From Botryosphaeria dothidea (Eukaryota > Ascomycota > Dothideomycetes > Botryosphaeriales > Botryosphaeriaceae): a stretch of 64,000 nt of DNA. Each line of letters starts with the position of its first letter. The stretch's first letter is position 1. The DNA is taken from NCBI GenBank assembly GCA_011503125.2, contig WWBZ02000010.1, positions 682,001-746,000 on the forward strand, read 5' to 3'. This document shows positions 1 to 64,000 of this stretch, one piece after another. Under the pieces are notes generated by a model. That model did not search any database. It saw only the letters and a list, made by a program, of their open reading frames with translations, and was not told the DNA's origin. Position numbers and translations under genes: made by a program.

Positions 1-3000
1 GAGATAGTAGTCTATAAGCTGCTTACTAAGCTAGATCAGCACTTCGATGCTTAGGTCACGGCCAAACGCCAATCACTTCGCAATAATGAGAAAATCAAGC
101 TCCAAGACCTTATCAATCAGATCATCGATAAGAACAAGCGTAATATACTTCTTCCGAATTCACAAGTCAATATTATTAAACGAGGAGTTAAATTCAATCA
201 ACCGAATTAATCGAATTAATCGAATTAGCAGAAATGCCTCTGCTGTAATGGACCTCATCGAACGGAGAGGTGCTTCCACCTACATCTTGAATTGTCACGA
301 GGAGGATTATTTATCCCCAATCAGAAACTTGTTAGCGAATACCATGCCTCTTAATCTAAGGATCAGCTAAATGCGAAGTCCGATGCGAAATTAGGAGCCT
401 TAAATCACATGTTAATCATGCAGTTACCTCTCAAAGTTCCTACAAAGTCCAAGGAATAGTTCCGTGAATACTTTATTGTTGATACTAGAGTCTACTATCA
501 CTGCTACAACAATCGAGAAGTATTCTTAGACCTCTAAGATACCCTACTAAGTAAGATCTATACCGGAGGAGGACTAATCCGAGTGCTTGGCAGAGGAACA
601 ATTCAACTTACCTACCTGGATTCCAAGAACGACAAGATCACGAGGACTATCCAGCATGTCCTCTACACTCCCGATTTGCTAATTAGTACAATTTCCTCTC
701 GGGTCTTCTATGAAAGGAAAGGCAATCAGCTCTTCTTCTATGGATCAAACAAGCCAGGATTCTATACTCCATTAGGCGAAGAGATCATGCACACGCCTTA
801 TAACAAGGAACTCGGCTTCTTTAGCCCAAAGATCATTGCTATCGGCAACGAATCTGAGAATCAACAACGCCAATTACTCCTTCCAATCTCACTAATCAAG
901 ATCGACATCAATCTTCTGCATCAACGAATGGGACATGCATCATTTCAAGCCTGCCAGATACTTGCCCAGCAACTTGGCTATCAACTCACCGGCGAACAGG
1001 GCAACTACGAGATCTATGCCCTCACTAAATCACAAAGGAATATTAGCCATAAGAAGCAACGACGTGCCTCTGAACCAGGTAAATTCCATATCGATACCGT
1101 TCAGATGTCTACTCCTAGAATGCACGGCGAACGCTACTTTCTCCTCACAACTAATAATGCAACCACGTTCCGCTAGGGCTACCTATTTAAGAAGAAATAT
1201 CATGCATTTAACACGCTCAAGGATTATATTGAGATGTAGAATACTTAGACCGGGAACTACCCGAAACGAATTCGAATTAATAATGGTCGAGAATTTATAA
1301 TAAATCAACTCCGAGCCTATTGCAGCACAAAAGGCATTAAACTTAAGATTTTAGCCCTATATACACCTAAACAGAATAGCAAGGCTGAGAAGGCCAATTA
1401 TATCATCGAAACCCGAATCAGATTAATGCTTCAAGATGCCGGACTGCCCTCATTTCTCTAGCCAGAAACCTTAAATACCGCAATTAAGATTGTCAATCGG
1501 ACACCCACCAGAATCAATAAGGATTCTAAGACCCCATACCAGTCTCTTAGCGAGATGTTGGAAATATCGAATACTCTTCCCAATATTACCAATTAGAGGA
1601 CCTTTGGCTGCACTGCCTACGTCTATATTCTAAAGCAACGAAGAACCTAAGGAAACAAGCTCGAGCTTAGAGCTTAGAAGGGAAATCTTATCGGATATGA
1701 GGGAGATAATATCTACCGTATCTACTTGCCCAGCAAGCGTGTTGTCATTAGAAGCTCCTATATTATATTTAATGAATCGAATCTGGACCTCCCTAATATT
1801 TCAAATAAGGACCTCTTAGATAAGGAGAACCCTATAATCGAATACGTTAGACTCCCCCTTAATTCGGAGGGTGGAACTCTATTAGATCTACCTTAGCATC
1901 AAATTGAATCTTAGTAATCAGAAGAACATGAATAGATGGACAGACTCTAGTCAATTGCTTAACAAGCTCTACGAATTTAAGATTAACCAGACTTACCCAG
2001 ATCAACTAGCACTTTTAACCTGCCTGAATTACCTAATCTCGGAATAACACGTCAATCTTTAATCGAATCTCTACTAATTTCGGATGCAGAACAACATCTG
2101 CCACCAATTAATAACCAAGACCAACTATTAGAATTATCGGAATCACCTTCGGCTTTAATACCTATGGCCAACCAAGAAGAATCGAGCCAGCCTACCCTAG
2201 TTCGAAAATTATTACGCCCTAAGATTTAGACAGAGAAGGGCCAAACTTATCGAAGAATTATAGAAGCACGCACCGGTAAACCTGGACGCCCACGCACTAT
2301 TCTGTCAATTCTACCACCAATCACGGCATATTGTTTTGCTATCGGGCTGGATCACGCGCCCAAAATTAAGGACCTACCACCAGAACCACGAGACTGGACT
2401 AAAGCTATAAATTATCCTCTCAGGGATTATTGGATTTAAGCTACCACGAAGGAAATTGATTAACACAAGAAGAATAGCACCTAGACACTTACTAAGCCAC
2501 CTAATTCAGCTAGGATCTTACCCTGTACCTAGGTCTTTAAGTATAAGGCTGATTTAACCGGAAATCTCGCATCTTGCAAGGCAAGACTTTGTATCAGAGG
2601 AGACAAGCAACGCCCTGGACTTAACTATCTTGAAACCTTTGCATTAGTCGTTAAGCTAGCCACCTTTAAGATTATTATAGCTCTTGTTACAATTCTAGAT
2701 CTCGAATACTACTAATTGGATATCTCTTCAGTATTTATCAACGGCAAGATCGATAAGGATGATGTCTATATGGCACTTCCACCGGGATTTAATAACTAAC
2801 TAAATAGAACTAATCTCGTTGTACATCTCCGGAAGGCACTCTATAGATTGAAATAAGCTCCACGCATCTAGCAGTAGGAGATTACTCAATATCTCGCAAC
2901 TGTCCAATACTACCCACTAGAATTAGATTCCTATGTATTCCAACATGCTCAGTACAAGGGAATCATTATTATCTACGTGGATGACTTGATCCTTATTCAC

Positions 3001-3962
3001 TAGGATAAGGATATCGTTGACCTTATGAGAAGTCAACTATCAGCTAAATACGAACTACGCGATTTAGGACTAATTTATTACTACCTCGGCATGAGAATCG
3101 TTAGAGATCGCCCAAATAAGATAATATGGATCAGTCAAGAGTCCTATATTCAGAGGATACTATCTAGGCATTACATGGAGAATTGCAAGCTAATATCAAC
3201 ACCAATGGAACTATCTAGAGCTTTATTCACACCAAGAGCTGAAGAACAAGCCCCAATCAACCTGATTAATAAATATCAATTCCTCATTGGATCAATTGGA
3301 TACGCGGCGAATATGACACGAGCTAACATTACTTACGCAACCTATAAGCTCTGTTAGTTTACTTACAACCCCTCAGAATCTTATCTAAATGCAGCCTACC
3401 GGATTCTCAGATATTTGAAGGGTAAACCAGATCTTTCAATCAAATTCTAAGCCTCCAAAGATAATTAGCTGAATCTCTAGGGATTTAGTGATGCTGCTTA
3501 TGCTGATAATAAGGAGAATCGGGCCAGTACTTAAGGATACGTATTTCTGGCTGCCGGAGGACCCATCTCGTTTAAATCAACTAAGCAAAGTAATGTGGCT
3601 ACATTATCTACTAAAGCTAAATACGTGGTAATAACCCTCGCTGCAAAAGAAGCTCTCTAGATTAAGAATCTCCTCAATAAACTCGGATATCATGGATCTG
3701 ACTTAGCACTAATCCAAATAAATGGCGATAATCAACTAGTAATCAGTCTCACTCGACCTGACCGCAAGGACAATTCTAGGATCAAACATATTGAGACTTA
3801 GTATTACTTTATTCGCCAGCAAGTCGAAAAGGAGAAGATCAAATTGAACTACGTCCTAACTAAGCATATGATTGCCGACGTGCTCACTAAACCATTACCC
3901 AAATTAAAGTTTGAACGTTTTGTTAATCAAATTGGACTTTGTAAGCAACCTAGATTGTAAAG
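1..3962 (+). mobile_element. Copia (Ty1-type) LTR retrotransposon, RIP-degraded, 5' end outside window
   Basis: The plus-strand frames read, in order, a gag remnant with a degenerate zinc knuckle (about 230-290), a protease remnant (about 480-560, where the usual DTG reads DTR), integrase (His-His-Cys-Cys zinc region near 917-960, the longest open piece at 583-1176), reverse transcriptase with a YVDD box near 2977, and copia RNase H ending near 3950. The reading frame is broken by dozens of TAG/TAA codons where copia proteins have Gln or Trp, the pattern expected from RIP. The 3' untranslated part matches the minus-strand relic at 34.2 kb up to about 3962, where the LTR of that family should start. 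Here the sequence changes to an unrelated AT-rich segment, so the 3' LTR is lost. Not functional. Confidence 0.9.
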
Positions 3963-4190
3963 CATTAATTCTATATTCTATTATTTTACTCTTATATTAC
4001 TATCTTCCTTATTTGGTAATCAGTCTGGAGGTAATTAATCTGGAGGGTATGATGGAAAATGAGCTTAATCACCTCCGTTATCTGTTATTGGATAGTATAT
4101 TAGCTTAGTCATTCATTCTGAGACGTCTTGGGAGCAACACTACGAGCGCCTTAGCAACCAAGCAATCAAGTCATTCATTCATCGATTCCG
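3963..4190. repeat. AT-rich junction with a repeat shared with 9.97-10.05 kb
   Basis: No gene is visible. The part at about 4030-4115 is found again, inverted, at about 9975-10045 (shared stretches around the words CCTCCGTTATCTGTTATTGG and GCTAATATGC or its mutated form). It is probably the edge of an LTR family. It joins the plus-strand copia element to the minus-strand one. Confidence 0.5.
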
Positions 4191-5850
4191 ACCGATCAAG
4201 CGCAAATTTCATCACCTATGAATGCTAGGACGTAGGCTATATCACGAAGGGTGATAACCTTGCTCTTCTTTCCGTTGCGGGCATTAACTGTGACATTCCC
4301 GAAGCTCTTAATAGGCATACGCGTGTTGCCGCAGATCACGAAGTCATCTGGACCTGCGTTACGTGTCTTGATGAACCTTTTGCGTATATATCTGTTACAC
4401 ACGTGATGAGTGGTACCAGTATCTGCGATCCATGAGAGCTCCAACGTGGTTGGACGCGAGTCTCGGTGCGTAGCAAATGACTGCGCAACAACGGCTGGGA
4501 AGGACTTAATAGATCCTTGCTCGTTATTACTATTGTTATTATTTGCAAGCGTGTTAGGCTTAGGCTCCTTGCCTTTACCCTTATTACCTTATATGTAAGG
4601 TGTTGGCGGTGTACCGCGCTTGAGTGCATTCTCAACTTACGTCTTAATCTTGTTATTCTTCATGAGCTTAAGGATCTTATCCTAGACCTTCTTATTTGGT
4701 TTGAAGTCGGCAGGACGGTTAGGCGCGTTCGGATTAAGATAGAAGTACTAGAAGTACCAGTGTAGGAGTCCATATAAGCATTTAGGAGGCTTCTGCGGCT
4801 ACTCCTCGCCTCGTAGAGTAGCTGCGAAGGTCGCATAAGTCTTATTCGTTATAAGCGCTTGCTTCTGGCGAGCATACTTACGATAATCGATAATAATATC
4901 TGAAACGTCAAGCGTCTTAGTACCGAGTCGCAGCTCACGAAGGATAGGGCTAGCGTATTCTGAGTCGTGTTGCATGATAGGCTTGAGGAATGTATTTACT
5001 CCTCGAGAGCCTTCGACATCAGAGAGGCCAAGAGAGCGTGCTTTGAATATACACTCTTCCCATTGTGTGAGCCACTTTTCAGTACTCTGGGTAGTTGGAG
5101 GCTTCTCAAGCTCGCGGAGCTTATTGAGAATAAACTCCTGTTATGTAGAGACGGAAGGTTAGAGTCGAGCTTGTAGAGCGCGCAACTACGCATAGGGATG
5201 AGAGTCCTCGATCTTGCGCAGGAGCGGCAGCAGCGGCTAAGACACTGAGTCCTCAATGAGCGATGAGAGGTTATTGAGCTCTCGCATCTGCCTGTCGTAC
5301 TCCTTTTTATCCTCCTTATAGTCCTCGCGCTTCCACTTATGCTCCTTACGATCCGCGTCGGTAATATTGCCTATTAGTAGAGGAGGCTTAGTGGGCGCGA
5401 TTGGTTGTTACGGACGTAAGTCCTTGGTTAGATCGATGTAGTCGTATAAGCGAGCCTTCTTTGCACGCGATTGGACGATGAAGAACTATTCATCCTAGTC
5501 TTGCGAAGACTTAAGGACGATAATTGGCTTCGAAGACGACATAGTGGGTGACGAATAGGTGCTATTCGTCAGTTGACGTCGTACAGCTAACCAAAAGGGT
5601 TAAAGCTAGCTAGGAACGTGTATTAGATACTTAAGATGCTCGATGTTGAGGCAAATAGCTGTGTCGTGATAACTATTGATGAAATGACACGTGGAGGGAA
5701 GCCGTCGCACGGTCGCAGTGTGTTACAGCAGGGTGTAATAACATAGTATTCTTCTGGATACCGCAGAGAGAACGTTATAAGCGTATAAGACGCTTATACA
5801 GAGATCAAACGATGGATAACGAGTTTTAGAAGTGATTCCGGGCTCATAAC
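4191..5850 (-). mobile_element. Copia element, gag and protease part, degraded
   Basis: Read on the minus strand from about 5540 down, this is a copia gag (start near 5540, a Ser-rich N-terminus followed by the words KPIIVLKSSQ) running into the aspartic protease motif WIADTGTTHHVC at about 4430-4395. It is close in sequence to the gag-protease of the complete minus-strand element at 45.5-47.5 kb, but carries many stops. It is cut off shortly after the protease near 4190. Its 5' LTR is at 5851-5998. Next to that LTR, reading on the minus strand, lies GTTATGAGCCCGG, which complements the anticodon arm of initiator tRNA-Met, the primer site type used by copia. Confidence 0.85.
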
Positions 5851-5998
5851 TGTTGGTATATTGATGAACAATGATGATCTATTGATGATTGGCATGAGGA
5901 GGAAGGGCGTAGGTGGCCCACCCTCCTTATATACGTAAGTGAGTGACTAAGCTATCTGGTGTTGCAAAAGCAATATGCAAAACACGTGATTTCCAACA
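5851..5998 (-). repeat. 5' LTR of the copia fragment at 4.2-5.85 kb
   Basis: It begins TGTTGG and ends CCAACA on the plus strand, 148 bp, directly beside a tRNA-iMet-type primer site at about 5838-5850. Parts resemble the LTR remains at 12.28-12.53 kb (a TTATATA stretch, GACTAAGCTAT). Confidence 0.75.
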
Positions 5999-6031
5999 GT
6001 TAGTTAAGAACTCGAATCATCTTCTAACCAC

Positions 6032-9000
6032 CTCCCTATCTATACCTAATAGAATGCATGGACTGTAGTGGAGGCTATAGGCCTGGAATGACTCTTCCTT
6101 TGTTCTCTTTATTCACTTATATCTCCAAGACCATTGGTAGATTAGCTCTAATAGCTCGCTTAACGAGCAGAGCTTGGCAGTTAGGTATATCAACCCCTGC
6201 TAACTCTCTCTTTAATCGATCATCCTTTCGCACCACATCTATTAATACCACATTTAACATCTCTCCTACACCCGCACCTATTCAGCCCCTAAGGCCCTAA
6301 TGGAAAAAGGCAGACTGGAAGAAAGTCAATAAGATACTACAGTCAAAACTCCAAAATATAGAAACAACCTCCCTCTACACTAAAGTAAACCTAGACCACC
6401 TTACCGAACAGATCCAAAGAGCCATTCAGAATACTATCCAGGAAACCATCCTAGTTGCGAAACCATCACCTTAGGCATCTATAGAGTGGACGAAGGAGTG
6501 CTTAGAACTAGTTTAACAAGCTAGAAGGGCCAGGAGAAAGTTGATGAAATGAAATGGGTGAATCAATCATAATGAGTAAATGAATGACTGAATTCTTGAG
6601 TAACTGGAGACTATCTGCAGCTAAATAGACATGACTGACAAATCATCAGACTAATGACAAATACCAAAAACAGTATTGATACCATGATGGTCGAATTTGT
6701 GTATGAAACCTGATACATGAGTATTGCAGATCAGGTTACAGCTGATCTTAATTTCTATTAAAAGTGGACTACTATAGGAAGAGAGGAGGACTAGGTGGCA
6801 TATTAGACTACTATTAACAGTAAGAAGAGGCAAATTAGGAGGGATAGAACAAAAGTATGGCGTAGAAAAGTGGCTGAGATTACCTTAAACCCATCTACAG
6901 TCTGGAAGCTCTCAAAATGGGTAAGAACAAAGGCACTGGAGCCTTCAGCTCTGCCCCAGTTCCCACCCCTCCAGGGAACAGACCAGATACTACCCCATGA
7001 CAATCCCTCCAAGACAAGGATCCTCTCTAACCAATTCTTCCCCCCTCCTAGGGACACTGACCTCTCTAACCTTAAGGGTTTTATATACCTAGAACCAGTC
7101 AATATCTCCCAGGACCTCACTAAAGAACAAGTCCTCCACACTATTAAACAGCTTCCCCTAGATAAAGCACTAGGCTTAGATAAGATTATTAATAGGATCC
7201 TAAAGCAGTGTGCATAGACACTAGCAAAACCACTCACTAGGATCTTTTAGAGGTGCCTAGCACTCTCATACCACCCTAGACAGTTCAAGTGCTCAACCAC
7301 TATAGTCCTCAGGAAACCGCAAAGAGAGGACTATACTAAGGCTAAGTCATTTAGACTAATTGCCCTGCTTAACACGATGGGCAAGCTGCTCGAGAGAATT
7401 ATAGTAGAAAGAATCTCATAGGCTACTGAGACCTACAGCCTACTCCCTAACTTTTAGATGGGAGTAAGAAAAAGTAGATCAGCAACCACCGCAATTGACC
7501 TTCTTACCCAACAGATTCACATAGTCTAGGCACAGAACCCAGGACTGGTAGCCTTAGTCCTCAGCCTGGACATCTTAGGAGTATACGACCATGTATTACA
7601 CAAGAGACTTCTTCATAACATAAGAGTCGCACAACTCCTAATCTGGGTGGAGAAGTTTACTTATTTATTCCTTTAAGACCGCACCACACAGCTCCGCTTT
7701 GGGGACTACACCAGCCCACCAATTCAGACCCTAACAGGTATCCCTTAGGGGTCCTCGCTATCCCCAATCCTCTACCTCTTCTTTGCCTCTAACCTCCTTA
7801 CAAAGCTCCGCACGGGTAGTACCTTTCCCCTAGGCTTCGTAGACGACACCAACATCCTTACCTTTAGTAGATCTACAGAATAAAACTATAGAACACTAGA
7901 GGAAGCAAATAGGACCTGCATACAGTAGGTAGCAACCCATAGATCAACCTTCGCACCTAATAAGTACCACCTCATCTACTTTGCAAGAAGGCTAAAGAGA
8001 TTCAACATAGTAGTAAAGATTAATATTCCCGGATTCGGAGGAAACCCGGAGCAGATAATTAAGATCCTAGGCATCCATGTAGATAGTAAACTAAGATGGG
8101 GACCCCACATTAAGGAAACTACTTCAAAGGCTACTAAGCAATACACCTCTCTCTCCAGACTTACAGCCTCCACCTAGGGAGCATCATTCACCAAGGCACG
8201 CCATATCTATACAGTAGTGGTTAGACCAGTTCTCTCCTATGGCTGCGGGGTATAGTATACCCTAGAGGGAACCCTAGGCTGGAGGAAGACAGTAATAAAA
8301 CCACTAGAAAGGACCCAGAACTAGTGCCTACGCATTATCTCAGGGGCGTACAAGTCTACTAACACACAAATCTTAGAATATAAGACAGGGATCCCCCCCC
8401 TCTCACTTCACCTTAATGAGCTAACTCTAACCTATGCACTCCGGTCTAGAGAAGGTCCCACAGCCATAGTGATTAGAAAAACCTATTAGGACATCAAAGA
8501 CATCACAAGAGCTATACTAGATGCAAGGGGAAAGCCCAGCTTAGCTAGAGGAACACTACTACAAAGCAGGGCTAATACTCTTCTAGAGAGTAGGCCCCCT
8601 ACCACACAAAAGCTCCCTAAAAGAACCAGGCTCCGCAGAACAATTAGAAACATCTAGAAAGAAAAGTGGATGGCCCAGACAAGCCAGGAGAGAAGAAACA
8701 AGCCAGTTGCCCAAGATACACAGTGGAACCCAAAGCTTAGACACCTCCACCATAGGCTATCTAAGCTATAAAGCACAATCACCACCCTGCTACGCACTAA
8801 AAATATTAGCCTAGAAGACTTCCTCTTTAGGCGCAAGGTGCCTAGGCATCCTAGCCTAGCCTACTCATGTGGCTGGCACAGATAGACCCCAAAGCATATC
8901 CTTCTCTTCTGCCATCACTTCCAACAGAAAAGAGCCCAGATGCTCCAAGAAGCAGGGACCACCGACTTCCACACACTTCTATCTATAAAGAAGGGTATAG

Positions 9001-9380
9001 GAGCCGCAGTAAGCTGGTTCCTTCAGCTAGGTCTACTAAATCAGTTCAGTATAGCGAGGGAGATGCTCCAGGAGGACCACCGGGAGGACCATCAGGAGGA
9101 CCACTAGGAGGACCACGGCTAGGAGAACTGAACTGAGAACTAAGAGGGTGACACTAGCAATCGAATAAAGGGCTGCCACAGCAGCTACTACCGGTAAGCA
9201 GGAAAAACGGAATAAGTAGAGGAAGACACACCTAAATAGAGAGGAGGGGTTTTCGCCTGGCGAATAAGGTTTTCCCCCTCGTGTAAAATAAGCACAGATA
9301 GCCAGCCCCGCATGGACCCGCAAGGGAACTATATCGGGAAGAAATGAATTTATTTATTTTTTTATCTCCCTCTCTGTACC
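6032..9380 (+). mobile_element. LINE (Tad/I-like), RIP-degraded, with imperfect target-site duplication
   Basis: The plus strand encodes a broken LINE ORF2. The RT begins around 6870 (open piece 6870-7217) and runs through the FVDD box near 7836 to a C-terminal cysteine/histidine region near 8860-8920. It ends in a Gly/Pro-coding minisatellite (9058-9115) and an A/T-rich tail (about 9345-9362). Many codons are TAG/TAA where the minus-strand sister copy at 13.2-15.2 kb has CAG, CAA or TGG. The element is flanked by CTCCCTATCTATACC (6032-6046) and CTCCCTCTCTGTACC (9366-9380), a 15-bp duplication with two differences. The 5' end is truncated: nothing before the linker upstream of RT is recognisable as endonuclease. 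Confidence 0.85.
9058..9115 (+). repeat. 12-bp minisatellite at the 3' end of the LINE ORF
   Basis: Four to five copies of a GGAGGACCA-based 12-mer. The sister LINE copy has a related but different-length GGTCCTCCT-type array at 13480-13550, so the array length varies between copies. Confidence 0.75.
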
Positions 9381-10486
9381 ACAGAACGAATAATCAATCA
9401 CTTGTTCCAGCACCTATCACCTATTTGCAACAGGATTAGTCACTAGAAGGCAAGCCCGCGCAGGAATCCCGCAGGGGAGCAAGAACCACAGGGAATAAGC
9501 GGTGAATCCAGGAAGCCGACAAAGGACGCAGGGAGCGGACGAGAGAAAGGAGGTAGTATCGCTCGTTAGCAAGGTTAGAAGTCGGGAATCGGGAAACGTG
9601 CGCAAGCGCCCGCGTCATGTGCAGGACCCACCTTAGATCTATACAGATCCAAGCCTCACAAATCCACCTCCCTCAGATCCATGAGAGACAGATCCAACCC
9701 TCACGAATCTAGATTGTCATAGCTTCCTTACATGTATATAACCACACTCATTAGATAGTACTTTAACCTTCGTGGTCAACTTAAAGCTCCAATACAGACA
9801 TATTAGAGGTAATAGGCCTATCACACCAGTGTGCTCACGTCAATCACGTGACGACACCCGCTACTACCTTTATTGCTCCAGTCCTCACCCTATCTCTTGT
9901 CCTTCAAGGTAAACCCTTTACGACCAACTGCCTGGTAGGCGACTCCGAAGCCTAGTGGAAGAGGCCCGTCGTTACACTAAGCTAATATGCTATCCAATAA
10001 CAGATAACGGAGGTAATTGAGCTCGTTTTCCATCAGCACCCTTTCTCTCCTTTCTTCCTCTTTGTACTTAGATTTCCTTGTGATAGCTATACCATCTGTT
10101 CGGCCTTTGCTGCCTCACAATACTCCACCCGTCTACAAGCCCCCGGGGAGGCGACTTGCAAGACGCTAGTACAGACAGACGTAAATACCAAACCAAACCA
10201 AACCTGATATTGGTAAAGTAGGCGCCCACTGTCATAGAGTACAAGTTAAAAAGAAAAGGTAAGATGATAACCAAAAGAGGCTTAGCGTACCGGCTATATA
10301 TTAATCCTTTTCCGCTTTCCGGCGTCGCTCGGCGCCCTGGAGGTACTCACCGCAAATCCTCACAAGACCACTTGGTTTTTTCAGTTCTTAAGGTAGATCT
10401 GTAATACGTAGGAGTATTATAGATCAGCACGAAGAGATTTCTTACGCACCAAAATTATATCACTCCCACCTCATCGCGCATACGCC
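9381..10486. other. Intergenic, repeat remnants, no gene seen
   Basis: About 1.1 kb with no credible coding region. The segment at 9975-10045 is an inverted copy of 4030-4115. The segment around 10100-10230 has a run of CCAAA repeats followed by TTGGTAAAGTAGGCGCCCAC, which resembles the edge and primer-site region of a gypsy-type LTR. This is weak. The last about 100 bases before 10487 should hold the promoter of the F-box gene. Confidence 0.4.
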
Positions 10487-12223
10487 ATGGCGCCACCGTT
10501 GCCCGCAGAGCTTTGGTGCATGGTGATGGGTTACCTTGACCCTACCAGCAAGAAGCATTTACGCCTTGTCGATCTTGAGCTTAGCCATCTAGTGGCGCCG
10601 CACCTATTCGAGACCGTATCTTTCAACCTAGATGAAGGCGGAGTCGACCGTCTTTCGGCTATCGCCACTAGCGAATCGTTACGTCCGCATGTACACGCTC
10701 TGGTATTAAGGCGGGCATACGGCCTGAACGACTTCTTCGACGGATTCGAATCTTGGGAGCGCTGCGTTATTCACGAAGAGTCTCGGTATCCCGAGCTCGA
10801 GAACCGTTTGAGCGACGGTAGCTCTGTCGATGACGACTTGGTTACAGATGAGAATGATGTTATGTCTGCAGAGGAGTGGACCTGCCTTTCGGATAGTGAG
10901 CGCCGCGACCTCTTCGACGAATACGAACGCGACCGCGTCTACCTACGAGAACATGCGCGGCAGCTTCTACGCGGCATCTACTATAGGCCTCTAGGGTCTT
11001 TACCGGTTCGAGAACCGTCGCATGCACGCGCAACTAACGAGGAGCTTGAAGGGTCGCTGTCGAACCGCCTTGACGAAGCAGTTCAAAGGCTCACACAACT
11101 CCGGCGTTTTGAACACTATCCGGCCTACATGATGGACGGATGTTGGGGTACGCGCTGGCGTCGCTTACGCTTCCAAACCAGGCGGCTCGTGCTCTATTCT
11201 ACCGATAAGGAGGCCGAGAGAGTGGAGAATCTCCAGCTCGCTCTCGCCATCCGTGCCCTGGGGCTCGCTGGAGAGCTTAACAGTAGTCTCCGCGTCCTGG
11301 ACATCTACGTAGCGGAGGCAGCCTTCTGGGGCGCCGTCAACCTCGGGCGTCTCTGGAATCCACTTCACAGCGCATGGGAGGGTGACGATGACCTTTCGTG
11401 GATGGGTAACGAGCTAGACATGGACATTGACCGTTGGGTCGAACAGACAGGGAGCTGGTACGACGCGCTCCACCACCAGGAGAATCTAACCAGGGAGCTT
11501 GTGAATATGGAGCACGCCTTTACCCACCTTACCAGCCTCTTCCTTCACGTTAAGTGCGGCGATCGTAAGGAAGAAGAGTCCGCCATTGCTCGACAACTCT
11601 TCTACTTCTTAAGGTGTGCCCACCGCCTCGAGAGCATCTCGCTAATACTCCGCGGCTACGGGTGGCTTCCTGATGCGTCGAACACATCGTTTCCCAACTG
11701 GAGGGAACAACCTGGCGAGGCGGCTACCACGTTACTTCGCTCGTTGGCCCAAGCTCGATGCTTTTCGACTCTACGGAAACTACATCTCTCGCTCCTCGCA
11801 CGTGGCGATGACCTCCTTCTCTTCCTCGAGTCGCTCTCCCCCACGCTACGTAGCCTGGAGCTCGATTCCGTTGCCCTTCTCCCTGCTAGCGGACGCTGGG
11901 AGTCCGTTCTGGAAGGCATAGCACAAAAATTGCAGCTGGAGAACGTCAAACTCCGCTGTCTGGAGGACGACGCTCAATCCAGGGGCCGGCTTATTCTGGA
12001 GCCGACGAAGCCGGACTGGAGCGCACTAGACGAAAACCTTGTCTGCTATGCCCACTACGAAGATGCAGTGTTTAGCTACGTCCTTCGTAGGTCTTCTACG
12101 CAACCCACGCTCAATGCCGTTCAGTTCTTTCATCAACACGTCCTCGTTTGCGAACACGCGAGAGAATTGGTCAAGATGCTACGAAGTAAAAGACTTTCTG
12201 TTTCGACGCAGCGCAGACAGTGA
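10487..12223 (+). CDS. F-box-like protein, intact
   Basis: An uninterrupted 578-residue reading frame with ordinary fungal codon use, unlike its RIP-damaged neighbours. Residues about 3-45 (LPAELWCMVMGYLDP, then LRLVDLELSHLVAPHLFETV) fit an F-box of the fungal type, in which a Leu-Pro start leads into helices that bind Skp1. The rest is Leu-rich and acidic, with no clear repeat unit, and ends in a basic tail. F-box proteins are the substrate-binding part of SCF ubiquitin ligases, so a role in targeted protein turnover is likely; the substrate is unknown. ATG 10487 is used because it starts the F-box directly and has a good context (GCCATGG). No introns are needed. No operon-like partner is seen; a LTR/SINE nest begins 60 bp downstream. 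The family is confident at the level of F-box-like, not beyond. Confidence 0.8.
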   Translation: MAPPLPAELWCMVMGYLDPTSKKHLRLVDLELSHLVAPHLFETVSFNLDEGGVDRLSAIATSESLRPHVHALVLRRAYGLNDFFDGFESWERCVIHEESRYPELENRLSDGSSVDDDLVTDENDVMSAEEWTCLSDSERRDLFDEYERDRVYLREHARQLLRGIYYRPLGSLPVREPSHARATNEELEGSLSNRLDEAVQRLTQLRRFEHYPAYMMDGCWGTRWRRLRFQTRRLVLYSTDKEAERVENLQLALAIRALGLAGELNSSLRVLDIYVAEAAFWGAVNLGRLWNPLHSAWEGDDDLSWMGNELDMDIDRWVEQTGSWYDALHHQENLTRELVNMEHAFTHLTSLFLHVKCGDRKEEESAIARQLFYFLRCAHRLESISLILRGYGWLPDASNTSFPNWREQPGEAATTLLRSLAQARCFSTLRKLHLSLLARGDDLLLFLESLSPTLRSLELDSVALLPASGRWESVLEGIAQKLQLENVKLRCLEDDAQSRGRLILEPTKPDWSALDENLVCYAHYEDAVFSYVLRRSSTQPTLNAVQFFHQHVLVCEHARELVKMLRSKRLSVSTQRRQ

Positions 12224-12283
12224 AGTAGGGAAGCAGAATTTATAGCTTTACCGTAAACATGAGGCACAAGACGAGCCAGAACC

Positions 12284-12525
12284 TGTTGGATAATTGGGTT
12301 GTTTGTATAGGGAGTGAAGTTCATCGTAGATTGGCATATCGAGGAGGAGGGTAGGTGACCCGGTCCCTCTTATATAGTAGCTATATAACAAATTTTCGGT
12401 GTTGACCCTTGGTTCGATCAGACCCTGTTCCTCCTAACAGTAACCCGCTTGCCTCTTATACAAGTGATTGTGACTAAGCTATATAGTGAGACACGATTCG
12501 TCTCAAAAACGAGTGATATCCAACA
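12284..12525. repeat. LTR remains, probably two nested copies
   Basis: TGTTGGATAATT at 12284 through CCTCCTAACA at 12439 is found inverted at 63171-63330. The remaining part to CCAACA at 12525 resembles the end of the copia LTR at 5851-5998. It has no internal coding region and no clear duplication of its own. Confidence 0.6.
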
Positions 12526-12534
12526 GAAATATAG
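12520..12534. repeat. Left target-site duplication of the SINE
   Basis: CCAACAGAAATATAG, identical to 13151-13165. It overlaps the end of the LTR, so the SINE inserted at the LTR edge. Confidence 0.85.
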
Positions 12535-13150
12535 ATAGATAGATAGATAGATAAATTCAATTAAGCTGATTTAGCTCCCCGAAGGGTCCATGCAGCTGTG
12601 GCTATCTGTAAGGGTATATGGAAGGGGAAACCGTGGCTACTTTCTTAGGATAGCCCGGGTAAAAACCTTCCCTATCTACAATGGTAGTATCCGCAGATAC
12701 TCTATTTAGTATGGGTTTTTCTATATACCGGTAGCGGTGTCTAAAGTAGGAAGCGTAGCTAAGAGGGAGGAACTATAGAGAGAGGTAACTATAAATCTTA
12801 AGACTAAGCCGTAAGAAGTCCCGGCTTACCTATTTATAAGCGCTGGTAAAGCGCTCTTAAAATTTATTTTTAGAAGCGCCTAGCTGGCCCTTCTCCCCCT
12901 TGTTACCGCCAGAGAGAACGCGGGTACGTATACTTTTATAGTGGGACGTACATGCCACTTGTGGCCCACCCTAACCACCTGTGGATTTTCCCCCTTATCA
13001 CCGCTAGGGAGAACGCGGGTACGTGTGCTTTTAACGTGGGACGCACATGCCACGAGTAGGTAAGCGGTCTAAGATTCGAACTTAGAACCTGTGCCACCCC
13101 AGAAAGGCCAGGTTACCGTGGAAGTGTACCCTACCAGTACACCACCCCGC
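12535..13150 (-). mobile_element. tRNA-headed SINE with LINE-like 3' end
   Basis: Read on the minus strand, the element starts near 13150 with a tRNA-like head: an A-box-like TGGTGTACTGG inside a hairpin GTGTAC...GTACAC, and a T-arm CTAAG-TTCGAAT-CTTAG at about 13085-13069 that serves as the B box. The body has two direct repeats of about 69 bp (13052-12984 and 12958-12890). The last about 200 bp resemble the 3' end of the LINE beside it (shared TAGCTCC, GGGTCCATGC, GGCTATCTG) and finish in a (CTAT)n tail at 12535-12555. Perfect 15-bp duplications flank it. This is the structure of a SINE that borrows the reverse transcriptase of a partner LINE. It encodes no protein. Confidence 0.8.
13065..13150 (-). 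promoter_or_regulatory. tRNA-like internal Pol III promoter of the SINE
   Basis: A D-arm-like hairpin with an A-box-like sequence and a perfect 5-bp T-stem with a TTCGAAT loop. The 3' acceptor strand does not pair with the 5' strand, so this is a tRNA-derived head rather than a tRNA gene. Confidence 0.65.
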
Positions 13151-13165
13151 CCAACAGAAATATAG
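13151..13165. repeat. Right target-site duplication of the SINE
   Basis: CCAACAGAAATATAG, identical to 12520-12534. Confidence 0.85.
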
Positions 13166-13214
13166 GCTATCGGTAAATAAGCTCTTCTAGCCTAGTCCTC
13201 AATTAAGGAGTACG

Positions 13215-15246
13215 AAAATATAGATAGATAGATAAATTCATTTTCTTCTCGATATAGCTCCCTTTCGGGTCCATGCGGGGTAGGCTATCTGCGATATTTT
13301 ACACGAGGGGAAAAACCCGGTTTCCTAGGTGGAAACCCCCTCCTTTCTTCTTAGGTTGGCTACCCCTACTTATTCCGTTTTCCCTGCTTACCGGTAGAGG
13401 CTACTATAACAGCCCTATATTAGCTAGGTGTTGGCCTCTCAGCTCTCTCTTTCTCCCATGCCCTGATGCTAGTCTTCCTGGCTAAGGTCCTGGCCCTCCT
13501 GGTCACGATCCTGGTCCTCCTGGTAGTTCTCCTGGTGGACCTCCTGGGCCTCCTAGTCCATCTCTCTTGCCAGACTAAACTGGTTTAGCAGTCCTAGGCG
13601 TAGAAACCACTTTGTTACTGCTTGGACCCCTTTCTTTGTTGACAGAAGAGTATGGTAGTCTGTAGTTTCTGCTAGTCGGAGCATCTGTGCTCTGCCTTCT
13701 TGGAAGTGGGGGCAGAATAAGAGAATGTGCTTTGGTGTTTGTCTGTACCAGCCACATGGGTAAGCTGGGCTGGGGTAGCCTGGTACCTTGCGCCTAGAGA
13801 GAAAGTCTTCAAGGCTAATGTGTTCTGTTCGTAGTAGGGTAAGGAGAGTGCTTTGTGGTTTAGTGAGTTCACTGTGGAGCTGCCTGATTTTTGGGTTCCA
13901 GGATGTGCCCTGGGCCACTGGCTTGTTTCTCCTTTCCTGTCTGGTTTGCTCTGTCCACTTCTTCTTCCATAGCTCTCTGATTGCCATGCGGAGCCTAGTC
14001 TGCTCTGGGAACTTTTGACTTGTAGGGGGGCAGTTACTGAGGAGGGAGTCTAGTCTCCTCCTCAGTAGTATCCTCCTGGCTGGACCAGAAGCTCCCTTAG
14101 CATTTAGTGTGGCCCTAGCAATCATCTTAATGTCCCTACATGTATTCTCAACCACTGTGGCTACTGGTCCTTTTTTGCTTCTGTTTGCCTGTGCTAGTGC
14201 GAGCTCATCCACATAGAGTGAGAGGGGGGGAATTCCAGTCTCATGTTCTAATGTTTGGATGGGTGTTGACTTATATGCTCCATAGATGACGCGTAGGCAC
14301 TGGCTTTGAATCTTTTCCAGGGGTTTGGCTACTGTTTTTCTCCCTCCTGGGGTCCCTTCTGGGGTGTGCCACACCCCACAGCCATAGGTGAGAACTGGTC
14401 TTACTACTGCAGTGTAGATGTGGCGTGCTTTTGTAAAGGAGGCTCCCCAGGTAGATGCTGCAAGTCTGGAGAGGGAAGTGCATTGCCTTGTTGCCTTCGT
14501 ATTGGTTTCCCTGATATGGGGTCCCCACCTGAGCTTGCTGTCTACATGGATGCCAAGGATCTTAACCTGTAGCTCAGGGTTGCCTCTAAAGCCGGGGATA
14601 TGGACCCTGGCCTCCATGTTGAATTTTCGTGGCTTTCTGGTGAAGTGGATGAGGTGGTACTTGTCTGGGGAGAATGCAGAGCCATGGGTGGCTGCCCACT
14701 GCTCACAAGTGTTATTGGCTCCTCTAATACTCTGCAGTTTTGTTCTGTTGATCTGCTGAACGTAAGGATGTTGGTATCATCTACAAAGCCTAAGGGGAAG
14801 GTGCTTCCCCTTTTAAGCTCTGTAAGAAGGTTGGAGGCAAAGTAGAGGTAGAGGATCGGTGAGAGTGAGGATCCCTGAGGGATTCCAGTGGGGTTTGAAA
14901 TCTGTGGGCTGGTGTAACCACCAAAAGAGAGCTGTGTGGACCTGTTCTGCAGGAAGGAGTGAGTGAATCTTTCCACCCAGCTCGGTAGCCTTGCTACTTT
15001 CATGTTATGGAGGAGCCTCTTATGAGAGACATGGTCATAAGCTCCTGAAATATCCAAGCTAAGCACCGAAGCTACCAGGCCTGGATCCTGTGCCCAGACA
15101 GTGTGTATCTGTTCAGTGAGGAGTTCAAGAGCTGTTGCTGCTGATCTGTTCCTTCTGGCTCCCATCTGGAGGTCTGAGAGCAGGCTGTGAGTCTCAGTGG
15201 CCTGGGAGATTCTGTCTGCTACAATCTTTTCAAGCAGTTTGCCGTA
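13215..15246 (-). mobile_element. LINE (Tad/I-like), 5'-truncated, long open pieces
   Basis: The minus strand encodes RT and C-terminal parts of LINE ORF2 in two open pieces, 15279-14542 (245 residues; FVDD box near 14768) and 14617-13553 (354 residues; thumb region and a C-terminal Cys/His motif near 13760). The two pieces are in different frames, so at least one frameshift lies around 14650. RIP stops are absent, in contrast to the plus-strand sister at 6.0-9.4 kb. The 3' untranslated end (13215-13440) finishes in a (TATC)n tail. Homology to the sister LINE stops near 15246, so the copy lacks its 5' half and cannot be autonomous. Reverse transcriptase of this family is the likely partner of the neighbouring SINE. 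Confidence 0.85.
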
Positions 15247-15409
15247 ATGAGACTCGATGCTGCTACAGAGAGGTCGCACTTCATGCTCGAGTGTACGTAC
15301 AAGCGAGAGCTATAAAGTTGCGAAGTGCGTGACGTCACCGCGTATGTGCGCGCCTGCTGCCTACACGTCATCACGTGCACTGCCTCAACACCACTTCTTC
15401 GTTCAGCCG

Positions 15410-16789
15410 TTACAGTATCACAGCTGAATTCATCGCCATCTGACATCCCTTCACAAGTTGACTGAATGCTTGGCTCGTCGGGCTCTGAGATTGGCGCTGG
15501 ATGAGATCCCGTATGAGCCGAGCCTGCTTCTCTAGCTGAGCCAAAGTATGAGGTGTTTCTGACGTCCATTGAGGTGCTTGTCCGTTCGCCGTAGCTGGTG
15601 GAGAGGATGTTTTGGTAACGGTAAGCGACGATAAGACGCGTTGTGGGTTATACGGTATAAGCCCCGTGGCTTGAAATCCACTTCTGATGTTTTTATCCGT
15701 AAAGACTGATGGGCGCACCTTCGAGTATATTGCGAGAAAGTCGTCTTTGTCAATATGGTGGATTCCTTGGCGGACGCTTTCCTGAACCTCCTGACCGTAC
15801 GAGCGCTTGAGAGGGGAGAAGCAGCTTACATCAAGCGGCTGGAGAAGATGTGATGTATGTGCAGGCATGCAGAGCGTGACGATATTGTTCGCCATACAAT
15901 ACTGGTCGAATTCGGGCGTTGCATGGCTGCTGTGGCCATCGAGGATGAGCAAACGGTGTGTTCCCTTTGTGTAAGACTCTGTGTGCGTGTTGAAGTGCTT
16001 GATCCATTCAAATCCGAGCTGGTCTGTCGTCCACCCATTGCTGCTTACAGCAATAACCCAATCAGCTGGCAGCTCTTGATACCAGTTTGACTGGTGCACC
16101 TTCCCGGCTAGGATGATGAACGGCGGAATCGCCCAGCCGGACGCGTTGATGCCCTCGATTGCCGTTGTCCACTCACGGTTCCCTGGTTGCACAGCAATTG
16201 CTCGGCCGATCGTATCGGAGCTTATAACGACCTTAGACGTCGCAATTACTCCCATCATAAATCCTGTCTCGTCAAAATTGTAGATATCATCGTCCAGAAT
16301 GCCGTACAACTGACGCGTCTCTTGGACACGTGTAAACCACGCTTTAATCGTGTTTGGATCCTCGCATTTGGCACGCTGTGAATGGAACTTTCGATTCCAT
16401 TTTATTTTAAGCTCAGGCTGATTGTTGATAAAACGAGATGTCCAGTTCTTGCCGACTGGCTGAGGTGGAGGATCTTGGCCGCGCGCTGCGAGTAAACAGT
16501 CTGCCATCCTTCGTACATCAATGACATGAGGAGGGAATCCTCGCCGATCAAGGCTTAGAATCTACTCAACTAAAGCCTTTTCTTCGGACGGCTGCAGCTT
16601 TCGTTTTTGCGAATTAGACACGCTTCGTGGGGCTGTTCCATTGAGATGATCTTGGAGAGTAGTTCGAGGTATATCGTACGATGTTGCAGCCTTGCGAATG
16701 CTCGAAATTCGATCGTTTTGAACAGCCTGCTTAGCAAGAAGTAGTCTGCCCTCTTTCTGGCGTGATTCTTGGTTCTGTGTTGATGTCAT
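15410..16789 (-). pseudogene. Pogo/Fot1-type DDE transposase, one in-frame stop
   Basis: A single minus-strand frame of about 459 codons, probably starting at 16789, with one TAG near 16561. The N-terminal part (before the stop) is a helix-turn-helix of the CENP-B/pogo type (RKAATSYDIPRTTLQDHL). The part after it (365 open residues, 16507-15410) has the DDE transposase core: NFDETGF near residue 155 of the whole, LILDGHSSH near 265, and a later catalytic acidic residue in the DFLAIYS region. Transposases of this family cut and paste Tc1/mariner elements with TA targets. The single nonsense codon suggests a young or recently inactivated copy. Terminal inverted repeats could not be placed with confidence. 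Confidence 0.85.
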
Positions 16790-17076
16790 TGCTGATTTGC
16801 ACGAGGGCGCGTTTTGGTGTTGGTGGGGTGGCCGGATGACTGGTGTGGCCGAGTGAGTGGTGAAACACGTTAGTGTTAAGTTGCAGATTACTTGAAAAAA
16901 AGACTGTGATAACTGGGGCTGTTGTTGAGAACGTGATTTTGACACTTGTTCGACAAATTGTAAAGGGAATTGGGGTTCATGTGGATGAGTTGCGTCATCT
17001 GCGCCATTTAACACTTCACATGATATTTTGCCAAGCACTGTTGCTCCAGAGGGGTATAAAAGCTCCTAAGACCTAT

Positions 17077-17990
17077 AGGATTGGATTGGTCTACTTAGGC
17101 TACGATGTCTTCTGTGGAGACATAAGAGCCGTCCTATGTAAATTACCGCGCCTTTCATCCGTTATTGCCTTGCCTCACTTCTCAGCCCAACTCCGTTTAG
17201 TGATCGTGCGGCGGCTGCGTCGCCCCGCTAGTCCTATCTAGGCCGGATAGCCGTGCAGTTGATTTCAGGAATTGAATCACCGCCTTAACCACCCGTATGT
17301 CTGGCCTCCATCGTTCCTTTGGCCTATCGACCGGTTGCCCAGTCCGCCAGTCCTACCTCCTACTCCACCCTCCAAGCATGTATAAAACGTCTCCCCACCT
17401 TTCCCCCACGCTACTTACTAAATCTTTGCGAGCCTGCTGCTACTGTGGACAGACCAAAAGGACATGCTATACTGTCTCCAACCTATATCTATACTTATAC
17501 CGTCCTGATTCCTCTCTCCGTAGCTGGTAGAGAAATTCCCGAAGGAAGCTATGATTAGTCCGACACTGGATAAGGATAGCTATACTTTCCGCTTCGAGGC
17601 TATTATATAGCCGTAGTGTGTATTATCCTAGAAAGGCTCTATCCAGCTTGCGCGTGTATTTCCCCTACGGGCTTGGCTTTACTGCTGCATCCTCTCGTTC
17701 CTAGCGTAGCCGCTGCCTTACTAGCGCCTTAACTGTTTCCCTTGCCCGCCGCCTATTACGCCTATCGATCGTTGGTCGTAGCCCAGGTACTATTATCTCT
17801 TAAGCGGCTTAGTGTGCCGCCTCGTTCCCGGCGACTCCACTATAGGCTGGTACCTATATAAATATAACTGCTGTGCCCTTAACCTTAATCCTAACTATAA
17901 GCTCCCGTATTCTCTTAATTAGATACTGGCCTAATAGGCTTGCTTGTAACGTCCCTAAACGCTAGAGTGCCTTTATTGTAATGAATAGGC
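17077..17990 (-). mobile_element. LINE 3' part: RNase H relic and (CCAAT)n tail
   Basis: On the minus strand a frame with many stops contains the RNase H C-terminal motif (WVPAYSGVAGNEAAH type, near 17850-17815) and runs to a tail that reads ATTGGATTGG on the plus strand at about 17081-17092. The last about 220 bp recur at 49655-49906 in the other orientation, again ending in (CCAAT)n. Degraded. Confidence 0.7.
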
Positions 17991-19465
17991 CTTCGAGGGA
18001 ATAAACGAGGTAACGAAGCCGGTAAAGGCAGTAGAGGTAAAGCAGATGCCGAAGCACGAAAGGCGGGAGAAGGGGGACGAGAGACGAGGGACGAATGCCA
18101 CTCTCGAGAGGAGGACGGCTGCAGACGACATCGATCCTACAGAAGCGGCTGTGGTGCCGCGCCGGCAGATCCCAGTCCGCCTAATAGTAACGGAAGAAGA
18201 AGCCAGAAACGCACTTCTACACACATCAAATACAGCTCCAGGAGCCGATGGAATCACCGTCCAAGTCCTCCAAACAATCTGGGCTACTGTCCGAGAATAC
18301 GTCACGAAACTGTACAATCTCTGTCTTCAGGAAGGTCACCATCCTAAGCCATTCCGTACCGCGGAAGTGGTAATGCTCGAAAAGCCCGGAAAAAGGGACC
18401 TCACAAGCCCTAGAGCCTGGAGACCCATCTCCCTCCTCTCCTGCCTCGGCAAAGGGCTCGAACGCCTAGTCGCCAGACGTCTCGGCCTCGCGGCGATCCG
18501 ACAAGGAGTCCTCAATCCATAACAATTCGGGGCGCTCCCTAAGCGGTCGGCTACAGACCTGGTCAGCTGCGTAATCCACGACATCGAGAAGGCCCTCGAC
18601 CAAGGACTCACCGCCTCACTTCTAACGCTCGACGTCAAAGGAGCATTCGACACCATCCTCCCGGGCAGACTACAGGTAAGACTTCGAGAACAGGGCTGGC
18701 CGCATGAGATAGTCAGCTGGACAAGCAGTTTTATGGCCGAGCGTGCAGCAAAGATCCGTTTTGAGGACATCACGACCGCAGAGAGGCCACTCAGCTGCGG
18801 GCTCCCCCAAGGCTCCCCGGCCTCCCCCGCCCTCTTTATGCTCTACCTGGAGCCTCTCTTCAAGCTCGACAACCAGAAACAAGCTTTTAGCTACGCAGAC
18901 GATGCCGCCTTTCTTAGAACCGGGTCCACACTAGAGAGGGCAACAGCAAAACTAGAAACAAATCTCAAAGCAGCCCTCGAATGGGGCATCGAGAACGGCA
19001 TCTCCTTCGACCCAGAAAAGTGCGAGCTCCAACACTTCACCCGAAGGAACGGGTCTACCAATCCAGCGCTAAAGTTCGGAGCCTTTAATATCCTGCCCAA
19101 GGAGGCAACCAGGTGGCTGGGAGTCTTCTTAGATAAGCGTCTCTCCTTTCGAAGCCACGTAGAGCACTGGACGGGAAAGGCAATGAAAGTAGTGGAACAC
19201 CTCCGCACCCTCGGAAACACATAACACGGAGCCCAGGTAGGGCTCCTCCGACATGCAGTACGCGCGTGTATCATCACAGTAGCGTTCTTCGGAGCAGAAG
19301 CTTGGTGACCAGGCCCCACACGCTACTCGGTTAATAAACGGAGAGATGTCTTAACCCTAAGCAAGGCGCTCGCCAGGCGGATCAACATAACGGTCAACGC
19401 AGCACTAAGAGCCATGCTCCCAGTATTCCGCACAACGCCTACGCCAGCCCTGAACAGGGCAGGGT
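17991..19465 (+). mobile_element. LINE reverse transcriptase relic (second LINE family)
   Basis: The plus strand reads a LINE RT in one frame with three stops (TAA near 18521, TAA near 19222, TGA near 19306). Open pieces are 18046-18522 and 18733-19224. Visible RT motifs are the fingers region (APGADGITVQVLQ), the AFDTI motif near 18645, the PQGSPASPALF motif near 18810 and the YADDAAF box near 18893. The copy ends abruptly near 19465. The RNase H part of the same kind of element is at 61.4-62.7 kb. Not functional. Confidence 0.85.
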
Positions 19466-20330
19466 GGCAATCAATTCAATCAACGTCAATATCGGGTCCA
19501 GATTGATTGATTGATAGGATTTTCCAATAAGGTCAAATTAATTGATCAACGAGGTGTTGATATTGATTGAATTGAATTGATTGACGCACGGTTCACGTAG
19601 CAAAATCTCGTGATGCTTGGCATAGTGTTGAGATTAATAGCCATACAATCTAGCTAAGTCTGGCTAGCTGTAGCTACTCCCGCGTGTATAGAGTCCTGTT
19701 GACTTGTGTGGAGCCTCAGGCACCCATATTTGGATGAGACAGACTGCAATCAAGACCACCCGACAGGAGCAGCCCAATGTAAAGGAGCGATGCCTTACCC
19801 TCTTCTAAGGAGAGGATAACTGTGTGTTGCCTCCTAGTTTCCTTTATTATCTCTTAGTGTACACTACCCAGTAGCACATTCCTTTGAATAGTCTGTAGCC
19901 TGCATATCGCTTAGGGCGATGGGTCAGGGTAAATGAATGCAACTCAACTCAACTCAGTAATTAGTAATCCACGTGACCTAGCTAATCTATGGGATGGTTG
20001 CCTGCTGTTGGCGGGCAGTGACTCGTCACGAAAACCCGCTATGCTGCGCTTCGAACCTTGTAGATAAATTGTGCTTGCTAGCACTATTAAAATAGACCAA
20101 GTTTCCAGCATACAACTTGAAAGGCTTTACCAGCGTACACTGTATGACACATGAATGAATACCGCGCGTTAATATGCCTGCTGGGCCGTCTCTATCTGTA
20201 GGGGACATGGAATGCGAAGAATTAAGCTTACCGGCGCCAGAATCGAGCATCTCTATAGCCCTACGGCCCCGTTTATAGCAGTCCTTTTTCTCTACTGCCT
20301 TTTCCTCTGCGTCATCCGTGTCCAACCCTC
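19466..20330. other. Repeat-rich spacer with LINE tail, no gene
   Basis: It holds an imperfect inverted repeat rich in TCAATTGA-type words (19469-19586) and a LINE 3' end finishing in (CAACT)n at about 19938-19956. The rest, to the hAT element, has no recognisable gene; a minus-strand open frame at 20325-20026 has no family resemblance. Confidence 0.5.
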
Positions 20331-20338
20331 AACCTTAG
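20331..20338. repeat. Left 8-bp target-site duplication of the hAT element
   Basis: AACCTTAG, repeated at 21143-21150. Eight base pairs is the duplication length of hAT transposons. Confidence 0.75.
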
Positions 20339-21142
20339 TAAGGCATACATGGGTATCCTGTTAAACATGTTAAGAGCAGTATAACAGGATACAGGATAAG
20401 ATAAGGCCCCATAACAGATTACAAGATTAGATAACAGAATAACAAACAGAATAACAGAATAAGAGATACAATAACCATTGTGATCGGCCAATTAAGTATA
20501 CCTAGCCTATATCGCTTCATCTATATTTTCAAGATCATCGTCCTGATTCACAGCATCCTCATCTGGCGAAGGCATCATCGGCAGCCCAATCCCGCCGCGA
20601 GACAGTGGTACAATATGCCCTTCGCGTAGCCAGCTGCCCATACACTCCACCATCTCAATGCGGGCGCATGTAATTCGCAACCTATCCCATGAGCATGTCC
20701 TTCGGGCCCCAGAGAATGTTCTTTCCGGCTCTGATGACTCAGATGGAATGGAGAGTATCGCAATAGCCATGCGGCTAAGACGTGGATATTGCTGCCGTGG
20801 CTCAATTGAAAATTGGGTCGCTTTAGGTGTACGAGTCTTGCGCAGGCAACCTCTGCTGCCTGTGTGACTCCATGCACCACTCTAAGCTTCACCCTACGCC
20901 GTTAAACCTTAAGGGTGGTTCGCTTAAGGCAGCACCTTCTCTACGGATCGTTGTTGCTCCATGCTTGCAATATTGAGTCCGATCATAAAAGTGAGTTGTA
21001 AGCGAGATTTCTTGTTCTGTTATAACCTGTTAACAGGTTAGCGGAAAGCATTAACATGGTAACAGGATAAGCCAGAAATCTTTCGCCATAACATGTTTAA
21101 CAAGATAACGAACAGAATAACAGAACAAGTTACCCATGTATG
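20339..21142 (-). mobile_element. Internally deleted hAT transposon, 804 bp
   Basis: Flanked by the 8-bp duplication AACCTTAG. Both ends carry CATACATGGGTA as an inverted repeat (20343-20354 and, inverted, 21131-21142); the left end has five extra bases outside it. Sub-terminal regions are full of ATAACAG and GTTAACA words, as in hAT ends. Between them the minus strand keeps only the C-terminal dimerisation domain of the transposase (about 20890-20507; LSIPSESSEPERTFSGARRT, then WDRLRI and a final acidic tail). The catalytic domain is missing, so the element is non-autonomous. Confidence 0.8.
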
Positions 21143-21150
21143 AACCTTAG

Positions 21151-22169
21151 CCGAAGAAGCGTAAACCACGCGCACCGGAAACCTGGAAGCACCTCCATGT
21201 GCCTCAGGGAGACGAAGAGAGACACTGTCATAACCTACTCTGGCGTACAGTTTCTATTGGGCTGAGGAGATCCTTGTTTAACCAAGCAATGCGGTAGTGG
21301 CTCAGAGTAAGCTATCATATGTCATACATCAGTCACGAGTCCACTTCAGCACCAACCTATGCTCGTTACCGCATCGCAAGGCGTTCCTCGAAATATGCGT
21401 GCGATGGACTGATGAGAACTACGAGCTCTATGAAGCCTTAGGAGGTCTACCGAGCGTACGGCACAGTTACTCTTAACAGACAATGTCACGCCACTTGCTA
21501 GAGACTATACGGTATTTAAATGTTGCTGGCAACATCAGTTACTTTACATCAGATAACTCTACCGCAAATGACCTTAATAAAAAGGTGCATGTACTACCAA
21601 ATGAGAATAATTAGACTGATAATGGTGGGAGCAGCAACGCATTCGAGCAGATGTACTATAAAGTCATGTCTTGCTTGGCATATACTGATAAGCTAATCAA
21701 TCAGTATTAGTTGTAGAGATAGTTAATTAATTAGTATCAGTACGAGCCTTATTAATCAGTACTGATTGTTGAGATGTCTGCTGAGGAGGTAGCGCTCAGC
21801 GTGGTAATTGTTACCTGTTGGACCCGTGGATGCCTTGGATGGTTTCTGCGGCGAGGAAGTGACGTTGAGCAGTTGGTGGAGAGAGGGAGAAGATTCTGGA
21901 ATCCGTTCCTAATTTGGAAGCGGTTAGTGCACGGATTCCTGAGGTTCGCTATCGCTATATGGATGTCGCTGAAAACTGCATGCAGAGGATAGCAGCCGTA
22001 GACAGGCAGGGAAGGTACACAGGGTAGGCAAGAATCAATGATTGGAGTTGACCACGGAGGTCCTATCTACTGTGAACGAGTGTTGCCTATATACATAGAG
22101 TGATCAGTATGATCAATAGTGATCTGTAGTACTGATCCACTGATCAGTACTGATCGGTGGCCTGAGCTG
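21151..22169. other. Spacer with clusters of GATCAGTACTGAT palindromes
   Basis: Two clusters of degenerate TGATCAGTACTGAT-type palindromes lie at 21681-21770 and 22090-22165, about 400 bp apart, which looks like the sub-terminal repeats of a further non-autonomous DNA transposon. The open frame between them (21774-21992) resembles nothing known to me. Confidence 0.45.
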
Positions 22170-22171
22170 TC

Positions 22172-22880
22172 CTAAACGAGTGGTGTGGTGTCCTGGCGCT
22201 GCGTACCAATGTGTCTTTCCAGAACATACCCAGCACCAACTCTTTCATATGCGTTTCCCGCAGAACACGGTTTGACGATCAGAACGTAGACCCGGGCTTC
22301 TTCGCCATGCAATACCTTACGCCCGATGATAGCAAACTTGAGTTCTTCGGGGCATATTTCATTGTCCTTGTCTGGGGTTTCTCCATCAAACCTCAACTGT
22401 TATCCATCTTTATACACATCCTCCCACTTTAGCCCCCTCACTGGCTCTCTTAGTTCCATGTTAAGTCTAATGCTAGACTGTGAGCTTTTGGCAGACGGAA
22501 AAGAGATCTGGCTTCCTTCAAAACCATGTCCGATGTCGATATACTCGGTCCCACCCTCGTATGCCATCTAGGACCAGGATGGTATAGTTGTCTGTGTCTT
22601 CGGTATGCGGCGCATTTTCACCTCACCAGTCTGTCGCCAAAGCAGGCTCTGGTGGACATATTTTTTCAAAAATGCCGCATGTCTCTCTTGAGTGAAGACA
22701 TTTCACAAACCGCTTAACCACTCCAGAGATGGCAATAGACCGGTCGGAAGGTTCTGTGAGGGAAAGTTGCGAATACTGCTCAAAGGCAAATTTGAATATC
22801 TCTTGCCCAGCATAACGACCTAACGGTTTAGACCCGGGGAATTGTGGCCTATGTAACCTGTATTGTAGCGGACTAGATGA
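22172..22880 (-). pseudogene. HET-domain protein, C-terminal relic
   Basis: Minus-strand pieces in shifting frames read LLWRQTGEV, then PSWS(stop)MAYEGG and YIDIGHGFE, and finally an open piece 22396-22172 (74 residues with EELKFAIIGRK and ARVYVLIVKP). These are typical of the region downstream of the HET domain in fungal heterokaryon-incompatibility proteins. The Trp after PSWS has become TAG, a G-to-A change consistent with RIP on the other strand. The HET domain itself is not present. Confidence 0.6.
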
Positions 22881-22984
22881 GAAGGTTAGCTAGCTCTTAA
22901 CTATATGCCAGCATGAAGTAGAACAGTTTTTGAATACAAAAATGTACATGATGATTATGGAAGGTTGTAATATAAAATAATGAT

Positions 22985-23171
22985 TGTGAACATTACACTT
23001 AAAAGATCTTCTTGAAATGCGTTGGAGTATTTCTCATGTTGCTCATGATAAGCCATAGTAATATCGTCTACAAAGAAAAAGACGAACAGGTAATCGTTGG
23101 CATAGAGACACGGAGCGTCTGGTACAGGTTCCAGTCCAAGCTCCTCAAGTGGCTGACAGAAGTGCTTTTGC
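22985..23171 (-). mobile_element. Copia reverse transcriptase fragment
   Basis: On the minus strand this short piece reads QKHFCQPLEELGLEPVPDAP and FVFFFVDDITMAYH, matching the RT of the complete copia element at 43.7 kb (FFFVDDVILAY). Isolated fragment. Confidence 0.75.
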
Positions 23172-23453
23172 TAAAGAGATGTCCAGAAGGGTTAGGCACT
23201 ACTGGCCAGGTCACGTGCGACGTTGCTGGCTAGTGGTTCCTGGTCGGCTCTGGTTTATCCGAGCCCCGCTGCGTCGGCTTGACCGGCAGCGCGCCGCCAC
23301 CTCCAGTTCCCTCCACCAGCGGCTTGATGCGCGATAATCCTTTCGTTTGGTTCAAGAGTTACGATAACCTCATCAGGATCTGCTGTCACACACCGTTTCC
23401 CGTCCTTAGCAGCGCCCTAATACACCTCGCTCATACGACGCGACTTTCCCCGG

Positions 23454-25007
23454 ATGCACAGAAATATGGCGCATACGAGCATTGAGCATGACCGCGCCGC
23501 CCTCGGTCGCATCTTTCCTGGCAGTGCAGCCTTCGATGAGATGTACACCCTTGAAGAATTCGAGGCTGCTCAAGGCGATCTTCCTACCATCGAGGCTCCC
23601 TGCTACGGCGAGCGGTGTCCCGACTGCGGGAAAGTGGAGCGCCACGCCGACTCCATCATGATTGCCATTGATGGTGCCTGCCGAGGGAATGGTCGGCCAG
23701 ATACTGTTGCAGCTTACGGCATTTTCTTTGCTCCTCGATCACCCTACAATAAGGCGTATGTCTTATCAGAAGAAAACATTCGACCGACGAGCTAGCGCGC
23801 CGAGCTTACGGCGGGCATCATGGCACTTAAAGTAGCTAGGCGCCTGGCGATGCTAAAGAGTCTGCCAGATGGCCTGAGTCAGATTGTTATCAAGGCCGAT
23901 TCCGAATACCTCGTCCGGGGTGCCGCAGAATAGGTTTTTAAGTGGAGGGACAATGGATGGATGAACGCAAAGGGAAAACCGGTCGTTAACCGTGACCTGT
24001 TCCAGCGGCTAGATGACCGGATCGAAGAGCTTAAAGATTTAGGCATCGTGGTCCAGTTCTGGCGCGTGCCACGATAGCAGAACCGGGAGGCGGACGCCGC
24101 GGCAAACGAAGCCTTGGACAACAATAAGACGCCTCCGGCCCCGCGGGTATTGCTAACGTGCTTTAGAGTGCCCGTTACCGGAACCATCGAGGATCATAAA
24201 CCGGAGAATAGGGCGGGAGAGGGAAAGGTAGAGGAGGAGCGACGGAAAAAGAAGACGAAACCAAGGTGGAAGAGGGAGGCTGAGGCGAAGGGTAGAATCG
24301 GCGATCAACATCCAGGAGCCAAGTCCGACAGCGAGTCCGAGTTGGACTCTGGTATAGAGGACACTGGCAGCTTTGCGGGTGATGCTCTACTGCACGCGCT
24401 TCCAGACCTCCTTAAGAATAGTTCAAGTTGGGGAGAATTCTTCTTGCGGCAAGCTGCGTTTAGGGAGATGCTCGCCGAAGCCGACGACGCGCTGGAGGAG
24501 AGCGATAAGGACGCGCCAGGGATGTATGCAATCTAACCCACAATTCTTATCCTCTCGCCGGATGGCCAGTCATTATTCGACGATATATGTACACGCCTTA
24601 TCACCTTGCTTTATGACCGTGCCCAGGTGCGGTGTGTAGACCAAGCCGAAGCCGCTTCAAACTATCTCGACTCCCATAGGCCTGACGCCATACTCGTAGT
24701 CGACGCCGGAATAGAGGAGCGAAAATACAACACGGTGCGCCAAAAGCTTAGGGACTATGTATCGGGGGGTGGCACGGCGGTCTTCTGCGGCGTTTTCAGC
24801 GGCTTCATCCACCTATCCGACCTAGGTGCCCTCTTTCGCACGGAGTTTGGACTTGCTTGCGCGATTTACGTTTCCGATGAAGTTGCGCCACGCAGGCAGA
24901 CACCAGCTGCGTGGGCAAAGGTTGGGAAGGGGTGGATTGGGTACATCGGAGATGTCAATGGCGAAGAGGCAACTGATCTGATTATTCTTGCGATGTGCGG
25001 TCTTTAG
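23454..25007 (+). pseudogene. RNase H type 1 domain joined to an amidotransferase-like domain, RIP-broken
   Basis: One plus-strand frame runs from ATG 23454 to 25007 with four stops: TAG 23793, TAG 23931, TAG 24075 and TAA 24534. The first half is an RNase H fold: IAIDGACRGNG (first catalytic Asp) near residue 70, RAELTAGI (Glu) near 117, KADSEYLVRG (Asp) near 150, and READAAANEAL (last Asp) near 213. A charged linker with an SDSESE stretch follows. From 24537 the frame reads PTILILSPDGQSLFDD and later a Gly-Gly loop, resembling fungal class I amidotransferase-like proteins. The TAGs fit CAG codons hit by C-to-T change. Whether the two halves were one gene or two, with the second ATG lost, cannot be settled; a GTATGC...CTAAC...CAG intron across 24523-24568 is also possible. 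Confidence 0.6.
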
Positions 25008-26541
25008 ACACGGGACTGTGCCAGCGCGTGTGCGCGAGTGCAGTTGTTTCTGTTTCATTGCCCGCACGCATGGCTCGAGCGATGGCGCATCAGTTACGGA
25101 TAAGATTATATCGGGATTACGAATTTTGTACTCAAAATGTATCCACTATTTCTTTGACCTACCAGTATTGCGGCGTGTCCTTACTATCGGGAGTGGAAAC
25201 ATTCATTCGGATGTGTCTGTCCCGTAAGACTAACTATACTTACTAACTACTTACGTACGGATGAACGCGCTTCTGGGGGTTTTGGGCTAGGTTCCTGATC
25301 TCTTAGCATGATTTCCATCTAGCGGTCCCACACCAAGTGACTGTAGTTCACGTGCCACTGGGTACCAGGCAAAGACAGCCACAAACTTCTGTCAAACTGT
25401 GGGGGCCTCAGGCCCTGAACTGTGTGAGGTCGGAAGAAAAACTGAATTTTCTACCTGTAGACTTCTGCCTATCCATCCGAACGAAGGAGAATGAATGTCT
25501 TAAATACATGAAACTGAAGTGATGTAATCGAGGAAATGAGAGTATCCGAGGAAGTGTAGAGCATCCGAGGTGCAGGGGAGCACCGAGGAAGGAATCAATA
25601 TGGAGCCTAGTTACCGCCTACAAGGAGCCAATTACAAGGCACCAACACGGCGTAGGGCTGATAGGGGCGTAGGTGGCCGAAGCGCGCCGTGAGACACCCG
25701 CGGAAGGGGTGCGGGATGCTGGCAGGCTGGATTGCTGATGGATCGCGATGAAGGATTGGTGGTGGTTGTTGGGTAGTGGACTCAAATCGCGAGTTTCTGC
25801 GCGGGTACTAACCCTCGGCCCAATTAATATTCCGAACAATAAGTCAGGCACCCTAGTTTCCGCCCGCCCCACAAAAGCGCTTCCAGATCCGCGCAACCAC
25901 CACGAATAAATGCAGCAAAAATCGAATTCTTCTCCAATTGACTGCGCTTCTTTTTTAGCTCTTTCTCTGACCTCGGAAATGGCCAGATATACCGAAGCTG
26001 GATACAACTAGCCTGTTCACGGTATCTCTCCACACGCGCGGATAACGCGGCGACTCGCGACCTTTACAGGGGAGAGGGTGGTGGTGCAGCAGAAAGCAGA
26101 CGGCGCGCACAAGGACACACCTACACGGTAAGCGAAATAGATAGCATCCCTATCATCACCAGAGAGAACCCTCGGTCGAGCTGGGCCGCACCGATAATGA
26201 CAGGTGTGAATGCGGAGAAGTCGAATCGGTCTCTCACGTCCTCCTGACGATCTTGCGGAGACAAAATCGGGGGCCATTTTGGATGACGGTCCTTTCTCGA
26301 GGAAATTTCGCGAACATTGCACCCCGTACTTTCAACCGCTTATACCTCGTGTTGAGAAGTTGAGGAAGGTAGTCTTTCCAAACAATAAGGTATAGAGGCA
26401 GGAAGACCCCGAGCTGTATTCAAATTAGTGGACGTTGGAGGGGGGCATATGTAGTGTGTCTCCAAGTCACATGCTCGGACGCAAGCACCTTTCCCGTTGA
26501 TTTTCGTTTGCAGAATTTCGATGTTCCTCTTAGTCGCGCGT
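25008..26541. other. Intergenic with LTR-like relic, no recognised gene
   Basis: The segment at about 25420-25560 is an inverted relative of 39110-39242 (shared CTCGGATAC, CTCATTTCCTCG, ATGTATTTAAG words), so it is an LTR-type repeat. Minus-strand open frames at 26007-25618 and 26322-26017 show no family resemblance. Confidence 0.45.
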
Positions 26542-27141
26542 TGTGATGGCTTGCATCCGGTGCACTCGCGGAAATGCAGTGGCATTACTATCTACGAGAA
26601 GACTAAGCTAAAGAGAAAAGAAAGAAAGGTTTGAGTAAGATAGCGCTGCTTATATATCTCTCCAGAGTCCCTTTTACTGGTAGCGAGTTGCAGGGTTTTC
26701 TTGTTGAGCTTCAGGGTCCTCTCAACCCAAGGTCTCGCCGCAGGATCCATCCAAGGCACCCTCAGGGTTCAAACCGTAACATTACCCCCCTCTCGGCTTT
26801 GAAGGTAGGTCTCTAGGGCTTAAGTATCTTCTAAAGCACTCGCTAGTTCCCAAGTTGGCCGCGCGTATCCTCTCTACTTAACTTGATAGAGCTTAGTCTA
26901 ATGTGATGGCTTGCATCCGGTGCACTCGCGGAAATGCAGTGGCATTACTATCTACGAGAAGACTAAGCTAAAGAGAAAAGAAAGTAAGGTTTGAGCAAGA
27001 TAGCGCTGCTTATATATCTCTCCAGATTTCCTTTTACTGGTAGCGAGTTGCAGAGTTTTCTTGTTGAGCTGTAGGGTCCTCTCGACCCAAGGTCTTGCCG
27101 CAGGATCCATCCAAGGCACCCTCAGGGTTCAAACCGTAACA
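26542..27141 (+). mobile_element. Miniature LTR element (TRIM-like)
   Basis: Two 240-bp direct repeats, 26542-26781 and 26902-27141, both starting TGTGATGG and ending CCGTAACA, enclose only 120 bp. The unit is flanked by CGCGT at 26537-26541 and 27142-27146, a 5-bp target-site duplication. There is no coding capacity. This is the structure of a terminal-repeat retrotransposon in miniature. A related solo LTR sits at 48436-48684 and a fragment ends at about 49512. Confidence 0.85.
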
Positions 27142-27174
27142 CGCGTGGATCTCGGGCCGCTTCGTCCCGTCGTC

Positions 27175-27225
27175 ATCAAAGTTATCAAAGTCATCAAAGT
27201 CATCAAAGTCATCAAAGTCGCGACG
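27175..27225 (+). repeat. 9-bp microsatellite ATCAAAGTC
   Basis: About five near-perfect copies of ATCAAAGTT/C in tandem. Confidence 0.8.
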
Positions 27226-27582
27226 CGTCGTCTCTCGGTACTATCACAAGTCCTCCCTCCCGCTATTTTTCCTGCTTCGCCGTCCGTGCCACCGTCGCGC
27301 AGCGCCACGCCCCGCACCGCCTGCTTCTACTCGCCTGTACGTTTCGTTTAGCTGCTTATCTTCTTTTTGCCTCTAGGCCTTTTCCCTGCACTCCATCCCT
27401 CCTTGAACGCCTGCGACCCAACGTCCTCTGCCTTCCGACAACCGCTGATTTCTACCGCTCCATACACACCTGGCTCCGTGCCTACTCTTCTTGCCGCTTC
27501 GCAAAGCTTCAACGAGAGGCGGGTTTTGTTGTCAGCTGGTGGACATGGTTTTGAAATCCTGATGGAGCAGTGGAAACCAGTC

Positions 27583-27970
27583 TTGTCGCATATGCTGCCT
27601 TGCCCCGGGCTTACCATCCTTGTGGTTTCATAAGGCCTCCTTCGAGAGGGGTAAGTCATCGTCGCAGGCTCTTATACGATATCGCTGGGATTCCACTCTA
27701 TCGGCTTGCGGGAGTACTAGCCACGGCCTTGTTGTTTGTGCTGCATGCCCCGGGCTGCCATCCTTATGGCTTCATAAGGCCTCCCTTCCGGGAGGGGCAA
27801 GTTACGTCGCAGGCTCTCATTCACTGGGTCTGGTTTCTACTGGAAGTATCCGCTGCCGTCTTGTCGTGTATGCTGCATGCCCCGGGATGCCATCCTTGTG
27901 GCTTCATAAGGCCTCCTTTCCGGGAGGGGCAAGCTACGTCGCAGGCTCTTATACGCCAAGGCTGGTCTTA
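27583..27970 (+). repeat. Three tandem copies of a ~133-145 bp unit
   Basis: Each copy has CCCCGGG, then CATCCTT.TGG.TTCATAAGG, a hairpin around CCTCC...GGGAGGGG, and GTCGCAGGCTCT. Copy starts are near 27602, 27747 and 27879. It is part of a longer repeat-like segment without a convincing gene. Confidence 0.7.
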
Positions 27971-28167
27971 GGTACTTCTCTTCGGCTTGCAGAATGCCGT
28001 TGGTTTGCATGTCTGTTACTGCGAGTCAGGGCTGCCCGCATTGATAAAAGCCCGGGTGGGTGGGAACACCGCTTTCAGCGGGGCATCGTTTTTTATACTT
28101 GCTACTATGAATCGATTGCATCATGCCAGCTCCTGATCTTGTCCTCTTCAGTTAGTGCCAAGAAATC

Positions 28168-30381
28168 ATGCCTGGAAGGGGTAATGGCCAATCATCTTCG
28201 TACGTTCTCAAGAACCATGTCGTCGTCGCCCAAGTCTCAGACACGGCATGGGCCCAATGCTCTATTATCCTTCGGCTCGAGCGAGTACGTTCTCGTAGAA
28301 TGCTTTCCATCCGCTTCACTGCGGAATACGAGGGATTTAACAGCGCTCAATATGTCAGTCTTTACTTGACGCCCCAAAATATCCACCGGATGGACGCTTC
28401 CTTTGCCACGGAGCGGATCCCTCCGCGTATCGCAGAACACATTCGCCAGCACGCTACCATCAACTCCCTCGAGGATGTAATGGTTCTCACAGTGTCGAAC
28501 AGCGCTCCTGGACGTGTGATTTGCCCTTAGGCGGCTACGACTCTGACGCCTGTCACTGCGTTTCAATCTAGCGTACGGTGCTTTCAAGACATTTGCCGAG
28601 CCACTGAAATCCGATTCTACCTGCCTGCCCCTAACCTTGCACCATCCCGCCGGGAAGCGCTTAATAAGTTCATCCGGATGACCACGGCCAATCAATTTGC
28701 TCCGAGTGATATTAATCTATCATCCCTCCAAGGTGGACGCCGCGGCCGGGAAGCCACTTAGGAAGTTTTTAACATACCCGAAGCCCCGCCTCCCTATATA
28801 CTTCCGCAGACAGGAACGTCGACGGGTAAGCGGGCTCGACAAGGTAAAACACGCTGCGCTACCCTTTTATAATCAGCCTAACGATTGCTTGCAGCCTCTC
28901 CATCTAGTGCCAGCGGCGCCACCGCCGCCGTAAAGAGAGCCGCCAGCGGTGACGGGCCAGTGCCCAGCCCGAGAAGCCGCACTCACGTCTTGAACACGGC
29001 AGGCTTCGATACCGACTCCGACTCCGACTCCGACTCCGGATCCAAGCCCCTGACCCACGCATTGCCCGGGTCGAAGGAGCAACGGCAACGTGAAGGCGAC
29101 GACAGCGATTTCAACAAGATGATCGTCACCCTGCGGGGCATGGTCGCCATCGAGCTGGCGACGCAGCTCCCAGACATGATGCGGAACCTGCTGCCGGGAA
29201 TGCTACCCGAACTGCTGCGCATCCACCTCTCGGCCGCGCTGCACAGCTAAGACTCGGAAAGTGAAGGCTCGCACGAGGACGGCGAGCAAGACGACGACAG
29301 CGACGGCGAGGACAACAACCGCCCCCCGCCGCCCCTCATCGCCAACTACGTCCAGCCGCTCGTCCTAACCCACCTACCGGCCCTCGTCCAGGACTACATG
29401 GACGAGCAAGTCGACATGGACGACGTCGTCGACTCGGCCGAGAGGAACCTCGCCGACGTCGGTAACGCCGCCATCCTCGACATTGAGGAGGCTAGGGACG
29501 AGTGTCTCGGGGAGATCGCTACGGCCGTGGCGGACGCGTGGGAGCGGCTGTAGGCCGTGTGCTGGGACGGCGACAAGGTCCGCGGCTTCACGCCCGACGA
29601 GAAGCAGGACGAGAGTCTAGGCCGGCGTGCGGAGCGCATCGCCGCCACGCTCGGCCGCGGGCTACCCCGGGAATCCAGCAGCCAGGGCAGCTCGATCACA
29701 TTCAGGCGGCGTGGACCGGGAAGACGGCAGGGGACCGGAGCCGAGCCCGTCGTGGTAGCGGGGCAGACGCTGCCGGGCGGGCAGGGCGGCCAGCAGCACC
29801 CCGGCGACCCGCTGCCGGGCAAGGCGGCGACCACCGTAGACGACGATACGACCGATGAGGACGGTACGACTGATGGAGAAGACAACCTGGCTGGTGAAGA
29901 AGACGGTATGACTGACAGAGAAGACGAAGCTACGGCAGGGTACGATGACTTCAGTCCAACTACGCACGGTAATAATGAGCCAGGACAGCAACAGGACGGA
30001 AACCGGACGCATGAGCTGATTCAAAGCCCCGCTGGCGGACCGGGACGCGAGACCGCAGCTACACCGCCGTGGTCGACATCATCCGTGCACTCAGAGACGA
30101 CCGACCAGGGAGATCGAATGGAAACCGACTACACTCCGACCCAGGAGGATAGCAACAACAGCCGTCTAGTAGAGGCTTATCGCAGAGAACTGCACGCTAC
30201 GGCTCCGGCATTCGGGCCCGGCACTACTCGGCCGAGAAGTCCCGAAGTCCGGCAACGGGACTCTTCTCCGTCAAGGCTGGACGCGCAGACTAGCGGAAAT
30301 GTCCGATCAGCCGCCTCTACGCAAGCGGAGCAGGGGAACTTGCAGCGGCACGCAGTTACAGCATGCCCAAGTTATCGATAA
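28168..30381 (+). pseudogene. Unrecognised acidic, low-complexity protein gene, RIP-broken
   Basis: A single plus-strand frame holds open pieces 28168-28530, 28885-29250 and 29557-30381, separated by stops (TAG at 28528, TAG near 28759, TAA at 29248, TAG near 29551). A good intron, GTAAGC near 28826 to TTGCAG near 28894 with CCTAACG before the acceptor, removes the cluster of stops just before 28885. The N-terminal part is a compact domain (ALNKFIRMTTANQF near the end); the C-terminal two thirds are Asp/Ser/Glu-rich, including a DSDSDSDSGS run, with a helical stretch PDMMRNLLPGMLPELLRIHL. I recognise no family. The neighbouring minus-strand gene at 30.8-32.0 kb is damaged in the same way. Confidence 0.45.
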
Positions 30382-30759
30382 CCGTTTCTCTATACCTTCG
30401 GAGTAGTCTTCTCCGGCCTAGCTAGCCATAGAGTTAAGGATAAGAGAGAATCCTTAACGTAGTAAGCTTATAAGAATACATAATAATTTAATAAGCTAAC
30501 GCTTTAAAGGCTATAAACGTCAAGCCACTAGTTCTAATTTAGAAGCATCTTGGCGTTCTACAACTCCTGCGGCGTAGGAGATGCTGGCGGTAGAACTCTA
30601 ATGCTCCATCGACCGCCCACGCATAGGCTTTATGCAAAGAAGCAGCCAGAGACGAGATAATGGGCAAGAGAGCCAGGCTTTTCCTCTACTCACGTACAAA
30701 ATCAATTCAAGATAGAAAAGCAGTTTCTTGCCCCACTATTACTATTATAAGAAACAAGC
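30382..30759. other. Spacer between two converging broken genes
   Basis: AT-rich, with nothing recognised. Confidence 0.5.
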
Positions 30760-32043
30760 TCAAGTCACGGAACGCGAATCGGACGTCTGCACCTCTGTAC
30801 TCCTTAGCACAGCCTTGATCTCATCCTTGCACTCGAGACCGTAAACCGCCAATCCCCATCGGTGAATCTCGTTGATCCAGCGCGCGAGCTCGCGCGCGGC
30901 AACCCAGTGCTGAGAGCAGTCGGCCGCCACAAGCCGCTCCATGACGCAGCCGTCCCACTCCCCAGAGGCGTCGACACGCACGCGTAGGACCCAGACGATG
31001 TACGCGCTACCTACAAAGGTGACAGCGTAGTGGCGCAAGTCGCCCACGGACACTCGTGTCCACTAGCTATTTTCGGAGACCACTGCGGAGCGGTAGAGGC
31101 GGAACCGATTATAGAGGGCGATAGCGCCGGCGGCGGCGACCTAGGCCATGGCAACGTCTTCGGGCTCGTCGTCGCGCTTGAACTCGATAGTAAGGTAGGG
31201 GCAGAACGCATTGCTCTTGACGTACGTAGCCGTCTGCACTTGAAACGAGTGCTCGTAGTTAAAGCCGCGCAGCGACAACCAGTAGCTGCAATCCGGCCGC
31301 ACATCGCCAGCCCAGGCGGCACTAGCAGCGGCACCGTCTTCCGCGAGCAACACCGGGGGCACCTACCACGTGTCGTCCGGTAGCGAGACGGGCTGGACCA
31401 TGCGTTCGGCGCGCAGCAGCGAGTCTTCGGCCACGCGCACCGCCCGCCGCTGGCCTCGGAAGAAGCAGTCCTTGCCAAATGTGGCGAACTCGGCCTCACA
31501 AAGGCCCTGCAGCCGCATCTCTCGATATTCCTCCGCGATCCCCTCGAACTTGTATGTGTCGTCCTCCACCCAGATGTCGGCTGGCGCCAGGTCGGGGAGC
31601 TGGCGGTAGTCGGGCGGCGGGCTGCACGTGCCAAAGTGTGCGAAGGCGCTTGGATTCGTGCGCTTGGTCTTGTCGACATCGATGCGGCGTGGCTGAAGGA
31701 TAAGTTCGGGGAAGCAGGAGCTACGGACGTTGATGCGGGTCGCGGCCGTGGTATTAGCCGCAGAGCTGGCGACAGAGGGTGCGCGCATCGAACTCATTAG
31801 CGGCGAGGGCGGGTATCTTCGGGGGATGTTTTTACGCACGCGCTTCTAGAGCGCCGTCGTGTCGGACGCGTTCGTCGCTAGTAGGGAATAAAGATGGATC
31901 GCCGAGGTATCGGCGCTGGCGCGATAGGTCATAGGCGCGTCGTATTCTAGAGCATGAGGAGACATTATGGGGAGAATGGGCGTCACCGAGCTGTGTTGTA
32001 GGGTTTTCGCGTTGCCCGGAGCGACCGAAGCCCGCAGCCACAT
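30760..32043 (-). pseudogene. Fungal hypothetical protein (DUF7924-like), four in-frame TAG stops
   Basis: One minus-strand frame runs from about 32043 (or the ATG at 31965) to 30760. It is broken only by TAG codons at 31846-31848, 31363-31365, 31141-31143 and 31063-31065; with those set aside the frame is continuous for about 400 residues. The core reads DCSYWLSLRGFNYEHSF, CPYLTIEFKRDDEPED, a stop, VAAAGAIALYNRFRL and later WVLRVRVD, the pattern I associate with a fungal domain of unknown function (named from memory as DUF7924, not verified). Such proteins are common in expanded accessory families and look PD-(D/E)XK-nuclease-like to some annotators, which I cannot confirm. All four stops fit CAG to TAG. 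Confidence 0.65.
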
Positions 32044-33934
32044 TTAACCGCTCTTGGCCACTGACATATATGCAGCGAAGGCTTTTCAACAGCATCCCCA
32101 TGGCAAATCTATAAACTCCCCTCCCATAGCGCGGGCAGCTGCATGTCCCGACACTCTTCCATCGCCTTCTTTGTTAGGGCCAGCCGTACTCCGACCTGCT
32201 ACATCAACCCAAGCTACTCATAGTCTCGGACAATGCGGGCAGAGATACGAAAGTACGGACGTGTTGGAAGCTCATTCTCCCATCGGGCAGCTCAGGATGA
32301 CGCTCGAAGAACGGATAGTGAAGGGACCGGCAATGGTGTGTCGATTGCGGGTGGCAACCGAGTAGGTTATCCACTGTGCAGATGCTATCTTCGAAGAAAT
32401 CAACTCGAAGGAGGAGCTCGATAAGAGCTTAGCTCGGGCTCTCAGTACGAGCCCACTCTATAAAGGAAAGCCACCTCTGAATGTCGAATGGTAGGACTTT
32501 TAGAAGAAACGATTCTCCGAGATCGGTAGAAATTTGGGCGAATTGGAGGTTGATAGTGCCATGGCTAGGCGGAGCATGGACGCTGTAGGGCAGTATGCGC
32601 ATGACGAATAGAGGCTTTGTGTATCAATTTGATTGTTTGGTGGTCTTTTTATGAGTATCACGGAACCAACGGAGAGGGAAGACATAGATCTTGGAGCCTT
32701 ATACTAAAGGAGTTATATCGTAGCTCTGCTTCGGCGCTTTCTATAGACTAGTACATCCTAGTAACGTCGTTTAGACCGCGGAATTTCTAGTTAGTAGCTA
32801 TGCCGTAATCCTCTTAGCTAGCTTCGTAACGAAAATATCATTTAGTATAATCGACTATTTAATATAACACGGAATATCTACTACTAGAACCATAGACGTA
32901 GACTATAATAAGATGCTACTACTGCCGTTCGGAAACCTTCCGTTCGACTACTATATTATAGTTAGGCTTGTTATATTAATATTAATTAGTCTAAGCAGCC
33001 GACCAACCCAGCACCACTAGGATATATAATCGACCCTATCTAAATCTAAATAAAAAGAAAAGCTTCTTAAATACTTTATCCGCTTAGACAACTATAGGCG
33101 TAAGGTTTATCGTTAGCCCCTTAACTTCCTCCCTATATATACCCGCTTATACTCGCTTTACTCTACCGCCCTAGCCGTACTACGCCGCGAACCTCTCGTA
33201 GGACGGCAGTAGCATTCTAGAGGGCATCCCGCTAGACCTTTCTTCGCCACGCGATCGCCAGCTCGATGCATAGCTTAAACGCGTATCCTGGATTAGCACG
33301 TGGTACGGAGACGGCAGCGGAGCGGGCAAAGCTATAGTAGATGCCGGCTATAAGCGGCTGCGGGATCTTAGTTTTAAGGACTATAAGGATAGCCCGTTTA
33401 TTTCTAAGCCGCACATCTTTGACGACGCTGCGGTATTTAATTTTCCGGATACTGTCGTTAGGCCCGGAGAAGTGCCGCCGTTCCTTATGAAAGCTTTCAG
33501 CCACTTCCCGAACAACCTCGACGGAGAGGGGGCAAGGCCGTAGAATGGGTACAGGATTTTTCCTAGTATGCGGAAGATCGAAGAACTCCAGGATAGGCCA
33601 TCATCTCAATGCCATCAAAGGCCACACCAAAGCGACATGATCCAGGAAGCTGCACGTGTAGTTTGCGTGACAGCACTCAGCAGGCCCCTAATATACGGCA
33701 TAGATCCATGCATTTTGCGCCGCCCCCACATAGCTGCCTTTTACCTCAATGCCTACCCGTAGTTAACTAAGCTATTTCGAGGAGGTGGGAAGGAAGCGTA
33801 CCTGCGCACCACGTGGGATCTGTTTCGAGTGGCTAATCTTGTCTGACAATTTCGCTCGCATTTCAGACCCCATACGCAGATAAAGGCCCGCCGATCTCTT
33901 GGCAGAATGTAATCTTGCCGGTCTTTAATACTAT
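32044..33934. other. Gene-poor stretch with unrecognised relics
   Basis: A plus-strand patchwork at 32230-32700 (EEINSKEELDKSLARALST between stops) and a minus-strand open piece at 33504-33232 (90 residues, AESFHKERRHFSGPNDS) look like remains of coding sequence but match no family I know. 32700-33050 is very TA-rich and probably RIP-mutated. Confidence 0.4.
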
Positions 33935-34173
33935 TGTCAGACTTTCTTGCCTTACTACCTCAGGCATCTCAGTTATCTCGAATATTCTATCCTTTATACA
34001 ACAACACTCTTTGATGCCCAACCCCACATCGGCACTCTCTCTCGGATCTTTAGTATCCTCGGTTATGTAGTTATCACTCATGTATATAAGCAAGCCTACC
34101 GACCTCCCTCTCAGGAGACAGGCAGAATCTACTCTCTTTTCTGACCTCACACTCTTCACTCTTAAATCCAACA
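33935..34173 (-). repeat. 3' LTR of the minus-strand copia relic
   Basis: 239 bp, reading TGTTGG...CTGACA on the minus strand. Near-identical relatives are at 35193-35442 and 39243-39482. Confidence 0.75.
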
Positions 34174-35192
34174 ATACTTTACAATTTGGGTTGCTTACAA
34201 AGTCCAATTTGATTAACAAAACGTTGAAACTTCAATTTAGATAACGGTTTAGTGAGCACGTCGGCAATTATATGCTCAGTTAGGACGTAGTTCAATTTGA
34301 TCTTCTCCTTTTCAACTTGCTGGCGAATAAAGTGATACTAAGTCTCAATATGTTTGATCCTAGAGTTGTCTTTGCGGTCAGGTCGAGTGAGACTGATTGC
34401 TAGTTAATTATCGCCATTCATTTAGATTGGTGATAAGTCAGATCTATGATATCCGAGTTCATTGAGGAGATTCTTGATCCAGAGAGCTTCCTTTGCAGCG
34501 AGGGTCATTACCACGTATTCAGCTTTAGTAGATAATATAGCCACATTACTTTACTTAGTTGATTTGAACGAGATAGGTCCTCCGGCAGCTAGAAATACGT
34601 ATCCTTAAGTACTAACCCGATTCTCCTTATTATTAGCATAAGCAGCATCACTAAATCCCTAAAGATTCAGCTAATCATCTTTAGAGGCTTAGAATTTGAT
34701 TGAAAGATCTAGTTTGCCCTTTAAATATCTGAGAATCCGGTAGGCTGCATTCAGATGAGATTCTAAGGGGTTATAAGTAAACTAACAGAGCTTATGGGTT
34801 GCGTAAGTAATATCAGCTCGTGTCATGTTCGCCGCGTATCTAATTAATCCGATAAGGGATTAATATTTATTAATCATTTTGATTGGGGCTTGTCCTTTAG
34901 CTCTCGGTGCGAGCGAAGCTCCAGATTATTCCATTGGTGTTGATATTGGCTTGCAATTCTCCATGTGGTGCCTGGATAGGATCCTCTAAATGTAGGATTC
35001 TTGACTGATCCACATTGTCTTGTTTAGACGATCTCTAACGATCCTTATTCCGAGACAATAATAAATTGGTCCTAAATCTCGTAGTTCGTATTTGGCTGAT
35101 AGTTGACTTCTTATAAGGTCAACGATATCCTTGTCCTTGTGAACAAGGATCAAGTCATCCACGTAGATAACGATGATTCCCTTATGCTAAGC
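34174..35192 (-). mobile_element. Copia RT/RNase H relic
   Basis: The minus strand matches the 3' third of the copia element at 1-3.96 kb (RT YVDD region near 35165 down to the RNase H end near 34215), with many stops. It runs into the LTR at 33935-34173 and is cut at 35192 by another LTR of the same family. Confidence 0.8.
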
Positions 35193-35442
35193 TGTTGGAT
35201 TTTCGAGTGAAGAGTGTGAGGTCAGAAAAGAGAGTAGATTCTGCCTATCTCCTGAGAGGGAGGTCGTTAGGCTTACTTATATACATAAAAGAGTGTTTGA
35301 ATAACCGAGGAGAACAGAAGCCGATGTTGATATCCGAAGCTTATGAATATGAGGAGTAGTGAGGAGGTGGCAAAGAGTAGCTACTGATCTTGATGCCCGA
35401 AAGAATGTGATGCCTGATATAGTAGGGCAAAATAGTCTGACA
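35193..35442 (+). repeat. LTR, same family as 33935-34173
   Basis: Starts TGTTGGATTTT and ends AGTCTGACA. No matching target-site duplication. Its start coincides with a CCAACA word of the copia pol gene on the other strand, so the junction may be recombinational. Confidence 0.7.
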
Positions 35443-36070
35443 CAATCCAACAGTATCCATATCCTATCTTTAGTTGGTAAAAGGCGGAGGCTACTTCTCG
35501 CCTATATAGAGGGGGTTTTAGCTTCCGTTTAACTTGGTAGCCATATAGTTCCTTATAGGTAGAGATTGGGGTGTTTTTAAGCTTCTTTTCCCACTCCTTA
35601 TAAAGCTCTTCCTTTAGTTGCATTCCGTAGAAAGCTAAGCTACTTTTAGAGCTTGATGGGGGTAGTCTAGTAGCTTCTTTTGCAAGTTTATCCGCAGTCT
35701 CATTTCCAAGGACATTCGTGTGACCTGGTGTCCATTCGAGAGAGATTTTGTTCCCTTATCCTGTAGGATTTTTGCTGCTTTTACTGCCCGGATTTGTTGG
35801 TCTTGGCCAGGAGTATTAGCTAGGGTTTATAGCCGTAAGAGTGCGGCCTGGTTATCCGCATAGATTCTTATTTCTCGGTTTTTATATCCCCCCTTACTAG
35901 CAAAGTCAAGGGCATTTATAATACCTTCTATTTCGCCGTTGTAAAGGAGGTAGTTAGGACCGTAGTTCCTAACTAGTTCTTGTTGTATTGAGTCTCGAGA
36001 TTGGCTAAGGTCTAGTATACTCTTTGCCCTAGGTATTGTATCAAGGCTTATATGCGTATCAAGGCGCCGA
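35443..36070 (-). mobile_element. LINE RNase H relic, left flank of the viperin island
   Basis: Minus-strand frames read RNase H (YNGEIEGIINALDFASKGG, RIYADNQAALLRL) and the following KELYGYQVKRKLKPPL segment. It is the same LINE region as the better-preserved plus-strand copy at 40.95-42.36 kb. Confidence 0.75.
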
Positions 36071-36169
36071 CCTTTGGTTCTATCCTCCCCGTGAAATCTT
36101 GAGCGAGTGACGCACCCGCGCGAACGCGAGGCGGTGCCGCAATAGCGATGATTTCACTTCCCACGCCCT

Positions 36170-36982
36170 TCACACGAGAAAATGCGCTCCTGTACTTCCT
36201 TCAACGACAATTTTCTGCCACAGCTCACTTTCCTCAAGCCTTTTCGTCAACGTACTAACGTTCTCCTCCTTCGTTCCATTTGCATTAACCTACATTCGTT
36301 AGTATATTACTCTCTCCATGTAGGTTATTTGGTACCCACGTGAATCAAAATGCCACGCTGCCGATACACTTCCTCAACCGTCATAGTCTCCACCTCATAT
36401 TCGGCGAAACGCCTCTCGAACTTCTCCTTGCTGTCATTGCTATCGCGCGCTCGAGCTAGATATCTCGCCTCCGCATTTTGCATGGTAACCCCGAAAGATA
36501 GTACAATGTCCGGTTTTGCATTTGTTCTCGCTCCACCGTCATTGCTCGGAGAAAGTGGCAACTCGTCCTGGAATGGCCATGTGTTGAAGGATTCTAGTTG
36601 CTCTGTGCATCGCGGAAATCCATCGACTAGAATGCCTTTGGATTTTGGTTCATCTCGGTAAATAGCGTTCTTGACCGCCTGGAAAATAAATGGATTCAAA
36701 TCATCAGAAGTAAGGAATCCTTGGTTGTCGAGCTTTTCTTTGATTTGGGCCGCGAGTAGTGTGGTATAATTTTCACGCATCCAACTGCGGAGGCTATCGC
36801 CGACAGAGTAATGCGTTAGGTTGTATGTTTGCGCGAGGTAAGTACAGAGTGTTCCTTTTCCGGCGCCAGGTGCTCCTGGAAATCAATTAGAGCTGGGTCA
36901 AGATAGACTAGAGGGTCTAATTACACGTACCAAGAACGAAAATGACCGCAAAGCTGCGTGAAGTGGGGTTAGTAGTCTCCAT
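36170..36982 (-). CDS. UMP/CMP (adenylate) kinase-family protein, three exons, divergent from viperin
   Basis: Exons are 36982-36931, 36875-36340 and 36289-36170, giving 235 residues. Intron 1 (36930-36876) is GTACGT...CAG; intron 2 (36339-36290) is GTGGGT...TAG with a perfect TACTAAC branch site. The start ATG 36982 gives METTNPTSRS before the first strand. Residues 18-26 are the P-loop GAPGAGKGT. Residues 102-106 are DGFPR, the adenylate/UMP-CMP kinase signature. An ARDSNDSKEKFERRF segment (160-174) fits the Arg-rich lid of the short UMP/CMP-type enzymes, with no long zinc lid. The family moves phosphate from ATP to nucleoside monophosphates. It reads away from viperin across 578 bp, so a shared promoter is likely and it may supply viperin's nucleotide substrate (inference). 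Adenylate kinase specificity is the main alternative. Confidence 0.85.
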
Positions 36983-37560
36983 AGAGCTGGTCGGCCTTGA
37001 GGTCAATGATACTCAGATGGAGTTTGATAGCTTTAGCGTAAGTGGTGCCAAGGGAAAGAAAGATGAGGCAGTAGCGATAGCTTTTATCATGGTACTATCA
37101 AATGAAGCGAAAGTTCGATATTATTGTTTTTGTTGAGGATACAGCTCCTGTTGCATGGACCGAAGTCCCTCTAGCCGATCGTCTGTCGAGAACCGAACAG
37201 ACGAGTGGAAGCGTTCCTTAAAGAGGACTAGTGTAGCACGTGACCCACAAGTATATCTTCTATGGCCACGTTAGGTAGAAAGAATCGAACATCTTTCCAT
37301 AAGCTATCTCTATACTGCTGCTATCGCAACAGTTTTAGACGCGAACTACGAATGACGGAGCGCGAGCGCCAGATCTCGTATCCGGTCTGGGATTGCCACA
37401 GACACGTGTACGTACCTGATCCAATCAAACATTAAGTATTTCTAAGTGGCCACGTCAGTGACGATCACCGACTTTCCCATATTCCTTCCTTTGTTGAAGA
37501 CACCGAGTCTGCACCTAGTGTTTACATCTTTTTCAACAAATACTAGGGGTGTACCTGGTC
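36983..37560. promoter_or_regulatory. Shared divergent promoter of kinase and viperin
   Basis: 578 bp between the two start codons, with no credible coding region on either strand. No known regulatory motif was identified with confidence. Confidence 0.5.
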
Positions 37561-38619
37561 ATGGCTATTATTTCTCTTCTGGCGAACGTACCGGCTGCCC
37601 TATGTCTCCTAGTCATTGTCCTCTACGCCGTTTTCACGTCCATCGGAATTAAGATACACTTTAAACCTAACGCCATCAATAAGCCACCTGAGGACCCATC
37701 AAAAGGACCGGACGCCCCAATTTCCGTGAACTACTTCCCATCTCGAAAATGCAACTACACATGCGGCTTCTGTTTCCACACTGAGACCTCGTCTTACGTC
37801 CTTCCTATCGATAAGGCGAAACGTGGTCTGCGGCTGCTGAAAGAGGCCGGCATGCGGAAGCTCAACATTGCGGGAGGAGAACCGTTCCTTTACCCTCACT
37901 TCCTCATAGAAATACTCCGCTATTGCAAGGAGGAGCTACGCGTCGAGAGTACGAGCATTGTGAGCAACGGCAGCAAGATCAGAGAAAAGTGGCTGCGAGA
38001 AAACTGTCAGTGGTTGGATATTCTGGCCGTGTCTTGCGACTCGTTCAATCCGGAGACGAATAAAAGGATTGGGCGTGGCGACGATGGAGGGAATGTGATT
38101 CGGCTGTTTCGCATTGCGGAGTGGTGCAGGAAGTACCGAATCAAGTTCAAGTTGAATACCGTCGTTAACACGCACAACTGGGACGAAGACATGGTCGCCA
38201 ATATTGAACAGCTGGCACCATTTCGATGGAAAGTATTCCAGTGTCTCATAGTGGCCGGCGAGAATGATGATGAGACGAGAAAGCGAGACGCAAGGACCTT
38301 CCTGGTGACTGATGAACAATGGCAAACGTTCTGCAGCCGGCATAAACATATTCCGTGCTATGTCCCGGAGGATAACAAGTCTATGGCGAGCAGTTACCTG
38401 CTTCTAGATGAGTACATGTGTTTCCTAGACAAGGGAGAAGGTTTGATGAGAAAGAGCGAGTCGATTTTGCAAGTAGGCGTCAAGAAGGCTATGAAGCAGG
38501 TTGTTTGGGACAAAAAATCGTTTGTTGAACGAGGTGGGGTTTACGACTGGGGCAGATCGGACATGCTGCAGCCGAGTGTGTGTAGTGGTGGTGATAGTAG
38601 GAAAGAGCTGGAATGGTGA
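37561..38619 (+). CDS. RSAD2-like: Viperin-like radical SAM enzyme (RSAD2 family), intact
   Basis: 352 residues from ATG 37561; an in-frame GTG four codons earlier is not a likely fungal start. Residues 3-30 form a hydrophobic helix that would anchor the protein to a membrane, as in animal viperin. C64, C68 and C71 form the CNYTCGFC cluster that binds the [4Fe-4S] cluster. Also visible are FPSRKCNY just before it, GGEP at 106-109, IVSNGS at 134-139, LAVSCDSF at 156-163, FKLNTVVN and RWKVFQCL further on, and a final Trp, which animal viperin uses to receive its cluster. Viperin converts CTP to ddhCTP, a chain-terminating nucleotide; fungal and prokaryotic members can use other nucleotides. No introns. 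Substrate is inferred, family is certain. Confidence 0.96.
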   Translation: MAIISLLANVPAALCLLVIVLYAVFTSIGIKIHFKPNAINKPPEDPSKGPDAPISVNYFPSRKCNYTCGFCFHTETSSYVLPIDKAKRGLRLLKEAGMRKLNIAGGEPFLYPHFLIEILRYCKEELRVESTSIVSNGSKIREKWLRENCQWLDILAVSCDSFNPETNKRIGRGDDGGNVIRLFRIAEWCRKYRIKFKLNTVVNTHNWDEDMVANIEQLAPFRWKVFQCLIVAGENDDETRKRDARTFLVTDEQWQTFCSRHKHIPCYVPEDNKSMASSYLLLDEYMCFLDKGEGLMRKSESILQVGVKKAMKQVVWDKKSFVERGGVYDWGRSDMLQPSVCSGGDSRKELEW

Positions 38620-39242
38620 TCGGAAATCTCCATCAGGCTGGGGAAGACCAGGATTTGACATTGCCAGCTGGCTTTATGTGAGGTAGCAAGATGTAGAGAT
38701 TAGGATTGCTTATCTATGGATCAAATGCAAGTCGTGTCATTCTGATTAGTTTCAGACGGGTTGATTGGAAATGCAGAAACGACGACGCCAACTTGTCTCG
38801 CCGAGTCAAGGTCTACTGAGGGAGACGGACTCGAAGAATCCCTTGATGGTGGGTGGCCATGAGAGCCCCAAATGGGAACCGGTCCGGGAAACCGTTGAAG
38901 GATAGCTTGGTTGTTCTCCTAATGAATGGTGCTGACTATAGATATCTTACATTATAATCGAAGCAAACAGAAGGCTTAAACTAAATAACGTAGTTGTCAA
39001 CCAGAATCCCCTTATTTCTCAGGCAGCACTTGTCGTTCTGTTTATTAGTTACTACAATCTCTCGAAGATTCTACCGGAGAGGAAGAGGGCATAAATTTGC
39101 CACTGTTCCTGCCCAATACCCTCGGATATCACTTCCTCGGATACACTCATTTCCTCGGTTATACTAGTTCAGGTCTATGTATTTAAGGACATTCATTTTC
39201 CTTCACTAGGAAGGACAGGCAGAAGCATACAGTCAGAAATTC
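38620..39242. other. Spacer downstream of viperin with LTR-type repeat
   Basis: No gene. From about 39100 to 39242 lies a repeat (CTCGGATAC, CTCATTTCCTCGG, ATGTATTTAAGG) whose inverted relative is at 25420-25560, so transposon remains reach close to the viperin 3' side. Confidence 0.55.
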
Positions 39243-39482
39243 TGTTGGATTTGAGAGTGAAGAGTTGTGAGGTCAGAAAAGAGAGTAGATTCTGCCTGTC
39301 TCCTGAGAGGGAGGTCGGTAGGCTTGCTTATATACATGAGTGATAACTACATAACCGAGGATACTAAAGATCCGAGAGAGAGTGCCGATGTGGGGTTGGG
39401 CATCAAAGAGTGTTGTTATATAAAGGATGGAATGTTCGAGATAAATGAGATGCCTAAAGTAGTAAGGCAAGAAAGTCTGACA
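39243..39482 (+). repeat. Solo LTR at the 3' end of the PNP gene
   Basis: 240 bp, TGTTGGATTT...GTCTGACA, same family as 33935-34173 and 35193-35442. It ends four bases before the stop codon of the PNP gene (39489-39487). No perfect duplication was found (GAAAT before, GAAAC after, two bases offset). Confidence 0.75.
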
Positions 39483-39486
39483 GAAA

Positions 39487-40536
39487 CTAACGCTCTTTCA
39501 AAGTCTTCTCGATTGGTGAGGCTCTTTCAACGTCCTCACCGTCCATGACTTCAAGTAATTCCTTTGCGAAAGCAGCCGCCGTAGCAGCCGCATAGTTTTG
39601 CCACTGATCACTCTTATGCTCGTCTGCGTAGTCGCATACTCCTCTTATAACGAGACAAGGGAAGTTATTCAACAGACCAGCTGCTTCCATCTCGAAACAG
39701 ATGCACTTATCATCTAGGCTCTGCAAGATCTCATCTCTAGAAACGCCGTCGTTTATGACAGAATTGCCAGATACGATGATGCCGTAGTGTATCATAGGGT
39801 TGGTAGACTTTCGGTTCTTTCGCTTCAACTCTTTGGGAGGAATGAAGCTTGTAAGAGCTGCATCTCCGTCACTGGCTGGATTATGGTGAATAGAGGGCGC
39901 CTCGAATAGCCGGTTACTATGTACCCCCTGATATACGAAGCCGGTAGCGCCACCCATCCCTGGTTCTCCCATTTTAGGATAGCGTCGGATCATCGCTTCT
40001 AAAATCTTAGGCACTCGAGACTCTTCCATAAGGTGGTTTGCCTTTAGACTTGCTAAGCCTTTGAGGAGAACCTCCGGTAGTGCATCAAGAGAGCCAACAC
40101 GTTCGACTTTGCCGCGGCTTCTTATCTTTCCGAGATCGTATTGGACGACTCCGGGACTCGTGCCAGTAGGCTGGCTTACGACAATGTCTCTAAGGCGGAT
40201 GTCGATGTTCTCTTCCAGCCTAGGGATCCCTGCTCCAATGCCGACCATAAGGCCGAATCTGAGGTGTTGGAGAGAGCTGATCATACTACAAGCGGTTGTC
40301 GCTGCGGATACTGTGCCATACCTTCCCGCGGCCAGCGAGGCGATGACGATATTGTGTTCTCCGATGCTACCCCAAGCGTAGTTATTATTGTCCTTAGGAC
40401 GCTTCTTGAAGCCTTCTGGCTTCTGATGTTTTTCGTCGAGTATAGCTTTTGCTCTGGCAAGTTCTTTGTCGAGAGCGACGATCCACCCGACGGTATACAT
40501 CTGAGGGTTCGAAAGGCGATTTGAAGGTGCCATCAT
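39487..40536 (-). CDS. Purine nucleoside phosphorylase (PNP_UDP) domain protein
   Basis: An intact 349-residue frame. Typical of the fungal PNP family: start region LSNPQMYTVGWIVAL (9-22), YGTVSAATTA (73-82), VGIGAGIP (98-105), ISGNSVIND-type loop (VSGNSVINDG, 255-264), CFEMEAAGL (280-288, the nucleoside-binding Glu-Met-Glu), and RGVCDYADEHK (298-308, the base-contacting Asp). The family cleaves the N-glycosidic bond of nucleosides. In fungi this domain is often the N-terminal part of NACHT/NB-ARC immune receptors; here it stops about 40 residues after the domain, right where an LTR lies, so it may be a stand-alone enzyme or the surviving part of a larger receptor. The first ATG is followed at once by a second. 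It converges with viperin across about 870 bp. Confidence 0.88.
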   Translation of the reverse strand: MMAPSNRLSNPQMYTVGWIVALDKELARAKAILDEKHQKPEGFKKRPKDNNNYAWGSIGEHNIVIASLAAGRYGTVSAATTACSMISSLQHLRFGLMVGIGAGIPRLEENIDIRLRDIVVSQPTGTSPGVVQYDLGKIRSRGKVERVGSLDALPEVLLKGLASLKANHLMEESRVPKILEAMIRRYPKMGEPGMGGATGFVYQGVHSNRLFEAPSIHHNPASDGDAALTSFIPPKELKRKNRKSTNPMIHYGIIVSGNSVINDGVSRDEILQSLDDKCICFEMEAAGLLNNFPCLVIRGVCDYADEHKSDQWQNYAAATAAAFAKELLEVMDGEDVERASPIEKTLKER

Positions 40537-40947
40537 GAATATGGGAGCTGGTCGAAGACGAGGTTGCGTCGGAAGAACAAAGAGGGATGATCTTACCGGA
40601 TGTAAGTAGTGGGAGTCGAGTTAAAGAAATAGTAAGCTGAATACGCTTGGAGAAGGAGCTAAAGAGCCTGAAAAGCTCTTCGCTGACCAGATTAGAAGTG
40701 TGGCTCAACGCCCAAACAGTGTGGATATGCAAGCCACCTGGTCAGCGGTAGTTGTGGAACAGCTGCACGTTTACGCTTCTAGTCGCATGGCCGCGTTAGC
40801 TTATGGTGCTGCCTCGAATCCTGGCCAAGTTGCAAGTAATGATGGTAGAGAGATCTCCAAATGCTTTAATTTTAATTGCAGGGGAGGGAAGTACAGCTCG
40901 ATTATATCGGGTAGGCTTTATACTTGTAACTAATAAGATTTCATAGT
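40537..40947. promoter_or_regulatory. Upstream region of the PNP gene
   Basis: About 410 bp up to the inserted LINE. No coding region is convincing. It should include the PNP promoter; no motif was recognised. Confidence 0.4.
40931..40947. repeat. Left target-site duplication of the LINE fragment
   Basis: TAATAAGATTTCATAGT, matched at 42360-42376 by TAATAAGATTTCATGGT (one difference). Confidence 0.8.
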
Positions 40948-42359
40948 ATGCGTTTAGAATAAGACAGCTTAAAAAGGAACATCCAATCCGCTACGAAATA
41001 GAGAGAGAATCCAACCGAAATATAGGAGGTATACCTCCTACACAGGTAGAAAGAATAAGGAGAATATACTCTAAAATCCCTAAGGAGATAGAAGAGGTAG
41101 ACCCCTTTCTTTTTAAACCATGGAGCGGTAGTCCCCCCTATTCGGTTAGGATATCTACTCTAGAGAAGGAAGCCGAAGCTAAAGCACACGCTAAGGCCCT
41201 CCTAGAAGCCCCAAATAGTTAAGTATCTATATATTCCGACGCCTCACAACTTCCAACAGGAAAAGGGATAGGAATAGGAATAGGAATACTAGACCTTAGC
41301 CAATCTCGAGATACTATACAACAAGAACTAGTTAGAAACTACGGTCCTAACTACCTCGTTTATAATGGCGAACTAGAAGGTATTATAAATGCCCTTGAAT
41401 TTGCTAGTAAACGAGGATATAAAAACCGAGAAATAAGAGTCTATGCGGATAACTAGGCCGCACTCTTACGGCTATAAACCCTAGCTAATACTCCTGGCTA
41501 AGATCAACAAATCCGGGTAGTTAAAGCAGCAAAAATCCTACAGGATAAGGGGAACAAAATCTCTCTAGAATGGGCACCTAGATATAAAGATATCCTTGGA
41601 AACGAGGCCGCGGATAAACTCGCAAAAGAAGCTACTAGACTACCTATATCAAGCTCTAAAAATAGCCTAGCCTTCTATAGAATGCAGCTAAAGGAGGAGC
41701 TTTATAAGGAGTAGACAAAGAAGCTTAAAAATACCCCAGCCTCTACCTACAAGGAACTATACGGCTATTAAGTTAAACGGAAACTAAAACCCCCTCTAAA
41801 GGAGCGGGAATTAGCCTCCGCCTTTTACCAACTAAAGATAGGACACGGATACTTTAGATCCTATCTCTTTAGGTTTAAACACGCCGGAACCGATAGGTGC
41901 CCTTGCACGAACACAGCAAAACAAACACCTAGACATCTTTTACTAAAATGCCTAAAATACTCCTACGAAAGAAGGAGTATTAAGGATATACTTAGAAGAG
42001 AACATCTAGACCTAAAGGAGCTTCTTACCTCGATAAAAGGAATATCTAGTACGCTAGAGTTTCTAAAATAAACACAGATATCTACACGGAGGTAGTATCT
42101 AGAAACTAGCTCGGCGGAGCTCTAAATAAACGTATACCTACCGTACTTCCTTTTACTTTCCTTATATACTTCCTCTTTACTTCCTTTGGCTACAAGCCTA
42201 TTTAGGCGATAGACGCTATACCGTTCACTGTACCTAAAAAGCCCACCTTTACCAAAAGAGGTATTACCCTTCCATAGCCACGAGTTCTAGAAACTCCGTC
42301 TTTAATAGTCTTAGGCTGAAAAAAGGACGTAAAACTAAATAAATAAATAAATAAATAAA
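40948..42359 (+). mobile_element. 5'-truncated LINE, RNase H part, right flank of the island
   Basis: The plus strand reads an RNase H domain (SIYSDASQLPTGKGIG near 41228, LVYNGELEGIINALEFA near 41358, EIRVYADN near 41431, APRYKDILGNEAADKLAKEA near 41577), a QLKEELYKE segment and a C-terminal cysteine motif (CPCTNTAKQTPRHLLLKC near 41900). About five stops break it. It ends in an (AAAT)n tail (42335-42359). The 17-bp duplications on both sides show a target-primed insertion. Confidence 0.85.
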
Positions 42360-42376
42360 TAATAAGATTTCATGGT

Positions 42377-42586
42377 CTATAGGGAGCACATAGTTCGCAT
42401 AACAACCGTTGGGCCGCAGATCAAGGGATGGTTGGCACACATGGGTCTACCCGGTCGGTAGTAAGTGCAGACACTATTAGCACTGCAGATCAGCCTTACC
42501 TGCATGCAGCTGGTTGGGCCCAGCCTCGCGGATGCCTCGTGGTCCACCCTGGTTGGAAGAATCCATTTTAATGCGGCATGGATTCG
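42377..42586. other. Pre-insertion host sequence between LINE and copia element
   Basis: About 210 bp; no gene seen. Before the two insertions it was continuous with the PNP upstream region on one side and with 47897 onward on the other. Confidence 0.5.
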
Positions 42587-45500
42587 TGTTGGAAATCAAG
42601 TTGATTTGATTATTGTCTGGATTGTTGGCATGTCCCATGAGGGGTATGAGAGGGTGCCTGCTATATAGACTATTTGACGCTAAACCTAATTCGGAGCATT
42701 CTGAGACTATATTTCCAACACACCCCCTTCGCGTGTTGCCGGATAAGGCAATGCGCGACAAATCCATGGTGTTAAGTTTATAAATTGCTTACAAATAACA
42801 AAAATAACTAGGGACGTTGAAAACGTGATTTGACGCTTATCTGCGTTTTTTTGCAAGGAAATTAACTGTGATATAGATGAGTTGTGTCATCCTTTGCTTA
42901 ATCATGACTTTTAGTGCCAAATTAAAAAAAGTACTGGATGATAATGAGAGTCTTTGAATCAATTTGTTGAGTGTTATCGCACTGCACTTCGATCTCATGT
43001 CCTGGATCGAACTGGATTGCTTGGAAAAGACGTTTCTACCAATATAATTGCCGTGAGGTTTCTGATAAGGCGAGTAGTTCAGCTTCGGTGGAGGAAGTTG
43101 TAACAGTTGGTTGTTTTATGGCTTTCCAATCCACAGGTGCGTTAAATAGCATAAACAGTAAACCTTGATGACTTCTGCGAGTCTCGACATCGTTTGCAAA
43201 TGCTGCATCACTGCTTATTGTGAAAACGCTGCTCTCCTCCGTGTCGTTTCCATGAATGCAAATAGCCAACTTTCTAGTGTTGTTCAGATAGTTGAGGACT
43301 CTCCCAGCAAAGTGCGAGGTTCGTAAAGATGGATTTGCAAGATGCTCAGCCAGCTTTGCACAAGCAAATGCAATATCAGGCCTGGTGCTTGCTGCAATAA
43401 ATTGCAATGATCCGACTTTGCTTTGGTAGTTATACACTTCTTGCGGAGTCGCATAGTCTTCGTAATTTGTGACCAAGTCCTCGTGATCAGGGAGAGGAGT
43501 TGCCGTCCTTGAGAGAGTCAGATTGTATTTGTTGGCAAGGCCAATGACGTATGACTCCTGAGAGAGCCAAATCTTGCGGTTTAGACGGTCTCGAATGATC
43601 CTAATGGCCAAAAACCATTAGATCTCTCCTATTGTCCTCATCTCGTAACGATTGGTAAGTTAAGCTTGCAATAAGGTTGCGTATTGTTCATTTTGCTTCT
43701 TGTAAGCAAGAATGACATCGTCAACGAAGAAAAAGACAATACAGTGATCGTTTCGATATAGATAAGGGGCATCTGGGATTGCTTGAAGTCCAATTTCTTC
43801 AAGAGAATTGCAAAAGTGTTGTTGCCACAACGCTGGTGATTGTTTAAGACCGTATAGGGCTCTAAGGAGTTGCAGAATGAGCCCCTTTTTGATATTCGTG
43901 CCTTCAGGAGGTTCGCAAAAGACATGCTCTTGCAAAGGAACGTGAGGGAAGGCATTAACTACGTCAAATTGACGAGTCTCAAGGTCAAAAGCTGCAATGA
44001 TTGCGAGGATTGCACGGAAGATACGCATTGCAAGTTGATGGATGTGGTGCGAAAGGATGATCGATTGAAGAGAGAGTTGGCAGGGGTTGATATACCCAAC
44101 TGCCAAGCTCTGCTCGTTAAGCGAGCTATTAGAGCTAATCTGCCAATGGTCTTGGAGATGCGAGTGAACAAAGAGAACAAAGGAAGAGTCATTCCAGGCC
44201 CATGGCCTCCACTACAGTCCATGCATTCCATCACAAGTGTTGCTGCGTATGTATCTTGATGAGTTGTTTGCAAATCGCCGCGAACGCAGATGCGTGCCTT
44301 AAACTTGACGAGATAACCGTTCTCATCAAACTTATATTTGAAAACCCATGTGAGTGGAATGATCTCTTTGTGTTGTTCACGGGCTTGTTAAGTTGGCACG
44401 AGCATCCACACCCCCTTTGCTTCACACTTTTTGAGCTCCTCTTGCAGTGCTTGTTTAAATTGAGCTCGAAAAGGGTGAGTAATAAGATCCTTGTAGAATC
44501 GAGGTTCAGGAGGGAGGTTGTCTCTGTGCAGTTTGATCTTGTTTAATTTGTTGAAGAGACTGCTTATGAACGATGAGTGAAATGTGTTCATTAAGCCAAA
44601 ATTGGCATGAACAATTGCTGTATGTGTCTGGTGACGTGGTCTCCTTCTTGGTTGATCAATGATTGCATGCGGATTGATGTCCGGATTAATGAGATAAGCA
44701 TTAGGAGCTCTATTGCCTCTAGAGGCGGCTGGATGAGGTTCAGTATCGTATTGTGCTTGCAAAAGACGTCCGAGCCGTCTTGGTTGTTGTACACCCCCTG
44801 AGTTTTGGGTGTCTTCTTCGTCAGGCACTCGGATGTCCTGGACGGGTAAGTGAACCTCTTCCATCAAAGGTTGATTTGATTAAACTGAAGAGCTCTTAGG
44901 TGTGTTTGTTGGGCCTCTTATTGTCGTTGTGGATGGCGAAGGAAGCTGTTGAATACCCTGTTGCTCTTGAGTGGTTTGTTCTGAGGCTTCTCTGCATTGA
45001 TCTTGTGATTGTTGAGGAAGAGATGGACTCTCCTCTTGATCCTCTGACTCAATTAAGTCCTCGGTGTCTGAGTTTGATAGTGTGATGCGTGGAACGATTA
45101 ATTCTCGTTCTTCTTCTGCTTCATGAGGTTCCTGGATTTATTCTGGGTCATTTGGTTGATATTTGGATGTCTCATCGAAGGTAACATCACGTGAGCGAAC
45201 AACCTTCTACAAGGGCGGATGCCAAATACGGAAGATATTGCGTGAATCATAGCCAATCAAATAGCCAATGAGTGCACGCTCTTGCATCTTGTTCTTGTGC
45301 GGGATTTGCTTATTAAGGACGTAAGCCTTACAGCCATACACTCGAAGGTGTTACACTAATGGCTTAACCCTATGCACTGTCTCAAATGGTGTAGTGTAGT
45401 TCAGTGATTTAGTTGGTGTTCTGTTGCTGATATAGACAGCAGCCTTAACTGTTTCGGGCCACAGTCCTTCTGGAAGGTTTGCACTAACACGTAGTGCCCG

Positions 45501-47896
45501 AGCTTTGTTGATGATGACACCTCCTAAGCGTTCAGATGAGCCGTTTTATGCAGGTGTGAATAGTGATAAGGTCTCCCAGGTGATTCCTCGTTGTCGTAGT
45601 TGTTGTTTAAAGTCGTTTCCAAGTGCAGTTTCATTATCAGAGCGAAAGAAGGCTACTCTGCGCTTGAATCGTGCCGAGATTTGTTCAATGAGGCTGATTG
45701 CAATGGTTCCAGTCTCAGACTTGCTTGTATGAGGTTCTGAAAACCTCCACTTGGTTTGATGGCACTCCAAATGGGTGATCCACTGGTTGTGGTTGTATGC
45801 TTCCGCCATATGGATGAGATCAAAGGTGACTCGAAAGAAGGGTTGGTTTGATGATTCCTCAGGCTGAGTATCACGAGACACCTGCTCATGAGCCTTGGTT
45901 CGAGCGCATACATCGCAGTGAGACGATAGAGTTGTTTCAGGAGTAATAATTGCACCGGTTACTGCTTGCGGAAGTAATTTGATGACTTTTTCTCCTGCAT
46001 GAGCAAAGATTTCATGCCATTGGTCCGCTGGAAGGTTCCGAGACGCAATACATGAGGAGATAATTGACTTTGGATTGTCCAGAGCCTTGTTGAGTTCCAC
46101 AAAGAGTTGGTTTTGATACCGAGTAACTTTGCAGACCGTGTTGTTGTTGTTGAGGTTGTACAGTACTCCTCTGCCAGTGTCGAGATGTACGTCCTTATCC
46201 ATGCACTTTGTAACTGACAAAAGGTTTGCCATGAATGAGGGAACGTATGCAACGTCGCGCAGGATAATCGTACGTGTTCCGGTTAAGGTTTGAGCCTTGA
46301 TTGAGACTTCTCCAAACGATTTGATGGGAGTAGTAATGTTTCCACTGGTGATTGTGTCATCTGATGACGCATTGCGAGTCTTGGTGTATCGATGCTTCAT
46401 GTGTCTGTTGCACACATGATGAGTGGAGCCAGTATCTGCAATCCAAGAGAGTTCAAGGGTGCTAGCATAATCAGCGCTTGTAGTTGATAATGAGGTTGCT
46501 TGTATAGTGGTTGGGAAAGATGCAACTGATGCTGAGTCTTCATTGTTAGTATCTTCCTTGATCTTCTTAGTAGTTTGTTCCTGACTTGGTTGTTTTGAGT
46601 GTTCTAATGACTTTGACTTTGCAATGGAATCTTCAATCTTCTTCTTGAGGTCCTTGTTGCTCATTGCCTTCTGGATTCGTTGTTGCACTTCCTTGTTCGG
46701 TGTCCAGTTGGTTGGTCTCTTGTCTTTGTTGAGATAGAAGCATTTGTTCCACCAATGGTATGCTCCACAGACGCATTTGGGTACATGCTTGTTTTGATGT
46801 TGCTGTTCTCCTTGTAGGGTTGCAGCAAATCCTCCTCTTTTGCTTGGTATGCTCATGACTGCACGCTTATCTCTGATATGACTGCGATAGTCCTCGATGA
46901 TTGTTGATAAGCTCCTTGCTTTGGTTGGGTCCTCTCTCAACTTCATCTTCATCTGAGTGGCGTAGGTCTCATCGTATGAGAGAAGAGGGTTGAGGAAGTT
47001 GTGGATGCCTCGGTTGCCTTGAGAATCAGGCAGATTGATAGCCTGAGCCTTGAATAGCCATTCTTCCCATTGGGCTATCCATTTGTCGAGGTTCTGATGA
47101 GTTGGAGGCTTGGACAGTTGAGCAAGCTGCCCCAAAAGGATTGCCTCTATTGTATGGTCTGCAGGCTTCATGTTGCCTTAAAGGGTTCGAAGGATAGAGT
47201 AAGGATCAGAGTCGTTTGCTTGACGCAGCAGCGGTTGTAGAGGTTCCGCAATAGAGTCCTCAATAATCGTTGCAATATTATTGATCTCGCGTCTCTGCTT
47301 CTCATGCTTCTTGATGCGAATCCTATACTCATCGAGTTGGAGTCGGTAGGTCTCGTACGCATCGTCTCCAGTGCCACGAGAGGGAGCAACTGGTTCTTGC
47401 GGTTGCGGAGGCTTTGTTTCTATTGTAGGATCAATGAAATGGAAGATATCCGCTCGTTGGGCCCTTGATTTGATGATATGATACCATTCATCCCAGTTTT
47501 CTGATGATTTGAGGATGACGATAGGCTTGTTTGTGGTAGACATGATATCTACTGCTCTCGGATGAGAGATAGTGATTGAATTGATTGATAGATGACTCTT
47601 ATGAGATGAAAACCTTAGTTATCGAGTCGATTATGGGCAATAACTGCCAAAACTGCTGACCGGATGCCTCGGAACAGCTTGAAATGCACAAAAAAGTGCT
47701 TCTTGATAATGAACTAGATGGCAAGCGGCTTTGCTAGCTTATCCGGGCTCATAACTGTTGGAAATCAAGTTGATTTGATTATTGTCTGGATTGTTGGCAT
47801 GTCCCATGAGAGGGGTATGAGAGGGTGCCTGCTATATAGACTATTTGACGCTAAACCTAATTCGGAGCATTCTGAGACTATATTTCCAACAATTCG
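42582..47896 (-). mobile_element. Nearly complete copia (Ty1-type) retrotransposon
   Basis: LTRs are 42587-42720 and 47756-47891, identical apart from one 2-bp indel, flanked by the 5-bp duplication ATTCG (42582-42586 and 47892-47896). Next to the 5' LTR, minus strand, lies GTTATGAGCCCGG, complementary to the initiator tRNA-Met anticodon arm. A single gag-pol frame starts at 47543; stops are at 47178-47180 (TAA), 45546-45548 (TAA) and later sites. Domains in order: gag, zinc-knuckle-like Cys region (CVCGAYHWWNKC), protease WIADTGSTHHVC near 46450, integrase (His-His-Cys-Cys and FRSDNETALG), RT (FFFVDDVILAY near 43715) and RNase H (43611-43036). About 200 bp of foreign sequence interrupts RT near 44050-44258. 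Defective despite near-identical LTRs. Confidence 0.92.
44050..44258 (-). repeat. ~200-bp insert inside the copia RT, shared with 6052-6243
   Basis: The copia protein alignment runs from DTYAATL directly to MRIFRAILAI; the bases between are absent from copia proteins and are nearly the same as the 5' end of the LINE at 6.05-6.24 kb. Confidence 0.7.
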
Positions 47897-48435
47897 TGGT
47901 CGTTCCGAACTGCGGATCAGCGTTCTGATTCTCACGCAGTGCCTTTCTCGGCTACTTCTTCTACTGGATTGCTACAGAGCCTTCAGTTTAGATATTCATC
48001 GGCTAGAAGTTCTGGCCGCCTCGGCGTTTCTTTTTCGTGCGTCTAAGCGCTCCTCTAGAAGCGATATAATGCTCTGGTCAACTGTTGGCAACTAGTTTTG
48101 TGTGATTTGCGCAAGAGCTGAAACAAGACAGAATGCGAGTTGAATTGTGCCTTGCATATGCGAGAAGAAGCCAGACTGTTCTTACTCCTATTGCTATAGT
48201 GTGCTCTAACCGTGCATGTATGAGATAGTCTTACCGAATATTTGCTGCAGAAAGAGGATAATTCGATAACGACTATCAACCTATGGAAGCCCTGTTTAGA
48301 AGCCGTTTAGGTAGTGGTGGTGGTGGTAATTCATACACCCCGTCGGCCTCTAATAAAGCAGATTGCATTTTGTTAGGTGGCACACTCGCTTGTGTGGCAC
48401 GCTCGCTTATAGGATACGTTAAGCCTAAATGTTAC
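47892..48435. other. Spacer between copia element and solo LTR, no gene
   Basis: About 540 bp without a recognisable coding region. Confidence 0.5.
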
Positions 48436-48684
48436 TGTGATGGCTTGCATCCGGTGCATTCGTGGAAATGCAGTGGCATTCTATCTACGAGAAGACTAAG
48501 CTAAAGAGAAAAGGAAGCAAGATTTAAGCAAGGTAGCGCTGCTTATATATCTCTCTAGAGTTCCTTTTACTGGTAGCGAGTTGCAAGGTTTTCTTGTTGG
48601 GCTTTATTGAGCTTCAGGGTCCTCTCAACCTAAGGTCTCGCCGCAGGATCCATCCAAGGCACCCTCAGGGTTCAAACCGTAACA
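48436..48684 (+). repeat. Solo LTR, same family as the miniature element at 26.5 kb
   Basis: 249 bp, TGTGATGG...CCGTAACA, flanked by the 5-bp duplication GTTAC (48431-48435 and 48685-48689). Confidence 0.85.
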
Positions 48685-48689
48685 GTTAC

Positions 48690-48737
48690 TAGCGGCACAA
48701 GGTCGAGCTTTAAAAATTTCTAGACCTTGTGCCGCTA
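48690..48737. repeat. Perfect hairpin
   Basis: TAGCGGCACAAGGTC and its exact reverse complement are separated by 18 bp that are mostly A/T. Confidence 0.8.
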
Positions 48738-48811
48738 GTGCCGAGAGCGGTCTAGTGGTAAGAGGTCTAGGTTCGTATGTGAGGCAGCCTAAACCAAAAG
48801 GATGGTATTGT

Positions 48812-49620
48812 GTAATAAAGCGGAGGCGGATGAGTATAAGGGGCTTGGACCTGCAAGATCTAACATAGGGGGCTAGGCTTGAGGGATAAGGAACAAGGGG
48901 AAAGGCAGAGAGACATAGGTGAGTCTGCGGAGGGCAAGGTGGTCCAAGAAGGATATAAAGTTGCTAGACTAAAGAACTAACTACGAAGCAGAGGGGGCGA
49001 GGTTTATATACACAAAGAACTAACTAAAATACTAGCTTCCTGATTTGTAAGTAGGTAAGTCTAGATCTCGGTTTTGAGTCAACGAAGGTAAAAGAGAAGT
49101 AAGGGGTCTAAGTAAGCCACGCTTATAACACGGATTAAGATCTGGCTATAACGAAGCAAGGAGTTATGTAGACTAGAATCCTAACACTTACCTGCTTACA
49201 AACCAGGAAGCTAGTATTTTAGTAAGTTCTTTATGTATATAAACCTCGCCCCTCTGCTTTGTAGTTAAGTTCTTTAGTCTAGCAATGAGTATTTCTCGCG
49301 TACAACTTGGTGCGCATTAATCAGACCTTGCTTGCCTCCCTTGTTACTCGTTACTCGTCTCTCGTACCTCGTACTTTCGTCCTTTGAACTACACCCCTAT
49401 ACTTCGGCACTGCTTTACCCCTACTGCCTTTACCGGCTTCGTTACCTCGTTCCTCCGCCCTCTAAGGTCCGTTCATTACACTAAGGCACCCTTAGGGTTC
49501 AAACCGTAACAATTAGATCTTATAGGTCTAAGCCCCTTTATACCTATCCGCCTCCGCTTTATTACATTAAGATCTAGCCATAACGAAGCAAGGAGTTATG
49601 TAGACTAGAATCCTAATAGT
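48812..49620. repeat. Composite inverted and direct repeat
   Basis: 48956-49061 and 49189-49287 are inverted copies (about 100 bp). Outside them 48812-48870 and 49513-49575 are inverted too. 49128-49190 and 49566-49620 are direct copies (ATTAAGATCT...GGAGTTATGTAGACTAGAATCC). An LTR fragment (GGGTTCAAACCGTAACA) ends at about 49512, and 49360-49460 matches, inverted, LINE sequence at 18000-18090. Confidence 0.7.
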
Positions 49621-49654
49621 AACCGGTTAATAGACTATAAAAACGATGGAGGCT

Positions 49655-49906
49655 AAATATACGGGTAGTTAAGGCGGTAATTTAATTTCTAAAATTAACT
49701 ACACGGCTATCCGGCCTAGATAGGACTAGCGGGGTGACGTAGCCGCCGCACGATTACTAAACGGAGTTAGGCTAAGAAGTAAGGCAAGGCAATAACGGAT
49801 AAAAGGCTTAGTAATGTACATAGAACGGCTCTTATGTCTCTACAGAAGACATCGTAGCCTGAGTAGACCAATCCAATCCAATCCAATCCAATCCAATCCA
49901 ATCCAT
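49655..49906 (+). mobile_element. LINE 3' end with (CCAAT)n tail
   Basis: Inverted relative of 17077-17300; ends in about eight CCAAT units at 49867-49906. Confidence 0.75.
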
Positions 49907-51959
49907 ATATCTTAGGTTCAACCGCAGCGCGCTTTGGTCAACGCACAGGCTTCTCCAATATTCCATGTTAACATAGTATTTCGCATTTGGGTCAAGAGAC
50001 AGAAGACGGAGAGCCTTGGAAGAAACATCCAAAAATTCTATGAGAGCCCGGAGTCCGTATTTGGGGAAGCGTTGAGCAGCGATCAGAAGTGGTGTGTGGA
50101 TCAGAATGCGGATAATGGTGCATCTGAAGTCTCAGAAATTGACCAAAAACAACCCGAGGACCAGAATCCAAGCCTGTCTGCCGGCGAGGACACATCCAAA
50201 ATCAACGGTGAGCAACTACCCCCACCTGCAGCACCGCCTGCAACCCGAGGCATAAGTCTTGGTCTGTGGTCTGCTTCGTGGATCACGCGATCATGAGGCC
50301 AACAGTCTTTCCCAGATGTTGATGATCCGCCGATGGCACACAATCGCAACAATTGGGAAGGCAAAAGTGGGAAGACAGAACACGGACTGAATGTATTCCC
50401 CACACAACTTTTTTGCCCGCCGGTCCGCGCTCAGGGCTACAACAACCAGGAACGGAGCAACCAATACCCATGCAACCACATCACCAAAAAAAGCACCCCG
50501 CGATCGAAGTTTGTGCATAATCTCATTGGCATATGGCACACTGGGCCGCCGCTCAAATCTTATTTTAACCATGATGTGTTCCCGACTTCAGGCACTGCTG
50601 GGCTACACGCATGCTTTCAGGGAGCTTATGAGGAGAGTATACAGGTTCTTCGTCTCCATGACTCTTGGTTGGTGCGGACGAAAAGGAATCGGTCGATTCA
50701 ACCTTTGACGAATGTTTTCATGAGGTCATTTCCTAATTGCAGGAGCGTCAGGACGTATCGCTGGAACAAGTAGGCATATTGGAGAGAATCTGGAGCTCTT
50801 TTACTACTAGTGAGTAGCTTAATTCGACGATATATACGCGAGACACTACATCTGAGACGTGATATGTAATTATGAGCGGTGGACAGTATGTCCTCACGTA
50901 GTCGGCAACGCTTCAAAGCGTTACGTCGACAAAAACGGCATGGTGGTGCAGCAGGAGGCGACACTACTGCCAAAAAAAATCCACAACGATGGCTTTATGA
51001 CAGCGTTTGATCGTGGAATGAGTCCAAGCCCTTATGTGACCCGACAAAGGTAGATTGGGTCTCTCAGATACACTATCTGCGAGTTTTCTTCCCGCCGTGG
51101 GGATTTGCACCTCGATTAGGCAGCACGATGAGTCTTGATCCATAGAAGTTGTCTTGGGCATGGATCTCAAATCACTTATCCAACTTCGTGGAGCTGAAAG
51201 GATGAAAACATTCTTCACACTGTTAGATAGTCCCTGCAGACTCGAAATTCGCTCCAGGTCCGAAAATGAAGGATACCGATTTCTTGATAGCTGTCTATAT
51301 ACTGACCTCTTGGAAGTGTGTAATCTTGTGGCTTGGCTTCTCAGCTGCAATAATTCAAGAAGAAGATAGTATTGCTTCTGGAAAGCTGCTCCAACTAATG
51401 TCCGATGGCTGGACGCGGCTGAAGCTTGACCTTGTGGACCAGAGAACGTGGAGCATATACAGCAATGCGGATGAACTCATATGATGCTAAATCACACAGA
51501 GAGAGATACCATATTATTGTTCGTGGAGGAGGCAGACGACGTGTTGCGTGTGAAGTTCCACAAGGTGCTGACGTTCCAGACATATGGCAGTGACATCGAG
51601 CCGGACATCCATACGGAAGAAATTGACGACACTGAATGGTGCATCGTTTAGCCGTACTCAGAAGCAATATTCTTGAGCTCAGTAGTCGGTCCAGCCTCTT
51701 CAGCGTGCGTAGGATATTCGTAAGCCCCGACCCAGAGGGTACCGAGCATGTGTCCAAGCGACCCGATACATCTGGAGCTGGAGTTGATATTACGGTTTGT
51801 TCTCCAATTCGTATATTTCATCTTGCTTCTCTTTGAAAGTTTGGAAACCACCCAATACTGTAAATCGGTTCTACACGCTGCATAAACTGCAATTGCTAGC
51901 ATTGCTGAATCTAATATCGGCGCATCAACCCAGGCTGGCCGTTTTGTCTCTTCGCTGAA
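49907..51959. other. Degraded region with possible membrane-protein relic
   Basis: A minus-strand piece 50572-50291 encodes two hydrophobic segments (AWVLVAPFLVVVAL and FAFPIVAIVC) with a charged region between, which could be the end of an integral membrane protein. I recognise no family, and surrounding frames are broken. Other open frames between 50.9 and 51.9 kb show nothing recognisable. Confidence 0.35.
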
Positions 51960-54891
51960 TCATAAAATGGACCACTCCTGGTCGGGAGACAAAGCCCTGC
52001 AAAGGGCAACATCCTTTATATCTTCATCCAGCATGGTTTCCATGTCCATTGCATGTATCCTCAAGGCCTGCTGATAAGTCACTCAAAGGCATCCTCCATC
52101 CGCGTCGTCCACTGTGACCAAAGCAGCGCTGCGGGACTTTGGAGTCCCGTCCTCGTTGAGTGAGTCCTGAAGGATGATAGCCAGCTGATCGGGCGTGAAC
52201 CCACCGCTGTCGCAAGCTATAGTTTTAGCCTCACCAGGCGCCACACAATTGATGATTTCGCCACCCTCGGACGCGACCAGGAAAGACTCATCGCCGTGCT
52301 TCGTCATTCGTATCTTCGGCCGTTCATGCAACCACAGCCCCGGAAACACGACCTGCAAGCCCGCTGGTGTACACACGGCAGATTTCCTCCTCCACTGAAC
52401 CACGGCGCTGGTGCCGATTCCCATGAACGATTTCGGGACCCATCGGTAGCACGGTGATTGCAGACGCGTGATGGCGCTGAAGACGATGACCGCAGGCAGT
52501 TTCTCAAAGCCGGTGAGGAACGCTACCATGCGCTCCTCACTGTCTTTCAGCTCCAGGAGCTTGGAAACGTCGCGCCTGAGCATCCCGGCGAGGCAGATGG
52601 TCTCGTCTTCTAGGTGACTGGTCCAGCGCCAGCATACCGCATATGAGACGCTGGAGAGCGAAATCATGTCTGAAAGGTCCGTAAAGGACTCTTGCTGCAT
52701 GAAGAGGAAGTCTTTGGCGGCCTGGAAAATGGGGCAAAGTGTGAAGTGCTCTTTGAGGCATCTATCCAGCCTGTTGTAACGAGCGGGCCTCTACCTCTAA
52801 GGATCCAAACACCAAAGAGGGAGAAAACCTGTCGAGGGTTTTCCTTAAGTGGGTACAAGGAGAGGTGCGCGAGGAACAAGTAGACGACTGAGGACTAAGC
52901 ACTGCGTGCGAAGGCCTTGTTACTAACAATTAGTACTGAATTGTTATTTAAAGTTGACCATGCAGGTCAAAGCTATCTAAAGAGTGTGGTTTATATATAC
53001 GTAGGAGAGTGTCTACAATCTATGTGCTTAGTAGGCGGGTCGCGTTCAATGGCATCCAGTCTTCTTAAGCAAGGTGTTACGACTGAGCAGGAGGGCTCAA
53101 TAAATTGGATCTGCTTAGACAGCCTTGGCAGTCTGAGCGGGTGGGTCTAGTTGAGCGCGAGGTCACGTGACCTCGGATCTCTATGACCCCGACTTCTGTT
53201 GTTCCGGCGGGGCTGATCCCTAACTTCCTCAACCTGTGGAGGCTGCGCCGTAACACCTGTAGTCACTAGGGCTGGCCTCCAATTTTGTAGGGTCTAGACG
53301 CGGACATGAGTGCCGCAGGACGGCGGCTGCGTTGAGATTCTGCATCTGTTCGGCTTCGAATAGGACTTGCAGCCGGGATATCTCGAGCGTGTCAACGGCC
53401 CTATCCTGGAAATGATAGTGAAGGCTCCGCGCCAAATATCCAAAGCCGCCGCATCCAGGTAGAGCTCTGGATTCGCATGAGCATCTCCGTGGGGCTGACG
53501 AATGCGGTCGACACCTCCTCCAAGATGTCGTCGAGCACGAGAACCCTGTCTGCTTTGCTGTAAATCTCACGCATGGCCGCTATAGCCATTTCCTGTACTT
53601 GCGAACCAATGAGATACAAATCGAGTCTATCCAGAAAGGGACTGGCCACGCTGAGGGATCGTAAAGCGCGTTGACACGTGCTTGAATGCAGAGCAACTGG
53701 CAGCGTGGAAGAGCATTGTTGTGCGGATTGCCCCGGTCGCTGCAAAATGTAATCCGTCAGCACTGTTTGAACTGGCTCAGTGGAAAAGTTTGCTTACTCT
53801 GACCAGACATGGGAGATGCAAACATAAGGGACCAAGTTCTCTGTAACTCTTTCTGATACCTGGATGACTCCATGGAACGAGTGATTCTTCTCTAGAATCC
53901 TATCCATGATATTCTCTTCCATGCTAGGAACTGGTTGCTGATTTTCAGCGAGGGGAACTTGAACCTTCAGCTTCTGCGCTTGTCCAGCGGTACCCTCGAC
54001 GGCAATTAACGGAATCTGTCCTTTTCGTACGACTCTTGTAATGCGATGGGACCATGTGTGCTCAAAAGTGACAAATCGACAGTCACCACCATCATGGCAG
54101 TGTTTCAAACGCTTTGTTTCATACGTCGCGACGTCGAGGTCCTCAATTCTGCATCGGAAGTGATACTCGCAGTTGTTGTGATCTCTGCCCAGTGTGCGGC
54201 GGTTAATCGAACTTAAGTAGTACATTTCCGGCCAGGAGGAATTTTGGTCGTGTAGTGTGTAATACTCACTAGGACACCAGCCCGCTTGCCCCATACGTTC
54301 TTTCAGATATGGGCTATCTTGAAACGGTCCCTGGACAGGCATTTCTTGATTTTCCAAGCGGGGGGCGTACATGTGTAGTGCTGCAAACAGCGACCCGTGC
54401 AAGACCTCCATAGAGAGTTGTACAAGACTTCCGTTGAAAAAACGCGGACCTTTGCCGACGGGCTTGAAAAAGCATGTGCCGTCCTTGAACGGACCGGTCC
54501 CAAGATCGGTCATAACGTCATTTGCTTCTTTGAGCAATCTTTTAATATTGGTGAATTCGGCGAGGCATTGATGGTAGCTTTTGTATCGTAATTTTGAACG
54601 CCAGGCATGGATGAACTGCGGCAAATTCGTTGTGTCGATGAAAGCCTTGGACCCACTGTTGCTTACCTCAAACCTTGTGAAGTCTTCAATTCTAGTACTG
54701 ACTTGAGCGATTCGCAGTGTCTCAATGACTACACCGTGAAACAGCCATGATTGGATTATGCACAAACATTGCACCCAGCTATCTTCAAGGAGGTCCCAGG
54801 CGTCCGACCAGAGAAGAAATCTAATAGAAAGTCCATGGCGAGCTGTAAAGTCATGGTATCCCAGATCATCGTACCTAAGCCAGCAGGTCAA
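51960..54891 (-). pseudogene. HET-domain protein, broken by frameshifts and an insertion
   Basis: The N-terminal 365 residues (54891-53794) are open and align with the intact HET gene at 58.7 kb (SWLFHGVVIE, LPQFIHAWRS, GWCPSEYYTL, PYVCISHVWS). The HET motif continues after an intron of about 60 bp (GTAAGC to TTTGCAG, about 53797-53739), giving GNPHNNALPRCQL and FWIDSICI. A missing base in an A run near 53590 then shifts the frame (AIAAMREIYSKADRVLVLD continues in another frame), a further shift follows near WMRRLW, and about 450 bp (52800-53255) of foreign sequence splits the gene. The C-terminal part (52790-51960) reads EDETICLAGML, RWVPKSFMG and ends SPDQEWSIL. HET proteins cause death of fused cells of different genotype; this copy is dead. 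Confidence 0.8.
53081..53255. mobile_element. Small element with inverted ends inside the broken HET gene
   Basis: AGGTGTTACG and its inverted copy CGTAACACCT bound about 175 bp. It is a MITE or a solo LTR of a TGTTACG...CGTAACA type; no clear duplication distinguishes the two. Confidence 0.5.
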
Positions 54892-56039
54892 TACTGATAG
54901 TATGCATCACGCAGGTTACGACTCACGCCAACTCTGGATTATCCACTGCCAAGTATGGGACCGCTGGATGTTTGTGGAACGGGTTTTGAGGTAGAGGGAT
55001 ATGCTCCATAGCAAGAGAATTGTTGTTGCGCAAGTCAGTGCCAGCCGCGCGTTTTAGTGTTCCGTCGCTGCGTGTCATACGAGGATCGGGTTTAAATAAC
55101 CCTGGCAGCTACCGAGGCTGACCCACCACCATCGTTGACGCGGCTGTTCATCATTGGTAAAGTCGCGAGGCTAAGCCTCGAAGTTCAGGCGGCCAATGCC
55201 AAGTATTGGAGGCAGACAAGGCTGAGCAGAGCTTCAGAAACTTTTGATTAACCAGGGGAAAAATTCTGAGTGCGAAAACTGAACCAAGTCGAGGGTAGTC
55301 ACGCGCTTGCTGTTACACCCGCGGAGTTGTTTCGCCCAATTCCTTAAACTTAAGAATGGATAATTATTGAAAGCCCAAGATCATAAACAAGGACCACTTA
55401 CTACCAAAACAATAAATAACTCCCTATGCATACAACCGCGACGAGTGGACAGAACGCGAGCATGAAGCATCCCATCTATCAGTTCATTACTTCTCTTGTC
55501 TAAGCCAGCCTCAACAGGCAGCAGCGACTAGCGGGAGCGCCCAACCGTCAGCCCCTCGAATAACACGACGACCGCGCCGCCGAGCAGCCGACCTCGCCCG
55601 CAATGTTTGTGTACCAATTCATCAACGTACGGCACGGTGCGCGACAGCTTCGGCGCCGGCAGCATATCCATCAACTTGCGTCTGGAGACTGCATGCAAAT
55701 ACAGTGCCGCATTGCCGTGGCGATCGTGTCCAGCCAACCCGAACCACCACACTCCGAACTGACCCAGCGAACTGCTCCGTGGGCAGGTCCACATCCCACC
55801 GCAGATAGATCGTAAGCAATATCGGAGATGAATTCAGACTCAAGCCGCAACGACTGTTCTCACCAAGTCTAAGGCCTCATAGTTCGAAGAAAAAAAAAAT
55901 GAATAGAGAGCGGTATCCACCTCAGACTGCAACACCTTCAACACCGAAAACCAACCCTCCACCCACCCGTCGTTCAGCTGAAGTCTAGTAGAAGAAGTCA
56001 ACCCTTACGAATATTTCTAGTGAAAGAAACACCCGAATG
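54892..56039. other. Spacer between HET genes
   Basis: About 1.1 kb. A minus-strand frame 55794-55528 has a short ankyrin-like HDRHGNAALYLHAVSRR phrase and may be the end of a lost ankyrin protein. Otherwise nothing was recognised. Confidence 0.35.
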
Positions 56040-58267
56040 TCAACCTATACACCACTGCTGTTGGAAATCCAGCATGGGGCAGCGCGCAAATAGATACTCA
56101 TCAAATTCCTTGTTGCACTCCTCCGAAAACATAGAGAAGTTGTGCTCCCAGCTCTCCTCGGGTTCCTGCACAAGCGACACATTGCACCAATATTCGACGT
56201 GGAGACACTCGCCGTCGCCGGTGTCTTGGCCCTCGACAAGTATTCCGCGGATCTCCGTCTGCGTACCATCCGGTAGACGGTGCAGCACCAGCATCAGCAC
56301 TCGCTTCGTGTCTATCTGCCGATCAGGCGACGCGCTGTCCCCGTCCACGTCGACTCGCTGTAACTGGAAACACGACCTTTCGGCTTCATCAACGAGCATC
56401 AAACATTGTGCGACAACGGGCGAATGCGGCACCGTGAGTCGCATCCCCGGATACGTGACGTACAAACCCCGCTGGTCGAAATACGCGGGCATGGATTCGC
56501 TGTCCATGACGGCGTAGTCGTACGGCTGGCTGGCCATGAAGGAGGCGGGGGCCCAGCGACGGCCGGGGCGGTCGAGGCGCGGGCCGCTCGCGAAGACGAT
56601 GCCGGGCGGGAAGAGCTGCTGCAGGTCGAGGAAGGCGTCCATGCGGCGGTCCGGGGGCGCGGCGACGCAGATGAGCTCGTCGGCTCTGCGGCTGGTGGCG
56701 CGCCACTGCAGCGCGGCCCAGACGTGCGCGACACGCTCGGCGCCGTCGGTGCGCCGCAGCCGCCGCATCAGCAGGTGGAAGTTGACCACCTCGGCGCCGA
56801 CAATGTGCCACAGCGCGCGCGCCGGGTCGCGGACGTGCTGCAGGACCCAGACGCCGACCTCGCACGCGCCGTCCGCGCACTGGAAGTACAGCCGCTTGGC
56901 GAGCACGCCCTCCTGGAAGGTCCACAGCCGGCGCAGCCACGCGCAGCAGGTGATCTTGATCATGTGCTCCTCGTACCGCTTCTCGGAGAAGGGCTCCGTC
57001 CACGTGAGGTCGCGCACTTGGCGGTCCAGGACGAGCACGCGCGTGGCTGCCGTGTAGGTTTGCGCCATCAGCTTGATGGCTTTGCCGCGGTGCGGCTGCT
57101 GCAGCGGCACGCACACGGTGTCGATCCAGAAGTGCAGCCGGCCGTTGTGCAGGTGCGCGCCCTTGCCCGTCGTGTCGTACATGCAGTCGCGCACCTTGGC
57201 TCGCAGGTAGATCATCTGGCAGCGCGGGAGGCTGTTGTGGTGGGGGTTGCCGAGCCCGTCGGCCCAGACGTGGGAGATTGCCAGGTAAGGGATTTCGGGC
57301 AAGGCCTCCACGACTTCGACGTCTGGTTCATCCAGCGGTTGCACCGGCGGTGCCACGGATATTATCGGGTAGCCTCCACCATCAATGATGGCGCGAGCTT
57401 TGACCATGGGGAATGCAACGCTCTCGCAAGTCCCGTCACAGAAGTCTTTCTGGTGCTGGGTGATGTACGTTCTCTCATCGACGTTGTCGACCAAGCACTG
57501 CTGCTCGCTACATCTTGAATGATCTTTGCGATGCTCCAGCGCATCTGTCCGGTACGCATAATACATAGTTGCTGGCGATAACGTCTGCTGAAGCATGGCG
57601 ACCTGGTTGGGGCAGCAGCCTTGGGCAAGCAGCCGGTCTCGCAGCAAAGAACTCTTGCTCAGAAGGAGGATCGAATCGGGCTGCTCTGCCACGTCCGCAT
57701 AGATATTCTTCCGCGTGTAGTCCAACGTGCAGCCGAGTACCAGTATGGATAGCATGATAGACTCGTCCACCTGGAAAGGGAAACCCCGTCTAGTGCTCAT
57801 AAAACTGAGGCGTGAGACGTAGTTAGCGCTCTCGTACAGAATACGCCGGACAGCAGAGTTCTGTGCTTCTGATTCTTCCTTGGTAACTTGTTCTTTCGCC
57901 GATCTCCACTCGTGCATGTATTGAGGGAGGGAAGAGGTAGAGACCCAACGGCAGCTGTCTTTTTCCTGAACAAAGTCTTCGTATCGTATCGTACCGAAAC
58001 GCGCGAAGCGTCGAGGACGTAATAAAGAACCCCGAAGAAGAGCCATTCTTGTAAGAACGACACCGCCTCATCGCTGGTCTTGCCGTCGAGTTCTCCAACT
58101 AGCAGCATCTCGACATCCCAACCCACTTGCTCCGGAAAGCGGCTGAAAGCGTCTGATGCGGCCTCAGCAGTCCTTGCTCCGACCTTGATACGAGATGCTA
58201 TAATGCATTTGAGGGGTACATCGATTGCAGGATTGCCGCCGGCGAGAGGCGAAAAGATATGATCCAT
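56040..58267 (-). pseudogene. HET-domain protein, one 5-bp frameshift, otherwise complete
   Basis: The start at 58267 (MDHIFSPLAGG) aligns with the start of the divergent paralogue at 58726. The first about 90 residues are in one frame (FLQEWLFFGVLYYVLDA). At 57981-57995 the plus strand has three GTATC-like 5-mers; past them the rest reads in another frame (EDFVQEKD onward, 668 open residues from 58046 to 56040). An extra repeat unit of 5 bp explains the shift. Downstream come LPQYMHEWR, a CxxN-like Cys region, the HET core YLAISHVWADGLGN and LPRCQ near 57272, WIDTVCVP, TRVLVLD, AWLRRLWTFQEGVL, and a final QQQWCIG. HET proteins act in the cytoplasm in allorecognition. It may be a phase-off allele. 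Confidence 0.85.
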
Positions 58268-58725
58268 TTCAACGGTTGATGGAAGGTGGTTGAACAAGGC
58301 TGAGCGTTGAGTCGCTGACGTGTTCTATAAATACGCCCCGGGAAAACGGCCTTGGCACATATACATGTAGGAGGCTCGATCCGCCCTCCGGGTAGCTACC
58401 TAGCGCTTGGCGCTCAAGATCTGGTAGCTTATCACTTATTCAAATGCTCTACGGTCCTAAAAAAATACTTGCCACATAGTATTTTACACCGGCTAACAAA
58501 ATTTACCGAGGTTGCTTACGGGGTCTTTTAGCTTTAGACGCTTGGGTGGGAAAACTGGAGTGTCTAGGTTCTCGCTTCCGTAAGGCTGCGGGGTATATAA
58601 TCATTATCGGCATCCAGGCACCCAAGACTGACACATCACCTCCGCTCTCATTCCTGCGCATCAGGCTGATATATTAAAAGCGACTTGAGATTCACATCGC
58701 ACAACTCGCCGACGACGCCTACTAA
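58268..58725. promoter_or_regulatory. Divergent promoter region of the HET pair
   Basis: 458 bp between the start codons of two head-to-head paralogues. A TATATTAAAAG stretch lies about 55 bp before the plus-strand start and a TATAAATAC stretch about 60 bp before the minus-strand start. Confidence 0.5.
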
Positions 58726-61164
58726 ATGGATCATTTGCCCTGCTTCCAAGAATCCAATTACGTGCCCATCAAAGTCCCCTTTCTTTCTGAAACGCCTTAT
58801 AGATGTCGCAAGTTCTGGTCCGAGTCGTTCAACGTGCTACGTTCCGGTGATGCTTTTGAGAGCGAGATCACCGCCCGCTCGATGCGACTGTTGCAAGACT
58901 GGCTTTTCTTTGGCATCCTCGACGAATTTCTTGAGGGCCTAAACCCGACCGACTTCGTGCGAGACGCAGCGGGCGGACCCTGTATAACGACGGAAAAATT
59001 ACCTCAGTATCTTGACAAATGGAGGAGAACGACAATGGCTAAGCTGAAATCGCAGGATGCGGGCACAGCAAGAGCGACAATGAGGAGTAACACCAAGTGC
59101 CTGGAAGAGGCGACTCATTTCATTCTGCTGCACAACACCAAGCTCGAAAATGCCGCCTCGCCGGCGCCTGAAGTATGGCTGTCTGTCAAGGCACTTGGCC
59201 AAACACTCACAACGCAGCTGTTGTCTCACATGGACTGGTTGGGTGTCATGACTTTGGGTGGCACGTTTCTGTCCTTCCCTCCAAGCTCCGTGCTGAATAC
59301 GCGTCTGCTGGCCGCGGGCTGGTGCCCGAGTGACGTTGCAAGATCTCCTTCCCTTTCAAGCTCATTCTTCGCCTTGAGCATGAGCATGCAGGGACGACGC
59401 AGGACCCATTCAACATGCTCGGAGACGGCGTGCAATGCCGACCAGATTGACGAATCCAATTACGCAACGAAACACGTGCGGGAGGGTTGTCGTTGCCAAT
59501 TCGTGGGACCGTCGAGAGACGCGATTGTTTCCTTGTTGGAGAAGGAAGAGATTCCCGTATTGACTCTGCCCGGCGAGCTAAAAGATGGGGACGAACACTC
59601 GGCCGACATCAAGTTGGACGTCATTCCGGCAAGGGCTTCGCGCGGATTCGTAGCAATGTCGCACGTATGGTCAGACGGCCTCGGAAACACGGAGGAAAAC
59701 GAACTGCCCCTGTGCCAACTGAAGCGCATTTACCGTCTATCCAGTCAAGTGCTCGCCGGACACGGAATGATTGACGGCCCAGTGCATATTTGGATGGACA
59801 CGCTGTGCGTTCCAGTTAGGGACGAGGACAAGCACTACCGGAAACTGGCAATCACCAGCATGGCAAAGACGTACGAATCGGCCGCCTTTGTTTTGGCCAT
59901 CGACTCAGGCCTCGTTCAGGCATCCAGGCTAGACCGGCTGGAGGAGCTGTTGCTCAGAATTCGATACAGCGGCTGGATGCGTCGGCTGTGGACTCTTCAA
60001 GAAGCAGTTCTTCCGGAAAAAGGGTGTCTTTTGCAGCTCAGAGACGGCTACATCAACCTTCATCAGCTTTGCGGCGAGCTATACAGCCGGATGGGCGATA
60101 CCTTTGAGCACATTTGCTCGTGGCCGCACATGCGCACCTTCGAGATAATACTCTTCCACTGGGCCCATTTCGAGTGTTTTTGGAAAGGATCCATCTACCG
60201 GAAGCGTGCGAAGCCCGAGGCAGGCGAGATGCACCGGCGGATGCTCGACGCCAACTACCACGGCATCGTCAAGCTGGCCAGCTGCGGTGAGATTCCGGCG
60301 CAGAAGCTGCGGTCCACGTGGAACGCCATTGTCGGCCGGCGCACCAGCAAGCCGGCAGACGAGCCCGTCGTGCTCGCAGGCCTCTTGTACCTCGAGGACG
60401 AGGTCCAGCAGATTCTCGAGCTCCCACTAGTGGAGAAATGGAAGCTAATCTTCTCACACGCGTACTACGTCCTAAAGCTCCCGCAGGAAATCATCTTCCA
60501 CTCGGGCCCGCGGCCGAGCGAGGACGGGTGGCGCTGGATCACGCTCTCAATCACGGAGACGTCGTCGCGCCTCTTCTCGTGGAAGACCGGCTCCCGGCGC
60601 ACCGCGGACGAGGGCTGGCCAGGCCTCATGGTGTACTTTTTCGGCCTTGACCTGGGCCGTGCCGAGGCCTTTTTCGCCTCCGGTTTCTTCTCTGAAGACG
60701 CCACCGTCGCGTTGCGCCTCCAGGGCGGGCAAAATGGCATATGGTACCATTGCAAGCGCCAGTCTTGGAAATACCCAGCAGCTGGCACCAAGGCACTGGA
60801 TGACACGGACGGCCGCAAAACGGCAGTCACTGATGTCTTGCTCGAAGCTGACACGGGCTCGCGTTACGCGCTGATATTGCAGCAGCGAGAGCCGCTGGAC
60901 AATGAGAGCGGTGGCTACGACTTTGGTCATGCCATTTTGGTATCTTTCGTTGACGACCACGTGGCTGGCGAAACACGTAACGTCAGGTATGTTTGCAACG
61001 TTCGCATCGTCATGGCGGATGGCTCTGCCGCGGCACAGTACGAGAAAATTGCCAACCGTAGCGCGCGCGCTATAGACCAGTCGGCGGTGCTGGGCAATGC
61101 AGAGTCGGTGTTCTGGCAGTTAGGCCAGCTGATAGATGAGGAGGAAGAGTGGTGTGTGGGATAA
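58726..61164 (+). CDS. HET-domain (heterokaryon incompatibility) protein, intact
   Basis: An uninterrupted 812-residue frame. The N-terminal about 290 residues are family-specific (LLQDWLFFGILDEFLEG, KLPQYLDKWR, GWCPSDVARS, a Cys-rich TCSETACNADQIDE segment). The HET domain begins near residue 305 with FVAMSHVWSDGLGN and LPLCQL, then HIWMDTLCVPV near 360, RKLAITSMAKTYESAAFVLAID, and GWMRRLWTLQEAVL near 420. The C-terminal half has HSGPRPSEDGWRWI and ends EEEEWCVG, the same ending as the divergent neighbour. HET domains are TIR-like folds whose activation kills mixed cells after fusion of unlike strains. Its head-to-head partner is out of frame and a third copy is broken, so this is the only apparently functional member here. 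ATG 58726 aligns with the partner's start. Confidence 0.92.
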   Translation: MDHLPCFQESNYVPIKVPFLSETPYRCRKFWSESFNVLRSGDAFESEITARSMRLLQDWLFFGILDEFLEGLNPTDFVRDAAGGPCITTEKLPQYLDKWRRTTMAKLKSQDAGTARATMRSNTKCLEEATHFILLHNTKLENAASPAPEVWLSVKALGQTLTTQLLSHMDWLGVMTLGGTFLSFPPSSVLNTRLLAAGWCPSDVARSPSLSSSFFALSMSMQGRRRTHSTCSETACNADQIDESNYATKHVREGCRCQFVGPSRDAIVSLLEKEEIPVLTLPGELKDGDEHSADIKLDVIPARASRGFVAMSHVWSDGLGNTEENELPLCQLKRIYRLSSQVLAGHGMIDGPVHIWMDTLCVPVRDEDKHYRKLAITSMAKTYESAAFVLAIDSGLVQASRLDRLEELLLRIRYSGWMRRLWTLQEAVLPEKGCLLQLRDGYINLHQLCGELYSRMGDTFEHICSWPHMRTFEIILFHWAHFECFWKGSIYRKRAKPEAGEMHRRMLDANYHGIVKLASCGEIPAQKLRSTWNAIVGRRTSKPADEPVVLAGLLYLEDEVQQILELPLVEKWKLIFSHAYYVLKLPQEIIFHSGPRPSEDGWRWITLSITETSSRLFSWKTGSRRTADEGWPGLMVYFFGLDLGRAEAFFASGFFSEDATVALRLQGGQNGIWYHCKRQSWKYPAAGTKALDDTDGRKTAVTDVLLEADTGSRYALILQQREPLDNESGGYDFGHAILVSFVDDHVAGETRNVRYVCNVRIVMADGSAAAQYEKIANRSARAIDQSAVLGNAESVFWQLGQLIDEEEEWCVG

Positions 61165-61394
61165 AGAAGGCCTGGGACCTGGAGTCAAAAGCGCCTTGAT
61201 TTATTTGTGGTCTCTCCATTTTGGGAGACGTGTGAGGCAGCAAAGTCCGAACAATTAGTATTGCTATCAACTGAAAATCTAAGTACAAAGAGAAAAGGAA
61301 AAGAGAGAGAGAACAGTCTAGGTTAATAATTTATCACCGTCGATGTGCGTGTAACCTTTAGAGCTGGGTGAACGTGGTAGCACGTGCCTATGTC

Positions 61395-63060
61395 TACCCG
61401 CTTATCTAAACTATATATAACAGTTTGCCGAAGCAGCGATACTACCTGCCAAGATCCGCCTCGACCAGCAACTACTTCGATTCTGGGTCAGCTGCTACAC
61501 GCTGTCGCAGAAACACCCGTTCTGGAAGCTGAAGCGTGCGATCGACCCGGCCAACAAGAGGTTCATATCCCCGCTATAGCGGATAATGCTGATGGCTAGA
61601 GATATCGACGTCGAGCACCTTAAGACGATCCACCCGTTTATAAGAATACCGTGGGCTGATAGGCCGATTGTTGATATTAAATCACTCGAGGCGGCAAAGC
61701 TGCGAGCCAGCTCTCCACCGCAGTCAGAGGTGGCCATCTTCACGGGTAGCGCGCGAAGAGACGGCAAGCTCGGAACCGGCGTCTTTTGCGTAGACAGCAA
61801 GGGCACGACTATCGTTGCTCACTCGTCTATAGTTGGCAAGTTTGACTCCGTAGACACCCCTTTTGCAGAGCTCCAGGCGATCCACCAGGCTGTAGAGCTG
61901 ATACAAGGCACGTGGTCTACCGCGATGGTGGTTGAATACCCCCAAGCAGCCATGGTAAAACACGCTATCTATAGCGACAGCAAGACTGCCCTTCGTCTCC
62001 TCCGCAGGCCACGATAGGGGCCGCGTCAAGAAATTATTAGAAGCATCCTCCGCTTGTTAGACCTGATCAGATACAACAAGGGGCCGCCCATCGAGTTTAG
62101 ATGGGTGCCAGCGCACGAAGGGATTGTAGAAAGCGAGAAGGCGCATAGCCTGGCACTATAAGCTATAGAGAGCAACTAGGAGCCTACTCGAAGCAGACTA
62201 CTACGGTCGTCGGCTATGACCCGGTGCAAGGGAGTTACCTCGGGACTGTGGAGGAAGACGTTCGAAGCGTCCAAGGTCGGCGAGTCGACCCGCAAGCTTA
62301 ATCGCGCGTTGGCGTACTTTCACACCAAGAAACTCTATGACCAACTAAATTATAGAGAAGTAGTGGTAATTGCGCAGTTAAGGACGTCGAAAGCAAGCCT
62401 AAACGAGCCGCTATATAAGATCAAGCGAGCCGAGGCACCCTCGTGTAGGTGCGGAGCAGAAAAGGAAACCGTCAAGCACTTCCTGCTCGAATGTCCACGC
62501 TAGATGGATCTCCGCGCTAGATTACAGGTTGACTTGGGCAGTAGATTCGGAGATCTCGCGTTTATGCTAGGCGGATGGTCGGGCACGAAAAGACCCGACG
62601 GTAGGTATGTGGACGGCCCACCGGAGAAGTGGCGGGCAGACGTGCGCGCAGTCAAAGCAACGGTAGTATTTGCTCTGGCTACGGGAAGACTGATCGTAAC
62701 TAAAGACTGAGAGCTTAATCCTCCTTAAGGCAAATTAACCCCTTCTCCAGCCAGCCGTCACGCCGCTACAGGGACTGACAGTACTCGGGAAGCGGTCTCG
62801 AAGGGGATGGAATGAGGGGTGCATGGAGGATAGCTCTATTTTTACATTTCTTTTATTTTCCTTGCGTTTTGTTTAGTGTTATCTGTTGGTGCTTTTGTTT
62901 ATGTCTATTTTCAGATTGCTGAACATGATGAAGGAATGGTTTCGTCGCATACAGTGTGCTGGGCCTCGAATGAACCGGGATCTTAATGTAGTGTAGCGTA
63001 GAATAGCATCCCTTGTCCCTATGGTCTGCTGAGGCCGACGGGTGTAGGAAAAAAAAAATA
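61395..63060 (+). mobile_element. LINE RNase H and C-terminal relic with A tail
   Basis: One plus-strand frame with about five stops reads RNase H (EVAIFTGSARRDGKLGTGVF near 61730, FAELQAIHQAVELIQ near 61863, AIYSDSKTALRLL near 61970, EFRWVPAHEGIVESEKAH near 62095) and a Cys/His motif CRCGAEKETVKHFLLEC near 62448, then a final open piece 62504-62710. A non-coding 3' end with A-rich tail (63049-63060) follows. Probably the 3' half of the LINE family seen at 18.0-19.5 kb. Confidence 0.85.
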
Positions 63061-63170
63061 TAACGGTTTAGGCAACAGTAGTAATTAGACGTTATATACC
63101 TAACCTAATCTATACTAAACGTTTCTACCTAACTACTACCTAAGATATATACGCGAATATACTATACTTT

Positions 63171-63330
63171 TGTTGGGAGAAACAGGGTCTGATTGAACCA
63201 AGGGTCAACACCGAGAATTTGTTATATAGCTACTATATAAGAGGGACCGGGTCACCTACCCTCCTCCTCCTCATGCCAATCTACGATGAACTTCACTCCC
63301 TATACAAATAACCCACTTGTTCAATAACTT
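63171..63330 (-). repeat. LTR remnant, inverted relative of 12284-12439
   Basis: Shares the GGGTCAACACCGAGAATTTG and TTATATAGCTACTATATAAG stretches in inverse orientation. Confidence 0.7.
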
Positions 63331-63385
63331 TTTTAATATATTCTATATAGGTTCTTTCTCTTTTATATAAGCTTTCCTATATTAA

Positions 63386-63601
63386 TGTCACGGTCGCACG
63401 AAACTAAGTTCAAGTGGATATCGATTGACGAAGATTCTAGAGTAAGGAAGAAAGGAAAGAAGAAGAGAGAAAGAAAGAAAGGAAGCTATCTTATATACTC
63501 GCTAGAGAAGCTTTGACCAAGCAGTCTAAAGTCCAAAGTCCATTCTAGTCTTAAGTAGAATGAGTATTGACCCAGCGTTCTCACTCACTAGGATCGTGAC
63601 A
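63386..63601 (+). repeat. Probable solo LTR
   Basis: TGTCACGGTCGCACG...GGATCGTGACA, 216 bp, with a purine-rich GAAAG stretch at 63445-63485. No clear target-site duplication. Confidence 0.6.
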
Positions 63602-63614
63602 ATCCAAACCAAAA

Positions 63615-63706
63615 AGTGTGAATCCACCGTTATAAGGGTGGATTCAGCCGCCTTTTTTTTTTTTTAACCGAAAAGGCTGAGTGCAGCGTTATAACGTTGC
63701 ACTCAG
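63615..63706. repeat. Two adjacent hairpins with GTTATA loops, split by a T run
   Basis: TGAATCCACC-GTTATAA-GGGTGGATTCA and CTGAGTGCAGC-GTTATAA-CGTTGCACTCAG, separated by a run of 14 T. Confidence 0.7.
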
Positions 63707-64000
63707 CGCCCCACCCGAAGTTTGCCGGGTAGGTTGGGGTTATGAGTACGTTGCACTGAGTACGTTGCACTCAGGTTGGGGTAGCCGGATCGTCGCCAAA
63801 CCGATATCATATTGTAGAGCGCGGTCGGGCGATCGGATTTTTCGCGTGCGACATGCCCGTCCGACCGCGCGTTCGAGCGTAGTTTGCCAGTTAGGGTAAG
63901 TTGGGGTTGGATTTGATGGGGTGAAAGTGGCCCGAGCGGAGCGGCGGTGGTGGACGCGGGTAGGATCGCCGGGTAGGAGTAGGTGGAGGGCGAGCGAACG
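63707..64000. other. Window end, no gene recognised
   Basis: About 300 bp with repeated ACGTTGCACTCAG/TGAG and GGTTGGGGT words. A short plus-strand frame (63681-63899) has no family resemblance. Confidence 0.4.

Follow-up and report, generated by a model that had tools for sequence, protein, structure and literature searches.

The 64,000-nt stretch of Botryosphaeria dothidea DNA analyzed here, hereafter the window (assembly GCA_011503125.2, contig WWBZ02000010.1, positions 682,001-746,000 of the forward strand), most likely carries an antiviral two-gene cassette found in filamentous ascomycetes, a reading to which we assign a probability of roughly 0.7. The proposed cassette comprises a viperin with a predicted membrane anchor and a dedicated NMP kinase of the adenylate/UMP-CMP family that diverge from a shared 578-bp region; the PNP-domain gene beside them is considered a bystander. 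That viperin and kinase form a conserved genetic unit is strongly supported by their adjacency both within this genome and across other fungi, while the antiviral role and the supply of substrate by the kinase are proposed by analogy with known viperin chemistry.

Gene content of the locus

An earlier sequence-only reading of this DNA had placed a viperin, a kinase and a PNP-domain gene at the locus, and the re-derived coordinates (Table 1) agree with it. All three genes are intact within window positions 36170-40536, and the kinase (minus strand, 36982-36170) is indeed divergent to the viperin (plus strand, 37561-38619). The viperin translation contains, as described, the CNYTCGFC cluster motif (CxxxCxxC) and GGEP, and its C-terminal tail (...ELEW) closes on Trp. 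The protein passes the NCBIfam model NF038283 (248 bits; cut-off 180), falls below the cut-off of TIGR04278 (394 bits; cut-off 450), and matches PF04055 at 69.5 bits. A hydrophobic helix predicted at approximately residues 12-33 resembles the membrane-associating helix of animal viperins. The closest solved structures are also viperins, two of them from Trichoderma virens with CTP and SAM bound; relative to T. virens viperin-like enzymes 1 and 2 (PDB 7n7i/9dgw, 9dfn), the window viperin is distinguished by its putative membrane helix.

The kinase is encoded by three exons (235 aa), and both introns, 55 and 50 bp long, are of the GT-AG type. It features the hallmarks of the PF00406 family (P-loop, NMP-binding Arg, and LID Arg/Asp), and the motifs of exon 2 are invariant or nearly so across 24 fungal homologues. 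Its Pfam matches are PF00406, AAA_17, and AAA_18, with PF02223 absent from matches at E<=0.01 and a weak score against the dTMP kinase model TIGR00041 (17.6 bits; cut-off 83). Scores against TIGR01359 for UMP-CMP kinase (71.6 bits; cut-off 207.6) and TIGR01351 adk (87.7 bits; cut-off 168) lie below the respective cut-offs, and structural comparison yields ties that favor no single base specificity.

Table 1. Features of the viperin locus in window coordinates.
Feature	Position	Strand	Description
Kinase exon 1	36982-36931	-	Start codon begins at 36982; splice model, METTNPTSRSFAVIFVL...
Kinase exon 2	36875-36340	-	P-loop GAPGAGKG, DGFPRC-EQ, R-x-RD-x-ND; PF00406 ADK 76.7 bits
Kinase exon 3	36289-36170	-	Stop codon included; splice model, C-terminus NANGTKEEN...FLV like homologues
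Stretch between kinase and viperin start codons	36983-37560	.	578 bp
31-bp block identical in C12 copy	37432-37462	+	Holds CCACGTCA (TGACGTGG on opposite strand)
Viperin	37561-38619	+	352 aa, intronless; hydrophobic N-terminal helix, radical SAM domain, final Trp
Extent of homology, window vs C12 copy	36098-38668	.	Two genes and parts of intergenic stretch, nothing more
Repeat element, ~240 bp	39243-39482		Copies at 33935-34173 and, partial, 35192-35311
PNP-domain gene	40536-39487	-	349 aa, PF01048 30.1 bits; neighbor, judged outside the unit

The viperin-kinase pair within the genome

Four viperin matches were recovered from the genome, among them the window copy and two others referred to as C12 and C6b, and a divergent PF00406 kinase adjoins every one (4/4). 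The genome-wide search for PF00406 returned at least seven loci (10 exon matches, a lower bound), four of which are the viperin-side kinases, and the chance of such a kinase lying beside one given viperin is about 7e-4. One of the four pairs is a RIP-killed duplicate of another, so the copies are not all independent; the pairing persists across viperins that are 55-58% identical and kinases that are 32% identical, and it is far beyond chance. The intron between kinase exons 1 and 2 interrupts the first Gly of the P-loop in both the window and C6b copies. With four viperin, four viperin-side kinase, and 29 PNP matches in the genome, the single-copy status suggested by the sequence-only reading does not apply. 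Substitution patterns between the window and C12 copies show purifying constraint on both the viperin (dN/dS 0.053/0.37) and the kinase (exon 2; dN/dS 0.10/0.53).

The same earlier reading described the surroundings of the three genes as mostly RIP-mutated. When one-kb bins are scored for RIP with a product threshold of >=1.15 and a substrate threshold of <=0.75, 3 of the 64 bins in the window qualify; the description therefore fails, and RIP was rejected as a sign of selection on the window genes. RIP has, however, destroyed one of the other pairs in this genome. The fourth copy has RIP substrate indices of 0.06 and 0.01 and, over 12.2 kb, carries 1501 C>T or G>A changes versus 10 reverse changes and 8 transversions. 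Copies in all three states, intact, point-mutated, and RIP-killed, coexist in this one genome.

The window and C12 copies align over two segments, 36098-37078 (80%) and 37373-38668 (86%), and their homology ends 72 bp past the kinase stop and 49 bp past the viperin stop. Shared words at these limits reach at most 6 bp in direct or inverted orientation, and transposon-like cassette ends were rejected. The 578-bp intergenic stretch presumably serves as a shared promoter region, and the 31-bp block that is identical in C12 is a possible shared regulatory site. A promoter motif common to the window and C6b copies was rejected because the intergenic stretch of C6b lacks ACGTCA.

The viperin-kinase pair in other fungi

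With an identical longest contig as the pairing criterion, a method with false negatives, 39 of the 120 top-ranked viperin homologues lie on a contig that also holds one of the 120 top-ranked kinase homologues. The 30 pairs that are named span 18 genera, and within each pair the viperin and kinase come from one species. All 11 pairs with comparable locus tags are immediate neighbors, their tags differing by 1. Seven further viperin-kinase pairs sit on contigs <16 kb. The two phylogenies mirror one another (r 0.86; 0/2000 permutations as high), and both are patchy and reject the fungal classes as clades. Together, these features of the trees suggest that viperin and kinase moved jointly, by horizontal transfer, between distant fungi.

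A broader interpretation, which we hold tentatively and at slightly less than even odds, is that the pair represents a horizontally mobile immune cassette of approximately 2.5 kb that is exchanged whole between the classes Dothideomycetes and Sordariomycetes, lands at unrelated genomic positions, increases in copy number, and loses copies to RIP and point mutation. Under this interpretation, the kinase would have been recruited independently and be functionally convergent on animal RSAD2-CMPK2, and two fungal subtypes (Phe or His after VNY) may differ in substrate. Alternatively, the genes could be linked without any shared function, either through a common divergent promoter or through joint spread on a mobile stretch, as the patchy, class-crossing trees and the confinement of homology to the pair would allow. 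We regard this as improbable: the pairing has outlasted the divergence of both proteins noted above, both genes are constrained, the cassette ends lack repeats, and kinases are also found beside animal and some bacterial viperins (PMC11249213; 2/16 prokaryotic loci here).

The PNP-domain gene

The PNP-domain gene lies 874 bp from the viperin in tail-to-tail orientation. Homologues P0245 and P0252 are of like size (353 aa) and end in ...IEQTIKER, so the gene looks whole rather than like a shortened NLR; the suspicion that the ~240-bp repeat had curtailed an NLR here was rejected on these grounds and because the repeat begins just past the stop codon. PNP_UDP domains occur often in fungal NLRs and have been described in bacteria as immune ATP nucleosidases (PMC10197012). 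The window gene belongs to the same family as the fungal proteins with this NLR effector domain but is a standalone protein without NACHT or repeats. Two HET genes also occur inside the window, and the region may therefore be rich in immunity genes.

The sequence-only reading joined all three genes in one module, with the kinase supplying substrate, viperin making a terminator, and the PNP enzyme removing nucleosides; as an ATP nucleosidase, it could instead kill the infected compartment. The intact state and proximity of the PNP gene, the immune associations of its family, and the two HET genes in the window are in keeping with such a module, yet we consider it very improbable. The other three viperins in the genome have no PNP match within 26 kb (nearest >=26.5 kb), the contig criterion used for the kinase, applied as a control, links 0 of the 120 top-ranked PNP homologues to a listed viperin homologue (although it also misses the window's own viperin-PNP pair), the block of homology with C12 stops short of the PNP gene, and the tail-to-tail orientation likewise speaks against a module. 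One PNP neighbor among four viperins is expected about 7% of the time on these contigs, and the adjacency is not beyond chance. Of the proposed module, then, the kinase-viperin unit stands (4/4 in the genome) and the membership of PNP, which is probably a bystander, does not; likewise, PNP fails the recurrence beside other fungal viperins that the earlier reading proposed to test (0 of the best 120), while the kinase does recur there (39 of the best 120).

Relation to known viperin-kinase systems

The fungal pair is reminiscent of vertebrate RSAD2-CMPK2, likewise a viperin with a linked nucleotide kinase. CMPK2 belongs to the thymidylate-kinase-like family, whereas the fungal kinase is of the PF00406 ADK/UMP-CMP-like family, and the pairing therefore looks independently recruited. 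Nucleotide kinases also lie beside animal and some bacterial viperins, including, according to PMC11249213, about 15% of bacterial viperin genes. We examined 16 prokaryotic viperin loci (long matches, L041-L055 and L060) of 31 returned, some with short flanks. A PF02223-type (thymidylate-kinase-like) neighbor was present in 2/16 and one matching the profile of the fungal kinase in 0/16; the adjacency is the same in kind, and a prokaryotic origin of the fungal kinase partner finds no support in the loci examined. No description of a fungal viperin-kinase pair turned up among the papers searched. Shomar et al. 2024 (Nat Ecol Evol) reportedly describe eukaryotic viperins genetically linked with partner nucleotide kinases; the general viperin-kinase idea accordingly has precedent, and that study may already cover the fungal pair.

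Proposed function and significance

The retention of the pair in many fungi and its apparent movement as a unit suggest that viperin and kinase work as a team. In the proposed pathway, the kinase would phosphorylate CMP and/or UMP, a general NDP kinase would form the triphosphate, and viperin would use its 4Fe-4S cluster together with SAM to dehydrate the triphosphate to a 3'-deoxy-3',4'-didehydro (ddh) nucleotide that ends RNA synthesis of mycoviruses. It is just as plausible that the kinase feeds ddh-monophosphates back into the pool. A role centered on such salvage or protection, in which rephosphorylation of ddh-nucleoside monophosphates from RNA or degraded pools keeps the terminator active, seems unlikely overall. 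PF00406 kinases do act on monophosphates, and a conserved, divergent, intact pair would suit any function that concerns the same nucleotide, but the pairing is equally compatible with the supply of substrate.

Few antiviral enzymes are, like viperin, common to bacteria, archaea, and animals. In the antiviral two-gene cassette favored here, a co-inherited kinase partner offers a concrete two-enzyme pathway that is open to assay, and the coupling of viperin to a kinase appears to have arisen with different kinase families. The intact, point-mutated, and RIP-killed copies provide a fungal genetic system for the effect of viperin on mycoviruses. Finally, joint transfer between fungal classes, if true, would be a eukaryotic counterpart of mobile bacterial defense cassettes.

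Gene content of the locus

Viperin, kinase and PNP gene, which the sequence-only reading proposed as an antiviral module, are real genes, and viperin with its divergent PF00406-family kinase is now well supported as a genetic unit rather than guessed to be one; the membership of the PF01048-domain PNP gene falls. The window spans C6:682001-746000 of the 51.7-Mb assembly G000 from Botryosphaeria dothidea, a dothideomycete. The translated viperin contains CNYTCGFC and GGEP, ends in Trp, and carries a hydrophobic helix near its N-terminus. It scores above the NF038283 profile cut-off and below the stricter TIGR04278 cut-off; its top match is the B. dothidea protein P0001 (99% identity; best 120 of 1419 viperin matches), and whether sequence or fold is compared, the solved structures nearest to it are viperins without exception. 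Intron 1 of the kinase interrupts the P-loop glycine codon, and the end of the gene model agrees with the start coordinate given in the sequence-only reading. The PNP gene, earlier called intact, is judged so here because its Diplodia relatives share the same end and are of almost the same length. A repeated element and a pair of HET (heterokaryon incompatibility) domain genes were also observed in the window.

Features of the window (plain coordinates) and of related regions on contigs C6 and C12 of the same genome (G000)
Feature	Coordinates	Strand	Characteristics
Viperin (C6a)	37561-38619	+	one uninterrupted frame, 352 codons
Kinase	ends at 36170	-	three exons, GT-AG introns
PNP gene	40536-39487	-	whole
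~240-bp element	33935-34173, 35192-35311, 39243-39482		third copy begins immediately beyond the PNP stop codon
31-bp block	37432-37462		identical in C12 copy
HET gene pair	56043-58067; 58726-61161	-; +	divergent, ~16 kb from PNP gene
C12 viperin	C12:1804200-1805255		88% identity to window viperin, one stop codon, third cluster Cys to Tyr
C6b viperin	C6:393924		58% identity to window viperin, open frame
C6c viperin	C6:1018607		46% identity to window viperin, 16 stops
Segmental duplication, 12.2 kb	C6:384379-396599 and copy near C6:1009000-1021200		RIP in one copy only
AAA_28 (PF13521) P-loop kinase-like open frame	C6:389439-390143 (L011:5239-5943)	-	~2 kb away from the kinase next to the C6b viperin

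Copies within the genome

A viperin search of the genome returned four matches (C6a, C6b, C6c and the C12 copy). Of five kinase matches, four adjoin these viperins, divergently in 4/4 cases, and the fifth lies at C12:4292255; by chance, a kinase would adjoin one given viperin with a probability of about 7e-4. Ten exon matches to the PF00406 profile were grouped by us into at least seven loci, four of them viperin-side, and these counts are lower bounds. In our gene model, the C6b kinase is readable as three exons with the P-loop intron in the same place as in the window copy, and the divergent start codons are 1263 bp apart in C6b versus 578 bp in the window. The C12 gene is a second F-type viperin, and its deposited model (GTA08_BOTSDO02308; P0022) omits the stop-bearing stretch. 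C6c is not an independent case because a 12.2-kb alignment links its region to that of C6b, and a sister relationship is possible for C6a and C12 (94/85 in the first tree, at a fork that was not starred). The four cases thus represent at most three, and perhaps two, old pairings, which cover viperins 55-58% identical and kinases 32% identical.

Limits of the unit

Comparison of the window with 20 kb of the C12 region produced only two alignments (36098-37078 and 37373-38668), and permissive settings over window 33001-42000 recovered no other significant one. Homology stops 72 bp beyond the kinase stop codon and 49 bp beyond that of viperin, excluding the PNP gene; the conserved unit consists of viperin and kinase. 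The 31-bp block stands amid a diverged intergenic stretch and carries TGACGTGG, a bZIP-like site, on the minus strand. Among PNP matches in the genome, the nearest to the other three viperins are 26.5, 190 and 219 kb off, and in 7% of draws, random placement of the C6 and C12 matches put a PNP match no more than 2.5 kb away from at least one viperin. Contigs were shared with the best 120 viperins by 0 of the best 120 (of 4645) PNP homologues, a control that also misses the window's own neighborhood and speaks against a common pattern, not every case.

The pair in other fungi

A pair was called when a viperin homologue (best 120 of 1419) and a kinase homologue (best 120 of 252) had longest contigs of equal length, with one contig listed per cluster. 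Thirty-nine viperins were joined to 39 kinases; 30 of the 39 pairs carry species names, with one species on both sides in each, and represent 18 genera. Locus tags differ by exactly 1 in 11/11 pairs with comparable tags; two of these 11, distinct from each other, are from Arthrobotrys conoides (Orbiliomycetes). Seven further pairs reside on contigs shorter than 16 kb, and the evidence for the remaining 21 is the common contig only. The 81 of 120 viperins without a kinase match do not indicate absence, given the best 120 compared and one contig per cluster; even the window's pair was missed.

Constraint and RIP

Between window and C12, dN is low relative to dS for viperin (0.053 versus 0.37) and kinase exon 2 (0.10 versus 0.53), which indicates that both were long under purifying selection, though the C12 viperin is now broken. 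RIP normally strikes both copies of a duplication. The C6b/C6c alignment contains 1501 C>T or G>A versus 10 reverse changes and 8 transversions, and RIP substrate indices of the C6c copies are 0.06 and 0.01; RIP thus destroyed one duplicate of the pair and left the other, the intact C6b pair, untouched. The argument that the window genes survived amid RIP-mutated surroundings does not hold, as only 3/64 bins are RIPped.

Probable joint transfer

Trees were built from 32 named pairs, leaving out nine pairs without species names and the long C6b row. Fungal classes were assigned by genus, with four species verified, and topology tests of taxonomic groups were run after a first tree had been viewed. 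In both trees, Xylariales fall among Botryosphaeriales; Sordariomycetes as one group are rejected (p-AU 0.004 for viperin, 0.002 for kinase), as are Dothideomycetes (0.001 and 0.0005). The path length from the window viperin is 0.14 to Monosporascus versus 0.30 and 0.37 to Diplodia and Lasiodiplodia of its own family; from the window kinase, it is 0.15 to one Monosporascus and 0.27 and 0.33 to others, versus 0.26 and 0.30 to Diplodia and Lasiodiplodia. Viperin and kinase distances are correlated (r 0.86; 0/2000 permutations as high). Alternatively, gene duplication with differential loss may have generated these patterns, and the decisive forks around the window copy lack strong support; joint horizontal transfer of viperin and kinase nevertheless offers the best explanation of both the class-crossing trees and the correlated distances.

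Relation to known pairs and putative function

In animals (RSAD2-CMPK2) and at some bacterial loci, viperin is paired with a thymidylate-kinase-like kinase. Such a PF02223 neighbor occurs at 2/16 prokaryotic viperin loci examined, and the fungal kinase profile has matches at 0/16 of the same loci. A Pfam search found no PF02223 match in the fungal kinase. The partnership is comparable, but the fungal kinase is not a CMPK2. In 2024, Shomar et al. reportedly found eukaryotic viperins genetically linked to nucleotide kinases, and we therefore make no claim to first description of the pairing.

Among the best 120 of 1419 viperin matches, the residues after VNY are Phe-Pro in 96, His-Phe in 7, and His-Ala in 1, with 16 outside the pattern. 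The window viperin has Phe59 and C6b has His, suggesting that two fungal subtypes occur together in one genome. This split corresponds to that of two Trichoderma virens viperin-like enzymes in the PDB, the second of which has Phe40 and was also made, and crystallized, as F40H; the Phe40 and F40H forms were each solved with CTP.

Viperins convert CTP (in some cases UTP or GTP) to 3'-deoxy-3',4'-didehydro nucleotides (PMC10732462, PMC11249213). The catalytic motifs of the fungal kinase are invariant in 24 homologues, and the structure modelled for the homologue P0121 from Daldinia (pLDDT 89) superposes on adenylate kinases as well as it does on UMP/CMP kinase or yeast uridylate kinase. PF00406 kinases convert NMP to the diphosphate. 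Because of these two activities, substrate supply is the simplest functional link of the pair: the kinase would feed viperin its nucleotide substrate.
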